Shown piece by piece: positions 1 to 64,000 of a DNA stretch of 64,000 bases. Numbering within the stretch: the stretch's first letter is position 1; every line of letters begins with the position of its first letter. Both the position numbers and the translations under genes were made by a program. This DNA is from Propionicicella superfundia DSM 22317 (GTDB lineage: Bacteria; Actinomycetota; Actinomycetes; Propionibacteriales; Propionibacteriaceae), in NCBI RefSeq assembly GCF_000423465.1, contig NZ_KE384020.1, positions 923,671-987,670 on the forward strand, read 5' to 3'. The notes below the pieces were generated by a model. That model did not search any database, had not been told where the DNA came from, and saw only the letters and a program-made list of their open reading frames with translations.

Positions 1-50
1 CTGTTCTCGTCGACCGCCGCCGTGGCTGTGGACAAGCCACGCCCGGTCCG

Positions 51-1736
51 TCACGACGGGTATGTGGGCTGCTGCAACGTCCCCGACAGGGCCGTCCAGC
101 GCTGATCGGCCACGAAGCGGCTGCATCGTCCCTCCCCGTCGCAGGCGATCAGGTCGGAGGAGTCGATGCGCGACGACGCCGCCACGACAGTCCCCGTGCG
201 GCTGCTCGGCAGGTTCTGATCGGTCACCATGGTCCCGGCGACGTCGGTGGTCACCACGCCGGCGGCGTCGCCGGAGTCGTAGGACACCGCAAGCGAGGAC
301 GCCCCGACCCACGCGACGTCCCGGGCATGCCGCGACGGACCCAGCCCGATGGACGTCAGGCCGCTGAGCCGGATCGTGCCGTCGGCTCGCTCCACCCGCA
401 GCAGCGCGAGACGGGACCCGCTGCCCGAACCCAGCACGACCGCGACACGCACGCCGTCGGGGCTGATCCGGAACGCACGGACGGTGCTCCCGGCGAGGTC
501 GGGAGCGGCCACCGCGACAGCTCGACCGTCCTGCCACACCGAGAATCCCCCGGCGTAGCTCCACAGCGCCCCGTCGCGCGCGTACTGCGGGCGGATCATG
601 TCGGCGCCGGTGCGGACGCGCTGGGCGGACTCCCCGCCGGTCGATCCCACCCACAGGTCTTTGCCGTTGACGACGACGGCGACGGTGGCCGCCTGCGCGT
701 CGACGGACAGCGACGTCGCACCGGACGGCTGCCACTGGACGGCGGTCGTGGTGAGCTCGCCGGACTCCTCGCTCACACGCACGAGGGACGCATCGTGCAG
801 ACCGAAGAGCTGTCGCGAGACCACATCGCTCACCGGGCTGAACCGGGTCAGGGACGTCGTCCGCAGCACGCCGTCGGCGTCCGTCTCGGCGATGTCGAGC
901 CGCGTCTCCCCGGCATACAGGCGGATGCCCTCGGTCTGGTCGAGGCCGGCCAGCGTCCAGGCGAGCTGCGCCGCCAGTCGCGACCGCGCGGTCGCCTCCA
1001 GCGACGCCGCGCCGGCCGACAGGCGGATGTCGACCACCCCGCCGCTGTCGGCCTCCGCCGAGTCGACCGTGATCCCGGCGTCGTCGGGCAGCGCCGAGGT
1101 GACGGCGGGCGCCAGCCACGCGCTCGGCCCGTCCAGCACCCCCGCCACGACGGCCGTGAGGTCGCGGGTCCCGCGGGGCACGACGATGGGGTCGGGGACG
1201 AGCACGTCGTCCTGCGCGCTGAGGAAGTACAGGTCGGCGGTCCGGTAGGCATTGCGGAACAGATAGTCGGAGACGAGGATCCCGCGTGGCGGACGTCCGA
1301 TCCGCCACTCGCCGCCCTCCTTGACGAGACCGAAGTCCTGGACCAGCGTCGTGGTCACCTGGGTGAACGTGCCCCGCGTGTCCACCTCGCCGACGAGGCG
1401 GGAGCGCAGGACCACCTCGTCACCGGTCGTGAGCGACGGGCTGCCCTCCTCATACACCTGGATTCCCGACTCGGGCTCCCACTGCGCCGCCGCCGCCGAG
1501 GTGAGGTACTGGCGGGCCGCGGTGTATCCCTGCTGGTAGGTGGCCGTCGCGTGAAGGAAGCCCTCCACGATCAACAGGGGCGACGCTCCCGGTGACGGCG
1601 GCTCGGGTGCGATCTCCACGCCGCCCTCCTGCTGCTCGTGCTGCTGATCGTGGTGGACGACGGGCCCGCTGGTCGGCAGCGTCGCGCATCCCGTCAGCAC
1701 CAGGGCCATCAGGATGACCCACAACGTCCGCTTCAT
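51..1736 (-). CDS. lpqB: LpqB family lipoprotein of the MtrAB system
   Basis: Lipoprotein of 561 residues. The N-terminus has a short signal peptide ending in a lipobox (LTGC, Cys17), so it should be anchored on the outer face of the membrane. A GerMN-like domain lies in the middle (roughly residues 190-290, with GIRLYAGETRLDI near its end) and the C-terminal half reads as a beta-propeller-like sensor region. In mycobacteria and corynebacteria LpqB interacts with the extracytoplasmic part of MtrB and tunes MtrA phosphorylation; that role is inferred here from family and position. Its start codon overlaps the stop of mtrB by four bases (ATGA), so it is the third gene of a minus-strand mtrA-mtrB-lpqB operon. 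The product is complete, with its stop at 51-53. Confidence 0.95.
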   Translation of the reverse strand: MKRTLWVILMALVLTGCATLPTSGPVVHHDQQHEQQEGGVEIAPEPPSPGASPLLIVEGFLHATATYQQGYTAARQYLTSAAAAQWEPESGIQVYEEGSPSLTTGDEVVLRSRLVGEVDTRGTFTQVTTTLVQDFGLVKEGGEWRIGRPPRGILVSDYLFRNAYRTADLYFLSAQDDVLVPDPIVVPRGTRDLTAVVAGVLDGPSAWLAPAVTSALPDDAGITVDSAEADSGGVVDIRLSAGAASLEATARSRLAAQLAWTLAGLDQTEGIRLYAGETRLDIAETDADGVLRTTSLTRFSPVSDVVSRQLFGLHDASLVRVSEESGELTTTAVQWQPSGATSLSVDAQAATVAVVVNGKDLWVGSTGGESAQRVRTGADMIRPQYARDGALWSYAGGFSVWQDGRAVAVAAPDLAGSTVRAFRISPDGVRVAVVLGSGSGSRLALLRVERADGTIRLSGLTSIGLGPSRHARDVAWVGASSLAVSYDSGDAAGVVTTDVAGTMVTDQNLPSSRTGTVVAASSRIDSSDLIACDGEGRCSRFVADQRWTALSGTLQQPTYPS

Positions 1737-3301
1737 ACCTGCTCACCTCCTGTCGGGGTGTCCGCGGGGACGATGGGCAGCGGTGAACCGGTCAGCGTGC
1801 CCCCGGCCTTGCGCGGCAGCGTGAGGCGGAACTGCGCCCCGCGGCGCGGACGTCCCCAGGCGTTGAGCCAGCCGCCGTGCAGACGGGCGTCCTCGAGCGC
1901 GATCGCCAGCCCCAATCCCGTGCCGCCGACGAGGCGAGCACGTGACGGATCGGCCCGCCAGAACCGATTGAACACCTGCTGGGACTGCGAGGCGAAGAAC
2001 CCGACGCCGTGGTCGCGCACCACGAGCGCCACGGCGTTGTCGTCGCGCGCGAGGCGCACGTCGATCGGGTGTCCCTCACCGTGTTCGATGGCGTTGTCGA
2101 TGAGGTTGCGGACGATCCGCCGGATGCGACGCGGGTCGCACTCGACCAGCAGCGGACCCGGCGCGTCCAGCCGGACCTCGCTCCCGAAGCGGTCGGCGAA
2201 CGTCGACTGGGAGGCGATCTCACCCCGGACCAGCTCTGTGAGGTCGACGACCTCGGTGCTCAGGTCGGCGACGCCGGCGTCGAAGCGGGAGATCTCCAGC
2301 AGATCGGTCAGCAGTCCCTCGAACCGGTCGAGCTCGGCGTCCAGGAGCTCGACGGACCTCCGGGCCACCGGATCGAAATGGTCCCTGGCCTCGTGCAGCA
2401 CGTCCGACGCCATGCGGATGGTGGTCAGCGGCGTGCGCAGTTCGTGCGACACGTCGGACACGAACCGCTGCTGCACCTGGGACAGGTTCTCCAGTTGCGT
2501 GATCTGCCGGGCGAGCTCGCTGGCCATGTGGTTCATGGACGTGGCCAGCAGCGCGAGATCGTCGGTGCCCTTCGCCTGCACACGTTCGCTGAGGTGTCCG
2601 GCCGCGATGCGTTCCGCCGCCATCCGGGCCGCCCGGACCGGAGCGAGGATCTGGCGCACCTGCACGTACATGAAGACCCCCAGCACGGCCATGATGACCG
2701 CGCCGACGGTGAAGACCGCACTCTGGACGACCTGCAGCGTCTGGATCTCCTGCGTCATGGGGAAGACGAAGAAGACCTGATACGACTCGCCGGTGGTCGC
2801 CGTGAGGGACCCGGCGATCGCCAACGCGGGCGCGGCGGCACGGCCGTCGGTGAAGCGCGCCTCGGTGGGCGTCACCCACAGTCCGTCCCCGGCGGTGACC
2901 TCGGAACGCAGAGCCTCCGGCACGCTGGCCGGGTCGAGGCCGGCCGACACGATGTCCGACACCGGCCCGCGGACCAGCACGAGGTATTGCCCGCCCACGC
3001 TTCCCCGATTGGCGGCGTCCTGCGCCACCTGGGTGAGCCGCTCGTTGACGCCGACGCCCTCGTCGGCGGCCCGGAGCTGCTGCTGGAGCGTCCCGAGGGC
3101 GACCGACGCCTCGGCAAGGCTCGACTTCTGCTTGCCCTCCAGGACGCCGCTGGTGATCTGTTGCAGGAGGAGCCACCCTCCGACGGTGAGCACGACGATG
3201 AGCCCGACCGACGTCGCCGCCACGACGCGCAGCGGCAGGGAACTCCGCCAGACGGCCACGGCCCTCCGCAGGATCGTCCGGGGCCGGAGCGAGCGCTTCA
3301 T
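1733..3301 (-). CDS. mtrB: MtrB sensor histidine kinase
   Basis: Membrane histidine kinase of 522 residues that phosphorylates MtrA and controls cell-wall and division genes in Actinobacteria. TM1 is at about 27-48, the extracytoplasmic sensor at 50-190 and TM2 at about 193-215. HAMP follows to about 265, and the dimerisation/phosphoacceptor motif SHELRTPLTTI has its His at 286. Catalytic-domain motifs are present: N box (RNLIDNAIEHG), G1 (DHGVGF) and G2 (GGTGLGLAIA). Its ATG overlaps the stop of mtrA (ATGA) and its stop overlaps the start of lpqB, so the three are translationally coupled. Nothing looks truncated. Confidence 0.97.
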   Translation of the reverse strand: MKRSLRPRTILRRAVAVWRSSLPLRVVAATSVGLIVVLTVGGWLLLQQITSGVLEGKQKSSLAEASVALGTLQQQLRAADEGVGVNERLTQVAQDAANRGSVGGQYLVLVRGPVSDIVSAGLDPASVPEALRSEVTAGDGLWVTPTEARFTDGRAAAPALAIAGSLTATTGESYQVFFVFPMTQEIQTLQVVQSAVFTVGAVIMAVLGVFMYVQVRQILAPVRAARMAAERIAAGHLSERVQAKGTDDLALLATSMNHMASELARQITQLENLSQVQQRFVSDVSHELRTPLTTIRMASDVLHEARDHFDPVARRSVELLDAELDRFEGLLTDLLEISRFDAGVADLSTEVVDLTELVRGEIASQSTFADRFGSEVRLDAPGPLLVECDPRRIRRIVRNLIDNAIEHGEGHPIDVRLARDDNAVALVVRDHGVGFFASQSQQVFNRFWRADPSRARLVGGTGLGLAIALEDARLHGGWLNAWGRPRRGAQFRLTLPRKAGGTLTGSPLPIVPADTPTGGEQV

Positions 3302-4008
3302 GCGAGGCTGACGTCACCCGCGCGGTAGCCGACACCGCGCACCGTCACGACGATCTCGGGATGCTCGGGGTCACGCTCGATCTTCGACCGCAGCCGCTGC
3401 ACGTGAACGTTCACGAGCCGCGTGTCGGCCGCGTGCTGGTACCCCCACACCTCCTCCAGCAGACCCTCGCGCGTGAAGGCGTGTCGAGGCCTGCGGGCGA
3501 GCGCCAGCAGGAGGTCGAACTCGAGCGGCGTGAGGTTGATGACGTGATCGCGCCGCTTGACCTCGTGGCCGATCACGTCGATCACGAGATCCCCGATACG
3601 CACGAAGTGCTGGTCGCTCGACAACCGCCGCAGACGGGCCCGGACCCGTGCGACGAGCTCCTTGCTCTTGAACGGCTTCGACACATAGTCGTCGGCCCCG
3701 GCCGTGAGCCCCTCGACGATGTCGGAGGTGTCGGACTTGGCCGTGAGCATGACGATGGGGACACCCGACTCGGCACGGATCTCTCGGCACACCTCCACGC
3801 CGCTGAGGCCGGGCAGCATCACATCCAGCAGGACGAGGTCGGCGTGGAACTCCCGGAAGGAGCGCAGCGCATCGGTGCCGGTCGCGCACCAGGCGGTCGA
3901 GAACCCCTCCTGCTGCAGCACCAACTGGAGCATCTCGGACACGCGCGGGTCGTCGTCCACGACAAGAATGCGAGGACGGACCCCGCTCGGATCATTCACC
4001 ACGCTCAC
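3298..4008 (-). CDS. mtrA: MtrA response regulator (OmpR/PhoB family)
   Basis: Response regulator of 236 residues. The receiver domain carries the acidic triad DDD (18-20), phosphoacceptor Asp62 in LLDVMLPG, the conserved Thr in MLTAKSD and Lys in SKPFKSKEL. A winged-helix DNA-binding domain follows (about 140-232, ending VVTVRGVGYRAG). MtrA is an essential or near-essential regulator of dnaA, ripA and other envelope genes in relatives. The start is a GTG at 4006-4008; the only nearby ATG is out of frame. First gene of the mtrA-mtrB-lpqB operon. Confidence 0.96.
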   Translation of the reverse strand: MSVVNDPSGVRPRILVVDDDPRVSEMLQLVLQQEGFSTAWCATGTDALRSFREFHADLVLLDVMLPGLSGVEVCREIRAESGVPIVMLTAKSDTSDIVEGLTAGADDYVSKPFKSKELVARVRARLRRLSSDQHFVRIGDLVIDVIGHEVKRRDHVINLTPLEFDLLLALARRPRHAFTREGLLEEVWGYQHAADTRLVNVHVQRLRSKIERDPEHPEIVVTVRGVGYRAGDVSLA

Positions 4009-4108
4009 TCCAGGTCGAACGTGTCGTCAGTGTAGCCCGGCCCCCGCCCGCGGACCGGGAGGCCGGGCACCATCCCCCGCGGCCGCGGACGGGGAAGAGC
4101 TCACGGAC

Positions 4109-4666
4109 TCACACCTCCGGGGAGAAGCGGAAGGCCCGAATGATCTGCACCAGGCCCATCACGAGCAGCGTGATGCCGAGCAGCCACCACAGGACGACCG
4201 CGCCCCACAGCGGCGAGAACAGCAGCACGATGCCGCCCAGCACGCTGACGGCGGCGTAGAAGACGGTCCATCCCTTCGCGGTGGACGCCTGCAGCATGGT
4301 GAGGGCGACGATGCCGTCGACGATCCACACGACGCCGACCACGATGCCGAGCAGGAGCGCCAGCCATGCCGCCGCGGCGCCCAGGTTCGACAGCATCACG
4401 ACGCCGGCGACGATGTACAGCACGCCGAGCAGGATGTGGCCCGTCCGTGCCCAGCCCCCCATCGTCTTCGCGAAGACGCCCATCCCGGCGTACACCAGAC
4501 CGGCGCAGATCGCGTACACCGCGATGATGGCGGCGACGACCATCGCGGTCTTCCCGGGCCACAGCAGGATGAGGAGGCCGATGACCGCGGCGATGGCGCC
4601 GCCGACGCCCAGCAGGATCCTGATGCCGCTCACGGCCTTCGCGGCCAGTGTCGTGTCTTCGCTCAT
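4109..4666 (-). CDS. DUF308 (HdeD-like) membrane protein
   Basis: Small polytopic membrane protein of 185 residues with about six hydrophobic helices in three repeated pairs, as in the DUF308/HdeD family (GVGGAIAAVIGLLILLWPG, MLSNLGAAAAWLALLLGIVV). HdeD of E. coli is linked to acid resistance, but members of this family in Actinobacteria have no settled function. It is a stand-alone minus-strand gene upstream of the mtrA operon, with about 145 bp to the divergent operon that starts at 4812. Family call is firm; physiological role unknown. Confidence 0.85.
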   Translation of the reverse strand: MSEDTTLAAKAVSGIRILLGVGGAIAAVIGLLILLWPGKTAMVVAAIIAVYAICAGLVYAGMGVFAKTMGGWARTGHILLGVLYIVAGVVMLSNLGAAAAWLALLLGIVVGVVWIVDGIVALTMLQASTAKGWTVFYAAVSVLGGIVLLFSPLWGAVVLWWLLGITLLVMGLVQIIRAFRFSPEV

Positions 4667-4811
4667 GTCCCGATCCCCTCGCTCGTTTCTGCTCCCAATC
4701 CTGTCTTGAGCCTAGTCGCGCCGGGTATTCGAGGGATACCCACGTGGACCGCCGCGCGGGAGTGACGACGAAACAGGCCGCGATCCCTCCCCTCATGCCA
4801 GACTGGAGCGC

Positions 4812-5846
4812 GTGCAAAGGACGAGGAAGACGCTGCTGGACGCGGCGAGCGTGGCCCTCATCCCGCTCCGGCCGCTGTCGATCGGCGAGATCCTCGACGG
4901 CGCCTTCCTCATCGTCCGCCGCAACGCCCGCTCGCTCCTGGGGCTGCCGCTGGTCATGGTGTCGGGAATATCGCTCGTCGTCGCGGCGAGTTCCTTGATC
5001 ACCCTGCTGCTCGGCGAGTTCGCCGGGGAGGCCGTGTCGATCATCGTCATGGTGCTGCAGGCCCTGGTCGTCGGCGCGTTCGCGGCCGGGACGCTGATCT
5101 GGCTCTCCGGCCTGCTCACCCGCGCCGCCATCATCACCGTCATGGGCGAGGGGTTCGCTCCCCCGGTGACCCTCACCCTCCGCCAGGGGTTGCGCTACGC
5201 CGGGCCGATGTTCGCCCTGACCGTCCTCATCGCCGGGATACTGTCCCTCCTGCAGAGCGTCGCCAGCATTCTCAGCCTGCTCCTTTCGGGCGTCCTCCTC
5301 ACGCTGCCGGCCGCCGACGACGAGCTCACCGTCCTTCTCCAGTCGATCGTCGCGGTCGTCATCTCGGTTCTCGTCACGTGCTGGCTCGTGTCCTGGCTCT
5401 CGGTCGCCATCCCGGTGTACGTCGCCGAGGGACGGATGGCCCCCGACTGGGTGGGGCAGGGCCGACGGCCGACCAATGTCGTGGCCGCCGTGCTGCGGTC
5501 CTTCGCGCTCGTCGGGTGGCGCAACTCGTTCCGGGTCGCGCTGGTGCTCACCGCGGCCGTGTGCCTGCTGCTGCTGACCGTGGCCTTCGTGTTCGTCGGG
5601 ATCTACGGGATCCTGCTGCTGTTCCTGTACTCCGTGCAGATGTCCGAGGCGTCGGCGATGCTCTCGCTCTATGCAGGCGTCGGGGGGATCATCGCCGGGG
5701 TGATCGCGGCGGCGAGCCTGGGGATCGCCTATCTGTCCGCGCTGCAGACGCTGCTGTACCTTGATCTGCGGATGCGCCGCGAAGGGCTCGATCTGGCGCT
5801 GCGGTTCACTGTCGTCCCCGTTCCCGAGCCCGAGAGGACGCTGTGA
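4812..5846 (+). CDS. multi-pass membrane protein heading a DUF4129/DUF4350/MoxR/DUF58 operon
   Basis: Integral membrane protein of 344 residues with about six hydrophobic spans (for example ISLVVAASSLITLLLGEFAG and LVLTAAVCLLLLTVAFVFVG) and the N-terminal signature RPLSIGEILDGAFLIVRRN, typical of actinobacterial proteins annotated as glycerophosphoryl diester phosphodiesterase membrane-domain proteins. No catalytic residues are visible. Start is GTG 4812. The stop overlaps the GTG start of the next gene (GTGA at 5843-5846), so it is the first gene of a coupled five-gene operon reaching 10008. Function unknown; the context suggests assembly or quality control of an envelope complex together with the MoxR ATPase. 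Confidence 0.85.
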   Translation: MQRTRKTLLDAASVALIPLRPLSIGEILDGAFLIVRRNARSLLGLPLVMVSGISLVVAASSLITLLLGEFAGEAVSIIVMVLQALVVGAFAAGTLIWLSGLLTRAAIITVMGEGFAPPVTLTLRQGLRYAGPMFALTVLIAGILSLLQSVASILSLLLSGVLLTLPAADDELTVLLQSIVAVVISVLVTCWLVSWLSVAIPVYVAEGRMAPDWVGQGRRPTNVVAAVLRSFALVGWRNSFRVALVLTAAVCLLLLTVAFVFVGIYGILLLFLYSVQMSEASAMLSLYAGVGGIIAGVIAAASLGIAYLSALQTLLYLDLRMRREGLDLALRFTVVPVPEPERTL

Positions 5847-6535
5847 CGATGCCCCTCGCCCCGGGCGCGGTCCTCCGCGTGCTGCAGGTGCTGCCGCTGT
5901 CCCCTCCCATTCAGATCGACAGGGGCGAGGCGCAGCGGCGCGCCGACGAGGAGCTCTCCAAGGCGAAGTACAGCCACATGCCCGAGTGGCTCACGCAGAT
6001 CATCGAGTGGGCGCAGCGGACCCTGGAGAACATCGTGAGGACGGTCGTCGGGGGGCCGGGGTCCGGCGGCGGCGTGAGCTGGGGGCTGGTGGCCCTCGTC
6101 CTCGTGCTGCTGGGTGTGGTGGCGCTCGTCGTCTGGCGCGTGGGGCTGCCGCGCTGGCGGCAGGTGGCGCGCCCCGATGCCGAGGTGGACGTCGATCAGT
6201 CGGTCATGCCCGTGACCTACCGCGACCGCGCCGAGGCGGCTGCGGCACGGGGCGACTACCGCACGGCGATCCGCGAGCGTTTCCGGGCGATCGTCCGTGA
6301 GCTGGAGTTCCGCACGATCATCGCGCCCCGTCCCTCGCGGACCGCGTTCGAAGCGGCCGCTGCGGCGGCGCGCGAGCTGCCGCACGCGACGGATCCCTTG
6401 TACACGGCGGCCGAGCTGTTCTCGGCGGTGATGTACGGCGACAGGGCGGGCACCCCGGCGGGTTGGCAGCAGATCCTGGACGCCGAGCGCGCCGTCCACG
6501 CCGCCGCCGACGAGCCTGCGGGAGTGGCGTCGTGA
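5843..6535 (+). CDS. DUF4129 domain membrane protein
   Basis: Protein of 230 residues. The N-terminal segment is predicted extracytoplasmic (RGEAQRRADEELSKAKY), there is one strong TM helix at about 83-104 (WGLVALVLVLLGVVALVVW), and the cytoplasmic C-terminal domain is of the DUF4129 type (ERFRAIVRELEFRTIIAPRPSRTA is its hallmark stretch). DUF4129 proteins commonly sit beside MoxR, DUF58 and transglutaminase-like genes in Actinobacteria. GTG start overlaps the previous stop, and its own stop overlaps the GTG of the DUF4350 gene. Biochemical role unknown. Confidence 0.88.
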   Translation: MTMPLAPGAVLRVLQVLPLSPPIQIDRGEAQRRADEELSKAKYSHMPEWLTQIIEWAQRTLENIVRTVVGGPGSGGGVSWGLVALVLVLLGVVALVVWRVGLPRWRQVARPDAEVDVDQSVMPVTYRDRAEAAAARGDYRTAIRERFRAIVRELEFRTIIAPRPSRTAFEAAAAAARELPHATDPLYTAAELFSAVMYGDRAGTPAGWQQILDAERAVHAAADEPAGVAS

Positions 6536-7740
6536 CCGCCACACAGACTCCGGCGCCTTCCGGGCAGGCGCCCGCTGCCGCCTCGTCCCCGGCTCCGGGC
6601 GCGGCCCCTCCCCCGACGCGCCCGTCGCGGCGCTGGCTGCGGTGGGTGGCCGGGGTGGTGGTCGCCCTGCTGTGCGTCGTGGCGATGCTGGTCGTGCTGG
6701 CGGGCGGCTCGAAGGGCGGTGCGTCCGATCCGCGCAACCGCGGCGACGCGGGCACCGCCGCCCTGGTCGCGCTGCTGGGCGACGAGGGGGTGACGGTCAG
6801 CGTCCATGATGCGACGACCGCGCCGTCGGCGCTCGGGGGCTCCACGGTCGTCCTGTCGGGGGCCTATCTCGGCGCAGACGGGCTCGCCCGGGTGCTCGAT
6901 CAGCGGCCGGCCCGTGTGGTCCTGCTCGGGTACGGATCCGACGAGCTGACGGCCGCGGGGATCCCCGTGCGGGACTCGCTCGCCTCGGGGGCGCTGCGCG
7001 AACCCGGCTGCGCGCACCCCGTCGCGACCGCGGCGGGGAGCGTCGTGGTGGAGGCGTCGCTGGGCTACGTGCCCGGCACGGCCGATCCGCGGCCCGAACA
7101 GGCATGCTACGGCTCGGCGGACGGCCGTGGATCGGCCTTCCTCGAGTACGTCCTGCGGGGCGTCGCCGTCGATGTCGTCGCCGGCGGGCTGGCCAACGAC
7201 GATCTCCGATCGGTCGGTGGCGTCGTCCGGGGCAACGCGGCGTTCGGCCTGCGTCTGCTGGGGCAGCAGCCCGAGCTCGTGTGGTGGGTCGTCTCCGCGC
7301 CTCCCGACGCCGCGGGAGGCGGGAACCTCGACGCACCGTCCCTGGTCCCCGCGCGGGTCGGTCTGTTCCTCCTCGCCACCGTTCCGCTGCTGTTCGTGGT
7401 CGCCGTGTGGCGCGGCCGGCGGCTCGGCCCGATCCTCACCGAGAGGCTGCCGGTCGTCGTCCCCGCGTCGGAGACCGTGGAGGGGCACGGACGCCTGTAC
7501 CACCGGCTGAAGGCGTACGACACCGCCGCGGTCCACCTGCGGCGCGGCACCGTGGACCGGCTCGCCCGGCGCTTCGGGACGCCCGACACCGAGCAGCTCG
7601 TCGGCATCGTCGCCGACTGCACCACCCTTTCCGCGCAGGACGTCGCGCACGCCCTCACCGGACCGGCCCCTCAGACCGAAACCGACCTGTGGAACCTCAG
7701 GAACACCCTCGCCCGCATCGAGCAGGAGGCACGATCGTGA
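6532..7740 (+). CDS. DUF4350 domain membrane protein
   Basis: Protein of 402 residues starting at GTG 6532. A Pro/Ala-rich N-terminus is followed by a TM helix (about 37-57), a soluble domain of the DUF4350 type with glutamine-amidotransferase-like Rossmann character (RVVLLGYGSDELTAAGIP, residues about 122-140), a second TM near 275-295 (VGLFLLATVPLLFVVAVW) and a cytoplasmic C-terminal tail. It overlaps both neighbours by four bases. Presumably it acts with the adjacent DUF4129 protein and MoxR; no enzymatic residues can be asserted. Confidence 0.87.
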   Translation: MTATQTPAPSGQAPAAASSPAPGAAPPPTRPSRRWLRWVAGVVVALLCVVAMLVVLAGGSKGGASDPRNRGDAGTAALVALLGDEGVTVSVHDATTAPSALGGSTVVLSGAYLGADGLARVLDQRPARVVLLGYGSDELTAAGIPVRDSLASGALREPGCAHPVATAAGSVVVEASLGYVPGTADPRPEQACYGSADGRGSAFLEYVLRGVAVDVVAGGLANDDLRSVGGVVRGNAAFGLRLLGQQPELVWWVVSAPPDAAGGGNLDAPSLVPARVGLFLLATVPLLFVVAVWRGRRLGPILTERLPVVVPASETVEGHGRLYHRLKAYDTAAVHLRRGTVDRLARRFGTPDTEQLVGIVADCTTLSAQDVAHALTGPAPQTETDLWNLRNTLARIEQEARS

Positions 7741-8717
7741 CCAGCACCCCGCAACCGTCCCCCGCCGCCGAGCGCGCGCGCTCCGCGCTCGGAGCCCTGC
7801 GCGCCGAGGTGGCCAAGGCCGTCGTCGGGCAGGAGACAGCCGTCTTCTCGCTGGTCATCTGCCTGATGTGCCGCGGCCACATCCTGCTGGAGGGGCTGCC
7901 GGGAACGGCGAAGACGCTGCTGGTCCGGGCGTTCTCCACGGCGCTGCGCATCGAGACCGCCCGCGTCCAGTTCACCCCCGACCTCATGCCCGGCGACATC
8001 ACCGGCTCGCTGATCTACGACTCGCGGACGGCGGAGTTCACCTTCCGGGAAGGCCCGGTGTTCACGAACCTGCTGCTCGCCGACGAGATCAACCGGACGC
8101 CGCCGAAGACGCAGTCGGCGTTGCTGGAGGCCATGGAGGAGCGGCAGGTCACCGTCGACGGGACGCCCCGGGTCCTTCCCGACCCCTTCATCGTGGCCGC
8201 CACGCAGAACCCGGTCGAGTTCGAGGGGACGTACCCGCTTCCCGAGGCACAGCTCGACCGCTTCCTGATGAAGATCCGCATCGATCTGCCGCAGCGGGCC
8301 GAGGAGGTGGAGATCCTGAACCGGCACGCGCAGGGCTTCGACCCGCGTGACCTGGGCGCCGCGGGTCTCGTCCCGGTCGCCTCGGCCGACGACCTCGCGC
8401 TCGCCCGCCAGGAGATGCGCAGCGTTCAGATCCACCCGGCGATCCTCGGGTACATCGTCGACATCGCTCGCGCGTCGCGCACGTCGCCGTCGCTGGCGAT
8501 CGGCGTCTCTCCGCGCGGGGCGACGGCACTGCTCAACACGGCCCGCGCCTGGGCCTGGCTGTCCGGGCGCGCCTACGTCACCCCCGACGACGTCAAGGCG
8601 CTGGCGTTCCCCACGCTGCGCCACCGGGTCTCGCTGCGGGCGGAGGCCGAGCTCGACGGGGCGACCGCCGACTCCGTCATCGAGTCGATCCTCGCGACGG
8701 TCCCCGTCCCCCGCTGA
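7737..8717 (+). CDS. MoxR-family AAA+ ATPase (first module)
   Basis: AAA+ ATPase of 326 residues in the MoxR clade. Walker A is GLPGTAKT (about residues 52-59), Walker B LLADEIN, and sensor 1 is in ATQNPVEFEGTYPLPEAQ. The C-terminal lid carries the SPRGATALLNTARA motif. MoxR ATPases act as chaperones for metal-centre or envelope complexes and usually work with a VWA or DUF58 partner; the DUF58 gene follows after one base. GTG start overlaps the previous gene. This copy differs clearly from the second MoxR at 61490-62554. Confidence 0.94.
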   Translation: MTSTPQPSPAAERARSALGALRAEVAKAVVGQETAVFSLVICLMCRGHILLEGLPGTAKTLLVRAFSTALRIETARVQFTPDLMPGDITGSLIYDSRTAEFTFREGPVFTNLLLADEINRTPPKTQSALLEAMEERQVTVDGTPRVLPDPFIVAATQNPVEFEGTYPLPEAQLDRFLMKIRIDLPQRAEEVEILNRHAQGFDPRDLGAAGLVPVASADDLALARQEMRSVQIHPAILGYIVDIARASRTSPSLAIGVSPRGATALLNTARAWAWLSGRAYVTPDDVKALAFPTLRHRVSLRAEAELDGATADSVIESILATVPVPR

Positions 8718-8718
8718 G

Positions 8719-10008
8719 ATGGTCCTGACCTGGCGCGCGGCCGCTCTCGCCGGGCTCGTGGTGGCCGCAGCCGCCGTGACGGGCTCCGGCTGGGCGCTGC
8801 TGGGGTTCGTGCCGGTGGCCCTGCTGATCGCGGCCGACGTGTGGCTGTGCGCATCGCCCCGCCGCACCGAGATCGTCCGTGGCGGGGACACCTCGATCCG
8901 GCTCGGCGAGTCGGCCGACGTCTGGGTGCTCGTGCGCAACACCGGCAGGCGTCGTCTGCGCGCCACCGTCCGCGACGCGTGGACCCCCTCGGCCGGTGCC
9001 CGCGGCGGCGTCGGCACGATCGATGTGCCGCGCGGGCAGCGGCGCCGGCACGAGACCGTGCTGCACCCCACCCGGCGGGGGGACCGGGCGGCGGGTCCGG
9101 TGGTCCTGCGCTGTCTCGGCCCGATGGGCATCGCCGGACGGCAGCGCAACCTCACCGCGCCGTGGCAGGTGCGGGTGCTTGCGCCTTTCGCCAGCCGCAA
9201 GCATCTGCCCAGCCGGATCGCCCGGCTGCGCGAGCTCGACGGCCGGTCGACCATTCTGCAGCGCGGTCAGGGGACGGAGTTCGACTCTCTGCGCGAGTAC
9301 GTCCCGGGTGACGACGTCCGTTCGATCGACTGGCGCGGCACGGCCCGGTCGTCGACGGTCGTGGTCAAGACCTGGCGACCGGAGCGGGACCGCCACGTCC
9401 TCATCGTGATCGATTCCGGCCGGACGTCGGCGGGGCGAGTCGGTGACCAGCCACGGCTGGACCACGAGCTGGACGCGGCCCTGCTGCTGGGCGCGCTGGC
9501 GGGCAAGGCGGGCGACAGGGTGGACCTGCTCGTCGTCGACCGCTCGGTGCGCGCCAGCGTGGTGCGGGTCGCAGCAAGCGAGTTCCTGTCCCGGGCGGTC
9601 AACGCCACCGCCAATGTGGAGGCGACGCTGGCCGAGTCCGACTATCGGGCGCTCGTCACCGAGTCGCTCGCGCGTGTGTCGCAGCGGTCGCTCGTCGTCA
9701 TCCTCACGGGGCTGGACCGTGCGTCCATCGAGGAGGGTCTTCTCCCGGCCGCCGCTCCCCTGCTGCGCAAGCACAAGGTCATCGTCGCGACGGTGTCCGA
9801 CCCGCGGCTCGACGAGATGCGGGAGTCGGCCGAGTCCATCGGCGACGTCTTCGCGGCGGCAGCGGCCGAGGCCGACGAGAGTCGCCGCCGGACGACGGCG
9901 GCCGAACTGCGCCGCCACGGCGTATCGGTCGTCTCCGCGCCGCCCGAACGTTTCGCACCCGAGCTCGCCGATCGGTACCTTGCGCTCAAGAAGTCCGGCC
10001 GGCTCTGA
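8719..10008 (+). CDS. DUF58 domain protein, partner of the first MoxR
   Basis: Protein of 429 residues with two N-terminal TM helices (about 5-45), a beta-rich region, and the DUF58 core motif REYVPGDDVRSIDWRGTARS followed by a VWA-like segment (HVLIVIDSGRTSAG). The MIDAS-like position reads DSGRTS rather than a canonical DxSxS, so metal binding is uncertain. It closes the operon that begins at 4812. In known MoxR systems the DUF58 or VWA protein is the substrate adaptor; this role is inferred. Confidence 0.92.
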   Translation: MVLTWRAAALAGLVVAAAAVTGSGWALLGFVPVALLIAADVWLCASPRRTEIVRGGDTSIRLGESADVWVLVRNTGRRRLRATVRDAWTPSAGARGGVGTIDVPRGQRRRHETVLHPTRRGDRAAGPVVLRCLGPMGIAGRQRNLTAPWQVRVLAPFASRKHLPSRIARLRELDGRSTILQRGQGTEFDSLREYVPGDDVRSIDWRGTARSSTVVVKTWRPERDRHVLIVIDSGRTSAGRVGDQPRLDHELDAALLLGALAGKAGDRVDLLVVDRSVRASVVRVAASEFLSRAVNATANVEATLAESDYRALVTESLARVSQRSLVVILTGLDRASIEEGLLPAAAPLLRKHKVIVATVSDPRLDEMRESAESIGDVFAAAAAEADESRRRTTAAELRRHGVSVVSAPPERFAPELADRYLALKKSGRL

Positions 10009-10043
10009 CGCCCGGCCGACGTTCTGCGGCCGCGGGCGGCGGG

Positions 10044-10601
10044 TCAGTTCTGTTCGGGATCGTCCGGCCAGGTGGCGTACACGGCGACATCGCCGAGCTG
10101 GCGGTGCAGCACGCGCCGCCACAGTGTCTCGGGGTCGGGATCGAACGCGTCGGAGTGGTGCGCGGCGGCGACGTACCAACTGCCGCGCAGCAGTTCGGCC
10201 TCGAGCTGACCGGGCTCCCAGCCCGCGTATCCCGCGAAGATGCGCAGATCCTTGAACGCACCGTCGACGAGTTCGATCGGCGTGTCGAGATGGAGCAGGC
10301 CCACGTCGCCGAACAACGCCCGCCAGCCGGGCGGCTCGTCGCTCTGCTCGGCCGGGGAGGCGAGACAGACGGCGCCGTTGCGGGAGACGGGGCCGCCGTC
10401 GAAGAGCACCTGCGGGCGGCTGCACAGGTTCTGCCAGCGCGGCAGCACCTCTTCGAGGTCCACATCGGACACCTTGTTGAGGATGACGCCCAGCGCCCCG
10501 GACTCGTCGGCGTCCAGCAGCAGCACGATGCTCCGGTCGAAGATCCCGTCGGAGATGTCCACGGTCGCGATGAGCAGCGAACCGGGCTGCGGACTCTCCA
10601 C
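10044..10601 (-). CDS. YqgE/AlgH family protein
   Basis: Protein of 185 residues matching the YqgE/AlgH family over its full length. The N-terminus is GSLLIATVDISDGIFDRSIV, followed by GALGVILNKVSDVDL, GGPVSRNGAVCLAS and the C-terminal FAGYAGWEPGQLEAEL signature. The family is widespread and structurally known, but its biochemical role is unsettled; annotation as a transcriptional regulator in pseudomonads is weakly supported. It is convergent with the DUF58 gene and appears to be the last core gene before the accessory region. Confidence 0.93.
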   Translation of the reverse strand: MESPQPGSLLIATVDISDGIFDRSIVLLLDADESGALGVILNKVSDVDLEEVLPRWQNLCSRPQVLFDGGPVSRNGAVCLASPAEQSDEPPGWRALFGDVGLLHLDTPIELVDGAFKDLRIFAGYAGWEPGQLEAELLRGSWYVAAAHHSDAFDPDPETLWRRVLHRQLGDVAVYATWPDDPEQN

Positions 10602-10715
10602 GGTGCCTCCTCACCCGACGTATCGGCGCGTTTCGGTTGGCCAGCCTAGCGACCCGGACCGCTCCACGCAGGAGGCTCGTCCAGCCTGACCCGCTCGGCC
10701 AGGCCGCGATCGGCC

Positions 10716-12998
10716 CTATTCGCGCGCGTCGGGCTCGGCCAGGTTGAGCGGGCCGACCAGCGCGGCTCCCATCAGTGCGGACAGGAGCGTTCCGGCGGCG
10801 GCGCAGAGGAGCGCCTGCCCCCACAATGCCGGCAGAAGCTCACCGCCCAGGCCGAGGACGGCGACGAGCGCCTGCCCGCCGAGCCCCGTGACTCCCGCCA
10901 TCGCGCCGGTCGCCACCGCGACAGCGAACGCCTTGCTGATCGACACGGCCTGTCGCACCCGGCCTGGGGTGAGCCCGACAAGCTGCAGGGCCGTCAACGA
11001 CCGCACCTGATCCTGGCTCATGCTGTACCCGAGCAGGCACAGGGCAAGCAGGCAGAAGGCGAACCCGGCGATGGTGAACGTCCGCAGCAGGCTCTTCTGC
11101 TGCTGCCAGAGCCGGCGCGTCTGGCTGTCCCCCACCACCGTGTCCACCGCCGCCGACGGGGCGACTCCGGCGATCGTCGTCAGAAGACCGTCATAGGTTT
11201 CGCCCTCCGGCGGGACGACAAAGGTCAGGTCTGCCGTCTCCACGTCCGATATCCACGCCGCCTGCTCGGGAGGAACGAGCACCGTCATGGAGAACCCGAC
11301 ACCGTCCGACCGGATCACGCGTGTCGGGACGCTCACGACCGCGGTGGCGCCACCGGCCACCTGCACGGTCAGGTCCTCGCCCGGCGTCAGCCCGATGGGC
11401 TCGTCGGTCGTCGCGAGGAGGACAGGGCCGTCTTCGCAGTCCAGCGTGACCTGCGCTATCGCCTCGGCCGACGCGCAGGTGCCGACCATGACGGTCGCCC
11501 ACGAGTCATCACCTGTGCGACCGCTCAGGGCGGCGGGCACGAGAGCATATCCCGGGTACTCCGGTGAGCTCAGCAGGCCCATCAGGGCTCGCTGCTGCCC
11601 GGTCTCCAGCCCGCGAGCGACCACGGAGACGGTCGCCGGCCCGCCGCTTCCGGATGACAGGAAGACGATGCTCCCGGTCAGCGCTGTGGACAGACCCGCG
11701 ATCACGATCATCAGCCCGACGGAGAGCAACGACAAGGCCGTGCCCGGCGGGCGTGTTCGTCCCAGACGAAGGCCGAGCGTCAGTGCCGGAGCACCGAGGT
11801 CGCGGCCGGAGAGCCACGCCCCCCAGCGATACGACACCTGGGAAGCCATCGTTGCCGCTGCGGCGGCGAGCAGCAGCCACGCTCCCAGCGTCGCGCACTG
11901 CCTCGCCAGCCCGGCGGCCGGACCGGCGACTCTGAGACCGAACCAGGTCCATCCCAGGACTCCCACACATCCAGCCGCGGCCAGCATGACGACAGAGAAG
12001 ACCCACCGTGGCCACGGGGCACCGCCGCGTCTGGGCACCGGCTCCGCAAGTGTTCTGCCGACGGAGGCCCGCCCCACTGCCCGCCCCGCCGTGGTCAGAC
12101 CGGCCACGATGAGCGCCAGTACGGGCGGCCATAGCTGGGTGTCGGCGCCGAACCACGACATCCCCAGGAGGCCGGACGCGCCGAGCACCGCTGACAGCGG
12201 ATGGTAGGCAACGCAACCGGCCGTTGCGCCCACGGCGGCAATGACTGCCAGCTCGCGTCCATGGAGCTTCTGACATTCCTCAACAGGAAGGCCGATGAGT
12301 CGCAAGGTGGCTATCCGCCGCATTCTCGTGCCCGAGGACATTCGCGACGCCGCCACCAGGAGCCCGACGATCGGCAGTCCGACCAGAATCACCAACTCGA
12401 CCAGGGCCAGGGAGCCGTCGCCGGGCACGATGCCCCGGACCGCCTCCTGCGAGACGCCGAACCCCGCGACCGGATCGCCCGTCGCATCGGCGCTGCCGAC
12501 CCAGGCGAACAGCTCATCGGGCGAGGCCAGCCCGTCCGGTGCGATGACGCCATCGACAATCCCTGGCAGACGCCTCTGCAGCGAGGGGTCCCTGTCTCGT
12601 GCTTCGTACAGCCGCGGCGAGAGCAGCATGTGGCCGTCCTGAGGTAGCCCGGAGATGCCGGGCGGGAGATGCACAGCGGCGCCCGTCTGCGCGACTTTCC
12701 ACACGGAGAGGGGCTGCCCGCGATAGAGGTCGTCGGTCATCCCCAGCACAAGGCCGGTCGCTGTCGGTTCGCCCGCGCGGTCGGCCTGCGACCAGATCGG
12801 GTAGCGATCGGCCACTCGCTGTCGCTCGGCCTCGAACACGAGGGGCATCGTCACGGCCAACATGCCGCACATCACTGCCAGGGCCACGCCCGCCACCTGC
12901 AACGCGAGTCGCACACGGTCGCGGGCGCCTGCGCCACGCAGGATCCGGAAGGTCAGCCGCCAGAGGCCGCGCGGTGACGTGGAGGCACGTTGTCGCAT
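10716..12998 (-). CDS. ABC transporter permease, FtsX/MacB-like
   Basis: Membrane protein of 760 residues if started at the ATG at 12996-12998, which has an AGAGG sequence eight bases upstream; an earlier in-frame start would overlap the ATPase gene. Layout is two FtsX-type halves: an N-terminal TM (VALAVMCGMLAVTMPLVFE), a large external region, a group of TM helices around 210-470, a second external region, and three C-terminal TM helices (FAFCLLALCLLGYSMSQDQ onwards). This is the organisation of type VII exporters for lipids, peptides or antibiotics. It follows the ATPase gene at 13012 by 13 bases, forming a two-gene operon. Substrate unknown. Confidence 0.88.
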   Translation of the reverse strand: MRQRASTSPRGLWRLTFRILRGAGARDRVRLALQVAGVALAVMCGMLAVTMPLVFEAERQRVADRYPIWSQADRAGEPTATGLVLGMTDDLYRGQPLSVWKVAQTGAAVHLPPGISGLPQDGHMLLSPRLYEARDRDPSLQRRLPGIVDGVIAPDGLASPDELFAWVGSADATGDPVAGFGVSQEAVRGIVPGDGSLALVELVILVGLPIVGLLVAASRMSSGTRMRRIATLRLIGLPVEECQKLHGRELAVIAAVGATAGCVAYHPLSAVLGASGLLGMSWFGADTQLWPPVLALIVAGLTTAGRAVGRASVGRTLAEPVPRRGGAPWPRWVFSVVMLAAAGCVGVLGWTWFGLRVAGPAAGLARQCATLGAWLLLAAAAATMASQVSYRWGAWLSGRDLGAPALTLGLRLGRTRPPGTALSLLSVGLMIVIAGLSTALTGSIVFLSSGSGGPATVSVVARGLETGQQRALMGLLSSPEYPGYALVPAALSGRTGDDSWATVMVGTCASAEAIAQVTLDCEDGPVLLATTDEPIGLTPGEDLTVQVAGGATAVVSVPTRVIRSDGVGFSMTVLVPPEQAAWISDVETADLTFVVPPEGETYDGLLTTIAGVAPSAAVDTVVGDSQTRRLWQQQKSLLRTFTIAGFAFCLLALCLLGYSMSQDQVRSLTALQLVGLTPGRVRQAVSISKAFAVAVATGAMAGVTGLGGQALVAVLGLGGELLPALWGQALLCAAAGTLLSALMGAALVGPLNLAEPDARE

Positions 12999-13011
12999 AC
13001 AGGTGACCTCT

Positions 13012-13686
13012 TCAGTTCGGCTCGCTCGCGACGCGCCCGTCAACGAGCGAGATCACGCGGTCACAGTGCTCCGCGACATACGCGTCGTGGGTGACCATGA
13101 CGAGGGCGCACGCGAACCTTCGTGCCACGGATGCCAGCAGGGCGAGCACAGCGTCCCTCGACGATGTGTCAAGCGAGCCCGTCGGCTCGTCGGCGAACAC
13201 GACCCGCGGCCGGTGGGCAACCGCTCGCGCCACGGCAGTTCGCTGCCGTTCTCCGCCCGACACGGTGTGAGGGAGCTGGTCGCAACACCCCTGCAGGCCC
13301 ACTGCCTCGATCAGGGGCTCCACGCGTGCGCGGCGGGCGGAGCGGTCGAAACCCAGGAACTCGAGCGGCAGTTCGATGTTCTCCCGCAGGCTCAGTTCAG
13401 GCACGAGGTCGCCGAACTGAAACACGAAGCCGAACTCGCGGAGGCGTAGATCGCTGCGCCGCGAATCGGATAGCCGGGTGATGTCCTCGCCGTCGTACAC
13501 GACGTGTCCGGAGTCGGGCGACTGGATTCCTGCGAGCACCCTCAGGAGGGTGGTCTTTCCGCACCCTGACGCGCCGCAGATGGCAACGACCTCGGAGGGA
13601 GCGATCGTCAACCCCACTCCATCGAGCACGGACCGCTCGCCGAAGGCGACCTCGATTCCCTGCGCCGAGATCGCCTCGTGCCTCAT
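13012..13686 (-). CDS. ABC transporter ATP-binding protein (LolD/MacB type)
   Basis: ATPase of about 224 residues with Walker A GASGCGKTT, Q-loop region FGFVFQFGDL, signature VSGGERQRTAVARA, Walker B VVFADEPTGSLD and switch His in MVTHD. These are the hallmarks of the LolD/MacB/FtsE subfamily that pairs with FtsX-like permeases. I take the ATG at 13684-13686 because AGGTGG stands five bases before it; a GTG three codons upstream (13695) is possible. First gene of the exporter operon. Substrate not predictable. Confidence 0.92.
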   Translation of the reverse strand: MRHEAISAQGIEVAFGERSVLDGVGLTIAPSEVVAICGASGCGKTTLLRVLAGIQSPDSGHVVYDGEDITRLSDSRRSDLRLREFGFVFQFGDLVPELSLRENIELPLEFLGFDRSARRARVEPLIEAVGLQGCCDQLPHTVSGGERQRTAVARAVAHRPRVVFADEPTGSLDTSSRDAVLALLASVARRFACALVMVTHDAYVAEHCDRVISLVDGRVASEPN

Positions 13687-13963
13687 CGGTGCCACCTGCC
13701 TCGTCCTGTCTCGTCACGCGCTGACGCGGAGTGTGTCGAACGAAGATCAGGAGGGAGCCTCGCGGTTCACGGGTGATCGACGTGCCGCTGTGACTTCACT
13801 GCTTCGGGACGACTGCCAGGCAACCATCTGGAAGGTCACCCGAGACCTCCCACCGGTGGCGGGGTCCCCTCCGTGGGGGATGTTCTGGCGCTGGCACTGC
13901 GGGGCACGGGCGCAGACCCGAGAAGGGCTGTTCCGTGGAACGCAGCGCTCGACCGGTCCGTGG

Positions 13964-14485
13964 CTAGCGGCGCGAGCCGAACTCCTGGTGCCAGTACCGG
14001 GCATCGTCGCTGCCGAGCCGGACGATCGCGTCCGCCTGCAGAGCGCCGGGCCAGAACTGCATCAGATAGGAATCGACCACTGCCTCGGCGAACTCGTTCT
14101 GCTGACCCGCGTCGCGGCCCTGCGCGCTCACCCGGACCCGATAGGTGCCAGCAGCCAGTCCGAGACTCCCCGAGGACTCGCCGGCCCACGTCGACCAGTG
14201 GGGAGCACTGCCGGCGGGCACCGTCGCGGAGACCTCGACGATGTCACCCCAGGCCGGGTCGGGCAGATTCGGTGCGGCGTCCAGCATCTCTATCGTGACC
14301 TTCGACCCGCCCGATCGCCCCGCAAGGTGCACGTAGAGCCCACCCGGATCAGCGGCCCCAACCAGCCCGTTGCTCTGGCCGGCGAAGAAGCGGTCCACGT
14401 CGCCGTCGAAGCCAACCGCGTCCTCACTCCAGATCAGGTCGAACTGTCCATAGTCGGTGCGGACCACGTCGTCGAACAGGATCAC
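13964..14485 (-). CDS. hypothetical protein, conserved-looking
   Basis: Predicted protein of 173 residues starting at GTG 14483-14485, acidic and Gly-rich with no TM helix or signal peptide. Segments such as DYGQFDLIW, FAGQSNGLVGAADPGGLYV and AGTYRVRVSAQGRDAG resemble a small beta-rich protein seen as an uncharacterised gene in Actinobacteria. No catalytic motif is visible and no strong ribosome binding site stands before the GTG. It lies at the edge of the accessory region, divergent from the toxin-antitoxin pair. Not recognised; function unknown. Confidence 0.6.
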   Translation of the reverse strand: MILFDDVVRTDYGQFDLIWSEDAVGFDGDVDRFFAGQSNGLVGAADPGGLYVHLAGRSGGSKVTIEMLDAAPNLPDPAWGDIVEVSATVPAGSAPHWSTWAGESSGSLGLAAGTYRVRVSAQGRDAGQQNEFAEAVVDSYLMQFWPGALQADAIVRLGSDDARYWHQEFGSRR

Positions 14486-14605
14486 GCCGCCGAGTCTTCC
14501 ACGAACAATGCGCCCCTCACCGAGTCATCCCGAGCTGCAGCGCTGTCCTCTTCGCGGCATCACAGTGAATCCCGTTTTGGGATGCATGGCTGGTACATTG
14601 GCTCC

Positions 14606-14839
14606 ATGACCACTCAGATCGCAGTCCGGCTGCCCGACGAGATGGTGGCCTTCCTCGACCGGGCGGTCGCCCAGGGCAAGGCGGCCAGCCGTGCAGCCCT
14701 GGTCAGTTCCGCACTCGAGAGCGAGATGCGGCGCCAAGCCGCAGAGGCCGATGCCGCGATCCTTCGCCGGCAGGGTGCCGCCGACGATCTGGACCCGCTG
14801 GTGGACTGGACGGCCGGGCGCCCCGACATCGCCGGCTAG
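14606..14839 (+). CDS. MazE-like antitoxin of a type II toxin-antitoxin pair
   Basis: Small protein of 77 residues with a ribbon-helix-helix N-terminus (MTTQIAVRLPDEMVAFLDRA) and a C-terminal acidic, Trp-containing tail (DDLDPLVDWTAG), as in antitoxins that bind MazF-type toxins. The ATG at 14606 is chosen because the RHH strand begins right there. The toxin gene follows after one base. The RHH domain would autorepress the operon, though no operator is obvious. Confidence 0.85.
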   Translation: MTTQIAVRLPDEMVAFLDRAVAQGKAASRAALVSSALESEMRRQAAEADAAILRRQGAADDLDPLVDWTAGRPDIAG

Positions 14840-14840
14840 C

Positions 14841-15158
14841 GTGCGCGAGATCTGCCTGGCCCGGCTGGACACGACCCGCCCCGTCGTGGCGCTCACCCGC
14901 GGGGCCGCCCGAGCCGCCATGACCAAGGTCACTGTCGCCCCGATCACGTCGACGATCAAGGGCCTCACCAGCGAAGTCCCTGTCGGGCCGGAGAACGGCC
15001 TCGAACAGGCCAGCGTTATCTCCCTGGACAACGTCGTGACCATTCCGGCCACCCTGCTCGGACGAACCGTCGGCGTCCTGACCTCCGAACAGGAGAGGCT
15101 CCTCGCCAGGGCCATCGTCCTCGCCTACGACCTCGACATCCCCCTCCTCGACACCTGA
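14841..15158 (+). CDS. MazF-family endoribonuclease toxin
   Basis: Toxin of 105 residues starting at GTG 14841. It has the MazF/PemK core: an N-terminal strand (REICLARLDTTRPVVALTRG), KVTVAPITSTIKGLTSEVPV, a Gly-Leu-Asn/Glu turn (ENGLEQASVISLDNVVTIP) and LGRTVGVLT. The N-terminus lacks the usual RRGEIW loop and matches the shorter MazF form I recall from M. tuberculosis (Rv1102c type). It would cleave mRNA when released from the antitoxin. It overlaps nothing and ends the two-gene operon. Likely serves maintenance of the accessory region or phage defence. Confidence 0.88.
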   Translation: MREICLARLDTTRPVVALTRGAARAAMTKVTVAPITSTIKGLTSEVPVGPENGLEQASVISLDNVVTIPATLLGRTVGVLTSEQERLLARAIVLAYDLDIPLLDT

Positions 15159-15684
15159 AACTGCCGCACCAGGCCCCCGGCACCATCTACACCACACTGC
15201 CCAAAGCCACCCCCGACACACCCACACCACAGCAGACCCCCTCACGGAGAAGCGGAGCACTCGGTGTTCGAGCAAGCCGACGCCAGACCGGTACCCGTGG
15301 CACTGGTTCGTGCGCGAGACAGCGCACCACCGTGCCGCACGCCACACCCTGACAGCCGCAGCGGCTGTCGGCGACACCATTCGTCCGGGACGACGGCCCG
15401 GCATGCCTGCCCACCCGCTCCTGCTTGAGCAACTGAAGGGTCGAGCGGTGGCTGGCGCGCGTCACGCCCACCATAACTAAGTGCATCGTGAGCAGTTTCC
15501 GCGGGGCCACGCTTCCCGCGGGAGCCTGGTTCTGCAGTTCCAGGTATGCGCGCACTGCGGCACTGTCTCGTGTCGGCCGACCCATCGGCACGCGCATCTC
15601 GGATGGGCTATCATGAATGCGTTCACACTTTGACCCCGACGTGGCCGCCGCTACCTGCGGGCGACCACCCAGGAAGGGGACGCC
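15159..15684 (+). other. gene-poor scar between mazF and the nuoB fragment
   Basis: About 525 bases with no gene I can defend. On the minus strand a reading frame starting near 15585 (MGRPTRDSAAVRAYLELQNQ) looks protein-like for about 50 residues and then degenerates without a proper ending, so it may be the 5' remnant of a small mobile-element gene. The rest shows no coding signature, hairpin or repeat that I can see. Confidence 0.4.
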
Positions 15685-16096
15685 ATGGGTGGCTCTCCAC
15701 GCTATGACTCTGGACGGTGGGGGCAAGAGGTCTTCCGCGCGTCTCCGCGGCAAGCCGACCTGCTCATCGTGTCTGGCCGCGTCTCGCTCAAGATGGCGCC
15801 CGTCGTGCGCCAGTTCTACGATCAGATGCCCGATCCCAGGTGGGTCATCGCCATGGGTGCGTGTGCGAGCACCGGAGGCGTGTTCAACAACTACGCCATC
15901 GATCACATCGTTCCTGTAGACATCTACGTACCCGGGGTGTCCACCGAGGCCAAGCACGCTGATCGACGCCGTCTTCAAATTGCCGCGAAAGATCTCCGAA
16001 ACTCCGACCGGCGTTCGTCTCAAAGCGATCGAAGCCGCCGAGGAGTCCACCGCCCTCGATACTGTCCCGCTGACGAGCGATGCAAGCCATGCCTAG
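15685..16096 (+). pseudogene. nuoB: frameshifted fragment of NADH-quinone oxidoreductase subunit B (nuoB)
   Basis: From 15685 the frame reads [20 protein letters not shown], then the NuoB segments [40 protein letters not shown] and VPVDIYVPG. Just after this, near 15945-15960, the frame is lost: the native continuation ([13 protein letters not shown], then a tail ending SDASHA with stop near 16096) is in another frame. The N-terminal part of NuoB, including the paired Cys ligands of cluster N2, is missing upstream, although the later single Cys (MGACAS) remains. It cannot make a functional subunit and no other nuo gene is near. It looks like a relic captured by recombination inside the accessory region. 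Confidence 0.8.
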
Positions 16097-16259
16097 GGCG
16101 GGCCGGCTACCGACTATCCGACGTCCAGCAGCCACAATGAACGGACATGACGGGCGTCACGCCGGAGCGGTGCTCGCACGAAGGCCTCGATGTCCAGCTG
16201 CCCGGAGCTCTGCGGCCCTGAGGCGCCCCGGGTCTTCGAGGCGAAGGAGGTCGCCAGAC

Positions 16260-16850
16260 ATGGGTGTTCGTGCTGAGCAGCAGGCCCGGAGGGACCGTGC
16301 GGTGATGTCGGCAGCGATGAAGCTGTTCTGGGCGCACGGCTACACGGCGACGACGATCCCGATGATCGCCGAGAAGGCCGGTGTAGCCGTGGGCACGGTG
16401 GCGAAGGTAGGCAGCAAGGACGAACTGTTCCTGCGGGTCTGGGAGGAACGCTCGACCGAGATATCGCTCCACCTGCTCGCCCAAGCCGGAGTGGCGGCGA
16501 AGTCGGTGACGGAGCGGGTGTGGTCATACCTATCGTTGATGCTGGAAGCGACGATCCTGATGTCCGACACAATCCGCGACTACCTGGTGGCCTACCTGCG
16601 AGCCTCGGACCACGCCGCCAACCTCGAACGGCTCGACACGGTCGTCACGGCGATCCGCAAGCTGCTCCCCGAAGACGATCAGGGCTATGACTCACCGGCG
16701 CAAGTGGCCGCCCTCACGCTCTGGATGACCTACTCGTCCTTCGTGTTCAGCCTGGCGGCCAACTCCTGCGACGCCGGCGATGCCCGCCGTCTGTTGAGGT
16801 CGATCGTGGAAACCACGTGCGCGCCGTTCGAGAGTCAGGAGCCGCAATGA
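16260..16850 (+). CDS. TetR family transcriptional regulator
   Basis: Regulator of 196 residues. The N-terminal TetR HTH reads AMKLFWAHGYTATTIPMIAEKAGVAVGTV (split here from about residue 20 to 47). An unusual VGSKDELFLRVW replaces the common YFxSKxxL, and a ligand-binding domain follows. ATG 16260 is preferred since the HTH begins about 15 residues later; an in-frame upstream extension is out of family. Its stop overlaps the ATG of the glycosyltransferase gene (ATGA), so the two are co-transcribed and the regulator probably controls its own operon in response to the transferase substrate. Confidence 0.9.
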   Translation: MGVRAEQQARRDRAVMSAAMKLFWAHGYTATTIPMIAEKAGVAVGTVAKVGSKDELFLRVWEERSTEISLHLLAQAGVAAKSVTERVWSYLSLMLEATILMSDTIRDYLVAYLRASDHAANLERLDTVVTAIRKLLPEDDQGYDSPAQVAALTLWMTYSSFVFSLAANSCDAGDARRLLRSIVETTCAPFESQEPQ

Positions 16851-18082
16851 AAGTCGTGGTCGCGGGGTTCGGCAGCACCGGTGACACGGTGCCGCTGATC
16901 GCACTCGCGGTCGGCCTGCGCCGGGCCGGTCATGAGGTGGTTCTGGTAGCCGATCAAGAGGCAGGTATGTCCGCTACGAGGCTGGGGCTGGACTTCCGAA
17001 AGCTCGCCGGAAGCGCGCAGACCGTTGTCACAGAGGGCTCGCACGGATGGAGCGAGACGATCGAGTCGGGACGGACGTCGCCCCGGTTGCTCGCCGAACT
17101 CGCCCGGTTCAACACCCGGGCATGGATCGAAACGATCACTGACGCCGCGGTGGGCGCCGATGCGATCGTAGCCTCGACCCTGGGCGTCTACGCCGCCGCG
17201 TCGGTTGCCCAGGATCAGACGATCCCGCTGGTGTTCGCGCCGCTGCAGCCGACTCTGGCCACCCGGGAGTATCCGCCTCCGGCGTCCGGACTGACCCGAA
17301 CGCCGCGCTGGCTGAATCGACCACTTGCGACAGTCATCGCCCGCGTCGGCGATCTGGCGTTCAGTCGCGGAGTCGACCAGGCCCGCCGAGACCTCGGCCG
17401 ACCACGGCTCCGCCTCGCGTGGGACGAAATACCCATCTTGATGGCCTGGTCGCCCACCTTGCTACCAGCAGCCCGCGACTGGGCCCACCCTGACTTCACC
17501 GTCACCGGAGCATGGCACCTCCCCACTCCGCCGGAATGGCAGCCGCCAGCGGGGCTGATTGAGTTCTTGGACGCCGGCGATCCGCCCGTATACGTCGGCT
17601 TCGGTTCGATGAGCGGGTTCAGCGGTGCGGCCGGCCTCCGTGATCGCATTCTCGGCGGGCTCTCCGGCCACCGTGTGGTGCTAGCGTCCGGATGGGCAGG
17701 GCTCACCGACACCGAACTGCCCGGCAATGTCTATCCCGTCGGCTATGTCCCGCACGACTGGCTCTTCCCGCAGTGCAGTGTTGTGGTTCATCACTGCGGC
17801 GCAGGCACGAGTCAACAAGCCGCCCGGTCAGGTGTGCCGTCCATCCCAGTGCCGTTCACAGCAGACCAGCCGTTCTGGGCAGCACGTCTTCACAAGCTGG
17901 ACATCGCGACTTCACCTCTCAATCCGCGCAGGCTCATCAGCAAAGACCTCCAGACGGCGCTGGTACACGCCGCATCCGACTCAACCCAACAGCGGGCGCT
18001 TGCGGTCGCGCAACGCATGGCTGCTGAGCCAAACGGGGTCACGACGGCCATAGAGAGCCTCCAGCGCCTTATCGCCCAGTAG
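16847..18082 (+). CDS. GT1-family (MGT-like) NDP-sugar glycosyltransferase
   Basis: Protein of 411 residues with two Rossmann halves of the GT-B fold. The N-terminus is VVVAGFGSTGDTVPLIALAV, and the C-terminal donor-binding motif is VVVHHCGAGTSQQAARSGVP followed by PFTADQPFWAARL. This matches macrolide or antibiotic glycosyltransferases and flavonoid/sterol-type GT1 enzymes of actinomycetes. ATG 16847 overlaps the TetR stop. A lone TetR-GT pair without biosynthetic genes suggests modification of an incoming compound, perhaps antibiotic inactivation, rather than natural-product tailoring. Acceptor and sugar cannot be read from sequence. Confidence 0.9.
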   Translation: MKVVVAGFGSTGDTVPLIALAVGLRRAGHEVVLVADQEAGMSATRLGLDFRKLAGSAQTVVTEGSHGWSETIESGRTSPRLLAELARFNTRAWIETITDAAVGADAIVASTLGVYAAASVAQDQTIPLVFAPLQPTLATREYPPPASGLTRTPRWLNRPLATVIARVGDLAFSRGVDQARRDLGRPRLRLAWDEIPILMAWSPTLLPAARDWAHPDFTVTGAWHLPTPPEWQPPAGLIEFLDAGDPPVYVGFGSMSGFSGAAGLRDRILGGLSGHRVVLASGWAGLTDTELPGNVYPVGYVPHDWLFPQCSVVVHHCGAGTSQQAARSGVPSIPVPFTADQPFWAARLHKLDIATSPLNPRRLISKDLQTALVHAASDSTQQRALAVAQRMAAEPNGVTTAIESLQRLIAQ

Positions 18083-18133
18083 GCCCGGTAAGCCCGTTTC
18101 CCGAGCTGCCAGCCACAACCCCCAACATGACAA

Positions 18134-18185
18134 ACACCCGAACCCACAATCCGTGGGTCCGGGTGTCCGCGATGTCTCGCGACAC
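18134..18185 (+). terminator. two overlapping hairpins after the glycosyltransferase gene
   Basis: Arms ACACCCGAACCCAC (18134-18147) and GTGGGTCCGGGTGT (18153-18166) pair at 13 of 14 positions around a five-base loop. A second hairpin pairs 18163-18172 with 18077-equivalent arms at 18177-18185 (GTGTC/GACAC and GCGA/TCGC, one bulged C) and shares bases with the first, so the two are mutually exclusive. No U-run follows. Probably the transcription terminator of the tetR-GT operon. Confidence 0.5.
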
Positions 18186-18318
18186 ACAGGGGTGGAGGTC
18201 AAGGGGCACGTGTCGAACTCTGCGCGGCGGGCGATCATTTGTTGCTAGAGGTCCGTCTCCTCGCTCCATAGCACGGTAGTGGGCGGACACGGGACTCGGA
18301 TGCGATGCGATCCTTCCG

Positions 18319-19437
<1,119 letters not shown>

Positions 19438-19463
<26 letters not shown>

Positions 19464-19557
19464 CTGGACGATGCTGGAGATCGGTGAGCGGTACAACATC
19501 AACCGGCAGACCGTGTCGAAGGCGTTGAGGCGAGCTGGGGTGATGCTAGCCAGGTAA
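19438..19557 (+). pseudogene. C-terminal remnant of a site-specific recombinase (HTH tail)
   Basis: From about 19456 the plus strand encodes AGWTMLEIGERYNINRQTVS, then KALRRAGV and a stop at about 19555-19557. This is the pattern of the helix-turn-helix tail of resolvase/serine recombinase proteins. Only about 30 residues remain, with no catalytic domain. Its left border coincides with the point where the tetR coding sequence on the other strand stops being TetR-like, marking a recombination junction near 19460. Confidence 0.6.
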
Positions 19558-19630
19558 GACTGCGAGCGACGTGGCACCTCAAGCCACAGGGTTGCCACTC
19601 GGCGTGTTGACGTTCTTACATCACTATTCG

Positions 19631-19648
19631 CGCTAGAGACTGATAGCG
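19631..19648 (+). promoter_or_regulatory. inverted repeat before the QueC/XRE operon, candidate operator
   Basis: CGCTA (19631-19635) and TAGCG (19644-19648) form an inverted repeat with an eight-base spacer, about 12 bases before the AAGGAGG ribosome binding site (19660-19666) of the first gene. A TTGACG hexamer lies about 30 bases upstream. The operon encodes an XRE-type DNA-binding protein that could use this site. Short arms, so weak evidence. Confidence 0.3.
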
Positions 19649-19671
19649 TGTCACATTGTAAGGAGGTTGCG

Positions 19672-20247
19672 ATGCCGGACAACGATCGGTTCCGTTGGGG
19701 CCTATCAGCGCGCTGGATGCGGGTGCATCGGTCCATCAGTGCTGGTGATGGCTCGGACCAGATAGCCGACTTTGTAGTGAAGGCCGTCGCCGCCGACCTA
19801 CGACGGTCCGGTGGGATTGAGGCAGCAGCCGAGCGCGCGGAGGCCGTCGAGTGGCGACCTGACAGCGTCCGGTGGTCCGACCCCATTCAGGATCAGGACA
19901 GTGTGTCGAGTCGGCACCAACTGACGCTTCTCGCTGTAGACCAGCTCACTCGGCAACTGGCCTTGACCTCACCTGTGACTGCGCTGGAAGCGCTCGCCGA
20001 AAGGGTTATCTCGAACATGACCGACGATAAGTTTGACCGGATGCTGCCAGACGTCCTTCGACTGGGGAGCCTTACGGCGGCCGAGTTCGCGGATCTGCGA
20101 GACGTCGTCCATGGCCATCCCCAGATGGCGCTCCTCCGCGACCAGCTCGTGAAGCATCCCAGTGCAGCCGGGTTACAAGCGCCGCGCCGAACGGTTCGCC
20201 CCCCGAAGGTTGCCGATCTGCTCAACACCGATCTGGGTGACCTGTGA
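19672..20247 (+). CDS. unknown protein, first gene of the QueC-like/XRE-ImmA/PIN operon
   Basis: Protein of 191 residues that I do not recognise. The start at ATG 19672 follows a strong AAGGAGG by five bases. The composition is that of a soluble, mostly helical protein with no TM helix, signal peptide or visible catalytic motif. The central part (LTLLAVDQLTRQLALTSPVTALEALAERVISN, spanning about 85-116) looks like amphipathic helices, and the C-terminus is basic and Pro-containing before an acidic end (LLNTDLGDL). Its stop overlaps the QueC-like start by one base (TGATG), so the two are translationally coupled. By analogy with Qat and type IV CBASS, where a QueC-like enzyme acts on a partner protein, it could be the substrate or adaptor of the next gene; this is inference only. 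Confidence 0.75.
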   Translation: MPDNDRFRWGLSARWMRVHRSISAGDGSDQIADFVVKAVAADLRRSGGIEAAAERAEAVEWRPDSVRWSDPIQDQDSVSSRHQLTLLAVDQLTRQLALTSPVTALEALAERVISNMTDDKFDRMLPDVLRLGSLTAAEFADLRDVVHGHPQMALLRDQLVKHPSAAGLQAPRRTVRPPKVADLLNTDLGDL

Positions 20248-21560
20248 TGTCGGAGGGCGGGATCGCGTCGTATGTCGTTGGTTACCGGGCTGGCGCTGAG
20301 GGTCAGGACCGGATGCTTCGGTGGGCAAGCGATCTCACGGTGGATGGTAGAGGGTTTCGCCAGCACCTCGCCGAGGCGATTCCGGCCGAAGCGTCTGATC
20401 TGCTGATCCTTGCCGCATCCGCGTATGCGGTCGACCGGATGGTCCCTCGGCCAGGCTTGCGCCAAACCCGCGATTCGGGCGACTGGCACCGTGACCTCGC
20501 CCTTGACGTGCCGGTGTCGGATCCTGATCGCTGGGCAGTACTCGCACCCCAGCTAGAGCGACTCTTGCGATGGCTGACCGATGACAACTGGCATCTCGGC
20601 TTCTCTAGGCGTACCACCGGCCAAGGACCGCTCGATCCGTCCCAACAAGCACTGTTCAGCACTGTGCCAACCGGATGTAGGCCGATCCTGTTCTCGGGCG
20701 GACTCGATTCGGGGTGTGCGCTTCAGAACGCTTTGGCGGTTGGCGATGCTGTCGCGATCAGTGTCCACACCAACAGCTGGATGCAGAACACCCAGCAGAC
20801 TGTCGCCAAAGGGTTGGCGAGTCTGTCCTCGAACCATCTGGCTGCCCTGAGCTTTCGGGTCAACCTGCCCGCCGGTGGCGCCGAGACGAGTCAACGGACG
20901 CGTGGCATGTTGTTCTTGGCATCCGGGACGATGGCGGCCATCGCCGCAGGTGCCAATGGCTTGGTTGTGGCGGAGAACGGCGTCGGCGCCATCAACCTCC
21001 CCTACCTCGCGTCGCAGCGCGGAACTGAGGCGACCAGGGCGATGCACCCCAAGACACTGCATATGTTCAGCGACATCGTGACCACTCTGACGGGCAGCGA
21101 CTTCACGGTTGAAGCTCCCTACCTAATGAACACCAAAGCGGAACTGATCAGCCTCACCAGCCCAACGGCTGACGACGTGCTTTCTCATACGGTGTCGTGC
21201 GACAGCGGCTTCTCGGCGCGGGTGGTTGACCGAGCGCCGTGCGGATGCTGCACGTCGTGCATCCTCAGGCGTCAGTCGTTGGCTGCGGCGGGCCGGCCTG
21301 TGATCGATGGACGTCTCCCGTATCGCCGCCAGACGCCGTCCGGTGTTCCGGAGTTTGCGGCGATGGCTTGGCAGGCGCTCCGTCTGCGGCGCTGCCTCTG
21401 TCGTGCAGATCCCTGGACTCAGCTGCTACTAGAGTTCCCGGAACTCGTACATCTTGAGGGCCTCCTCGGCACCGACCAGGTGCTGCAGCTCTACGGCAGA
21501 TACGTCCAGGAGTTCGAAACGTACCTGAAGTCGCTTGGCGTTGAACAACAGTGGATGTGA
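20247..21560 (+). CDS. QueC-like PP-loop enzyme, probable defence component
   Basis: Protein of 437 residues resembling 7-cyano-7-deazaguanine synthase (QueC) in its second half. The PP-loop ATP-pyrophosphatase motif SGGLDSG is at 150-156, and a characteristic helix region follows (RTRGMLFLASGTMAAIAAGA, then VAENGVGAINLP). Zinc ligands are C318 plus CxxCxxC at 332-338 (PCGCCTSCILRR), the QueC arrangement. An N-terminal extension of about 140 residues and a C-terminal one of about 85 make it nearly twice the size of housekeeping QueC, as in defence-associated homologues (QatC, type IV CBASS). No queD, queE or folE is nearby, arguing against queuosine synthesis. ATG 20247 is preferred; a GTG one codon earlier is possible. 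Gene 2 of a four-gene operon. Confidence 0.82.
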   Translation: MSEGGIASYVVGYRAGAEGQDRMLRWASDLTVDGRGFRQHLAEAIPAEASDLLILAASAYAVDRMVPRPGLRQTRDSGDWHRDLALDVPVSDPDRWAVLAPQLERLLRWLTDDNWHLGFSRRTTGQGPLDPSQQALFSTVPTGCRPILFSGGLDSGCALQNALAVGDAVAISVHTNSWMQNTQQTVAKGLASLSSNHLAALSFRVNLPAGGAETSQRTRGMLFLASGTMAAIAAGANGLVVAENGVGAINLPYLASQRGTEATRAMHPKTLHMFSDIVTTLTGSDFTVEAPYLMNTKAELISLTSPTADDVLSHTVSCDSGFSARVVDRAPCGCCTSCILRRQSLAAAGRPVIDGRLPYRRQTPSGVPEFAAMAWQALRLRRCLCRADPWTQLLLEFPELVHLEGLLGTDQVLQLYGRYVQEFETYLKSLGVEQQWM

Positions 21561-22751
21561 GTGCGGAACAAGATGACCAACTCTGAGCACACCGGACAAC
21601 GACTCCGCTCCGCGCGAGAACGCGCCGGCCTGACGCAGGCGGAAGCAGCCGTCGAGCTAGGCGTCAGTCGGCCCCTGCTCATCGCCATCGAGAAGGGCAC
21701 GCGGGACGCGACGCCGGCCGAACTGGTCAAGCTGGCCGAGTTGTACGGCCGTCCACTGAGCGAGATCCTTCGCCCTTCCGAGCCACCCGCCGCAATCGGC
21801 GCGCGGTTCCGAACCGCCCTCGCTACCACCCCTGGAGCCCAGGAGATCGAGCACAGCATCCAGGAGCTCGAGCGCAACGCTGATCACTATCTCGACCTGC
21901 TCCGTCGGTCGTCCTCATCGTTGCCAGGGCACTCGCCCGCCGCACGTCCCGTCGATGGGCTGGACACGAACGTCGCCGCCGAGACCCTGGCGTTGGATGA
22001 GCGCACGCGGCTTGGTTTGGGCGATGGTCCGATCGACCGGCTGCGGGAGACGCTCGAGATCGAAGTTGGACTCCGTGTCTTCGTCCTGCCACTGCCACGC
22101 AACATCTCGGGCTTGTTCGTGTACCTTGACCCGCTGGGTGGGTGTGTCGCCGTCAACGCCAACCACCCGCGAGAGAGGCGACGGTGGACCAAAGCGCACG
22201 AGTATGCGCACTTCATCGTCAATCGGAACAAGCCGGAGATCACCGAGATCCCCGGTCGCAAGCGTCTCAGCGAGTCAGAGCGATTCGCCGATGCTTTCGC
22301 CGCGAACTTCCTGATGCCGCGGACTGGTCTGATTCGGCGATTCAACGAACTCAAGCGGAGCAAAGCAGAAAGGGTCACGCCAGCATCCCTAGTCCAGCTC
22401 GCACACTCCTACGGCGTGTCCGCCCAGGCGATGACGCTTAGGCTCGAAGACCTCAGCATGATCCCGGCCGGGACCTGGGACAAGCTCAAGGACCACGACT
22501 TCCAGCCTCGGAAGGCGGCTGAGCAACTCGGCATCCAGCAGCAGCGGGAGTCGATCGAGGCGTTCCCGGTCCACTACCGAAGCCTGGCGGTTCAGCTGTA
22601 CGCAGATGCGGAAATCAGCGAGAGCCAACTCTCCCAGTATCTTGATACGGACATAGTGGGGGCGCGGCAGGCATACCAAGAACTGACTACCACTTCAGAC
22701 ATCGGCGATGATGGCATGGCTCAGATCTTCGACCTGCGGGGATCGGACTGA
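21561..22751 (+). CDS. XRE-family HTH / ImmA-IrrE (COG2856) metallopeptidase
   Basis: About 396 residues (GTG 21561 directly after the previous stop; ATG 21573 is an equally good start and numbering here is from it). An N-terminal XRE HTH (about 8-63, LRSARERAGLTQAEAAVELG) is followed by a linker, then an ImmA/IrrE zinc peptidase domain with HEYAH at 209-213 and a downstream E(S)ERFADAFAANFLMP segment that supplies the third ligand region. Such proteins act as repressors or antitoxins that are cleaved or cleave on a signal (ImmA, IrrE, RosmerTA-like pairs). It is followed after three bases by a PIN toxin-like gene, the classic arrangement for a COG2856 toxin-antitoxin pair. Here it is joined to a QueC-like enzyme. 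Confidence 0.88.
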   Translation: MRNKMTNSEHTGQRLRSARERAGLTQAEAAVELGVSRPLLIAIEKGTRDATPAELVKLAELYGRPLSEILRPSEPPAAIGARFRTALATTPGAQEIEHSIQELERNADHYLDLLRRSSSSLPGHSPAARPVDGLDTNVAAETLALDERTRLGLGDGPIDRLRETLEIEVGLRVFVLPLPRNISGLFVYLDPLGGCVAVNANHPRERRRWTKAHEYAHFIVNRNKPEITEIPGRKRLSESERFADAFAANFLMPRTGLIRRFNELKRSKAERVTPASLVQLAHSYGVSAQAMTLRLEDLSMIPAGTWDKLKDHDFQPRKAAEQLGIQQQRESIEAFPVHYRSLAVQLYADAEISESQLSQYLDTDIVGARQAYQELTTTSDIGDDGMAQIFDLRGSD

Positions 22752-22754
22752 CTC

Positions 22755-23297
22755 ATGACCGCGGGGATTCCGATCGTTGTGGACGCCTGCGTCTTGATCA
22801 ATCTAGAGGCTACGGGGCACCTTGATGCCATCGTGCGCATGCTCGACCTCGACATGGTCGTTACGGAACCTGCGCGCGCCGAGGTAGGCAGCCTGCGCGG
22901 CGAGGTCGACGGAATCACCCAAACTTTCCCCATACAACTTGAGCACCACATTGGCTCGGGCGCGTTGACAGTGACTGCGCTGAAACCGGAGGAACTGTCG
23001 ACGTACGTCGAGCTTGCGCTGGAACTCGGAGACGGCGAAGCCTCAAGCATCGCCGTCGCTGCGAACCGGGGTCTGGCCATAGCGACCGACGACCGCAAAG
23101 CCCGCCGAGTTAGTTTGGAGCGCGGCCTCGCTGAACCAAAGCGCACTACGAGGATCCTTCGTGACTACTGCAACCGAGCCCGGTGCGAATCTCCCGTCGT
23201 GCGAGGACTCCTCCAGGCGATACAGCATCGAGCCAGCTTTGTGCCCCCACGATCGGATCCGGACCACGACTGGTGGAGAACCCACATCGGCGAGTAG
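22755..23297 (+). CDS. PIN-domain ribonuclease-like protein (probable toxin/effector)
   Basis: Protein of 180 residues with a PIN fold: Asp10 in PIVVDACVLINLEATG, an acidic pair in LELGDGEASSIAVA (about 93-95) and Asp112-Asp113 in AIATDDRKARRV, giving the metal-binding acidic cluster of PIN nucleases (DUF3368-like spacing). The C-terminal 60 residues are basic and Trp-containing. It starts three bases after the XRE-ImmA gene, so it is the last gene of the operon and the natural candidate for the toxic effector. Target (tRNA, mRNA or DNA) unknown. Confidence 0.82.
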   Translation: MTAGIPIVVDACVLINLEATGHLDAIVRMLDLDMVVTEPARAEVGSLRGEVDGITQTFPIQLEHHIGSGALTVTALKPEELSTYVELALELGDGEASSIAVAANRGLAIATDDRKARRVSLERGLAEPKRTTRILRDYCNRARCESPVVRGLLQAIQHRASFVPPRSDPDHDWWRTHIGE

Positions 23298-23554
23298 CCG
23301 CCCCGGAGCGGGCGTACCGCCGAGTAGGCAGGCGTATACCTCAGGGACTCTTGCTCCCCGGTCGGCAGTCGCCAGGGCTCCTCAGTCGCTTCGCTCTTGG
23401 GCAACACAACAGGCTGGCCAGCCTCGTCGTCCTGCCTCAAAAAACTCGAAGACGGTCTCGAGCGTTGCCTCGTCGAGGGACGAAGCCTTGCCCTCGGACT
23501 CGACGGTGTTCTGTATTCCAGTTCGCTTCACCCACAAGGTCGAAACAGGACTGC
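23298..23554 (-). other. spacer between the defence-like operon and the IS3 element
   Basis: About 257 bases with no confident gene. On the minus strand a short frame (about 23550 down to the stop at 23382) reads GIQNTVESEGKASSLDEATL and then ETVFEFFEAGRRGWP. It looks like a real protein C-terminus and may be the tail of a gene cut by the insertion sequence, or a 49-residue protein starting at a GTG. No homology recognised. Confidence 0.35.
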
Positions 23555-23579
23555 TGCACGGATAGGTGACAGGTTGTAG

Positions 23580-24470
23580 TCACGCCGCCAGTGCGACGGT
23601 CGTGTTCATGATGATCTCGAACTCGATGGGGGTCAAACGTCCGAGGCGGGCTTGGCGTCGGCGGCGGTGGTAGGTCCGTTCGATCCAGGTCACGATCGCG
23701 ATTCGCAGCTGTTCCCGGGTGGTCCAGGAGCGGCGGTCGAGGACGTTCTTCTGCAGCAGCGCGAAGAAGGACTCCATGGCTGCGTTGTCCCCGCTCGACC
23801 CGACTCTGCCCATGCTCCCGACCATGTGGTGACGGGTGAGAGCACGACGGAACTTCCGGCTTCGAAATTGAGATCCTCTATCGCTGTGCACCACGCAGCC
23901 GGCGACATCGCCGCGCATCCGGACGGCGTTCTCCAGCGCCGCGACGGCCAGGCGCGACTTCATCCTGGAGTCGATCGAGCACCCCACGATCCGGCCGGAG
24001 AACACGTCCTTGATCGCGCAGAGATACAACTTGCCTTCCGCGGTCTTGTGCTCGGTGATGTCCGTCAACCACAGATCATTCGGTGCGTCGGCGGCGAACA
24101 TCTGCCGGGTCCGACCCTTCTCGTCGGCGACGGCGCAGAGATCATCATGGACGGGAGGACCGGGACGGCGGCTCTTGCTCCGCTTGGGTTTCCCGAACGC
24201 GCTGAACCAGCCATTGCTCGACGCGATCCGCCACGCGGTCCGGTCCGACATCGCCTCGCCGGCCTCGCGGGCCTCATCGGCCAGCAGCCGATGCCCGAAC
24301 TCGGGGCCGTCCCGGTGGGCGTCGAACAACGCGTCCGCGCGATACGCCTCCACCACCTCGCTCGGCGTGATGGGGCCCTGCAGCCACCGGTAGTAGGGCT
24401 GGCAGGACAGCTTGATCACCGTCACAGGGATCCCTGCTTCGGCGAGCTCCGCCACGAGCGGGTACATCAT
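23580..24470 (-). CDS. IS3-family transposase OrfB (DDE integrase domain)
   Basis: Protein of 296 residues with the IS3 OrfB layout: HTH_21 region (YRADALFDAHRDGPEFGHRL), then the rve catalytic core with D in DLWLTDITEH, D in VVHSDRGSQF and E in NAAMESFFALLQ, the DDE triad. It ends with the RLTPIEFE tail. Its ATG overlaps the stop of orfA (ATGA), consistent with production of an OrfAB fusion by -1 frameshifting. The reading frame is intact, so the element may be active. Confidence 0.93.
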   Translation of the reverse strand: MMYPLVAELAEAGIPVTVIKLSCQPYYRWLQGPITPSEVVEAYRADALFDAHRDGPEFGHRLLADEAREAGEAMSDRTAWRIASSNGWFSAFGKPKRSKSRRPGPPVHDDLCAVADEKGRTRQMFAADAPNDLWLTDITEHKTAEGKLYLCAIKDVFSGRIVGCSIDSRMKSRLAVAALENAVRMRGDVAGCVVHSDRGSQFRSRKFRRALTRHHMVGSMGRVGSSGDNAAMESFFALLQKNVLDRRSWTTREQLRIAIVTWIERTYHRRRRQARLGRLTPIEFEIIMNTTVALAA

Positions 24471-24760
24471 TTCCCCGGCAGGTTGGCCTGCGACAGATAC
24501 GCCGCCGCACGCCGCAGGACCTCGTTCTCCTGCTCCAGCAGCCGGTTCCGCTTCTTCAACTCACCGATCTCCGCGGCCTCTGACCGGGACTGGCCGGGCT
24601 TGGCGCCCTCGTCGATATCGGCACGGCGGAGCCACTTCTGCAAGGTCATCGGGTGAACACCAAAGTCTCTCACGACCTGCTCGATCGTCACGCCGGGCTC
24701 GCGGCTCCTCGCGACACGCACGACGTCGTCACGGAACCCGGACGGGTAAAGCCTGGGCAC
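24467..24760 (-). CDS. IS3-family transposase OrfA (HTH, leucine zipper)
   Basis: Protein of 97 residues from GTG 24758-24760. The helix-turn-helix reads EPGVTIEQVVRDFGVHPMTL and QKWLRRADID, and a C-terminal leucine-zipper-like segment (ELKKRNRLLEQENEVLRRAA) follows, as in IS3-family OrfA. It binds the terminal inverted repeats. It overlaps orfB by four bases. A longer in-frame extension upstream runs across the IS end and is not part of the protein. Confidence 0.9.
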   Translation of the reverse strand: MPRLYPSGFRDDVVRVARSREPGVTIEQVVRDFGVHPMTLQKWLRRADIDEGAKPGQSRSEAAEIGELKKRNRLLEQENEVLRRAAAYLSQANLPGK

Positions 24761-24821
24761 AGCAACATCCTCCCAAGCCGCCCTCCCGGGCAAGCCAGAC
24801 CAGATGTCACCTATCCGTTCA

Positions 24822-25196
24822 GCAGACCCCGGCGACTGCCACGCGCTGTACCTGAGCATCGACGACTCGCTGAGGCGGACCGCCAATCAGGCCTTCTTCG
24901 ACAAGCTCTACGTCACCACCGACGACCAGATCGACGGCCAGCCCGGCGAGCCCTTCAACGTCCTCTTCAACCCGGACGTGCAACGACTCGCCCTCCGCCC
25001 GGAGGCAGAGGACGAGTCGGGAACTCAAACATCGTCCGTCGTGGGTTTGAACGACGAACATTGGGTGGAGGTGGCGGGAATCGAACCCGCGTCCTCGAGA
25101 GGCGAACCAGGACTTCTCCGGGCGCAGCCGACTCAGCGTTCTACTCGGCTCTCCCGCTCGCATCGGCACGTCGGGAACGAGTCCAGCCCCAGTTGA
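24822..25196 (+). pseudogene. C-terminal remnant of a serine recombinase running into ssrA
   Basis: Right after the IS end the plus strand encodes DCHALYLSIDDSLRRTANQA, FFDKLYVTTDD and GEPFNVLFNPDVQRLAL, the C-terminal pattern of large serine recombinases of actinobacterial integrative elements. The catalytic N-terminal domain is absent. The frame continues antisense through the 3' end of the tmRNA gene to a stop near 25196 (VEVAGIEPAS...), as expected when an integrase gene adjoins its attachment site. The insertion sequence probably replaced or cut off the upstream part. Confidence 0.7.
25060..25090. other. probable attachment-site junction at the ssrA 3' end
   Basis: The recombinase tail reads into the 3' end of ssrA, a frequent integration target. 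The acceptor and T-arm of tmRNA are intact, as expected when an element carries a copy of the target. I did not find the partner repeat at the left side of the accessory region by eye, so the exact core is undefined. Confidence 0.45.
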
Positions 25197-25430
25197 GTCC
25201 CGCACTGGCCCTGAGACACAGCCAGTACAGCAAGCCTTCTGAATGAGGCCAGGGTCCGGACGGAAGGCACATCCGGTCTGACCCTTCGATCACTGATCAG
25301 GCAGCGAGAGCGAAGTCAGTGCGCTTTGCATCGGCACTTATTGGTTTCCAGGGATCGTTAACGAGTTGACCTTGGATCCTCGGCCCGCTTCTCCTGGGAC
25401 TACCGTCCCAAGTCGAAACCAGTCACCCCC
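25066..25430 (-). ncRNA. ssrA: transfer-messenger RNA (tmRNA)
   Basis: The 5' end GGGGGTGACTGGTTTCGACT (from 25430) pairs its first seven bases with CACCTCC near the 3' end (25067-25073, one G-U), forming the tRNA-like acceptor. The 3' part has the T-arm GGGTTCGATTCCCGCCACCT. The tag-coding stretch on the minus strand (25335 to 25300, stop to 25297) reads ADAKRTDFALAA, a typical actinobacterial degradation tag ending in ALAA. CCA is not encoded. It rescues stalled ribosomes with SmpB, encoded at 26071-26544. Its 3' end adjoins a recombinase remnant, so it is the likely attachment site of the accessory region. Confidence 0.95.
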
Positions 25431-25475
25431 TATTGAGTTGTGCGTCAACCAGTGTAGCGCTGCGGCGCCACCGGT

Positions 25476-34093: not shown

Positions 34094-36856
34094 TCAGCTA
34101 TCGCCGCCCACCGCGCCGCTGTGGCCCGCCGTCACATCGTGGATGCGGTACAGCTCGGCCGCCCGTGCCGGGTAGCTCGGATCGAGCTGGCCCTGCTTCA
34201 CGAGCATCTGCAGCGTCCGCACGGCGATCGACGGCCCGTCGATATGCAGGTAGCGCCGGGCAGCGGCCCGGGTGTCGGAGAAGCCGAACCCGTCGGCACC
34301 CAACGACGCGAAATCGCCCGGCACCCACTGCGCGATCTGGTCCTGGACCTGCCGCATGTAGTCGGACACCGCGACGACCGGCCCCGGTCGTCCCTGCAAC
34401 TGCTGCGTGACCCAGGGGACGCGAACGGGCTCGTCGGGACGCAGGAACTCCTGCTCGTCGCAAGCCAGCCCGTCACGCCGCAACTCGGTCCACGACGTCA
34501 CGCTCCAGACGTCCGCAACCACCCCGAAGTCCTTCTTGAGCAGTTCCTGCGCCTCCAGCGCCCACGGCACACCCACGCCGGACGCGAGGAGCTGCGCCCG
34601 GCGAGCATCCGGTCCGACGCCGTCGAAGCTGCCCTCCCGCAGCAGGTACATGCCCTTCAGGATCCCGTCGGCGTCGACGCCCTCGGGCTCGGCGGGCTGC
34701 ACCATAGGCTCGTTGTACACCGTCAGGTAGTAGATGACGTTCTCGGGATTCTCCCCGTACATCCGCTCCAGGCCCGCCTTCATGATGTGGGCGATCTCGT
34801 ACGCGTAGGCCGGGTCGTAGGTCACGACCGAGGGGTTCGTGGACGCCAGCAGCGGGCTGTGGCCGTCCATGTGCTGCGTGCCCTCCCCGGTCAGGGTCGT
34901 CCGGCCGGCGGTCGCGCCGATGAGGAACCCGCGCGCGAGCTGGTCGGCCGCTGCCCACAGGGCATCGCCTGTCCGCTGGAAACCGAACATGGAGTAGAAG
35001 ACGTAGATCGGGATCATCGGGACGCCGTGCGTCGCGTACGAGGTGCCGACGGCAGTGAAGGACGCCACCGACCCGGCCTCGTTGATGCCGAGGTGGAGAA
35101 TCTGCCCCTGCCGCGACTCGCGGTACGCCAGCATCAGCTCGTGGTCCACCGGCGTGTAGTTCTGACCGTGCGGCGAATAGATCCGGATGGTCGGGAAGAA
35201 CGAGTCCATGCCGAAGGTCCGGGCCTCGTCGGGGATGATCGGAACGACGTGCGGCGCGAACTCCTTGTCGCGCAGCAGATCCTTCAGGAGCCGCACCCAG
35301 GCCATGGTCGTCGCCACCGCCTGCGAGCCCGTCCCCTTCTTCAGCGCGCCGTACGCGTCGGCGTCGGGCAGCTTGACCGGAGCGTAGGTGGAGCGGCGCT
35401 CGGGCACGAAGCCGCCGAGCCTGCGCCGCCGGTCGAGAACGTACTGGATCCGCTCGTCGCCCGTGCCCGGGTTGAGGTACGGCGGCAGGTACGGGTTCTC
35501 CTCCAGCTCCGCGTCGCTGACGGGGACGTCGAGCCGGTCGCGGAACTGCTTGAGGTCGTCCAGCGCGAGCTTCTTCATCTGGTGCGTCGCGTTGCGGCCG
35601 GCGAAGTGCTGCCCGAGGAAGTAGCCCTTGATGGTGTGCGCGAGGACGACGGTCGGCGCACCGGAGAACTCGGTCGCCGCCTGGTACGCCGCGTACACCT
35701 TCTTGAAGTCGTGCCCGCCCCGGGTGAGCTTCCAGATCTGGTCGTCGCTCCAGTCGGCGACCATCTTCGCGGTACGCGGGTCTCGGCCGAAGAAGTGATC
35801 CCGGACGAACTGCCCGTCGTTGGCCTTGAAGGTCTGGTAGTCGCCGTCCGGCGTCGAGTTCATCAGGTTGACGAGGGCGCCGTCCTTGTCGGCGGCGAGC
35901 AGCGGATCCCAGCCATGGCCCCACACGACCTTGATGACGTTCCAGCCGGCGCCCCGGAAGAAGCTCTCCAGTTCCTGCATGATCTTCCCGTTGCCGCGCA
36001 CGGGGCCGTCGAGCCGTTGCAGGTTGCAGTTCACGACGAAGGTCAGATTGTCGAGTTCCTCGTAGGCCGCCAGTTGCAGCGCCCCCCGCGACTCGACCTC
36101 GTCCATCTCGCCGTCGCCGAGGAACGCCCACACACGCTGCTCGGAGGTGTCCTTGATGCCGCGGTTGTGCAGGTACTTGTTGAACTGCGCCTGGTAGATG
36201 GCGTTGATCGGGCCGAGGCCCATCGACACCGTCGGGAACTCCCAGAACCCCGGCATCTGGTGCGGGTGCGGGTACGACGGGAGAGCACGGACCCGGCCGT
36301 CCACGATGTGGGAGTGCTCCTGCCGGAAGCCGTCGAGGTCGGCCTCCTCCAGTCGTCCCTCCAGGAACGCCCGGGCGTACATGCCCGGGGACGCGTGCCC
36401 CTGGAAGAAGACCTGGTCACCGCCGCCGGGGTGGTCCTTGCCACGGAAGAAGTGGTTGAAGCCGACCTCGTACAGCGTGGCCGACGACGCGTAGGTCGAG
36501 ATGTGCCCGCCGACGCCGACGCCGGGACGCTGTGCGCGATGCACCATGACCGCCGCGTTCCACCGCACGAGGCGGCGGAACTTGCGCTCGAGGTCGACGT
36601 CGCCCGGGTACCAGGGCTCCTGCTCGGGCGGGATCGTGTTGACGTGGTCGGTGGCGGTCAGCGACGGCAGGCCCAGGTGACGCTCCCGGGCCCGTTCCAG
36701 GAGCTTGAGCATGACGTACCTGGCACGGTTGCGTCCCGCGCCGTCGATCATCCCGTCGAGCGACTCCAGCCATTCGTCGGTTTCGACGGCATCGATGTCG
36801 GGCAGGTTCGTGGGCAGTCCGTTCAGGATGGGTCCTGTCACGTCTCGAGCGGCCAC
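34094..36856 (-). CDS. aceE: Pyruvate dehydrogenase E1 component (homodimeric type)
   Basis: Protein of 920 residues from GTG 36854-36856, preceded by AAAGGA; longer in-frame extensions are not family-like. It converts pyruvate with thiamine diphosphate and passes the acetyl group to lipoyl-E2. The ThDP-binding motif starts [16 protein letters not shown] and ends [11 protein letters not shown]. Other family segments are [20 protein letters not shown] and [20 protein letters not shown]. In Corynebacterium AceE works in a supercomplex with OdhA. Here it stands upstream of DUF3052 and next to a set of carboxylate transport and sensing genes that probably handle its substrate. Confidence 0.97.
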
Positions 36857-37073
36857 TCGCGGTCCTTTCCATTCCGGGGACGGGCCTTCGTGGAGCCCGT
36901 CAGCCGCCAACGGTGCGGCTCTCCTCATCTTCCCCCAATTCCCCGAGATATCCCACTTGGGAGTCCACCAACTGCTAGGGCAGGTGACCGCGGTACCTGC
37001 GGGATTCGGACGCATCGAGGGGGCCGGCGGCGGTCCTCTGTTTCGCCCTCCGGGAGGACGGCGGAACGGGTCG

Positions 37074-38581
37074 TCACTCCCGGCGGGAGACCCGCCGGCT
37101 CGTCCCGGCACTCGTGGTCCCGCCTCGTGCCTCGGGGACGTGGAGTCGGGTCAGGTAGCGGTCCGCCCGGGGCGGCACACGTCTGCCGTCCGCCAGCGAC
37201 GCCGCGACGGTGACGACGACCGCAAGGGGAACCGTCCCGGCTGCGGGCTGCGCCATGAACCGGGCGAGGACCTCGTCGGCGGTCAGGTGCAGGAAGTCGG
37301 CGACGAACGCCCCGCCGCAGGAGATTCCGCCGACGACCATGCCCGCGATCGCGCCCCGCGCCGTCAGCCGGCGCCACCACACCGCCAGCACAAGAACCGG
37401 AGACATGCTGGACGCGGCGAAGACGAACACCAGACCCACCGCACCCGCCAGGCTCTGCCGACTGGTCGCAAGCGTGACCGCCAGAGGGATCGCGGCACTG
37501 ATCAGAGCCGCCACACGGAACGCACGCACCCCTCCGCCGAGCAGGTCCTGGCTGATCACACCGGCCAGCGAGACCACGAGCCCCGACGAGGTCGCCAGGA
37601 AGGCCGCGAAGGCACCCGCCACGATCAGCGCGGTGAGCCCGTCGCCGACGGGGCCGGGGAGCAGCCGCGAGGGCAGTACCAGGGCGACGGTGTCGGCGAC
37701 CCCGGGATCCGCCAGGTCGGGGGCGGTCGCCCGGGCGATCAGCCCCATCGTGCTGGACGTCATGTAGAAGATGCCGATCAGCACGATCACCAGCCCGGTC
37801 GTACGCCGCGCGGCGACCCCGTCGGGGTTGGTGTAGAACCGCACCAGCACGTGCGGCAGCCCCATGGTGCCCATGACCAGGCCGAGCATCAAGGACGCGG
37901 CGTCGTAGGGATGCTGGCCGGCCGGCCCCTGCCCGACAGGAAAGGTGATCTCCGTCTCGAACTCCGGCGGCGCCCCGGCCAGCCAGAACAGCATCACCGC
38001 GACCGGAACCATCAGCGCGGTCAGCTTCAGCCAGTAGTGGAAGGCCTGGACGTAGGTGATGGCCCGCATGCCGCCGGCGGCCACGACACCACCGACGACC
38101 ACGGCGACCAGCACCGAACCGATCCAGCCCGGCAGGCCCGCCACCACCCCGATGGCCAGCGCCGCGCCGTGCAGTTGCGGCACGATGTACAGCCACCCGA
38201 TGATCACCACCATGACGCTGGTGACGCGGCGGGCGGCCGGCGACGCCAACCGGGCCTCCACGAAGTCGGGGATCGTGTAGGCGCCGCTGCGACGCAACGG
38301 CGCGGCCACGAAGAGCAGCAGCAGCAGGTAGCCGCGGTGTAGCCGATCGGGAACCAGAACGCGTACGTGCCTGACAGCAGCACCAGCCCCGAAAGTCCGA
38401 GGAAGGTGCCCACCGACAGGTACTCGCCGCTGATCGCCGAGGCGTTCCACCAGGGCCGTACCCTCCGTGACGCCACGAAGAAGTCGCTGGTGGTGCGCGA
38501 CACCCGCAGCCCGAAGAAGCCGATCAGCGCGGTGGCGACCACCACAAGCCCTATGGCCGCTACGCTCAGCGCCGGGTTCAT
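37074..38581 (-). pseudogene. sodium:solute symporter (acetate/pyruvate type), one-base frameshift
   Basis: The gene begins at ATG 38581 with MNPALSVAAIGLVVVATALI and reads as an SSS-family symporter (ASRRVRPWWNASAISGEYLS, GTYAFWFPIGYTA) up to about 38330, where the frame is lost. In the next frame the family sequence resumes exactly (GYLLLLLFVAAPLRRSGAYT, IPDFVEARLAS) and continues through about ten more TM helices to the stop at 37074. Adding one G to the run GCGG near 38328 would restore a protein of about 502 residues of the ActP/MctC type. It is therefore a recent mutation, a sequencing error, or a programmed shift. Its start overlaps the stop of a small membrane partner gene (ATGA), the usual pairing for this family. 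Confidence 0.85.
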
Positions 38582-38961
38582 TCGCGCTCCCGCAGCGACC
38601 GGTAGCGTTGCTCATTGCGCGCGGCCGCCCGGATGTACGCGAATCCGAACAGCGCGACCACCGGGTACATGCCGTAGGCCTGCAGCAGCCAGGCCCACGG
38701 CACGCCGAACAGGGACGCGGAGTGCAGGAACGGGACGGTCGCGACCAGGACGGTCAGCACGGCGATGGTCAGGCAGCAGCCGATGGCACACCCGAAGGCC
38801 AGCCGGAGCTGAGCTCTGACCAGCCCCTGCACGAACACATCCCGGGTCTCCGCGATCGACCCGCCCGGATCCTCCCTGCCGCGGGAGCCACGGGAGAAGG
38901 CTCGGGGGTGCTGCGGCTCGCGGGGGGCGGTCACCCGCACGCGCGGCGGGAGCTCGCTCAT
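38578..38961 (-). CDS. small membrane partner of the symporter (DUF485-like)
   Basis: Protein of 127 residues from ATG 38959-38961, with a hydrophilic N-terminal 55 residues and two TM helices (AIGCCLTIAVLTVLVATVPF and MYPVVALFGFAYIRAAA). The position directly before an SSS symporter with a four-base overlap matches the DUF485/DUF4212-like accessory subunits of acetate and monocarboxylate transporters. Its own start overlaps the stop of the LytTR regulator gene. Likely helps membrane insertion or activity of the symporter. Confidence 0.8.
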   Translation of the reverse strand: MSELPPRVRVTAPREPQHPRAFSRGSRGREDPGGSIAETRDVFVQGLVRAQLRLAFGCAIGCCLTIAVLTVLVATVPFLHSASLFGVPWAWLLQAYGMYPVVALFGFAYIRAAARNEQRYRSLRERE

Positions 38962-39692
38962 CGCGACGACCTGATCCGCCGTCTTTCCAGAGCCGCCCGG
39001 ACGCTGGGAACCATTCGCCGGCTGACCGGCAGATCGGCCGCGCCGACGGTCACCGTGGGGGCAGGGCCGGCAAGCCGAGCTCGGCGAACGGCTCCCAGCG
39101 CGACGAGGAAGGACCGGTGGATCCGCACGTACCCGGCTCCGTGCCACTGCTCTTCAAGCTCCGAGATGGGCATGCGCACGAGGTAGCTGGCTTCGTCGGT
39201 GTGCAGTCTCGTGTAGTCGCCCTGGGCCTGCGCGTACCGGACATCGTCGCGACGGATCATGCGGGTCGTCGCCCCCACGGTGACGGCGATGGTCGGTCCG
39301 GGCACGGGCGCCGCCGGTGCGGCCGGCGCGCCGAGCACCGCCGCCACCCGGGAGATCGCGACCTCCAGCCGCTCGGCGCGCACGGGTTTGAGCAGGTAGT
39401 CGACGGCCGCCACCTCGAACGCCTCCACGGCGCGCTCATCGTCGGCGGTCACGAAGACCAGCACCGGCCGGTGGGCGAACTGGGCGAGGGTCCGCGCCAG
39501 GTCCAGCCCGGACAACCCGAGCATGTGGATGTCCAGGAAGGCCGCGTCCACCCGCACCTGAGCCAGTCGGCGGACGGCCTCCGCGCCCGACGCAGCACGG
39601 TGGATGTCGCCGATCCGGGGGTCCCGGCGCAGCAGGAACTCCAGCTCGTCCAGGGCGGGAAGCTCATCGTCGACGACCAGGACGCTGATCAC
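38958..39692 (-). CDS. LytTR-type response regulator (BtsR/YpdB-like)
   Basis: Regulator of 244 residues. The receiver domain has Asp9-Asp10, phosphoacceptor Asp54 (AFLDIHMLGLSG), Thr in VFVTADD and Lys in LLKPVRAERL. A Pro/Ala linker leads to a LytTR DNA-binding domain with RYAQAQGDYTRLHTDEASYL and YVRIHRSFLVAL. In E. coli the related BtsSR and YpdAB pairs sense pyruvate and activate transporter genes, including a CstA homologue. Here cstA is about 1.4 kb upstream on the same strand. ATGA overlaps link it to the kinase and to the symporter partner gene. Confidence 0.93.
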   Translation of the reverse strand: MISVLVVDDELPALDELEFLLRRDPRIGDIHRAASGAEAVRRLAQVRVDAAFLDIHMLGLSGLDLARTLAQFAHRPVLVFVTADDERAVEAFEVAAVDYLLKPVRAERLEVAISRVAAVLGAPAAPAAPVPGPTIAVTVGATTRMIRRDDVRYAQAQGDYTRLHTDEASYLVRMPISELEEQWHGAGYVRIHRSFLVALGAVRRARLAGPAPTVTVGAADLPVSRRMVPSVRAALERRRIRSSR

Positions 39693-40870
39693 CCCGTCAC
39701 CGCCGGGGCGAGGTCGTGCAACGGCTGCGATTTCGGCACTCGCATCCGTACCAGGCTGCCCGCGCCGACGTTGGTCTCCACGATCAACCCGCCGTCCTGC
39801 CCGTAGACCTGCCGCAGCCGCGTGTCGACGTTCCGCAGGCCGATGTGGTCGGTGGCGCCTCGCTCGGCGAGCAGCGCCCGCAGGGCGTCCGGGTCCATGC
39901 CCACGCCGTCGTCCTCGACGGTGATCTCGGTCAGCGTGCCGAGGTCGGAGGCCGTGATGATGACCCGCCCTCGGCCGTCCTTGACCTGCAGCCCGTGCTG
40001 GATCGCGTTCTCCACGAGCGGTTGCACGCTGAGGAACGGGATGACGGTGGAGAGGACCTCAGGGGCGATCTGCAGTGATACGGACAGCCGGTCGCCGAAT
40101 CGCGCCCGCTCCAGCAGCAGGTAGGAGTGGATCGCCCGGAGCTCCTCGGCCAGAGTCGTGAAGTCTCCCTGCCGACGGAAGGAGTAGCGGGTGAAGTCGG
40201 CGAACTCCAGCACGAGCTCACGGGCCCGGGCCGGATTGGTGTTGATGAAGGAGGCGATCGCGTTCAGCGCGTTGTAGATGAAATGCGGGCTGATCTGAGC
40301 CCGCAGGGCGCGCAGTTCGGCCTCGGCGAGGGCCGCTCTGGAGGCGTCGAGCTCGCCGAGGTCGAGCTGGGAACCCACCCATTCGGCGACCTCCTCGGTG
40401 GCGCGGATCAGCGGAGGGTGCACGGTCGGTGTGAAGGCCACCAGACCGGCCGCGACCACGCCACCGACCCACACAGGCGTGCCGACGGCGTCCGGACCGC
40501 CGGGGGTGGGGTTGCGGAAGACCTGGGTCCGCCCGCTGCTCCACACCCGATCCGGCATCCGCAACTCCCGATGGAGGGCGTCGCCGTCGAACGCGACGAG
40601 CCCGTCCGGCCCGGTCAGCACCAGGGACTCGCACCCGAGCAGTCCGCGGAGCTCACGCATCGCACGCGGCACCCCCTCGGCCCCCAGGCCGCCGCGCAGA
40701 TGCTGAGCAGCCTGGGAGGCGTGGTGCAGCGTGCGGTAGGTCGCGGTCTCGACATCGGAGCCGAGGTCGCGGGTACCGCGCACGAGCCGGAAGGCCAGCA
40801 CGAACGCCAGCGCGATCGCCGCGCCGATCAACGCGCCGCCCAGACCGGCGACCAACGTTGGCTCCTGCAT
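39689..40870 (-). CDS. LytS-type sensor histidine kinase
   Basis: Kinase of 393 residues with one N-terminal TM helix (VAGLGGALIGAAIALAFVLA), a GAF-like input domain (about 60-190), the His_kinase motif ISPHFIYNALNAIASF, and an HATPase domain (VQPLVENAIQHGL, EITVEDDGVGM, HIGLRNVDTRL). It lacks the five- to seven-TM 5TM-5TMR input of E. coli BtsS, so its signal is probably intracellular. It overlaps the LytTR gene by four bases and belongs with it. The likely signal is pyruvate or a related carboxylate, judged only from its neighbours. Confidence 0.92.
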   Translation of the reverse strand: MQEPTLVAGLGGALIGAAIALAFVLAFRLVRGTRDLGSDVETATYRTLHHASQAAQHLRGGLGAEGVPRAMRELRGLLGCESLVLTGPDGLVAFDGDALHRELRMPDRVWSSGRTQVFRNPTPGGPDAVGTPVWVGGVVAAGLVAFTPTVHPPLIRATEEVAEWVGSQLDLGELDASRAALAEAELRALRAQISPHFIYNALNAIASFINTNPARARELVLEFADFTRYSFRRQGDFTTLAEELRAIHSYLLLERARFGDRLSVSLQIAPEVLSTVIPFLSVQPLVENAIQHGLQVKDGRGRVIITASDLGTLTEITVEDDGVGMDPDALRALLAERGATDHIGLRNVDTRLRQVYGQDGGLIVETNVGAGSLVRMRVPKSQPLHDLAPAVTG

Positions 40871-40916
40871 GGGCCTGAGTGTAGGAGGATGGGCGTTTCA
40901 CGCGCGACGACGGCGC

Positions 40917-41108
40917 TCAGCAACATCGGCTTCCGGGGTGGGCGTCCTGGTCGGCGTAGCGCTGACGCCAGAACTCGCGTTCGCTGACCGGAGGGGTGCC
41001 GCGATGATGGGCGTCGTGGTGAGCCAGATAAACCGCGTACGCGTCGTCTCCCATCAGTGACGTGACATACCACCGAAGCGCAGGGAAGACGCTGAGAACG
41101 GCGGCCAT
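40917..41108 (-). CDS. YbdD/YjiX-like small protein, CstA partner
   Basis: Protein of 63 residues from ATG 41106-41108, overlapping the cstA stop (ATGA). It has the family pattern WYVTSLMGDDAYAVYLAHHD, SEREFWRQRYADQD and a terminal Cys pair. YbdD-like proteins are encoded right after cstA/btsT in enterobacteria and are needed for or modulate pyruvate uptake in some of them. Confidence 0.88.
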   Translation of the reverse strand: MAAVLSVFPALRWYVTSLMGDDAYAVYLAHHDAHHRGTPPVSEREFWRQRYADQDAHPGSRCC

Positions 41109-43405
41109 CAGTGGCGAACCAGCTTCGGCAGCCTGTCGGGCGGGACGGCGGCCCACTCGGCCTGCAGTCGCCTCTCGGACGGGGTCGGGATGAACCCGGC
41201 CGGGGCAAACAACTGCGAGGGCACTGCGGGATCCTCCGAGTCGGCGCCGCCGCCGGACCGCCATGCCTTCCAGGTGACGACCACGGACGAGACGATCACG
41301 ACGATCGCCAGCGAGACGAAGATGATCGACAGCGTGCCCTGGATGAAGGTGTTGCGGACGACCGACTCCATGGCTTCGACGCTACGGGCCGTCCCGAAGC
41401 TCTCCTCTCCGCGCGCCAACGCGTCACGGAAGGCGATGTGGTTGGCCCAGTAGCCGACCGCGGGCACCGGCGAGAAGATCTTGTACAGCGACGCCAGGAT
41501 GGTCACGACGGCGGTGAAGGCCAGCGGCACCACGATGATCCACAGCCAGGTGGAGAGCCCCTTCTTGGCCACGATCGCCATGCAGACCGCCAACGCGATG
41601 GCGGCGAGCAACTGGTTCGCGATGCCGAACAGCGGGAACAGCACGTTGATCCCGCCCAGCGGATCGGTCACGCCCATCAACAGGATCAGGCCCCAGCCGG
41701 CCACCATCACCGCAGTGGCGATCCAGGCACCGGGTCGCCAGCTCTGATCCTTGAACTTCGGCCAGAAGTTGCCGACCGAGTCCTGCAACATGAAGCGGGC
41801 GACCCGGGTGCCGGCGTCGACGGCGGTGAGGATGAACAGTGCCTCGAACATGATGGCGAAGTGATACCAGAAGCTCATCATCTCGGTGCCGCCGACGAGC
41901 TGCTGCATGATGTGCGCCAGGCCGACGGCCAGGGTGGGGGCACCGCCGGTACGGGACACGATGCTCGGCTCTCCCACCAGACGGGCGGTCTCGGTCAGCA
42001 TCTCCGGGGTCAGGTTCACGCCGGCGAGGCCGAGGGAGTTGACGAAGGAGACCGCTCCCTCCACGGTGCCCAGGGTTGCGGCCGCGGACGAGTTCATCGC
42101 GAAGTAGATGCCGCGGTCGATGGAGATCGCGGCGACGAGAGCCATGATCGCCACGAACGACTCCATCAGCATCCCGCCATATCCGATCAGGCGGGTCTGG
42201 CGTTCCTTCTCCACCAGCTTCGGCGTGGTGCCGGATGCGATCAGCGCGTGGAACCCCGACAATGCGCCGCAGGCGATCGTCACGAACAGGAACGGGAACA
42301 ACGGTCCGGAGAACACCGGTCCGGTCTGGCCCCCGGCGAACTCGCTGAACGCCGGCACCGAGATCTCAGGACGAACCAGGACGATCGCACCGGCCAGCAT
42401 GACGATGACGCCGATCTTCATGAAGGTCGACAGGTAGTCGCGGGGGGCGAGCAGCAGCCACACCGGTAGGACGGCCGCGATGAAGCCGTAGACGATGACG
42501 CCCCAGGCGAGGGTGGTGCGATCGAGGCTGAAGATCTCCGCTCCCCAGGGAGTCCCTGCCACCCAGCCCCCGGCGACAATGGCGAACAGCAGAAGGCCGA
42601 AGCCGATGATGGAGATCTCGGTGATCCTGCCGGGACGCAGGTAGCGCAGGTACACACCCATGAAGATCGCGATCGGGATGGTCATCGACACACTGAACAC
42701 GCCCCACGGGCTCTCGCCGAGAGCGTTGACGACGACCAGGGCCAGGATGGCGACGATGATCAGCATGATGAGCAGAGCCGCGATGATCGCGGCGGTGCCG
42801 CCGATCCGCCCGAGTTCGTCGCGGGCCATCTGGCCGATGGACCGACCGCCCCGGCGCATCGAGAAGAACAGCACCAGGTAGTCCTGGACGGCCCCGGCGA
42901 GCACGACGCCGACAATGATCCAGATCGTGCCCGGCAGATATCCCATCTGGGCGGCCAGGATGGGGCCCACCAGCGGCCCGGCGCCGGCGATGGCGGCGAA
43001 GTGGTGTCCGTAGAGAACGCGGCGATCGGTGGGGACGTAGTCCTTGCCGTCGGCCCGGTACTCGGCGGGGGTGGCGCGGCTGTCATCCGGCCTGGTGAGC
43101 TTGTTCTCGATCAGCCGGGAGTAGAAGCGGTGCCCGATGAGGTACGTGCACACGGCGGCGAAGACGAACCAGATCGCGTTCACGGTCTCGCCGCGGACGA
43201 TCGCGACCATGACCCAGGCCACCCCGCCGAGCAGCGCGACACCCGCCCAGAGAGCGATCTTCGCCGGGGTCCAGCGGCGTTCGGCCCGCTCGTCGGCCGC
43301 TGAGATCGCCGTTGGCGGAAGGACGGCGGCGCCGGGAGACGGTGGTGATGCGGTCGAGGAGGAAGCGCCTGCTTCCTTCTTTCGATCGGGACTCGAGAGG
43401 GACAT
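41108..43405 (-). CDS. cstA: CstA-family pyruvate/peptide transporter
   Basis: Membrane protein of 765 residues with about 16-18 TM helices and CstA hallmarks: YGHHFAAIAGAGPLVGPILAA, GAVQDYLVLFFSMRRGGRSI and TIACGALSGFHALIASGTTP, plus FEALFILTAVDAGTRVARFM in the second half. E. coli CstA and BtsT import pyruvate. The hydrophilic N-terminus of about 55 residues (Ser/Pro/Ala-rich) is longer than in E. coli. It is followed by a YbdD-like gene, and a LytS/LytTR pair lies next, the arrangement expected for pyruvate-responsive control. Confidence 0.94.
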   Translation of the reverse strand: MSLSSPDRKKEAGASSSTASPPSPGAAVLPPTAISAADERAERRWTPAKIALWAGVALLGGVAWVMVAIVRGETVNAIWFVFAAVCTYLIGHRFYSRLIENKLTRPDDSRATPAEYRADGKDYVPTDRRVLYGHHFAAIAGAGPLVGPILAAQMGYLPGTIWIIVGVVLAGAVQDYLVLFFSMRRGGRSIGQMARDELGRIGGTAAIIAALLIMLIIVAILALVVVNALGESPWGVFSVSMTIPIAIFMGVYLRYLRPGRITEISIIGFGLLLFAIVAGGWVAGTPWGAEIFSLDRTTLAWGVIVYGFIAAVLPVWLLLAPRDYLSTFMKIGVIVMLAGAIVLVRPEISVPAFSEFAGGQTGPVFSGPLFPFLFVTIACGALSGFHALIASGTTPKLVEKERQTRLIGYGGMLMESFVAIMALVAAISIDRGIYFAMNSSAAATLGTVEGAVSFVNSLGLAGVNLTPEMLTETARLVGEPSIVSRTGGAPTLAVGLAHIMQQLVGGTEMMSFWYHFAIMFEALFILTAVDAGTRVARFMLQDSVGNFWPKFKDQSWRPGAWIATAVMVAGWGLILLMGVTDPLGGINVLFPLFGIANQLLAAIALAVCMAIVAKKGLSTWLWIIVVPLAFTAVVTILASLYKIFSPVPAVGYWANHIAFRDALARGEESFGTARSVEAMESVVRNTFIQGTLSIIFVSLAIVVIVSSVVVTWKAWRSGGGADSEDPAVPSQLFAPAGFIPTPSERRLQAEWAAVPPDRLPKLVRH

Positions 43406-43573
43406 CGTTGGCTCCTACGGGGTCTCTTGATGGATGCGCAGGAGAGTAGGTGGCGCAGCGACCGTCCCGAGAGGGCAGATGACGAACGCGCCCGACTACG
43501 CGACGAACGGCATGTCCGACACGACGAACGGCGGTCCCGGGCGGGGAACGCCGGCACTCGGGCGGCGGCGAGG

Positions 43574-44608
43574 CTACCCGCGTGTCGCGGACGCCGTCCA
43601 GTCGAGGAGCCGCTCCACCGGCCAGGTGTCGACGATCCGGTCGGCGTCGATGCCATGCCGCTCCGCGCGGTCGCAGCCGTACCAGCCGAACTCCAGTTGG
43701 CCGGGGGCGTGGGCGTCGGTGTCGATCGAGAACAGGCATCCCATCTCGGCGGCCAGCGACAGCAGGCGGTTCGGCGGGTCGCAGCGTTCGGGGCGGCTGT
43801 TGATCTCCACCGCCACGGAGAACTGGGCGCACGCCGCGAACACGACCTCCGCGTCGAAGACCGACTCGCCGCGGACGCCGCGCTCGCCCCCGAGGAGCCT
43901 CCCCGTGCAGTGCCCGAGGACGTTCGTGCGCGGGTGCGCGATCGCCGCCACCATGCGGTGCGTCATGGACTCGCGGTCCATCTGCAGTCCGGAGTGCACG
44001 CTCGCGACGACGACGTCGAGCCCCGCGAGCAGCTCGGGCGCCTGGTCGAGGGAGCCATCGGCCAGGATGTCCACCTCGATCCCTCGCAGGACGCGGAACC
44101 CGCCGAGGGCCTCATTGAGATCGGCGATGGCATCCCACTGCTCGCGCAGCCTGTCGGCGCTCAGCCCGCGGGCGATCCGCAACCGCGGCGAGTGGTCTGT
44201 GATCGCGATGTACTCCCGGCCGAGCTGCTGCTCGGCGACCGCCATCTCATCGAGATCCGCGCCGCCGTCGGACCACAGGGTGTGAACGTGCAGGTCACCG
44301 CGCAGCGCGTCCCACAGCAGGTGCCCGCCCGTCGTCAGCGGCGCCTTCTCGGAACGCAGCCTCGCCAGCGTGTCGGGGATCCGTCCGGCCAGCGCCTGCC
44401 GCACGACCGCCGCCGTCTTCGGGCCGAGCCCCGGCACCGACGTCCAGTCGCCGACCGTCTCGTGTGCGGCGCGGTCACGCGCGGAGAGACCCGCCACGAC
44501 CGCGGCCGCCCGGCGGTACGCCTTGACCCGGTGCGTATCGGCCCGGGCGCGATCCATGAGATAGGCGATCTCCCGCAGGGCCGCGACAGGGTCTGTGAAC
44601 TCGCTCAC
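43574..44608 (-). CDS. PHP-domain protein, PolX-like (HhH plus phosphoesterase)
   Basis: Protein of 344 residues from GTG 44606-44608. The N-terminus matches the DNA polymerase beta-like 8-kDa region (AALREIAYLMDRARADTHRV), followed by a helix-hairpin-helix (VPGLGPKTAAVVRQAL) and a PHP domain with metal motifs DLHVHTLWSDGG, ITDHSPRL, EVDILADGS, VVASVHSG and DTDAHAPGQL. The polymerase palm domain of full-length PolX (about 570 residues) is missing, so it is probably a stand-alone 3'-5' exonuclease or phosphoesterase. In-frame upstream extension to 44755 lacks family features. Confidence 0.87.
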   Translation of the reverse strand: MSEFTDPVAALREIAYLMDRARADTHRVKAYRRAAAVVAGLSARDRAAHETVGDWTSVPGLGPKTAAVVRQALAGRIPDTLARLRSEKAPLTTGGHLLWDALRGDLHVHTLWSDGGADLDEMAVAEQQLGREYIAITDHSPRLRIARGLSADRLREQWDAIADLNEALGGFRVLRGIEVDILADGSLDQAPELLAGLDVVVASVHSGLQMDRESMTHRMVAAIAHPRTNVLGHCTGRLLGGERGVRGESVFDAEVVFAACAQFSVAVEINSRPERCDPPNRLLSLAAEMGCLFSIDTDAHAPGQLEFGWYGCDRAERHGIDADRIVDTWPVERLLDWTASATRG

Positions 44609-44785
44609 AGCACCGACCCTAAGCCCCTGCGACACGAGCCGGATCCCTCGCGGGGCCGGGCCCCACCGGCCGGGCCGATGGACGCACGTCCCGCCGGCAG
44701 CAGGAGACCCGGGGCGACGCTCCCGGACCGACCCGACCCCCTGGCCCACGGACACTGGCTAGGCTGACGCCGAAAAGGGGGAGAC

Positions 44786-45952
44786 ATGCCGCCTGGCCGA
44801 CTGAGCTCGCGAACCCGCGCCGCCATCGCCAAGCGGTTGTCGGGCGTCACCGCCACGATGAACACGGTGGCCATGGCGGAGATATCGTCCCGTCACGCCT
44901 GGTTCGGCCAGCTCGACGCCGAGCACCGCTCCTGGATCACCCTCGTCGCCGGCGCCGGGATCGACGGCTTCGTCACCTGGTTCGCCAACGGCGAGCAGGG
45001 CACCCCGACGGGCATCTTCGACGCCGCTCCCCGCGCCCTGATGCGGCGTATCTCCCTGCACCAGACCGTCGCGCTCGTACGCACGACCGTCGAGACGGTG
45101 GAGGCGCAGATCGAGGAACTGATGCCGCGCTCCGACCGACCGGCCCTGCACGAGGCGATCATGCGGTACAGCAGAGAGGTCGCCTTCGCCGCTGCCGAGG
45201 TGTACGCGCGTGCCGCAGAGCTCCGCGGCCTGTGGGACTCGCGACTGGAGGCACTGGTCGTGGACGCCGTCGTGCGCGGCGAGGCGGACGAGTCGCTCGT
45301 CTCTCGCGCGTCGACGCTGGGCTGGCAGTCCACCGACGGGATCGCCGTCGCCGTGGGCGCGGCGCCCGCTGCGCGCTCCTTGGAGGATCTCCACAAGGGG
45401 GCGGAGCGACTCGGCGTCACGCTCCTGGCCGCGTACCAGGGAGACCGCCTGGTCGTGGTCCTCGGCGGCACCGTCGGGTCCGACAGCGACGCGGCGCTGC
45501 TCGTCGGCGGGGTCTCCGAGCACTTCGGCCCCGGCCCGATCGTCGTCGGTCCCATCGTCCGCAGCCTCGTCGACGCGCCGCTGAGCGCCCGTGCGGCCAT
45601 GTCCGGAGCGCGTGTCGCCGAGTCCTGGGCCTTCGCCCCGCGGCCGGTGAGCGCCGGCGACCTCCTGCCCGAACGGGCTCTCGCCGGCGACGGTCACGCC
45701 CGCCGCGAACTGGGCCGGGAGATCTACCGGTCCATCGCCGAGTCCGAGGACCTCCTGATCACCCTGCAGCAGTACTTCGAGCAGGGCGGCTCGATCGAGG
45801 CGACCGCCCGCGCCCTGTTCGTCCACCCGAACACGGTCCGCTACCGGCTGCGGCGCGTCGAGGCGCTCACCTCATACGCGCCCGGAGACCCGCGGGACGC
45901 GTTCGTGCTCCGGCTGGCCCTCGTGCTGGGCTCCCTCATGCGTCAGCAATGA
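44786..45952 (+). CDS. PucR-family regulator of fatty acid synthesis (FasR-like)
   Basis: Regulator of 388 residues with a GGDEF-like/PucR middle region and the C-terminal HTH_30 motif SIEATARALFVHPNTVRYRL. In Streptomyces a PucR-type protein (FasR) encoded immediately before fabD activates the fabD-fabH-acpP-fabF operon; the same gene order follows here. The start ATG 44786 has an AAGGGGGAG sequence five bases before it. It lies 92 bases upstream of fabD, with a palindrome in the gap. Direct homology to FasR is inferred from context and domain type. Confidence 0.88.
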   Translation: MPPGRLSSRTRAAIAKRLSGVTATMNTVAMAEISSRHAWFGQLDAEHRSWITLVAGAGIDGFVTWFANGEQGTPTGIFDAAPRALMRRISLHQTVALVRTTVETVEAQIEELMPRSDRPALHEAIMRYSREVAFAAAEVYARAAELRGLWDSRLEALVVDAVVRGEADESLVSRASTLGWQSTDGIAVAVGAAPAARSLEDLHKGAERLGVTLLAAYQGDRLVVVLGGTVGSDSDAALLVGGVSEHFGPGPIVVGPIVRSLVDAPLSARAAMSGARVAESWAFAPRPVSAGDLLPERALAGDGHARRELGREIYRSIAESEDLLITLQQYFEQGGSIEATARALFVHPNTVRYRLRRVEALTSYAPGDPRDAFVLRLALVLGSLMRQQ

Positions 45953-45960
45953 GCCGCAAT

Positions 45961-45977
45961 TTGTGGGTTTCCTACAA
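45961..45977 (+). promoter_or_regulatory. palindrome in the regulator-fabD gap, candidate operator
   Basis: TTGTGGG (45961-45967), spacer TTT and CCTACAA (45971-45977) form an inverted repeat matching at 13 of 14 arm positions. It lies eight bases after the regulator stop and about 67 bases before the fabD start. This is a fitting place for the PucR-type activator or a fatty-acid-responsive protein to bind. Confidence 0.45.
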
Positions 45978-46044
45978 CCAACCTGTCACAGACCTTGGTG
46001 GTGTCCGCACCGCAGGAGCACCGACTTCGCGGCACGCTGGTGAC

Positions 46045-46983
46045 GTGCTGGTAATCGTCGCGCCCGGACAGGGTGCCCAGACCCCCGGATTCCTCGCCCC
46101 CTGGCTCGAGGATCCCGCCACCGTCGAGTTCCTCCGGCGGCTGTCGGACGCCGCCGGGCTCGATCTCATCCGCTACGGGACCGAAGCCGACGCGGAGGAG
46201 ATCCGCGACACCTCGGTCGCGCAGCCGCTGCTCGTCGCCGCGGGCCTCGTCGCCGCCGCGGCGCTCTTCCCCGAGGAGGGCACGCTCACCGCGGCGACCG
46301 GGCTGCTGGCCGGTCACAGCGTCGGTGAGATCACCGCCGCCGCACTGGCGGGGGTCCTGACTCCACTCGGTGCGATCCGGTTCGTGGCCGAACGGGGTCG
46401 TCAGATGGCTGCGGCGAGCGCCGTGCAGCCCACGTCGATGACGGCCGTCATCGGCGGTGACGAAACCGACGTCCTCGCCGCGCTCGCGGCCCACGGCCTC
46501 ACCCCGGCGAACAACAACGGCCCCGGCCAGATCGTCGCCGCCGGCACGGTCGCGCAACTGGAAGCCCTCGCCGCGGACCCGCCCGCCAAGGCCCGTCTAC
46601 GCCCGCTCAGCGTCGCCGGAGCGTTCCACACCGTGCACATGGAGCCGGCCGTCGCACCGCTGGCGGCGCTCGCCGACACGCTGGCGCCCGCCGATCCGGC
46701 CACGCGACTGCTGTCGAACGCCGACGGCGACGTCGTGCCGTCCGGCGCCGACTACCTCGCCCGGCTCGTCCGGCAGGTCGCCAACCCCGTCCGCTGGGAC
46801 CTCTGCATGAGGACCATGGCCGAGCTCGGCGTCACCGGTCTCATCGAGCTCGCCCCCGCCGGCACCCTCACGGGGATCGCCAAACGGCACCTGGCGGGCG
46901 TCGAACTCCTCAAGCTCAACTCGCCCGACGATCTCGCCGCGGCCCACGACTTCGTGGCCGCCCACGCAGGAGCCGCCGCATGA
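46045..46983 (+). CDS. fabD: Malonyl-CoA:ACP transacylase
   Basis: Protein of 312 residues from GTG 46045 (VLVIVAPGQGAQTPGFLAPW). The catalytic serine motif is LLAGHSVGEITAAALAGV, the carboxylate-binding Arg is in FVAERGRQMAAA, and the active-site His is in SVAGAFHTVHMEPA. It loads malonate onto ACP for type II fatty acid synthesis. The frame is open far upstream, but homology begins at this start. Its stop overlaps the start of fabH by four bases (ATGA). Confidence 0.96.
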   Translation: MLVIVAPGQGAQTPGFLAPWLEDPATVEFLRRLSDAAGLDLIRYGTEADAEEIRDTSVAQPLLVAAGLVAAAALFPEEGTLTAATGLLAGHSVGEITAAALAGVLTPLGAIRFVAERGRQMAAASAVQPTSMTAVIGGDETDVLAALAAHGLTPANNNGPGQIVAAGTVAQLEALAADPPAKARLRPLSVAGAFHTVHMEPAVAPLAALADTLAPADPATRLLSNADGDVVPSGADYLARLVRQVANPVRWDLCMRTMAELGVTGLIELAPAGTLTGIAKRHLAGVELLKLNSPDDLAAAHDFVAAHAGAAA

Positions 46984-47972
46984 CCCTTCTTGCCCGCACC
47001 GGTGCCCGCTACGCCCGTATCCTCGGCGTCGGCAGGGCGTTGCCCAGCCGCGTCGTCGACAACGCAGAGATGTGCACCTACATCGATTCCAGCGACGAGT
47101 GGATCCGCCAGCGAACCGGCATCGTCGAACGGCGTTGGATCGCCGACGGGGAGTCGGTCGAGACGCTCGCCCGCGACGCGAGCCTGGAAGCCATCGCGAA
47201 CTCCGGCGTCGCCCCGGCCGACATCGACGCGGTCATCGTGAGCACGGTGTCCTACTTCCACCAGACGCCCGGTCTCGCGCCGAAGCTCGCCTTCCAGCTC
47301 GGCGCGATCGGGGCGGCGGCCTACGACATCTCGGCCGCGTGCGCCGGCTTCTGCTACGCCATCGCGCAGGCCGAGGCGTTGATCCGCTCCGGTGCCGCCA
47401 CCCACGTCCTCGTCGTGGGGGCGGAGACGCTGTCCAGGCTCACCGACCTGTCCGACCGGTCCACGGCCTTCCTGTTCGCCGACGGCGCGGGCGCCGTGGT
47501 GATCGGCCCCAGCGACGTCAACGGCATCTCCCCCGTCGTGTGGGGATCCGACGGCGAGGCGGGCCCCACCATCCACCAGGCCACCGACTGGGAGGGTGCG
47601 GTCCGGGACCAGACCTGGCCCTACATCTGGATGGACGGCAGGCAGGTGTTCCGGTGGGCGTCCGGTTTCGTCGCGGACGCCGCGCTCGACATCCTGGAGA
47701 AGTCCGGCCTCACCCCCGATGACCTCGACACGTTCATCCCCCACCAGGCCAACAACCGCATCACCGACGCGATGCTGCGCCACCTCAAGCTGCCCGAGCA
47801 CGTCAAGGTCGCCCGCAGCATCGTCAACTACGGCAACAACTCCGCCGCCTCCATCCCGATCGCGATGTCGGAGATGCTCGCCAGCGGCGAGGCGAAGAGC
47901 GGCGACACCGCCCTCATCATCGGCTTCGGAGCCGGCCTCGTGTACGCCGGCCAGGTCGTGACCCTCCCCTGA
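46980..47972 (+). CDS. fabH: Beta-ketoacyl-ACP synthase III
   Basis: Protein of 330 residues that starts fatty acid chains by condensing acyl-CoA with malonyl-ACP. Family marks are DSSDEWIRQRTGIVERRW, catalytic Cys in DISAACAGFCYAIAQ, His in FIPHQANNRITDAM and Asn in VNYGNNSAASIPIAM. ATG 46980 overlaps the fabD stop. In Actinobacteria this enzyme often sets branched-chain starter preference; the residues that decide this cannot be judged by eye. Confidence 0.97.
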   Translation: MTLLARTGARYARILGVGRALPSRVVDNAEMCTYIDSSDEWIRQRTGIVERRWIADGESVETLARDASLEAIANSGVAPADIDAVIVSTVSYFHQTPGLAPKLAFQLGAIGAAAYDISAACAGFCYAIAQAEALIRSGAATHVLVVGAETLSRLTDLSDRSTAFLFADGAGAVVIGPSDVNGISPVVWGSDGEAGPTIHQATDWEGAVRDQTWPYIWMDGRQVFRWASGFVADAALDILEKSGLTPDDLDTFIPHQANNRITDAMLRHLKLPEHVKVARSIVNYGNNSAASIPIAMSEMLASGEAKSGDTALIIGFGAGLVYAGQVVTLP

Positions 47973-48026
47973 TCCGGAGCCCCTCCGGCACCCGCAGACA
48001 GCCACACAACACCGTAAGGAGACACC

Positions 48027-48272
48027 ATGGCTACCTCTGAAGAAATCCTCTCCACGCTCGCCGAACTCGTGTACGACGTCGCCGACGTCCCGGTCGAGGA
48101 CGTCCAGCTCGACAAGTCGTTCGTCGACGATCTCGACATCGACTCGCTCGCGATGGTCGAGATCATCGTCGGCATCGAGGAGAAGTTCGGCGTCACCGTC
48201 CCCGACGACGAGGCCAAGAACCTGAAGACCGTCGGCGACGCCGTCACCTACATCGAGCAGGCCAAGGCCTGA
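48027..48272 (+). CDS. acpP: Acyl carrier protein
   Basis: Acidic protein of 81 residues with the phosphopantetheine attachment motif in DDLDIDSLAMVEIIVGIEE (Ser in DSL) and the typical helix KFGVTVPDDEAKNLKTVGDA. AAGGAGACACC precedes the ATG. It carries acyl chains for FabD, FabH and FabF encoded around it. A GC-rich hairpin follows the stop. Confidence 0.97.
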   Translation: MATSEEILSTLAELVYDVADVPVEDVQLDKSFVDDLDIDSLAMVEIIVGIEEKFGVTVPDDEAKNLKTVGDAVTYIEQAKA

Positions 48273-48284
48273 ACGATCCACGTC

Positions 48285-48310
48285 GCGGGCGGGGCGTCGT
48301 CCCCGCCCGC
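48285..48310 (+). terminator. hairpin between acpP and fabF
   Basis: GCGGGCGGGG (48285-48294) and its perfect complement CCCCGCCCGC (48301-48310) with a six-base loop lie 13 bases after acpP and 36 before fabF. It could act as a partial terminator or an mRNA-stabilising element that keeps ACP message above that of fabF. Confidence 0.6.
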
Positions 48311-48345
48311 ACCACCCACCCGTCCTCTTGTTGTTGGAGCGGTAC

Positions 48346-49599
48346 ATGAGCAACATCGTCATCACCGGCCTCGGTGCCACCACGCCCCTCGGCGGCGACG
48401 TCGCGAGCACGTGGAAGGCCCTCGTCGCCGGCACCTCGGGCGTGACCCGCATCGAGGAGGAGTGGGCGGACGGCCTTCCGTGCCAGATCGCCGCCAGGGC
48501 GGCGGTCGATCCGACCACCAAGGTGGATCGCATCCGCGCCCGCCGTCTCGACCGCGCGTCCATGATGGCGCTCATCGCGGCCGAGGAGGCATGGCTGGAC
48601 GCCGGGTTCAGCCTGGCCGAGGGCACCGATGTCGACCCCGACAGGCTGTCCGTCGTGATGGGCACCGGGATGGGCGGCCTGCACTCCCTCATCAACAGTT
48701 GGGACACCCAGAAGGGCAAGGGATACCGCCGGGTGAGCCCGTTCACGATCCCGATGCTCATGGCCAACGCGCCGGCCGCCAACGTCGGTCTGCTGCTGCA
48801 CGCGAAGGGCGGCGTGCACACCCCGGTGTCGGCCTGCGCGTCGAGCAACGAGGCCATCAGCAACGGCCTGGACATCCTGCGTCTCGGCCGCGCCGACGTC
48901 GTCGTCGTCGGCGGCACCGAGGCGGTCATCCACGCCTTCCCGCTCGCCGCGTTCGGGCAGATGCAGGCGCTCAGCCGCCGAAACGACGAGCCCGAACGCG
49001 CATCGCGTCCCTGGGATGTCGACCGTGACGGCTTCGTCATGGGCGAGGGCGCGGCCGTGCTCGTCATGGAGACGCTCGAACACGCCCAGGCCCGCGGGGC
49101 CCGGATCTACGGCAGGCTCGCCGGTGCCGGCGTCTCGGCCGACGGACACGACATGGTCCAGCCCGATCCCACAGGCGAAGGTCAGGCGAAGGCGATGGTG
49201 AAGGCCGTCCGCGACGCGGGCCTGCAGCCGTCCGACATCATCCACGTCAACTGCCACGCCACGTCCACCCCGCAGGGCGACACGACCGAGGCGCACTCCA
49301 TGCGCGCCGCCCTCGGCGACCACACCGCCGCCATCGCCACCGGCACGAAGTCCATGACCGGGCACCTCCTCGGCGGGGCCGGGGCGCTGGAGACGATGGC
49401 CACCCTCCTGGCGCTGTACAACCGCGTCGTCCCTCCGACCATCAACCTGGACAACCCCGAGCCCGACCTCGGCATCGACATCGCGGCCAACACGGCGCGA
49501 GCGCTGCCCGCGGGCGACCTCGCCGCGCTCAACAACTCGTTCGGCTTCGGCGGTCACAACGTCGCCGTGGCCGTCACCAACGAGTTCGCCACGCACTGA
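48346..49599 (+). CDS. fabF: Beta-ketoacyl-ACP synthase II
   Basis: Protein of 417 residues with the elongating KAS fold. N-terminus SNIVITGLGATTPLGGDVAS, nucleophile Cys in TPVSACASSNEAISNGL, the two active-site His residues in NCHATSTPQGDT and KSMTGHLLGGAGALE, and the C-terminal NNSFGFGGHNVAVAV. ATG 48346 is chosen as homology begins there. Last gene of the fabD-fabH-acpP-fabF cluster. Convergent with mtlR; arms CGCCGG (49619-49624) and CCGGCG (49635-49640) between them form a weak hairpin. Confidence 0.97.
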   Translation: MSNIVITGLGATTPLGGDVASTWKALVAGTSGVTRIEEEWADGLPCQIAARAAVDPTTKVDRIRARRLDRASMMALIAAEEAWLDAGFSLAEGTDVDPDRLSVVMGTGMGGLHSLINSWDTQKGKGYRRVSPFTIPMLMANAPAANVGLLLHAKGGVHTPVSACASSNEAISNGLDILRLGRADVVVVGGTEAVIHAFPLAAFGQMQALSRRNDEPERASRPWDVDRDGFVMGEGAAVLVMETLEHAQARGARIYGRLAGAGVSADGHDMVQPDPTGEGQAKAMVKAVRDAGLQPSDIIHVNCHATSTPQGDTTEAHSMRAALGDHTAAIATGTKSMTGHLLGGAGALETMATLLALYNRVVPPTINLDNPEPDLGIDIAANTARALPAGDLAALNNSFGFGGHNVAVAVTNEFATH

Positions 49600-49665
49600 C
49601 GCCCCGTCTCGATCCCGGCGCCGGTCCTGCGGGGCCGGCGTCGTGGCATCTCCGGAGGCGTGTCC

Positions 49666-51594
49666 TCAGCCGTCGATGACGGCGACGAGTTCGTCGAGGA
49701 ATGCCGCGAAGTCGACACCGTTGTGGACGAGCCGTTGCACGCTGTCCCGCTCGCTGAACACCTCGACAAGCTGTTCGAACACCGTCTGGAACGCGGCGCG
49801 GTCGCTCTCGGAGAAGGCGACCATCGCGACCACGTGCACACGCGCCTCACCCCACGGGATCGACCTCTCGGACATCCCGACGGCGATGGCCGTGCGCGTC
49901 GCCGTCATCCCGAGCGCATGCGGCACGGCAAGCGACTCCGTGAACGCCGTCGACGACATCCGCTCCCGCTCGATGGTGCGCTCCACGTAGTCGTCGTCGA
50001 TGACGCCCTCGGCGACCAGCAGGGCGCCGAGACGTCGGATGACGGACTCCTCGCCGACCTCGGCGTCCAGGTCCCGCACGAACGACCGGGGGGCGAAGTA
50101 CCGCTCCAGTTCGGCGCGGAGCCGCGCGAGGCGACGCGTGCGCCGCACCCGCATCGCGGCGAGATGGACCCGCTCGACGTCGGCATCGGACAGGAACAGG
50201 GGAATGGCCACGATCCTGTCGCTGTGCTCGGGCGGCGGGATGGTCGTCAGGATCAGATCGGTGGTCAGCGACTCCCAGTCGGGATCGACGCGCGTGTCGA
50301 CCCGCACGACCTCGATCGCCTTCCCCAGCGACCGGTCGACGCTCGACCGGAGCAGGCTGTGCAGGTCGTGGTACCCGGGGCACACGATGGTCGCCGTCGG
50401 CAGCGCGTCGTCGGTCCTGTTGCGCTGCAACGTGGCGCCCACGTGCATCGCGATGTAGGCGATCTCCTCGTCGACCAGGGGGATGCCGAGACGTTCCTGC
50501 AGCCCGTTCGCGATATAGACGGCGACCTCGAAGATCATCGGGTAGGACGACTTCAGCGTCCGCGTCAGCGGATTGCGCGACCAGGCCGACTCCTGTGCCC
50601 GCTCGACGAGGTTCTGGACGTGCAGGATCAGGCGCCAGGTGAAGTCCTCCCCGGAGAGCCCCACGAGAAACTCCTCGGCCGCGGCGGCGCAGGTCTCCTT
50701 CACGGCCCGCTCCACGGCCGGCGAGACGCGCTCCCGGGCGAGTTCCTGAGCTCCTGCCATCCGCGGGGCGACGACCCGTGTGAGGACCACCGTCGTCAGG
50801 AACTGGCGGTCGCCGGTCCCGAACCGGATCCCGAAGTGACGCAACGCCAACTGGTCCAGCACCCGTCCGATGGCCTGCTCGTCCCGGCGCACCTGCTGGT
50901 CGGCCGTGGCGAGCGGCCGGCCACGCGAACTGCGCTCCGCTGCGATGCCGACGTGCATGAGGACGTCCGCGATCGCGTACTCGTTGACGAAGTAGCCGAG
51001 CCGGCCCAGCGCGTCGACGAGGTCGGTCTTGAAGGAGCTGTACTTCGCCGCGCCGACCGCGCCCTCCCCCAGCACGCGCATGAGCGCCGCGAAGTCGAGC
51101 GACTCCATGTCCGCCTGGTCGTGGGCCAGCCGGCTGAGCACCCGCCGGAGCGCGATCTCGGTGCCGTGCAGCCAGATCCGCGATCCCTGCCGTTCGAGCG
51201 TGACACCGCTGCCGCTGAGGAAACCCCGGACCCGGGCGAGGTCGGCCTCGATGGTCGCGGAGCTGACGAAGATCTCATCGGCCGTGTCGTGGACGTCCAA
51301 CGGATCGGTGGACTCCAGCAGCCGACGGAGAAGCTGGTAGAGCCTGTCCTGGGGGGTGCCCGGCTCGACACCGCTGCGCAACGCGGTCGGCGCGGCGGGC
51401 CCCGCCCGATACCCCTGCGGCCCCGACTCCACGACGATCGCCTCCACCGCCCGGGCGTTGAGAGCCGCCACATACGTCCGCACCGTGCGGGGCGTGACCC
51501 CGAGGACATCGGCCAACTGGGCACCCGTCACCCATTCGTCGACTCTCACCAGATGCGTGAGAAGCCTGTTCTGTCGAGTCCTCGACACGTTCAC
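49666..51594 (-). CDS. PTS-regulated transcriptional activator MtlR-like (BglG/PRD family)
   Basis: Protein of about 642 residues from GTG 51594 (a GTG at 51588 is also possible). Domain order: N-terminal HTH (WVTGAQLADVLGVTPRTVRT), a second HTH-like segment, two PRD domains with conserved His (MHVGIAAERS; IAYIAMHVGATLQRN), an EIIB-Gat-like region (ATIVCPGYHDLHSLL) and a C-terminal EIIA domain with His in SLAVPHALGMTATRTAIAVG. Such regulators are phosphorylated by the PTS and activate mannitol genes. It is divergent from the mtl operon, which it probably controls. Confidence 0.9.
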   Translation of the reverse strand: MNVSRTRQNRLLTHLVRVDEWVTGAQLADVLGVTPRTVRTYVAALNARAVEAIVVESGPQGYRAGPAAPTALRSGVEPGTPQDRLYQLLRRLLESTDPLDVHDTADEIFVSSATIEADLARVRGFLSGSGVTLERQGSRIWLHGTEIALRRVLSRLAHDQADMESLDFAALMRVLGEGAVGAAKYSSFKTDLVDALGRLGYFVNEYAIADVLMHVGIAAERSSRGRPLATADQQVRRDEQAIGRVLDQLALRHFGIRFGTGDRQFLTTVVLTRVVAPRMAGAQELARERVSPAVERAVKETCAAAAEEFLVGLSGEDFTWRLILHVQNLVERAQESAWSRNPLTRTLKSSYPMIFEVAVYIANGLQERLGIPLVDEEIAYIAMHVGATLQRNRTDDALPTATIVCPGYHDLHSLLRSSVDRSLGKAIEVVRVDTRVDPDWESLTTDLILTTIPPPEHSDRIVAIPLFLSDADVERVHLAAMRVRRTRRLARLRAELERYFAPRSFVRDLDAEVGEESVIRRLGALLVAEGVIDDDYVERTIERERMSSTAFTESLAVPHALGMTATRTAIAVGMSERSIPWGEARVHVVAMVAFSESDRAAFQTVFEQLVEVFSERDSVQRLVHNGVDFAAFLDELVAVIDG

Positions 51595-51787
51595 CGACCT
51601 CCCGGGCCACGCTGCACCACCGGTGTCGACGCAACCCTGCGTGTGTCGCCAGTCAAGCATGCTTCGGATGCGATGACACCCCCGGCCCGGGCCCGGAACG
51701 CCACAGACTTCCTTCCGCCCCTGCGGAAACTCCCGTGGTTGTGGCCGTGGGCCAGCGCTTCGCATGATGAGGGCGAGGGAGGTATCG

Positions 51788-52102
51788 ATGAAGATCCTGA
51801 TCGTCTGCGGCGCCGGGGCGTCGAGCACATTCGTCGCCCAGCGCGTCAACCGGGCCGCCCGCGCCCGCCACCTGTCCCATACCGCCGCCGCGACCTCGGA
51901 GGCATCGCTCGCGACGGACATCGTCTCGGCCGACCTGATCCTCGTCGGGCCTCATCTCGCCAGCCGCGTCGAGCAGATCGAGGGCCTCGCGGCCGTTCAC
52001 GGAGCCGCCGCCCTCCTCCTCGCCCCCGACGTCTTCTCCGACCTCGACGGCACCAGGACGCTCGCCCTGATCGAAGAGACCGCCCGCGACCGGCTCACCT
52101 GA
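51788..52102 (+). CDS. stand-alone PTS IIB-like protein
   Basis: Protein of 104 residues with the PTS IIB phosphocysteine loop at its N-terminus (MKILIVCGAGASSTFVAQRV, Cys7), of the lactose/cellobiose type, and VSADLILVGPHLASRVEQIE further on. It lies between the divergent mtlR and mtlA, about 80 bases before mtlA. MtlA already has its own IIB domain, so this extra IIB either serves another IIC or carries the signal to MtlR. ATG 51788 follows GAGGGAGG. Confidence 0.85.
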   Translation: MKILIVCGAGASSTFVAQRVNRAARARHLSHTAAATSEASLATDIVSADLILVGPHLASRVEQIEGLAAVHGAAALLLAPDVFSDLDGTRTLALIEETARDRLT

Positions 52103-52179
52103 GCCGCCCGCACGACCCCCATCCCGGTGCCGCATCGCTGCGGCATCCGGCGGACAGCACCAGATGAGAGGAAAGGACC

Positions 52180-53700
52180 ATGACCGCCACCACTGCCCCG
52201 GCACCCGCGGAGGGCGGCGTCCGCGTCGCCATCCAGCGGTTGGGCACCTTCATGTCCGGCATGATCATGCCGAACATCCCCGCGCTCATCGCGTGGGGCA
52301 TCTTCACCGCGTTCTTCATCGAGGCCGGCTGGACGCCGAACGCCGACCTCGCGACGATCGTCGGCCCGATGATCCACTACCTGCTGCCGATCCTGATCGC
52401 CGTCCAGGCGGGCCGCATGGTCTACGACCTTCGCGGCGCCGTCGTCGGCGCCATCGCGACCTTCGGCGTGATCGCAGGCTCCGACTTCCTGATCGCACAG
52501 GTCAACGCGACCCTGCCCGCCGACAATCAGCTCGGCCAGATCCACATGTTCATCGGCGCGATGATCATGAGCCCGCTGGCCGCCTGGGCCATGAAGATGC
52601 TCGACAAGCTGTGGGCGGGAAAGGTCCGCGCGGGCTTCGAGATGCTCGTCAACATGTTCTCGGCCGGAATCTTCAGCTTCCTCATGGCGGTTCTGGGCTT
52701 CTTCGCCCTCGCCCGCGTCGTCAACTGGATCATGGAGATCCTGAGCGCCGGTGTGAACTGGCTGATCTCCACCGGCATGCTGCCGCTGACGAGCATCCTC
52801 ATCGAGCCCGCCAAGGTGTTCTTCCTCAACAACGCCATCAATCACGGCGTCCTCACCCCGCTCGGCACCGCCCAGGCCGAGCAGACCGGCAAGTCCATCC
52901 TGTTCCTGCTGGAGGCGAACCCCGGCCCCGGTCTCGGCATCCTGCTCGCCTTCACCTTCTTCGGTGTGGGCGCGGCCAAGGCCTCGGCCCCCGGCGCCGC
53001 GATCATCCAGTTCCTCGGCGGCATCCACGAGGTGTACTTCCCGTACGTCCTGATGAAGCCCGCCCTCCTGCTCGCGGTCATCCCCGGCGGAATGTCCGGG
53101 ATCGCCACGAACCTCGCATTCCAGTCCGGCCTGCGCGCACCCGCGGCCCCCGGGTCGATCATCGCGGTGATCTTCCAGACCGCGAAGGACAGCTATCTCG
53201 GCGTGATCCTGTCCGTCGTCATCTCGTGCGCGGTGACGTTCGCGATCGCCGCCGTCATTCTGCGGGCCTCCCGCCGCCGCGATCTGGAGGCGGGCGCGGA
53301 GGAGTTCGCGGAGGCTGTCGCCAAGACCGAGGTCAACAAGGGCGCGGAGTCCACGGCGCTGGCCGGCCTGCTCACCGCCGACACCGCAGCCGTCGCGACG
53401 CGGACGGTACGGAGCATCGTGTTCGCCTGCGACGCGGGCATGGGCTCGTCCGCCATGGGCGCCAGCGTGCTGCGGAACAAGATCGCCAAAGCCGGGATCG
53501 AAGGCGTGACGGTGACCAACCTGGCCATCGCGAACCTCGATCCGAGCGCCGACCTCGTCGTCACGCAGGCCCAGCTCACCGATCGCGCCCGGAAGCAGGC
53601 GCCCGACGCGATCCACATCTCGGTCGACAACTTCATGAACTCGCCCAGGTACGACGAGGTCGTGGAACTCGTCGGCGACCAGGTGGCCGAACGGTCCTGA
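52180..53700 (+). CDS. mtlA: Mannitol-specific PTS EIICB
   Basis: Membrane permease of 506 residues. The EIIC domain (about 10-345) has the mannitol signature segments QRLGTFMSGMIMPNIPALIA, NNAINHGVLTPLGTAQAEQ, GGIHEVYFPYVLMKPALLLA. A linker leads to an EIIB domain with the phosphocysteine in IVFACDAGMGSSAMGASVLR (about 413). It imports mannitol as mannitol-1-phosphate. The EIIA function is on the separate mtlF gene. GAGGAAAGGA precedes its ATG. First full-length gene of mtlA-mtlF-mtlD. Confidence 0.96.
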   Translation: MTATTAPAPAEGGVRVAIQRLGTFMSGMIMPNIPALIAWGIFTAFFIEAGWTPNADLATIVGPMIHYLLPILIAVQAGRMVYDLRGAVVGAIATFGVIAGSDFLIAQVNATLPADNQLGQIHMFIGAMIMSPLAAWAMKMLDKLWAGKVRAGFEMLVNMFSAGIFSFLMAVLGFFALARVVNWIMEILSAGVNWLISTGMLPLTSILIEPAKVFFLNNAINHGVLTPLGTAQAEQTGKSILFLLEANPGPGLGILLAFTFFGVGAAKASAPGAAIIQFLGGIHEVYFPYVLMKPALLLAVIPGGMSGIATNLAFQSGLRAPAAPGSIIAVIFQTAKDSYLGVILSVVISCAVTFAIAAVILRASRRRDLEAGAEEFAEAVAKTEVNKGAESTALAGLLTADTAAVATRTVRSIVFACDAGMGSSAMGASVLRNKIAKAGIEGVTVTNLAIANLDPSADLVVTQAQLTDRARKQAPDAIHISVDNFMNSPRYDEVVELVGDQVAERS

Positions 53701-53769
53701 CCCCGCGGCCGGGGCTTGACGGCCCCGGCCCGCGCGGCGGGCCCAGATCTCAGAAAGGCGACTCACGAC

Positions 53770-54210
53770 ATGCAAACCAGTGTGCTGGCACCCGAGAGGG
53801 TCCGGATCCATCACGGATCGGCGACCCGCGACGAGGCGATGAAGGAGGCCGTGGACCTGCTCGTGGCAGCGGGAGCGGTCACCCCTGCGTATTACGACGC
53901 GATGCAGGACCGGGAGCGGACCGTCTCCACCTTCATGGGGAACGAACTGGCCATCCCGCACGGCACCAACGACGCGAAGGACGCCGTCCTCGGCTCCGCG
54001 CTGACACTCATCCGCTACGACGGCGGCGTCGACTGGGACGGCCAGCCGGTCACGTTCGTGGTGGGGATCGCGGGCAAGGGCGGAACGCATCTGGAGATCC
54101 TGTCCCGGATCGCCGTGCTCTTCTCCGACAGTTCCGACGTGGAGAAGCTGAAGGCCGTGCAGCACCCCGAGGAACTGTTCGCTCTCGTCGTCGCGGCGGG
54201 AGTGGCGTGA
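53770..54210 (+). CDS. mtlF: Mannitol-specific PTS EIIA
   Basis: Protein of 146 residues of the EIIA (fructose/mannitol) family. The phosphorylated His is in NELAIPHGTNDAKD, and the C-terminus reads VGIAGKGGTHLEILSRIAVL. It passes phosphate from HPr to the EIIB domain of MtlA. ATG 53770 is preceded by GAAAGGCGAC. Its stop overlaps the GTG of mtlD (GTGA), coupling the two. Confidence 0.95.
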   Translation: MQTSVLAPERVRIHHGSATRDEAMKEAVDLLVAAGAVTPAYYDAMQDRERTVSTFMGNELAIPHGTNDAKDAVLGSALTLIRYDGGVDWDGQPVTFVVGIAGKGGTHLEILSRIAVLFSDSSDVEKLKAVQHPEELFALVVAAGVA

Positions 54211-55361
54211 AAGCCGTCGTCTTCGGCGCCGGCAACATCGGCCGGGGCCTGATCGGGTCGCTGCTCCACCAGGCCGGCTACGAACTCGTCTTCCTCGACG
54301 TGTCCGCACCGCTCGTGGACGCGGTCAACGCCGCGCCGGCGTACACGGTCCACGAGATCGGCGAGGCGGGCCGCAACATCGAGGTGACCGGCTTCCGGGC
54401 CGTCGACAGCCGTGCGGACCCGGACGCGGCCGTCGCCGAGGTCGCGACCGCGGACCTGGCCGCGACCGCGGTCGGACCCAGCGTCCTGCGGTTCGTCGCC
54501 CCCCTGCTCTGTGCGGGCCTGCTGCGGCGCGACCCGGCGCTCCCGCCGCTGCCGGTGATGGCCTGCGAGAACGCCATCAACGCGACCGACCTGCTCCGCG
54601 GGGAGGTCGACGCCCTGGAGGAGGCCGACCCGGACGTGCTGGCGTCCCGCGCGGTGTTCGCCAACACCGCGGTCGACAGGATCGTTCCGGAGCAGCCGCG
54701 GACGCACGGTGTCGATGTCACCGTCGAGGCGTATGCGGAGTGGACGATCGAGCGGCGCCCCTTCGGGAAGCGCCCACCGGTCATCCCCCTCGCACATTTC
54801 GTGGACGACCTGGCCCCGTACATCGAGCGCAAGCTGTTCACGGTCAACACCGGCCACGCGACCGCGGCCTATTTCGGGGCTCGGGCCGGGGCCGCGACGA
54901 TCGCCGACGCCCTTGCCGACGATCTGGTCGCCGCACGGGTCTCGGCCGTGCTCGCGGAGACGTCGGCGTTGCTCGTCGCCAAGCACGGATTCGCTCCCGC
55001 CGAACTCGCCGCGTACCGCTCGGGCATCCTGGGCCGATTCCGACTGCGCGAGCTCACCGATTCCGTCCTCCGGGTGGGGCGGCAGCCGCTGCGCAAGCTC
55101 TCCCGCCACGAGCGGTTCGTCGGCCCGGCCGCCGAGGCGGCCGAACGCGGACTGCCCACCGACGCGCTCGTCGCCGCCATCGGCGCCGTGCTGAGCTTCC
55201 GCGCCCCGGGCGACCCCCAGGCCGAGGTCCTGGCCGAACGGCTCGTCGCGCTGGACGCCGACGAGTTCACGACGACCGTCACGGGACTGGACGCGGCCCA
55301 TCCCCTGTACGCGCCCGTGCGCGACACCGTGAACGACCACATGGCCACCTCGCGAGCCTGA
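54207..55361 (+). CDS. mtlD: Mannitol-1-phosphate 5-dehydrogenase
   Basis: Protein of 384 residues oxidising mannitol-1-phosphate to fructose-6-phosphate with NAD. The N-terminal nucleotide-binding motif is KAVVFGAGNIGRGLIGSLL, the catalytic Lys region is ERKLFTVNTGHATAAYFG, and the family-specific VDRIVPEQ follows the Asn motif (VFANTAVDRIV). GTG 54207 overlaps the mtlF stop. Last gene of the mannitol operon. Confidence 0.95.
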   Translation: MKAVVFGAGNIGRGLIGSLLHQAGYELVFLDVSAPLVDAVNAAPAYTVHEIGEAGRNIEVTGFRAVDSRADPDAAVAEVATADLAATAVGPSVLRFVAPLLCAGLLRRDPALPPLPVMACENAINATDLLRGEVDALEEADPDVLASRAVFANTAVDRIVPEQPRTHGVDVTVEAYAEWTIERRPFGKRPPVIPLAHFVDDLAPYIERKLFTVNTGHATAAYFGARAGAATIADALADDLVAARVSAVLAETSALLVAKHGFAPAELAAYRSGILGRFRLRELTDSVLRVGRQPLRKLSRHERFVGPAAEAAERGLPTDALVAAIGAVLSFRAPGDPQAEVLAERLVALDADEFTTTVTGLDAAHPLYAPVRDTVNDHMATSRA

Positions 55362-55654
55362 CCCGTCGTGCGGGTTTCTGCACCGAATGGCTCCGGCCGG
55401 AGCGGTCCCGCCACCTGGATGCGAGGTTTCGTACCTAATGCGCGCGCCGGGCGCCGTCAATGGGTACAGAACTCCGCGGTTGGGGCTCGCTCCCGCGGGG
55501 AGTGACCTCGTAAGGTACACAACCCCGCAATCCGCTCGCCCTGGCCCGCCGACCACCGCGTCGAGCCCGCGGCGCCCGCCCCTCGTCGCAGGCGTTCGCC
55601 GCAGCGGATCCGGGCGACGGCCGACGCCCCGCGGATCCCGCCTTCGGCGGACAC
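55362..55654. other. intergenic region between convergent mtlD and the GlxA-type gene
   Basis: About 290 bases without a gene. A perfect 14-bp palindrome GCTCCGGCCGGAGC lies at 55390-55403, 28 bases after mtlD, and may take part in termination though it has no loop. Nothing else is convincing. Confidence 0.45.
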
Positions 55655-56638
55655 TCAGTGCACGGGTTCAAGACCCAGCCCGCCGAACCGCTGCCGGTAC
55701 ACCGTCGGGGTGAGCCCGGTGGCGCGGCGGAAGTGGTCCCGCAGGACGACGGCCGAGCGGAAGCCCACCTGGTCGGCGACCCTCTCGACCGGGAGGTCCC
55801 CGCGTTCGAGAAGGCTGCGTGCAGCGAGCACGCGCTGCTGGTTGAGCCAGCGGTGCGGGGTCGTGCCGGTCTCGGCCTGGAAATGGCGGGCGAAGCTCCG
55901 CTCGCTCATCGCGGCCCGCTCGGCCAGCGACGCCACGGTGTGGGGACGGTCGAGGGTCGCCAGCGCCCAGTCCAGCACCGGTGCGAGCCCGCCGTCGATC
56001 TGGGCGGGCACCGGCCGATCGACGTACTGCTGCTGCCCGCCGTCCCGCACCGGCGGCACGACCATGCGGCGGGCGATGGCATTGGCGACTCCCGCGCCGA
56101 GTTCGCGGCGAACCACGTGGAGGCAGGCGTCCACACCCGCGGCCGTTCCTGCGCTGGTGATGATGCTGCCCGTGTCGACATACAGCACCGACGGGTCCAC
56201 CCGCGCGGACGGATAGCGGCGCTGCAGGTCGTCGGCGTACATCCAATGGGTGGTGCACGCCAACCCGTCGAGGAGGCCTGCCGCGCCGAGGACGAACGAC
56301 CCGGAGCACACGCTGAGGAGTGTGCTTCCCTCGCGGGGCGCCTCGCGCAGGACGTCCAGCACCTCTCGCGGGTAGGCGTCGTCGGGCAGGGGCGGAGTCG
56401 GTGCGACGACGACGAGGTCGCTGCCCCCGACGTCGTCGAGACCATGGCCGGGAACGATCGCCAGCGGAGTCGTCGCCTTTCCGGCCAGGGGCCGACCCGG
56501 CTCGACCGCGCACACGCGGAAGTCGAACGGAGGGAGGTCGTCGGCCGTGCGATCGACCCCGAACACCTCCACGACCACGCCGAACTCGAAGACCGCCACC
56601 GGTTCGAGAACGATCACGCTCACGCTTCGCAACGCCAT
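55655..56638 (-). CDS. GlxA-type AraC regulator with DJ-1/PfpI domain
   Basis: Regulator of 327 residues. The N-terminal DJ-1/PfpI (class I GATase-like) domain spans about 1-185, with the elbow LLSVCSGSFVLGAAGLLDG and TTHWMYADDLQRRYPSARVD, and the C-terminal AraC HTH at about 225-320 (ERAAMSERSFARHFQAETGT, DQVGFRSAVVLRDHFRRATG). It probably senses a small amine or metabolite and regulates nearby or distant catabolic genes. Divergent from the small membrane protein gene at 56724. Confidence 0.92.
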   Translation of the reverse strand: MALRSVSVIVLEPVAVFEFGVVVEVFGVDRTADDLPPFDFRVCAVEPGRPLAGKATTPLAIVPGHGLDDVGGSDLVVVAPTPPLPDDAYPREVLDVLREAPREGSTLLSVCSGSFVLGAAGLLDGLACTTHWMYADDLQRRYPSARVDPSVLYVDTGSIITSAGTAAGVDACLHVVRRELGAGVANAIARRMVVPPVRDGGQQQYVDRPVPAQIDGGLAPVLDWALATLDRPHTVASLAERAAMSERSFARHFQAETGTTPHRWLNQQRVLAARSLLERGDLPVERVADQVGFRSAVVLRDHFRRATGLTPTVYRQRFGGLGLEPVH

Positions 56639-56723
56639 GACGCGATTCTACTGGCGTGAATCCTTCCGGAAGTGGCTTTCCTGCCACTGGTGGCCGGAAT
56701 CCAGCGCTGAAAGGGTTTCAGCC

Positions 56724-56951
56724 ATGAACGGACTGCTCATCTGCCTCGCCCTCGTGGCCCTGCTCGTCCTCGCGTTGCAGCCCGCGCACGAACGCTCCTG
56801 GCGCCCCGGGTACGACTCGGTCGTCGACCGCGACCGCGCCCGACAGGCCGACGAGCTCCGCCTGCTGTCCACCTTCGAACCCCCTGCGGCCGACATGCCC
56901 GCCGGCAAGCAGCGACCGGCCGAGCGCGAACAGCCACCCGCCGCCGCCTGA
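56724..56951 (+). CDS. small single-pass membrane protein
   Basis: Predicted protein of 75 residues with one N-terminal TM helix (MNGLLICLALVALLVLALQP) and a charged cytoplasmic or external tail rich in Arg, Glu and Pro. The ATG at 56724 is preceded by GAAAGGG about nine bases upstream. Not recognised. Codon use looks normal for the genome, but its reality as a gene is not certain. Confidence 0.5.
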   Translation: MNGLLICLALVALLVLALQPAHERSWRPGYDSVVDRDRARQADELRLLSTFEPPAADMPAGKQRPAEREQPPAAA

Positions 56952-57137
56952 CCAGACCGATCGCAGGGATCGGGAGCGCCGTCTCGCCCGGGTGCGATCG
57001 TCCGGCGTCCGGCAAAGGGCCTCGCGTACACGGCCTGGTCGGCTTCCTACTGGGCGTCCTCGCGTCGCTCTCGGCCGCGTCGTCACCGCCTGACGTGCCG
57101 CGTCGGTTCGCGCCGACGCGGCGCACTGCGTCCGGGA

Positions 57138-57635
57138 TCAGACGGCGTCGGTGAGCCACCGCACGGGCGCGCCCTCGCCCGCGTGGCGGAACACCTCCAA
57201 CTCGTCGTCCCATGCCGTCCCGAGCAGGGCCTGAAGACCGTCGGTCACCTCGGCGCCGGTGAGCGCCGCGGTGGCCACGACGGTCTTCAGCCGCTCCTCG
57301 GGGATCACGATGTCTCCGTTGGACGACGTCATCGCCGAGAACATCCCCAGCGACGGGGTGTAGCTGTAGCGCTGCCCGTCGGAACCGGGGCAGGGATCCT
57401 CGGTGAGCTCGAAGCGGAGCCGCTGCCAGCCCATCAGGGCGCTCGCCGCCCGCGCCGCGGTGCCGGCCGCACCGCTCCAGGAGTACTCGGCCCGGTAGGT
57501 CGCCCGCTGGGCGGGCTGCGCCTTCCACTGCAGGTGCAGGGGCACGCCGAAAGCGGCCGACAGTGCCCAGTCGACATGCGGGCACAGGGCCGACGGTGCG
57601 GAATGGACGAACAGAACTCCGCGGGTGGTGCTCAT
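57138..57635 (-). CDS. DUF3145 domain protein
   Basis: Protein of 165 residues matching the actinobacterial DUF3145 family over its length: TTRGVLFVHSAPSALCPHVD, WALSAAFGVPLHLQW, TEDPCPGSDGQRYSYTPSLG and GTAWDDELEVFRHAGEG. Function is unknown. In many Actinobacteria it is located near the fabD-fabF cluster, and here it is within 8 kb of it. Single gene on the minus strand. Confidence 0.92.
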   Translation of the reverse strand: MSTTRGVLFVHSAPSALCPHVDWALSAAFGVPLHLQWKAQPAQRATYRAEYSWSGAAGTAARAASALMGWQRLRFELTEDPCPGSDGQRYSYTPSLGMFSAMTSSNGDIVIPEERLKTVVATAALTGAEVTDGLQALLGTAWDDELEVFRHAGEGAPVRWLTDAV

Positions 57636-57790
57636 CGTGCCTCCTGGTGTCGAGATGGCCCTTCCCCGACAACCTCACCCACCGGAAGACACGGCCATTG
57701 TGCCGCAGGAATCGTCCGCATCCAAGGAGACCGCACATCCGCGCACCGCCGGGAGGCCTCGATGCGCTCCCGGGACGCCCCGGCCGCGGC

Positions 57791-58486
57791 TCAGACCGGC
57801 CGGGCGGCCCTGCTGCCGAAGATCGCCGTGCCGACCCGTACGCAGGTCGCACCGTGGGCGATCGCCTCCTCGAAGTCGCCGCTCATGCCCATCGACAGCT
57901 CGTCGTAGCTGCCCGGCAGCCCGTCGGTGCCGCGCAGCCTGTCGCGCAGCGCGGCCGTCTCGGCGAAGTCGCGTGCGGCCCGGTCGCGGGACGCGATCGT
58001 CATCAGTCCGCGCACCCGCAGCGCCTCGAAGGGGTGCAGCGCGGCGGCGAAGCCCGGGACCTCGGCCGGAGGAAGGCCGAACTTCGAGTTCTCACCCGAC
58101 GAGTTCACCTCGATCAGCACGTCGAGCGTCCGTCCGGCCGCTGCGAAGCGCCGGTCGAGCTCGGTGGCCAGCGCCAGTGAGTCGAGCGCCTGGAACTCGG
58201 CGGCGAACTCCGGCAGGTACTTGGCCTTGTTCGTCTGCAGGTGACCGATGATCGCCCACGACAGTCCGGGGACGTCGGCGAGCTCGCGCGCCTTGCGGCG
58301 CGCCTCCTGCACCATGTTCTCCCCGAACCGGTCACAGCCCGCCGCCGCTGCGGCTCGGACCAGCTCGGACGGCTTGGTCTTCGACACCGGCAGCAGACGG
58401 ACGTCGGCGGGATCGCGATCCGCGGCGCGGCAGGCGGCGGCGATGCGATCACGGACGGCGGTCAGGCGGGAGGCGATGTCGTTCAC
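57791..58486 (-). CDS. YggS-family PLP homeostasis protein
   Basis: Protein of 231 residues of the COG0325 family, which binds pyridoxal phosphate without known catalysis and keeps PLP and amino-acid pools balanced. The PLP lysine is in LLPVSKTKPSELVRAA (about residue 36), with FGENMVQEARRKA, WAIIGHLQTNKAKYL, VLIEVNSSGENSKFG and the final LSMGMSGDFEEAIAHGAT. It is normally beside sepF or ftsZ in Gram-positives; here it stands alone next to the second MoxR module. Confidence 0.93.
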   Translation of the reverse strand: MNDIASRLTAVRDRIAAACRAADRDPADVRLLPVSKTKPSELVRAAAAAGCDRFGENMVQEARRKARELADVPGLSWAIIGHLQTNKAKYLPEFAAEFQALDSLALATELDRRFAAAGRTLDVLIEVNSSGENSKFGLPPAEVPGFAAALHPFEALRVRGLMTIASRDRAARDFAETAALRDRLRGTDGLPGSYDELSMGMSGDFEEAIAHGATCVRVGTAIFGSRAARPV

Positions 58487-58527
58487 CCTGCCAGCCTGTC
58501 ACAACGCACGTGACCGGGTGCGCCGGT

Positions 58528-59487
58528 TCACGGCCAGCGAGCCGCCAGCGAGATCATCGCCAGTGCGGCGAGCAGGCCGAGACCGGCCGCGACGCCGACG
58601 AACATCCACGTGATCTCGACGTTCACCTTCTCGGTGCCGACCGACTGCGCGATCGTCTTGTACACCTGTTCGAGTTCCTGCGGCGTCGCCGCGGAGAACT
58701 TCTGCCCACCGGACGCACGGGCGATCTTGTCCAACTCGGAGTGGTTCACCGGCACGGGCTGGCGGACCCCGCCGTCCATGACGTAACCGCCCTGGGTGCC
58801 GTAGGCGATGGTGTAGACGGGAACGTTCTGCTCCTTCGCAGCCTTCGCCGCCTCGATCGCGTCCCGGCCGATGGTCCGCTGCCCGTCGCTCAGCAGCACG
58901 ATGGCGGCCGGAACCGGCTCGTCGGGGTTGTCGGGATCGGCAGGCGCCAGGCTCAGTGACTCCAGCGCCGTGTAGATGGCGTCGCCCGTGGCGGTCGCCG
59001 GGGCCACCTCGAGCGCTTCGATCGCGTTCTTCATCGCCGCCCGGTCCGTCGACGGCGGCACGACGAGGTTCGCCGTCCCGGCGAAGGAGACGAGCGCCAG
59101 GTTGAACCGCTCCGGGACCATGTCCACGAACTCGACCGCCCCCTGTTTCGCCGCGGTGATGCGATCCGGGCTCACGTCGGTCGCCATCATCGAGCGGGAC
59201 ACGTCCAACGCCACCACGACCGTCGCCCGGTCGCGGGGAACGTCGATCTGGCTCATCGGCATCGCCCAGGCCCCGTTGATGGACACCAGGGACAGCACCG
59301 CCGCTCCCACGGCGAGGTGCCGCTTCCACGCCGCCTGCTGCGGCAGCATCCGCTCCAGCGGGCTCTTGTCGCGCCGCGGCCCGACCCGGCGCGACACCAC
59401 GAACGCCAGGTACACCGCGACGAGCACGGGCACGAGAAGCAGCCCCCACAGTCGTGCGGGCGCCATGAACTCCAGCAGCGGGACCAT
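58528..59487 (-). CDS. VWA-domain membrane protein (BatA/B-like), second module
   Basis: Protein of 319 residues with two N-terminal TM segments, a von Willebrand factor A domain with MIDAS VVALDVSRSMMATDVSPDRI (DxSxS) and downstream VVLLSDGQRTIG-type metal ligands, and a C-terminal TM (AAGLGLLAALAMISLAARW). It pairs with the second VWA protein, DUF58 and MoxR encoded immediately upstream. Bat-type systems of this composition support aerotolerance or envelope integrity in other bacteria. The ATG directly abuts the stop of the upstream VWA gene. Confidence 0.93.
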   Translation of the reverse strand: MVPLLEFMAPARLWGLLLVPVLVAVYLAFVVSRRVGPRRDKSPLERMLPQQAAWKRHLAVGAAVLSLVSINGAWAMPMSQIDVPRDRATVVVALDVSRSMMATDVSPDRITAAKQGAVEFVDMVPERFNLALVSFAGTANLVVPPSTDRAAMKNAIEALEVAPATATGDAIYTALESLSLAPADPDNPDEPVPAAIVLLSDGQRTIGRDAIEAAKAAKEQNVPVYTIAYGTQGGYVMDGGVRQPVPVNHSELDKIARASGGQKFSAATPQELEQVYKTIAQSVGTEKVNVEITWMFVGVAAGLGLLAALAMISLAARWP

Positions 59488-60441
59488 CTACAGTTTCCTC
59501 GCTCCCAGCAGAACGGCACCGACCGCGGCGAGCGCTGCGGCGATGAACCCGTAGAACGCCCAGGTGGCCGTCGTCTCCTTCTTCTGGTCCTCGTAGCCGA
59601 CCTCGGAACGCGCCTGCTTGTAGACGTCCTTCAGGGACCCCAGCGAGTCGGCGGAGTACGCCTCGCCGCCCGTCGCCGCGGCCACCTGCTTCAACATCTC
59701 GGTGTCGGGCGGCACCGCCTCGCGCGCGCCGTCGATGTCGACATAGCCGTTGGCCGTGCCGTAGGCGATCGTGACGATCGGGACCTCGCGCTGCTTGGCC
59801 GCCTCGGCGGCGGTGAGGGGATCGGTGCCGGTCGTGTTCTGCCCGTCGGACAGGAGGACGATCGCGCCGGGCGCCTGCGTCCCGTCGTCGCCCTTCGGCG
59901 CCATGTCCAGCGCCTTCAACGCCACGGTGATCGCGTCGCCCACCGCGGTCGAGTCCTTCAAGGTCAGTGCCTGCAGGACGCGTTCCACCGCACCGCGGTC
60001 GGTGGTCGGCGCGGCCACGATCTGCGGGTCGCCGGACAGCGCCACGACCGCGACGTTGTAGCCGCTGGGGAGGCTCTGCACGAACTCGACGGCCGACTCC
60101 TTGGCGGCGTCCAGCCGGTTCGGCTTCACGTCGATGGCCTGCATCGACTGCGAGACGTCCATCACGAGGACGATCGTCGCCCGCTCGCGGGGCACGCGCT
60201 CGATCCCCTGCGGCCGGGCGAAGGCGCCGACGAGGAACGTGAGGCTGATCAGCGACAGGCCGACCGCCACGTGACGCACCCACTGCGACTGCTTCGGCAC
60301 GACCGCGCCGAGCACCCCGGTGTTCGTGAACCGCATCCCCCGCTTGCTGCGCATCCGGGAGAACCAGATGTACAGGCCGAGCAGGATCGGAACGAGGATC
60401 CAGAACCCCAGCACCCACGGGGTCTCGAACTGCGGCATCAA
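59488..60441 (-). CDS. VWA-domain membrane protein, paralogue of its neighbour
   Basis: Protein of 317 residues with the same plan as the gene downstream: N-terminal TM pair (TPWVLGFWILVPILLGLYIW), VWA domain with MIDAS IVLVMDVSQSMQAIDVKPNR, IVLLSDGQNTTGTDPLT, and a C-terminal TM (WAFYGFIAAALAAVGAVLLG). The two adjacent copies share clear similarity and probably arose by tandem duplication. It overlaps the DUF58 stop by four bases (ATGA). Confidence 0.93.
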   Translation of the reverse strand: MMPQFETPWVLGFWILVPILLGLYIWFSRMRSKRGMRFTNTGVLGAVVPKQSQWVRHVAVGLSLISLTFLVGAFARPQGIERVPRERATIVLVMDVSQSMQAIDVKPNRLDAAKESAVEFVQSLPSGYNVAVVALSGDPQIVAAPTTDRGAVERVLQALTLKDSTAVGDAITVALKALDMAPKGDDGTQAPGAIVLLSDGQNTTGTDPLTAAEAAKQREVPIVTIAYGTANGYVDIDGAREAVPPDTEMLKQVAAATGGEAYSADSLGSLKDVYKQARSEVGYEDQKKETTATWAFYGFIAAALAAVGAVLLGARKL

Positions 60442-61493
60442 CGACTCACTCCCTGCGGCGGCGCGTGCAGCATGCTGGCGACCCGACGGTAGGCCAGCAC
60501 GAAGCGCGCGATGTCCTGCACCCAGTCTCTGTCGGTACGCAAGACGATGTGCCCGACGTTGGCCCGCTGCAGGGAGATCCGGATGCGCTCGCGCTGCGCG
60601 GCGCTCGCCGCGTCCATGCGCGCGCGGGCCGCCGCGTCGCCGGTGTTCACATAGCGGGCGAACTGCGTCTCGGGGTCGCGGATGTAGATGTCGCCGACGT
60701 CGGGGAACTCGATCTCGTGCCGGTCGACCACCTGGATGGCGATGACCTGGTTGCGGACCGACAGGCGGCGCAGCGGGCGCTCGAACGGAGGCGGAACGTT
60801 CGGATCCAGTTCGAAGTCGCCCGGGGTGAGGAAATCGGACACCACGACGCGCAGCCCGCGGCGCCGCTGCATCCGCGTCAACTGCTCGATGCCCTGCGGC
60901 AGGTCGATCGGACCCGGCGCCTGGTCGTGCACGATCGGTTCGGTCAGCATCTTGCGAAGCAACCCGTAGAGCGCGGTGCGGCCGGAGCGGGCGGGGATGC
61001 GCTTCAACTGCTCGGGGCGCATCACGACCCCGCCGAACCGGTCACCCATCCGCTGGCTGAGGAAGCCCACCGTCGCGATCGCCGCGATGCCGAGATCCCG
61101 CTTCGTGACGCCGCCGGTCCCCCAGTTCATCGACGGCGTGACGTCGAGCAGCGCCCACGCCTCCAGTTCCCGGTCGGCCAGGGTGTCGCGGACGTGCGGA
61201 GTACCGGTGCGCGCAGTGACGGGCCAGTCGATCTTGCGGACGTCGTCCTGCCCGGGAACGTACTCACGGGCATCGTTGGTCTCGGACCCCGGCCCGGGCA
61301 GCAGCCCGAGGTGGTCCCCCTGCAGGAACCCCTCCAGCCGGCGGACGACGGTGAGCTCGAGCCGGCGCAGCGCCGCCTCGGGCGCGAGCTGGGACAGCGG
61401 AAGAGTCGGGGCGGTCGGCTCGCGCAGCACCGACTCGAGCGCCGAGAATCCCTCGGCACCCGCGGCGACCGGTTTGGTGGAGGCCACGGTCAC
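60438..61493 (-). CDS. DUF58 domain protein, second module
   Basis: Protein of 351 residues from GTG 61491-61493. The DUF58 motif is EYVPGQDDVRKIDWPVTART, followed by a VWA-like segment (EAWALLDVTPSMNWGTG) with DVTPSM as MIDAS-like residues. Unlike the DUF58 protein at 8719 it lacks N-terminal TM helices and is probably cytoplasmic. GTG overlaps the MoxR stop and its own stop overlaps the VWA start, so all four genes of the module are coupled. Confidence 0.93.
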   Translation of the reverse strand: MTVASTKPVAAGAEGFSALESVLREPTAPTLPLSQLAPEAALRRLELTVVRRLEGFLQGDHLGLLPGPGSETNDAREYVPGQDDVRKIDWPVTARTGTPHVRDTLADRELEAWALLDVTPSMNWGTGGVTKRDLGIAAIATVGFLSQRMGDRFGGVVMRPEQLKRIPARSGRTALYGLLRKMLTEPIVHDQAPGPIDLPQGIEQLTRMQRRRGLRVVVSDFLTPGDFELDPNVPPPFERPLRRLSVRNQVIAIQVVDRHEIEFPDVGDIYIRDPETQFARYVNTGDAAARARMDAASAAQRERIRISLQRANVGHIVLRTDRDWVQDIARFVLAYRRVASMLHAPPQGVSR

Positions 61494-62554
61494 CGATTGT
61501 CGAATTCCGGCTGATGGCGGTGCTGCTGATGTGCCTGCTGGCGCTGCTGGGCGTTCCACACCGGAGTCGGCGGCGGAACCATCGCGAGGATGCGCTCCAC
61601 GACCTGGGTGGGCTCGACGTTGTCGGCGACGGCGTCGAAGCCGAGCACCAGGCGATGCGACATCACGTCTCGCGCGACGGCCTGCACATCGGTCGGCAGC
61701 ACGTAGTCACGACCGTGGATGAGCGCAAGCGCACGGGAGGCCGCCACCAGACCGAGGGTCGCGCGCGGCGAGCAGCCGATCTGGATGACCGACTCGAGAT
61801 CGGGCATCCCGAACTCGGCGGGCGTCCGGGTCGCGAGCACCAGGCGGACGATGTATTCGGCCACGAGGTTGTGCACGAAGACGTTCGATGCCTGGTCCTG
61901 CAGACGGAGGACGATCTCGGGGTTGAGCACCGGCTGCGGCTCGGGGGGTTGCACCGACATCCGGCGCAGGATCTCGAACTCCTCGTTGCCGCGCGGGTAC
62001 GGGACGTCGACCTTCAGCAGGAACCGGTCGCGCTGCGCCTCGGGCAGCGGGTACACGCCCTCGGACTCCACGGGGTTCTGCGTCGCGATGACGATGAACG
62101 GCTTCGGCGCCGGATAGGTCTGGCCCCCGATCGAGACCTGCTTCTCGGCCATCAGCTCGAGCATCGCCGACTGCACCTTCGCCGGGGCGCGGTTGATCTC
62201 GTCGGCGAGGACGAAGTTCACGAACACGGGCCCGAGCGCGATGTCGAACTTCTCCTGCGACGCCGAATAGATGCGCGTGCCGACGATGTCGGAGGGCACG
62301 AGGTCGGGCGTGAACTGGACGCGGGCGAAGTCGCCTCCCACAACCGTGGCGAAGCTGCGGACCGCCAGGGTCTTGGCGACACCCGGCACACCCTCCAGCA
62401 GGCAGTGCCCCTTCGCGAGGAGCGAGACCATGAGCTGCTCGACCATGTGTTCCTGGCCGACGATGACGCGCTGTACCTGCGCGATCGCCTCGCCGAGGAT
62501 CCGGGCCGCGTGAGCCGTGGCGCTCTTCGGGTCGGTCTGGATGGGAGTAGTCAC
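61490..62554 (-). CDS. MoxR-family AAA+ ATPase (second module)
   Basis: AAA+ ATPase of 354 residues from GTG 62552-62554. Walker A GVPGVAKT, Walker B VLADEIN, sensor 1 ATQNPVESEGVYPLPEAQRD, and the C-terminal GCSPRATLGLVAASRALALI lid. A Gln/His-rich tail (about 20 residues) follows. First gene of the moxR-DUF58-VWA-VWA operon. Mycobacterial MoxR1-type modules have this order. Confidence 0.94.
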   Translation of the reverse strand: MTTPIQTDPKSATAHAARILGEAIAQVQRVIVGQEHMVEQLMVSLLAKGHCLLEGVPGVAKTLAVRSFATVVGGDFARVQFTPDLVPSDIVGTRIYSASQEKFDIALGPVFVNFVLADEINRAPAKVQSAMLELMAEKQVSIGGQTYPAPKPFIVIATQNPVESEGVYPLPEAQRDRFLLKVDVPYPRGNEEFEILRRMSVQPPEPQPVLNPEIVLRLQDQASNVFVHNLVAEYIVRLVLATRTPAEFGMPDLESVIQIGCSPRATLGLVAASRALALIHGRDYVLPTDVQAVARDVMSHRLVLGFDAVADNVEPTQVVERILAMVPPPTPVWNAQQRQQAHQQHRHQPEFDNR

Positions 62555-62723
62555 TCGGTCTCCTGTGTGTGCACGGGTCTCCGGACGGCGCGGACGTCCT
62601 CGCCAACGATACCCGGTGGCCACGGGCGCCCGGGAAGGCCGTATCACGGTGCCCCTGCCGGGTCGGGCACAATGGGGAAGCGGAACATGCCGCCGGAGGG
62701 TCCGGCGCGCGGAAGCGGGAGCC

Positions 62724-63671
62724 ATGACGACACCACCACCGGGACACGGACCATATCCGTCCGGGATGATGTCGACACCCCTCCTGCCCGAGGATCCACC
62801 GAAGATCGGCGACTTCTGGCTCGATGCGCGCCTGCTGTCGGCCCCGGCCGGTGTCACCTACCTCGCCCACGGCGACGGCGTCGACGTCCTGCTGATCCTG
62901 CTCTCGGCCGGCGCGGCCGAGGATGCCGCCGCGCGCGACCGGCTCGCCGGCATCGTCAACGAGCTCGACATCGACACGGTCGTGGCCCGGGGCGGCCACG
63001 GACAGGACGAGGGACGCCTCGGAGGGAAGTTCCGCAGCGAAGAGGACGACCCGGTCGAACCCGACGACCAGGAGCTGGCACCGTGGGTCGCGATCGCCAA
63101 CGACCACTCGCCGGCCGCCGCGGCCGAGGCACAGCGCATCCTCTCCGAGGTCGCCCTCGCGACGCTGCCGCCCAAGGGAACCCCGTCCGGACCGGATTAC
63201 AGACTGCACTGGGTCGACGACACCCGGCCGGGGATGGCGCGGCTGTGGCCGTTGCCCTGGCCCGGAAAGCACGAGCGGGCGGGGTGGGTCTCGATCCTCG
63301 TCTCGTGGCTGATCATGCTCCTGATCGCCGCCCTCGCGGTCCTCATCGCGATCCTCATCTTCCAGAACAACAACGCCGGTTCGCCCCCGCCCCCGGTGCC
63401 GACCAGCGGCGGATCGCCGAACAGCGGATCCGGGTCCCCCGAGTCGCCCCAGAGCGCCTCCGGCTCCCCGTCCGGGTCCCCCACCGAATCGGGCAGCGCC
63501 TCCGGCTCCCCGTCCGGCTCGCCGTCGGGGTCCGGCACGCCGTCGGAGTCCCCCGGCGACATCCCGAGCCACACGAAGACGCCCACGTTCATCTCCCCCA
63601 CGGGCGGCACCGCCAGCGGCGGGGGCTCGTCGGAGTCGCCCAACCGGCGCCTGATCATCAGGTGGCCGTGA
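62724..63671 (+). CDS. membrane protein with Ser/Gly/Pro-rich tail
   Basis: Protein of 315 residues: a folded N-terminal domain of about 180 residues (KIGDFWLDARLLSAPAGVTY, VDVLLILLSAGAAEDAAARD, APWVAIANDHSPAAAAEAQR), one TM helix at about 197-217 (ILVSWLIMLLIAALAVLIAI), then a low-complexity external tail of GSPSGSPTESGS-type repeats. ATG 62724 follows GGAAGCGGGAGCC. The N-terminal domain resembles a recurrent hypothetical of Propionibacteriales and Corynebacteriales. It is divergent from the MoxR module by about 170 bases. Function unknown. Confidence 0.8.
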   Translation: MTTPPPGHGPYPSGMMSTPLLPEDPPKIGDFWLDARLLSAPAGVTYLAHGDGVDVLLILLSAGAAEDAAARDRLAGIVNELDIDTVVARGGHGQDEGRLGGKFRSEEDDPVEPDDQELAPWVAIANDHSPAAAAEAQRILSEVALATLPPKGTPSGPDYRLHWVDDTRPGMARLWPLPWPGKHERAGWVSILVSWLIMLLIAALAVLIAILIFQNNNAGSPPPPVPTSGGSPNSGSGSPESPQSASGSPSGSPTESGSASGSPSGSPSGSGTPSESPGDIPSHTKTPTFISPTGGTASGGGSSESPNRRLIIRWP

Positions 63672-63672
63672 C

Positions 63673-64000
63673 ATGGCCGCCGTGCGCCGGCCGCGACTGA
63701 TCGCCTCGGATCTCGACGGCACCTTCCTCAGCCCGGACGGCACGGTCTCCGAGGACAACACCGCCGCCGTCGCACGCGCCGCCGAACTGGGAGTGCCGTT
63801 CGTTTTCGCCACCGGACGACCGAGCCGCTGGCTGTCGTGCCTGGACGACCTGTCCCTGGCCCATCCGCTCGTCGTCGTCAGCAACGGCGCGGCGGTGTGC
63901 GACCTGGCCACCGGCGCCTTGTCGCAGGTGCAGTCGATCGTCCCCGATGTCGTCGTGGACGTCACGTCCAGGATCCGCGGTGCCGCGCCGGACGTCGTCT
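63673..64000 (+). CDS. HAD-superfamily phosphatase (Cof type), truncated by window end
   Basis: The first 109 residues are visible. Motif I is LIASDLDGTFLSPDG (DxD), with FATGRPSRWL as motif II-like and LVVVSNGAAVCDLATG, the signature of Cof/YbiV sugar-phosphate phosphatases. The ATG overlaps nothing and starts two bases after the previous stop, so the two genes are probably co-transcribed. The catalytic C-terminal motifs lie beyond the window. Confidence 0.85.
   Translation, partial: MAAVRRPRLIASDLDGTFLSPDGTVSEDNTAAVARAAELGVPFVFATGRPSRWLSCLDDLSLAHPLVVVSNGAAVCDLATGALSQVQSIVPDVVVDVTSRIRGAAPDVV

Follow-up and report, generated by a model that had tools for sequence, protein, structure and literature searches.

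Two described immune systems set an enzyme of the QueC family beside a protein with a conserved N-terminus. In type IV CBASS, the enzyme Cap9 adjoins a cyclase that starts with MGGS, and a deazaguanine is taken by Gly2 of that cyclase, according to the available text of PMC13279940. In qatABCD, QatC follows QatB, whose N-terminus is MGTS; the same source, as far as its text is available, reports that this N-terminus and Gly2 are required for defence by QatBC. QatC did not complement queC (PMC13329287 and PMC13279940, accessible parts). Its invariant residues T278 and T280 replace the Tyr and Asp by which QueC and Cap9 recognise and bind CDG, and its reaction is left unresolved by the authors, who could not reconstitute it (PMC13279940, accessible parts). 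The first-pass annotation of the locus described here took the partner protein to be the substrate of the enzyme in both systems: for the CBASS cyclase this is known, for QatB it is proposed. Proteolytic derepression triggered by ssDNA is described for PprI-DdrO and CapP-CapH in the available portion of PMC10904395.

We analysed a stretch of 64,000 nucleotides from Propionicicella superfundia DSM 22317 (hereafter the window), which holds four genes in the order B, Q, X, P on the same strand, all of them open. Gene B (19672–20247, +), the first of the four, encodes 191 residues from an ATG. Q (20247–21560, +) encodes a QatC/QueC-like ATP-using enzyme of 437 residues, X (21561–22751, +) an XRE helix-turn-helix fused to an ImmA/IrrE (M78) peptidase, with 396 residues from a GTG (an alternative ATG lies at 21573, +), and P (22755–23297, +) a PIN-like protein of 180 residues with conserved acidic positions, which matches Pfam PIN only at E 0.07 and the PADLOC candidate PDC-S70 at 3e-6. 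Like qatABCD, the operon places a QatC-like enzyme directly after a small, predicted helical protein whose conserved N-terminal motif lies on a tail predicted to be disordered. Unlike it, it is without QatA (a KAP NTPase) and QatD (TatD), and has X and P instead. Type IV CBASS differs in turn by its CD-NTase: none of B, Q, X and P matches a nucleotidyltransferase family.

B is a genuine gene. A perfect Shine-Dalgarno sequence, AAGGAGG (19660–19666, +), stands five bases before its ATG, and no similar run occurs in the 25 bases upstream of Q, of either start of X, or of P; the first-pass annotation was right to see here the strongest ribosome binding site of the operon. Its account of the junction with Q is also borne out: the stop of B is the TGA at 20245–20247 and the ATG of Q begins on base 20247 (TGATG), so that the overlap is exactly one base. 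Because the protein has no family match in Pfam, NCBIfam or PADLOC, its description as unrecognised is valid for these libraries, and the reported lack of a catalytic motif agrees with the lack of any recognised catalytic domain in the same three. Compared with solved structures, the sequence of B gives no convincing match. Single-sequence searches yielded no relative among viral contigs and plasmids; in 396 genomes of the phylum they gave seven weak matches besides B itself, which we take as chance. Two of these seven genomes hold a QatC-like gene, on another contig.

The neighbour, at first called QueC-like, is more exactly QatC-like. Q scores 179 bits (E 1e-52) against the NCBIfam QatC model NF041925, below the equivalog cut-off of 280 bits, and matches the solved QatC 9zee_B at E 2e-26, with a weaker match to QueC. 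The ATP motif SGGxDS reads SGGLDS, and by alignment Q keeps the DxWxxxF, RxRxxxF, ExG, HP and P(x)4TK motifs and the zinc cysteines of QatC, as listed in the available text of PMC13329287. One of the two QatC threonines is kept, as T263, whereas A265 takes the place of the invariant T280 (alignment anchored on the following His-Pro).

B-Q-X-P is a conserved module in several phyla. X homologues on rhizobial plasmids adjoin QueC-like genes annotated as '7-cyano-7-deazaguanine synthase', and in ten plasmid loci (L035–L044) the annotation or the ORFs give four proteins: one of about 190 residues, followed by QueC-like, XRE-ImmA and PIN-like ones of about 460, 390 and 200 residues respectively; in L042 the QueC-like protein is short in the annotation and full-length as an ORF. 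Lit, Shedu and AbiEii genes are among the neighbours of these ten loci. A scan of genome contigs with Q alignment A2 gave 188 relatives, of which the best 80 were kept and their modules counted by profiles of the four families and by inspection of ORFs. Among these best 80 of 188, B lies directly upstream of Q (within 60 nt) in 79, X is present in 80 and P in 77, in a sample that is biased because the loci were found with module Q patterns. Seventy-eight of the B genes were found by profile and that of L045 by eye; L050 starts at a contig end, and L062, L087 and L091 end before P. The recurrence of B in this place is more than chance would give. In 60 of 87 loci the end of B runs 1 or 4 bases into Q. 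Judged by record title, carriers include Alpha-, Beta- and Gammaproteobacteria, Acidobacteria, Planctomycetota, Gemmatimonadetes and Chloroflexota, together with one Micrococcales MAG, L045; L124 is from Paraburkholderia xenovorans LB400 and L043 from Methylocystis sp. MJC1.

Other QatC-like genes from the same order, class and phylum (L010–L034 and L128–L135) show no X match in the stretch examined, and an MGTS-type start lies upstream in 28 of these 33 loci; we rejected them as module members and treated them as classical Qat. The relatives on viral contigs (L125–L127) have no B, X or P match, and their QatC-like ORFs are longer than usual, about 600–630 residues from the picked start. In two unannotated Listeria phage records, OR848142.1 and OR846725.1, a coding stretch distantly resembles QatC/QueC (24% identity). 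In the literature, among the titles and abstracts of the matches listed, a set drawn mostly from outside subscription papers, we found no description of an operon with QueC-like, XRE-ImmA and PIN genes. Our verdict is that B-Q-X-P is, as far as found, a previously undescribed variant of the QueC-dependent protein-modification systems.

The start of B stands out. Window B not counted, 85 of 87 module B proteins begin with M-x-D-G (MSDGP 58, MTDGP 24, MRDGI two, MPDGP one), the two exceptions being MRDDL in L063 and MDGDV in L045; these counts leave out L068, where the B start was not found, and L050, at a contig edge. Ranked by information over 86 B sequences, residues 1, 3, 4 and 5 take the top four places among 189 columns; the median pairwise identity without the first 12 residues is 0.21, and M-x-D-G is kept in 27 of 28 clusters at 40% identity. 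L045 is left out of the cluster and column counts, L041 out of the profile runs, and near-copies and short loci out of some alignments. The N-terminal tail is predicted to be disordered, yet its motif is the best conserved part of the protein: the AlphaFold2 mean pLDDT of residues 1–10 is 59 in window B and 57 in L085 B, with values of 78–96 for residues 11–60 and 79–97 for residues 81–170 of window B. In carrying an N-terminal motif in this manner, module B resembles QatB and the type IV CBASS cyclase. The window copy starts with MPDN and not MSDG, so that Asp3 is kept and the near-invariant Gly4 is replaced by Asn. Because the C-terminus of B is conserved too, 67 of 88 proteins having [DE][GA][PV] among their ten final residues, conservation of the N-terminus need not mean its modification. 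Acidic ends of module B such as LDDGVxL echo the N-terminal Asp-Gly; the C-terminus of window B (20215–20244) ends with LLNTDLGDL.

By place, length, helix order and neighbours, window B is probably a member of the module B family, and by sequence it is linked to it through L045 only. Window Q shares 38% identity with L045 Q, and the two form a clade with an SH-aLRT of 98 in a tree of 67 rows, 32 of them module rows, in which the split between module and Qat reaches only 72. Aligned with L045 B, window B gives a global z of 6.1, a score reached by none of 2000 shuffles and by 3 of 868 real ORFs, and a local z of 5.4, reached by 2 of the 2000 and 5 of the 868; the 868 control ORFs include the module B ORFs of plasmid loci, and in the global comparison module B of L110 (34) is as high as that of L045 (33). 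The two starts align, MPDNDRF over M-DGDVF, and both proteins end near LLN...LGD. With a module B profile built without either of them, window B is absent from the matches listed (to about E 1.8); of the remaining sequences L045 B ranks highest, at E 0.056, with a shuffled sequence close behind it. Window B agrees with module B in position, in length class and in the order of its helices, the last of these being read from two models that share one alignment. The window copy is divergent.

In the predicted model of window B, a helical core of about residues 13–161 lies between low-confidence N- and C-terminal tails, and the first helix begins at residue 13 in the L085 model as well. With VIA-align, window B has QatB 9y01_A at rank 16 among 614 aligned chains (Z 4.3, rmsd 5.0, 147 of 215 aligned), and L085 B has QatB 9y02_A first (Z 5.3, rmsd 4.7, 147 of 211) and 9y01_A third (Z 4.8) among 999; Z values of this size are common by chance for helical proteins, and both models share one alignment. 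The L085 alignment starts at QatB residue 64, the end of the QatB tail. Foldseek found no significant match for either model (best E 0.88 and 0.075), and hhalign of the B profile with a QatB profile gave a probability of 5%; since the MGTS start served to select the QatB rows, that motif tests nothing here. That a structural comparison picks QatB for a gene beside a QatC homologue may be a weak hint, if one that is hard to dismiss. The likeness to qatABCD includes the QatC sequence motifs of Q and this weak structural match of B. B differs from QatB in its start (M[S/T]DGP or MPDN against MGTS), in its tail of about 12 residues against 30–90, and in showing no detectable sequence similarity to it. 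An identification of B as QatB by motif, tail length or sequence profile was therefore rejected.

Most module enzymes are like Cap9 where window Q is not. S-x-G-x-D occurs in 89 of 89 module Q, the second letter being D, E or N in 87. At the site of the two QatC threonines, 80 of 89 other module Q have Y-x-D, placed by the module profile opposite YPDCR in the QueC of E. coli and of B. subtilis; window Q is without it, and so is L045 Q. Of the nine that lack it, L036, L103, L063 and L045 stand beside an unusual B start and L053, L055, L086, L091 and L098 beside an ordinary MSDGP. Co-variation of the B N-terminus with the Q pocket was considered and found weak, and since five of the nine have an ordinary start we do not claim it.

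The genome of the window host (98% complete) has no match to models of QueC, QueD and QueE. It has TGT, which would fit a host that salvages queuine or its precursors. In the L045 genome we found no QueD and only background radical-SAM matches. Among 41 other carrier genomes, a QueE-model match was present in 33, a QueD domain in 29 and neither in four (L080, L094, L113 and L118, all of which keep Y-x-D); the QueE cut-off of at least 38 bits, over a background of about 20–26, is our own choice, and the survey comprises 43 genomes, drafts and carriers only. Host CDG synthesis is not clearly required in the other carriers. In the window host, a deazaguanine made from CDG is unlikely as the attached group, because Y-x-D and one of the two QatC threonines are missing from Q and no QueC, QueD or QueE was found in the host. 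The missing Y-x-D and CDG genes set the window copy apart from type IV CBASS with its N-terminal deazaguanylation.

Upstream of B, 77 of 86 loci carry the palindrome TGACAWTGTCA within 100 bp with at most one mismatch, whereas only 3 of 1720 control stretches taken from these loci do; L068 and L077, with too little upstream DNA, are left out of the count. Six of the remaining nine loci have the one-base-shorter TTGACATGTCA. The palindrome overlaps TTGACA, which is what an operator would show, and it looks like the operator of the XRE-ImmA protein X, which would be the natural repressor of the operon; the operator-like sequence TGACATTGTCA is its putative target. In the window the corresponding element is weak: TCACATTGTAA (19651–19661, no strand assigned), 21 bases before the ATG of B, has two mismatches to TGACAWTGTCA within 140 bp, and 36 of 1720 control 100-mers equal it. 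L045 has a perfect TGACAWTGTCA 22 bases before its ATG. A possible −35 element of the window operon, TTGACG (19607–19612, +), can be read from the sequence. In the 100 bp before B of loci L035–L124, a second TGACA is often found near the ribosome binding site.

As a putative regulator, X resembles CapP-CapH and PprI-DdrO in combining an XRE repressor with an ImmA/IrrE-type protease that controls a defence or stress operon, and differs in having both domains in one protein. Among nine distant X homologues (L136–L144), four (L137, L138, L139 and L142) stand divergently beside ThiF E1 genes, with a multiubiquitin protein at three of the four; the annotation of the remaining five shows no conjugation genes. 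Of the four loci L136–L139 examined for it, L136, L138 and L139 have a P match after X. The ubiquitin-like loci thus share with the module the X homologue and, in L138 and L139, the P match, but have ThiF E1, and in three cases multiubiquitin genes, where the module has B-Q. That X serves ubiquitin-like conjugation loci fits B-Q as a protein-modification pair, by association only.

The first-pass annotation had assigned B a substrate or adaptor role by analogy with Qat and CBASS. The best reading, now strengthened, is that B is the partner and, still by analogy, the probable substrate of Q: Q is a QatC relative, B stands in the position of QatB, and B is small, predicted helical and equipped with a near-invariant motif on a predicted disordered tail. 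Less of this carries over to the window copy, in which Gly4 is Asn, the family link passes through one relative and the host genome gave no match to QueC, QueD or QueE. From the gene order, the conservation, the motifs, the operator-like site and the predicted folds that we observe, we consider it rather probable that B is the B component of an immune module. Q would bind B in a complex much as QatC binds QatB, take its short disordered N-terminus into the active site, and use ATP to attach a group to it or otherwise modify B. The chemistry would probably not involve deazaguanine from CDG in the window copy. Modified B would then be the active immune component, with an anti-phage role; X, as repressor and ImmA/IrrE protease, would hold down expression of the operon from an operator at its promoter, releasing it upon DNA damage or infection, and P, a PIN-like RNase, would be the likely effector.

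An adaptor role is unlikely. B would then be no substrate and would direct Q to another target or inhibit P in the manner of an antitoxin, its conserved ends being binding motifs. The last gene of the operon is PIN-like, and toxins of the PIN type are usually paired with a partner; B, conserved at both ends, matches no catalytic family. Yet the 1- or 4-base overlap couples B to Q in those 60 of 87 loci, and not to P, and in the precedents, QatB and the CBASS cyclase, the partner is modified at its N-terminus or probably so. We regard as quite improbable that the target of Q is a nucleic acid or a small molecule, with B as a subunit shaping the site of Q. Membership of Q in the QueC superfamily and a Y-x-D like the QueC substrate motif in 80 of 89 module Q would suit such a role; against it, QatC fails to complement queC, the N-terminus of QatB is indispensable to QatBC (PMC13329287 and PMC13279940, available text), window and L045 Q are without Y-x-D, and no CDG pathway was found in the window host.

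Could the N-terminal motif be a cleavage or degradation signal for the ImmA/IrrE domain of X, and not a site for Q? X has an M78 peptidase domain and accompanies B in 80 of 80 loci (best 80 of 188). However, known IrrE-type proteases cut XRE repressors, as the available part of PMC10904395 describes, and X has an XRE domain of its own, so that we find this scarcely credible. Another doubt concerns the window copy itself, as its B may be unrelated to the module B family or decaying: it is not among the matches listed for the module B profile, and the single-sequence searches of the 396 phylum genomes, viral contigs and plasmids gave no convincing relative. We give this little credence, since the alignment with L045 B beats the shuffles (none of 2000 as high globally, two locally) and nearly all of the 868 ORFs, and since position, length class and helix order agree and all four ORFs are open.

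With B as the probable substrate of Q, we tentatively raise a broader possibility, itself rather doubtful: B-Q-X-P may be a third kind of QueC-driven immune system. In it, a QatC-like enzyme would modify a dedicated helical partner at a non-glycine N-terminus (Ser, Thr or Pro, then Asp-Gly or Asp-Asn), in hosts like this one with a group other than one made from CDG. Protein ends would then be modified by a new ATP-dependent reaction, which would take the place that ubiquitin-like conjugation holds in the related XRE-ImmA operons. The module offers a natural comparison series, with Y-x-D enzymes beside M[S/T]DGP partners, the window and L045 enzymes without Y-x-D beside MPDN and MDGD, in genomes whose CDG gene set is incomplete, and the classical pairing of QatC with MGTS. 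Such a series would bear on what QueC-like enzymes attach to proteins. The B family and the operon are missed by the libraries searched (Pfam, NCBIfam and PADLOC).

To the left of the operon, on the opposite strand, lie a TetR gene and an MFS fragment. The MFS transporter gene (18319–18957, −) encodes 212 residues only and matches the first half of the family model; judged from this, it is probably truncated. To the right, in the region 23580–26544, an IS3-type transposase separates the operon from the tmRNA gene (25064–25430, −) and smpB. The four genes may be part of an island located at the tmRNA gene.
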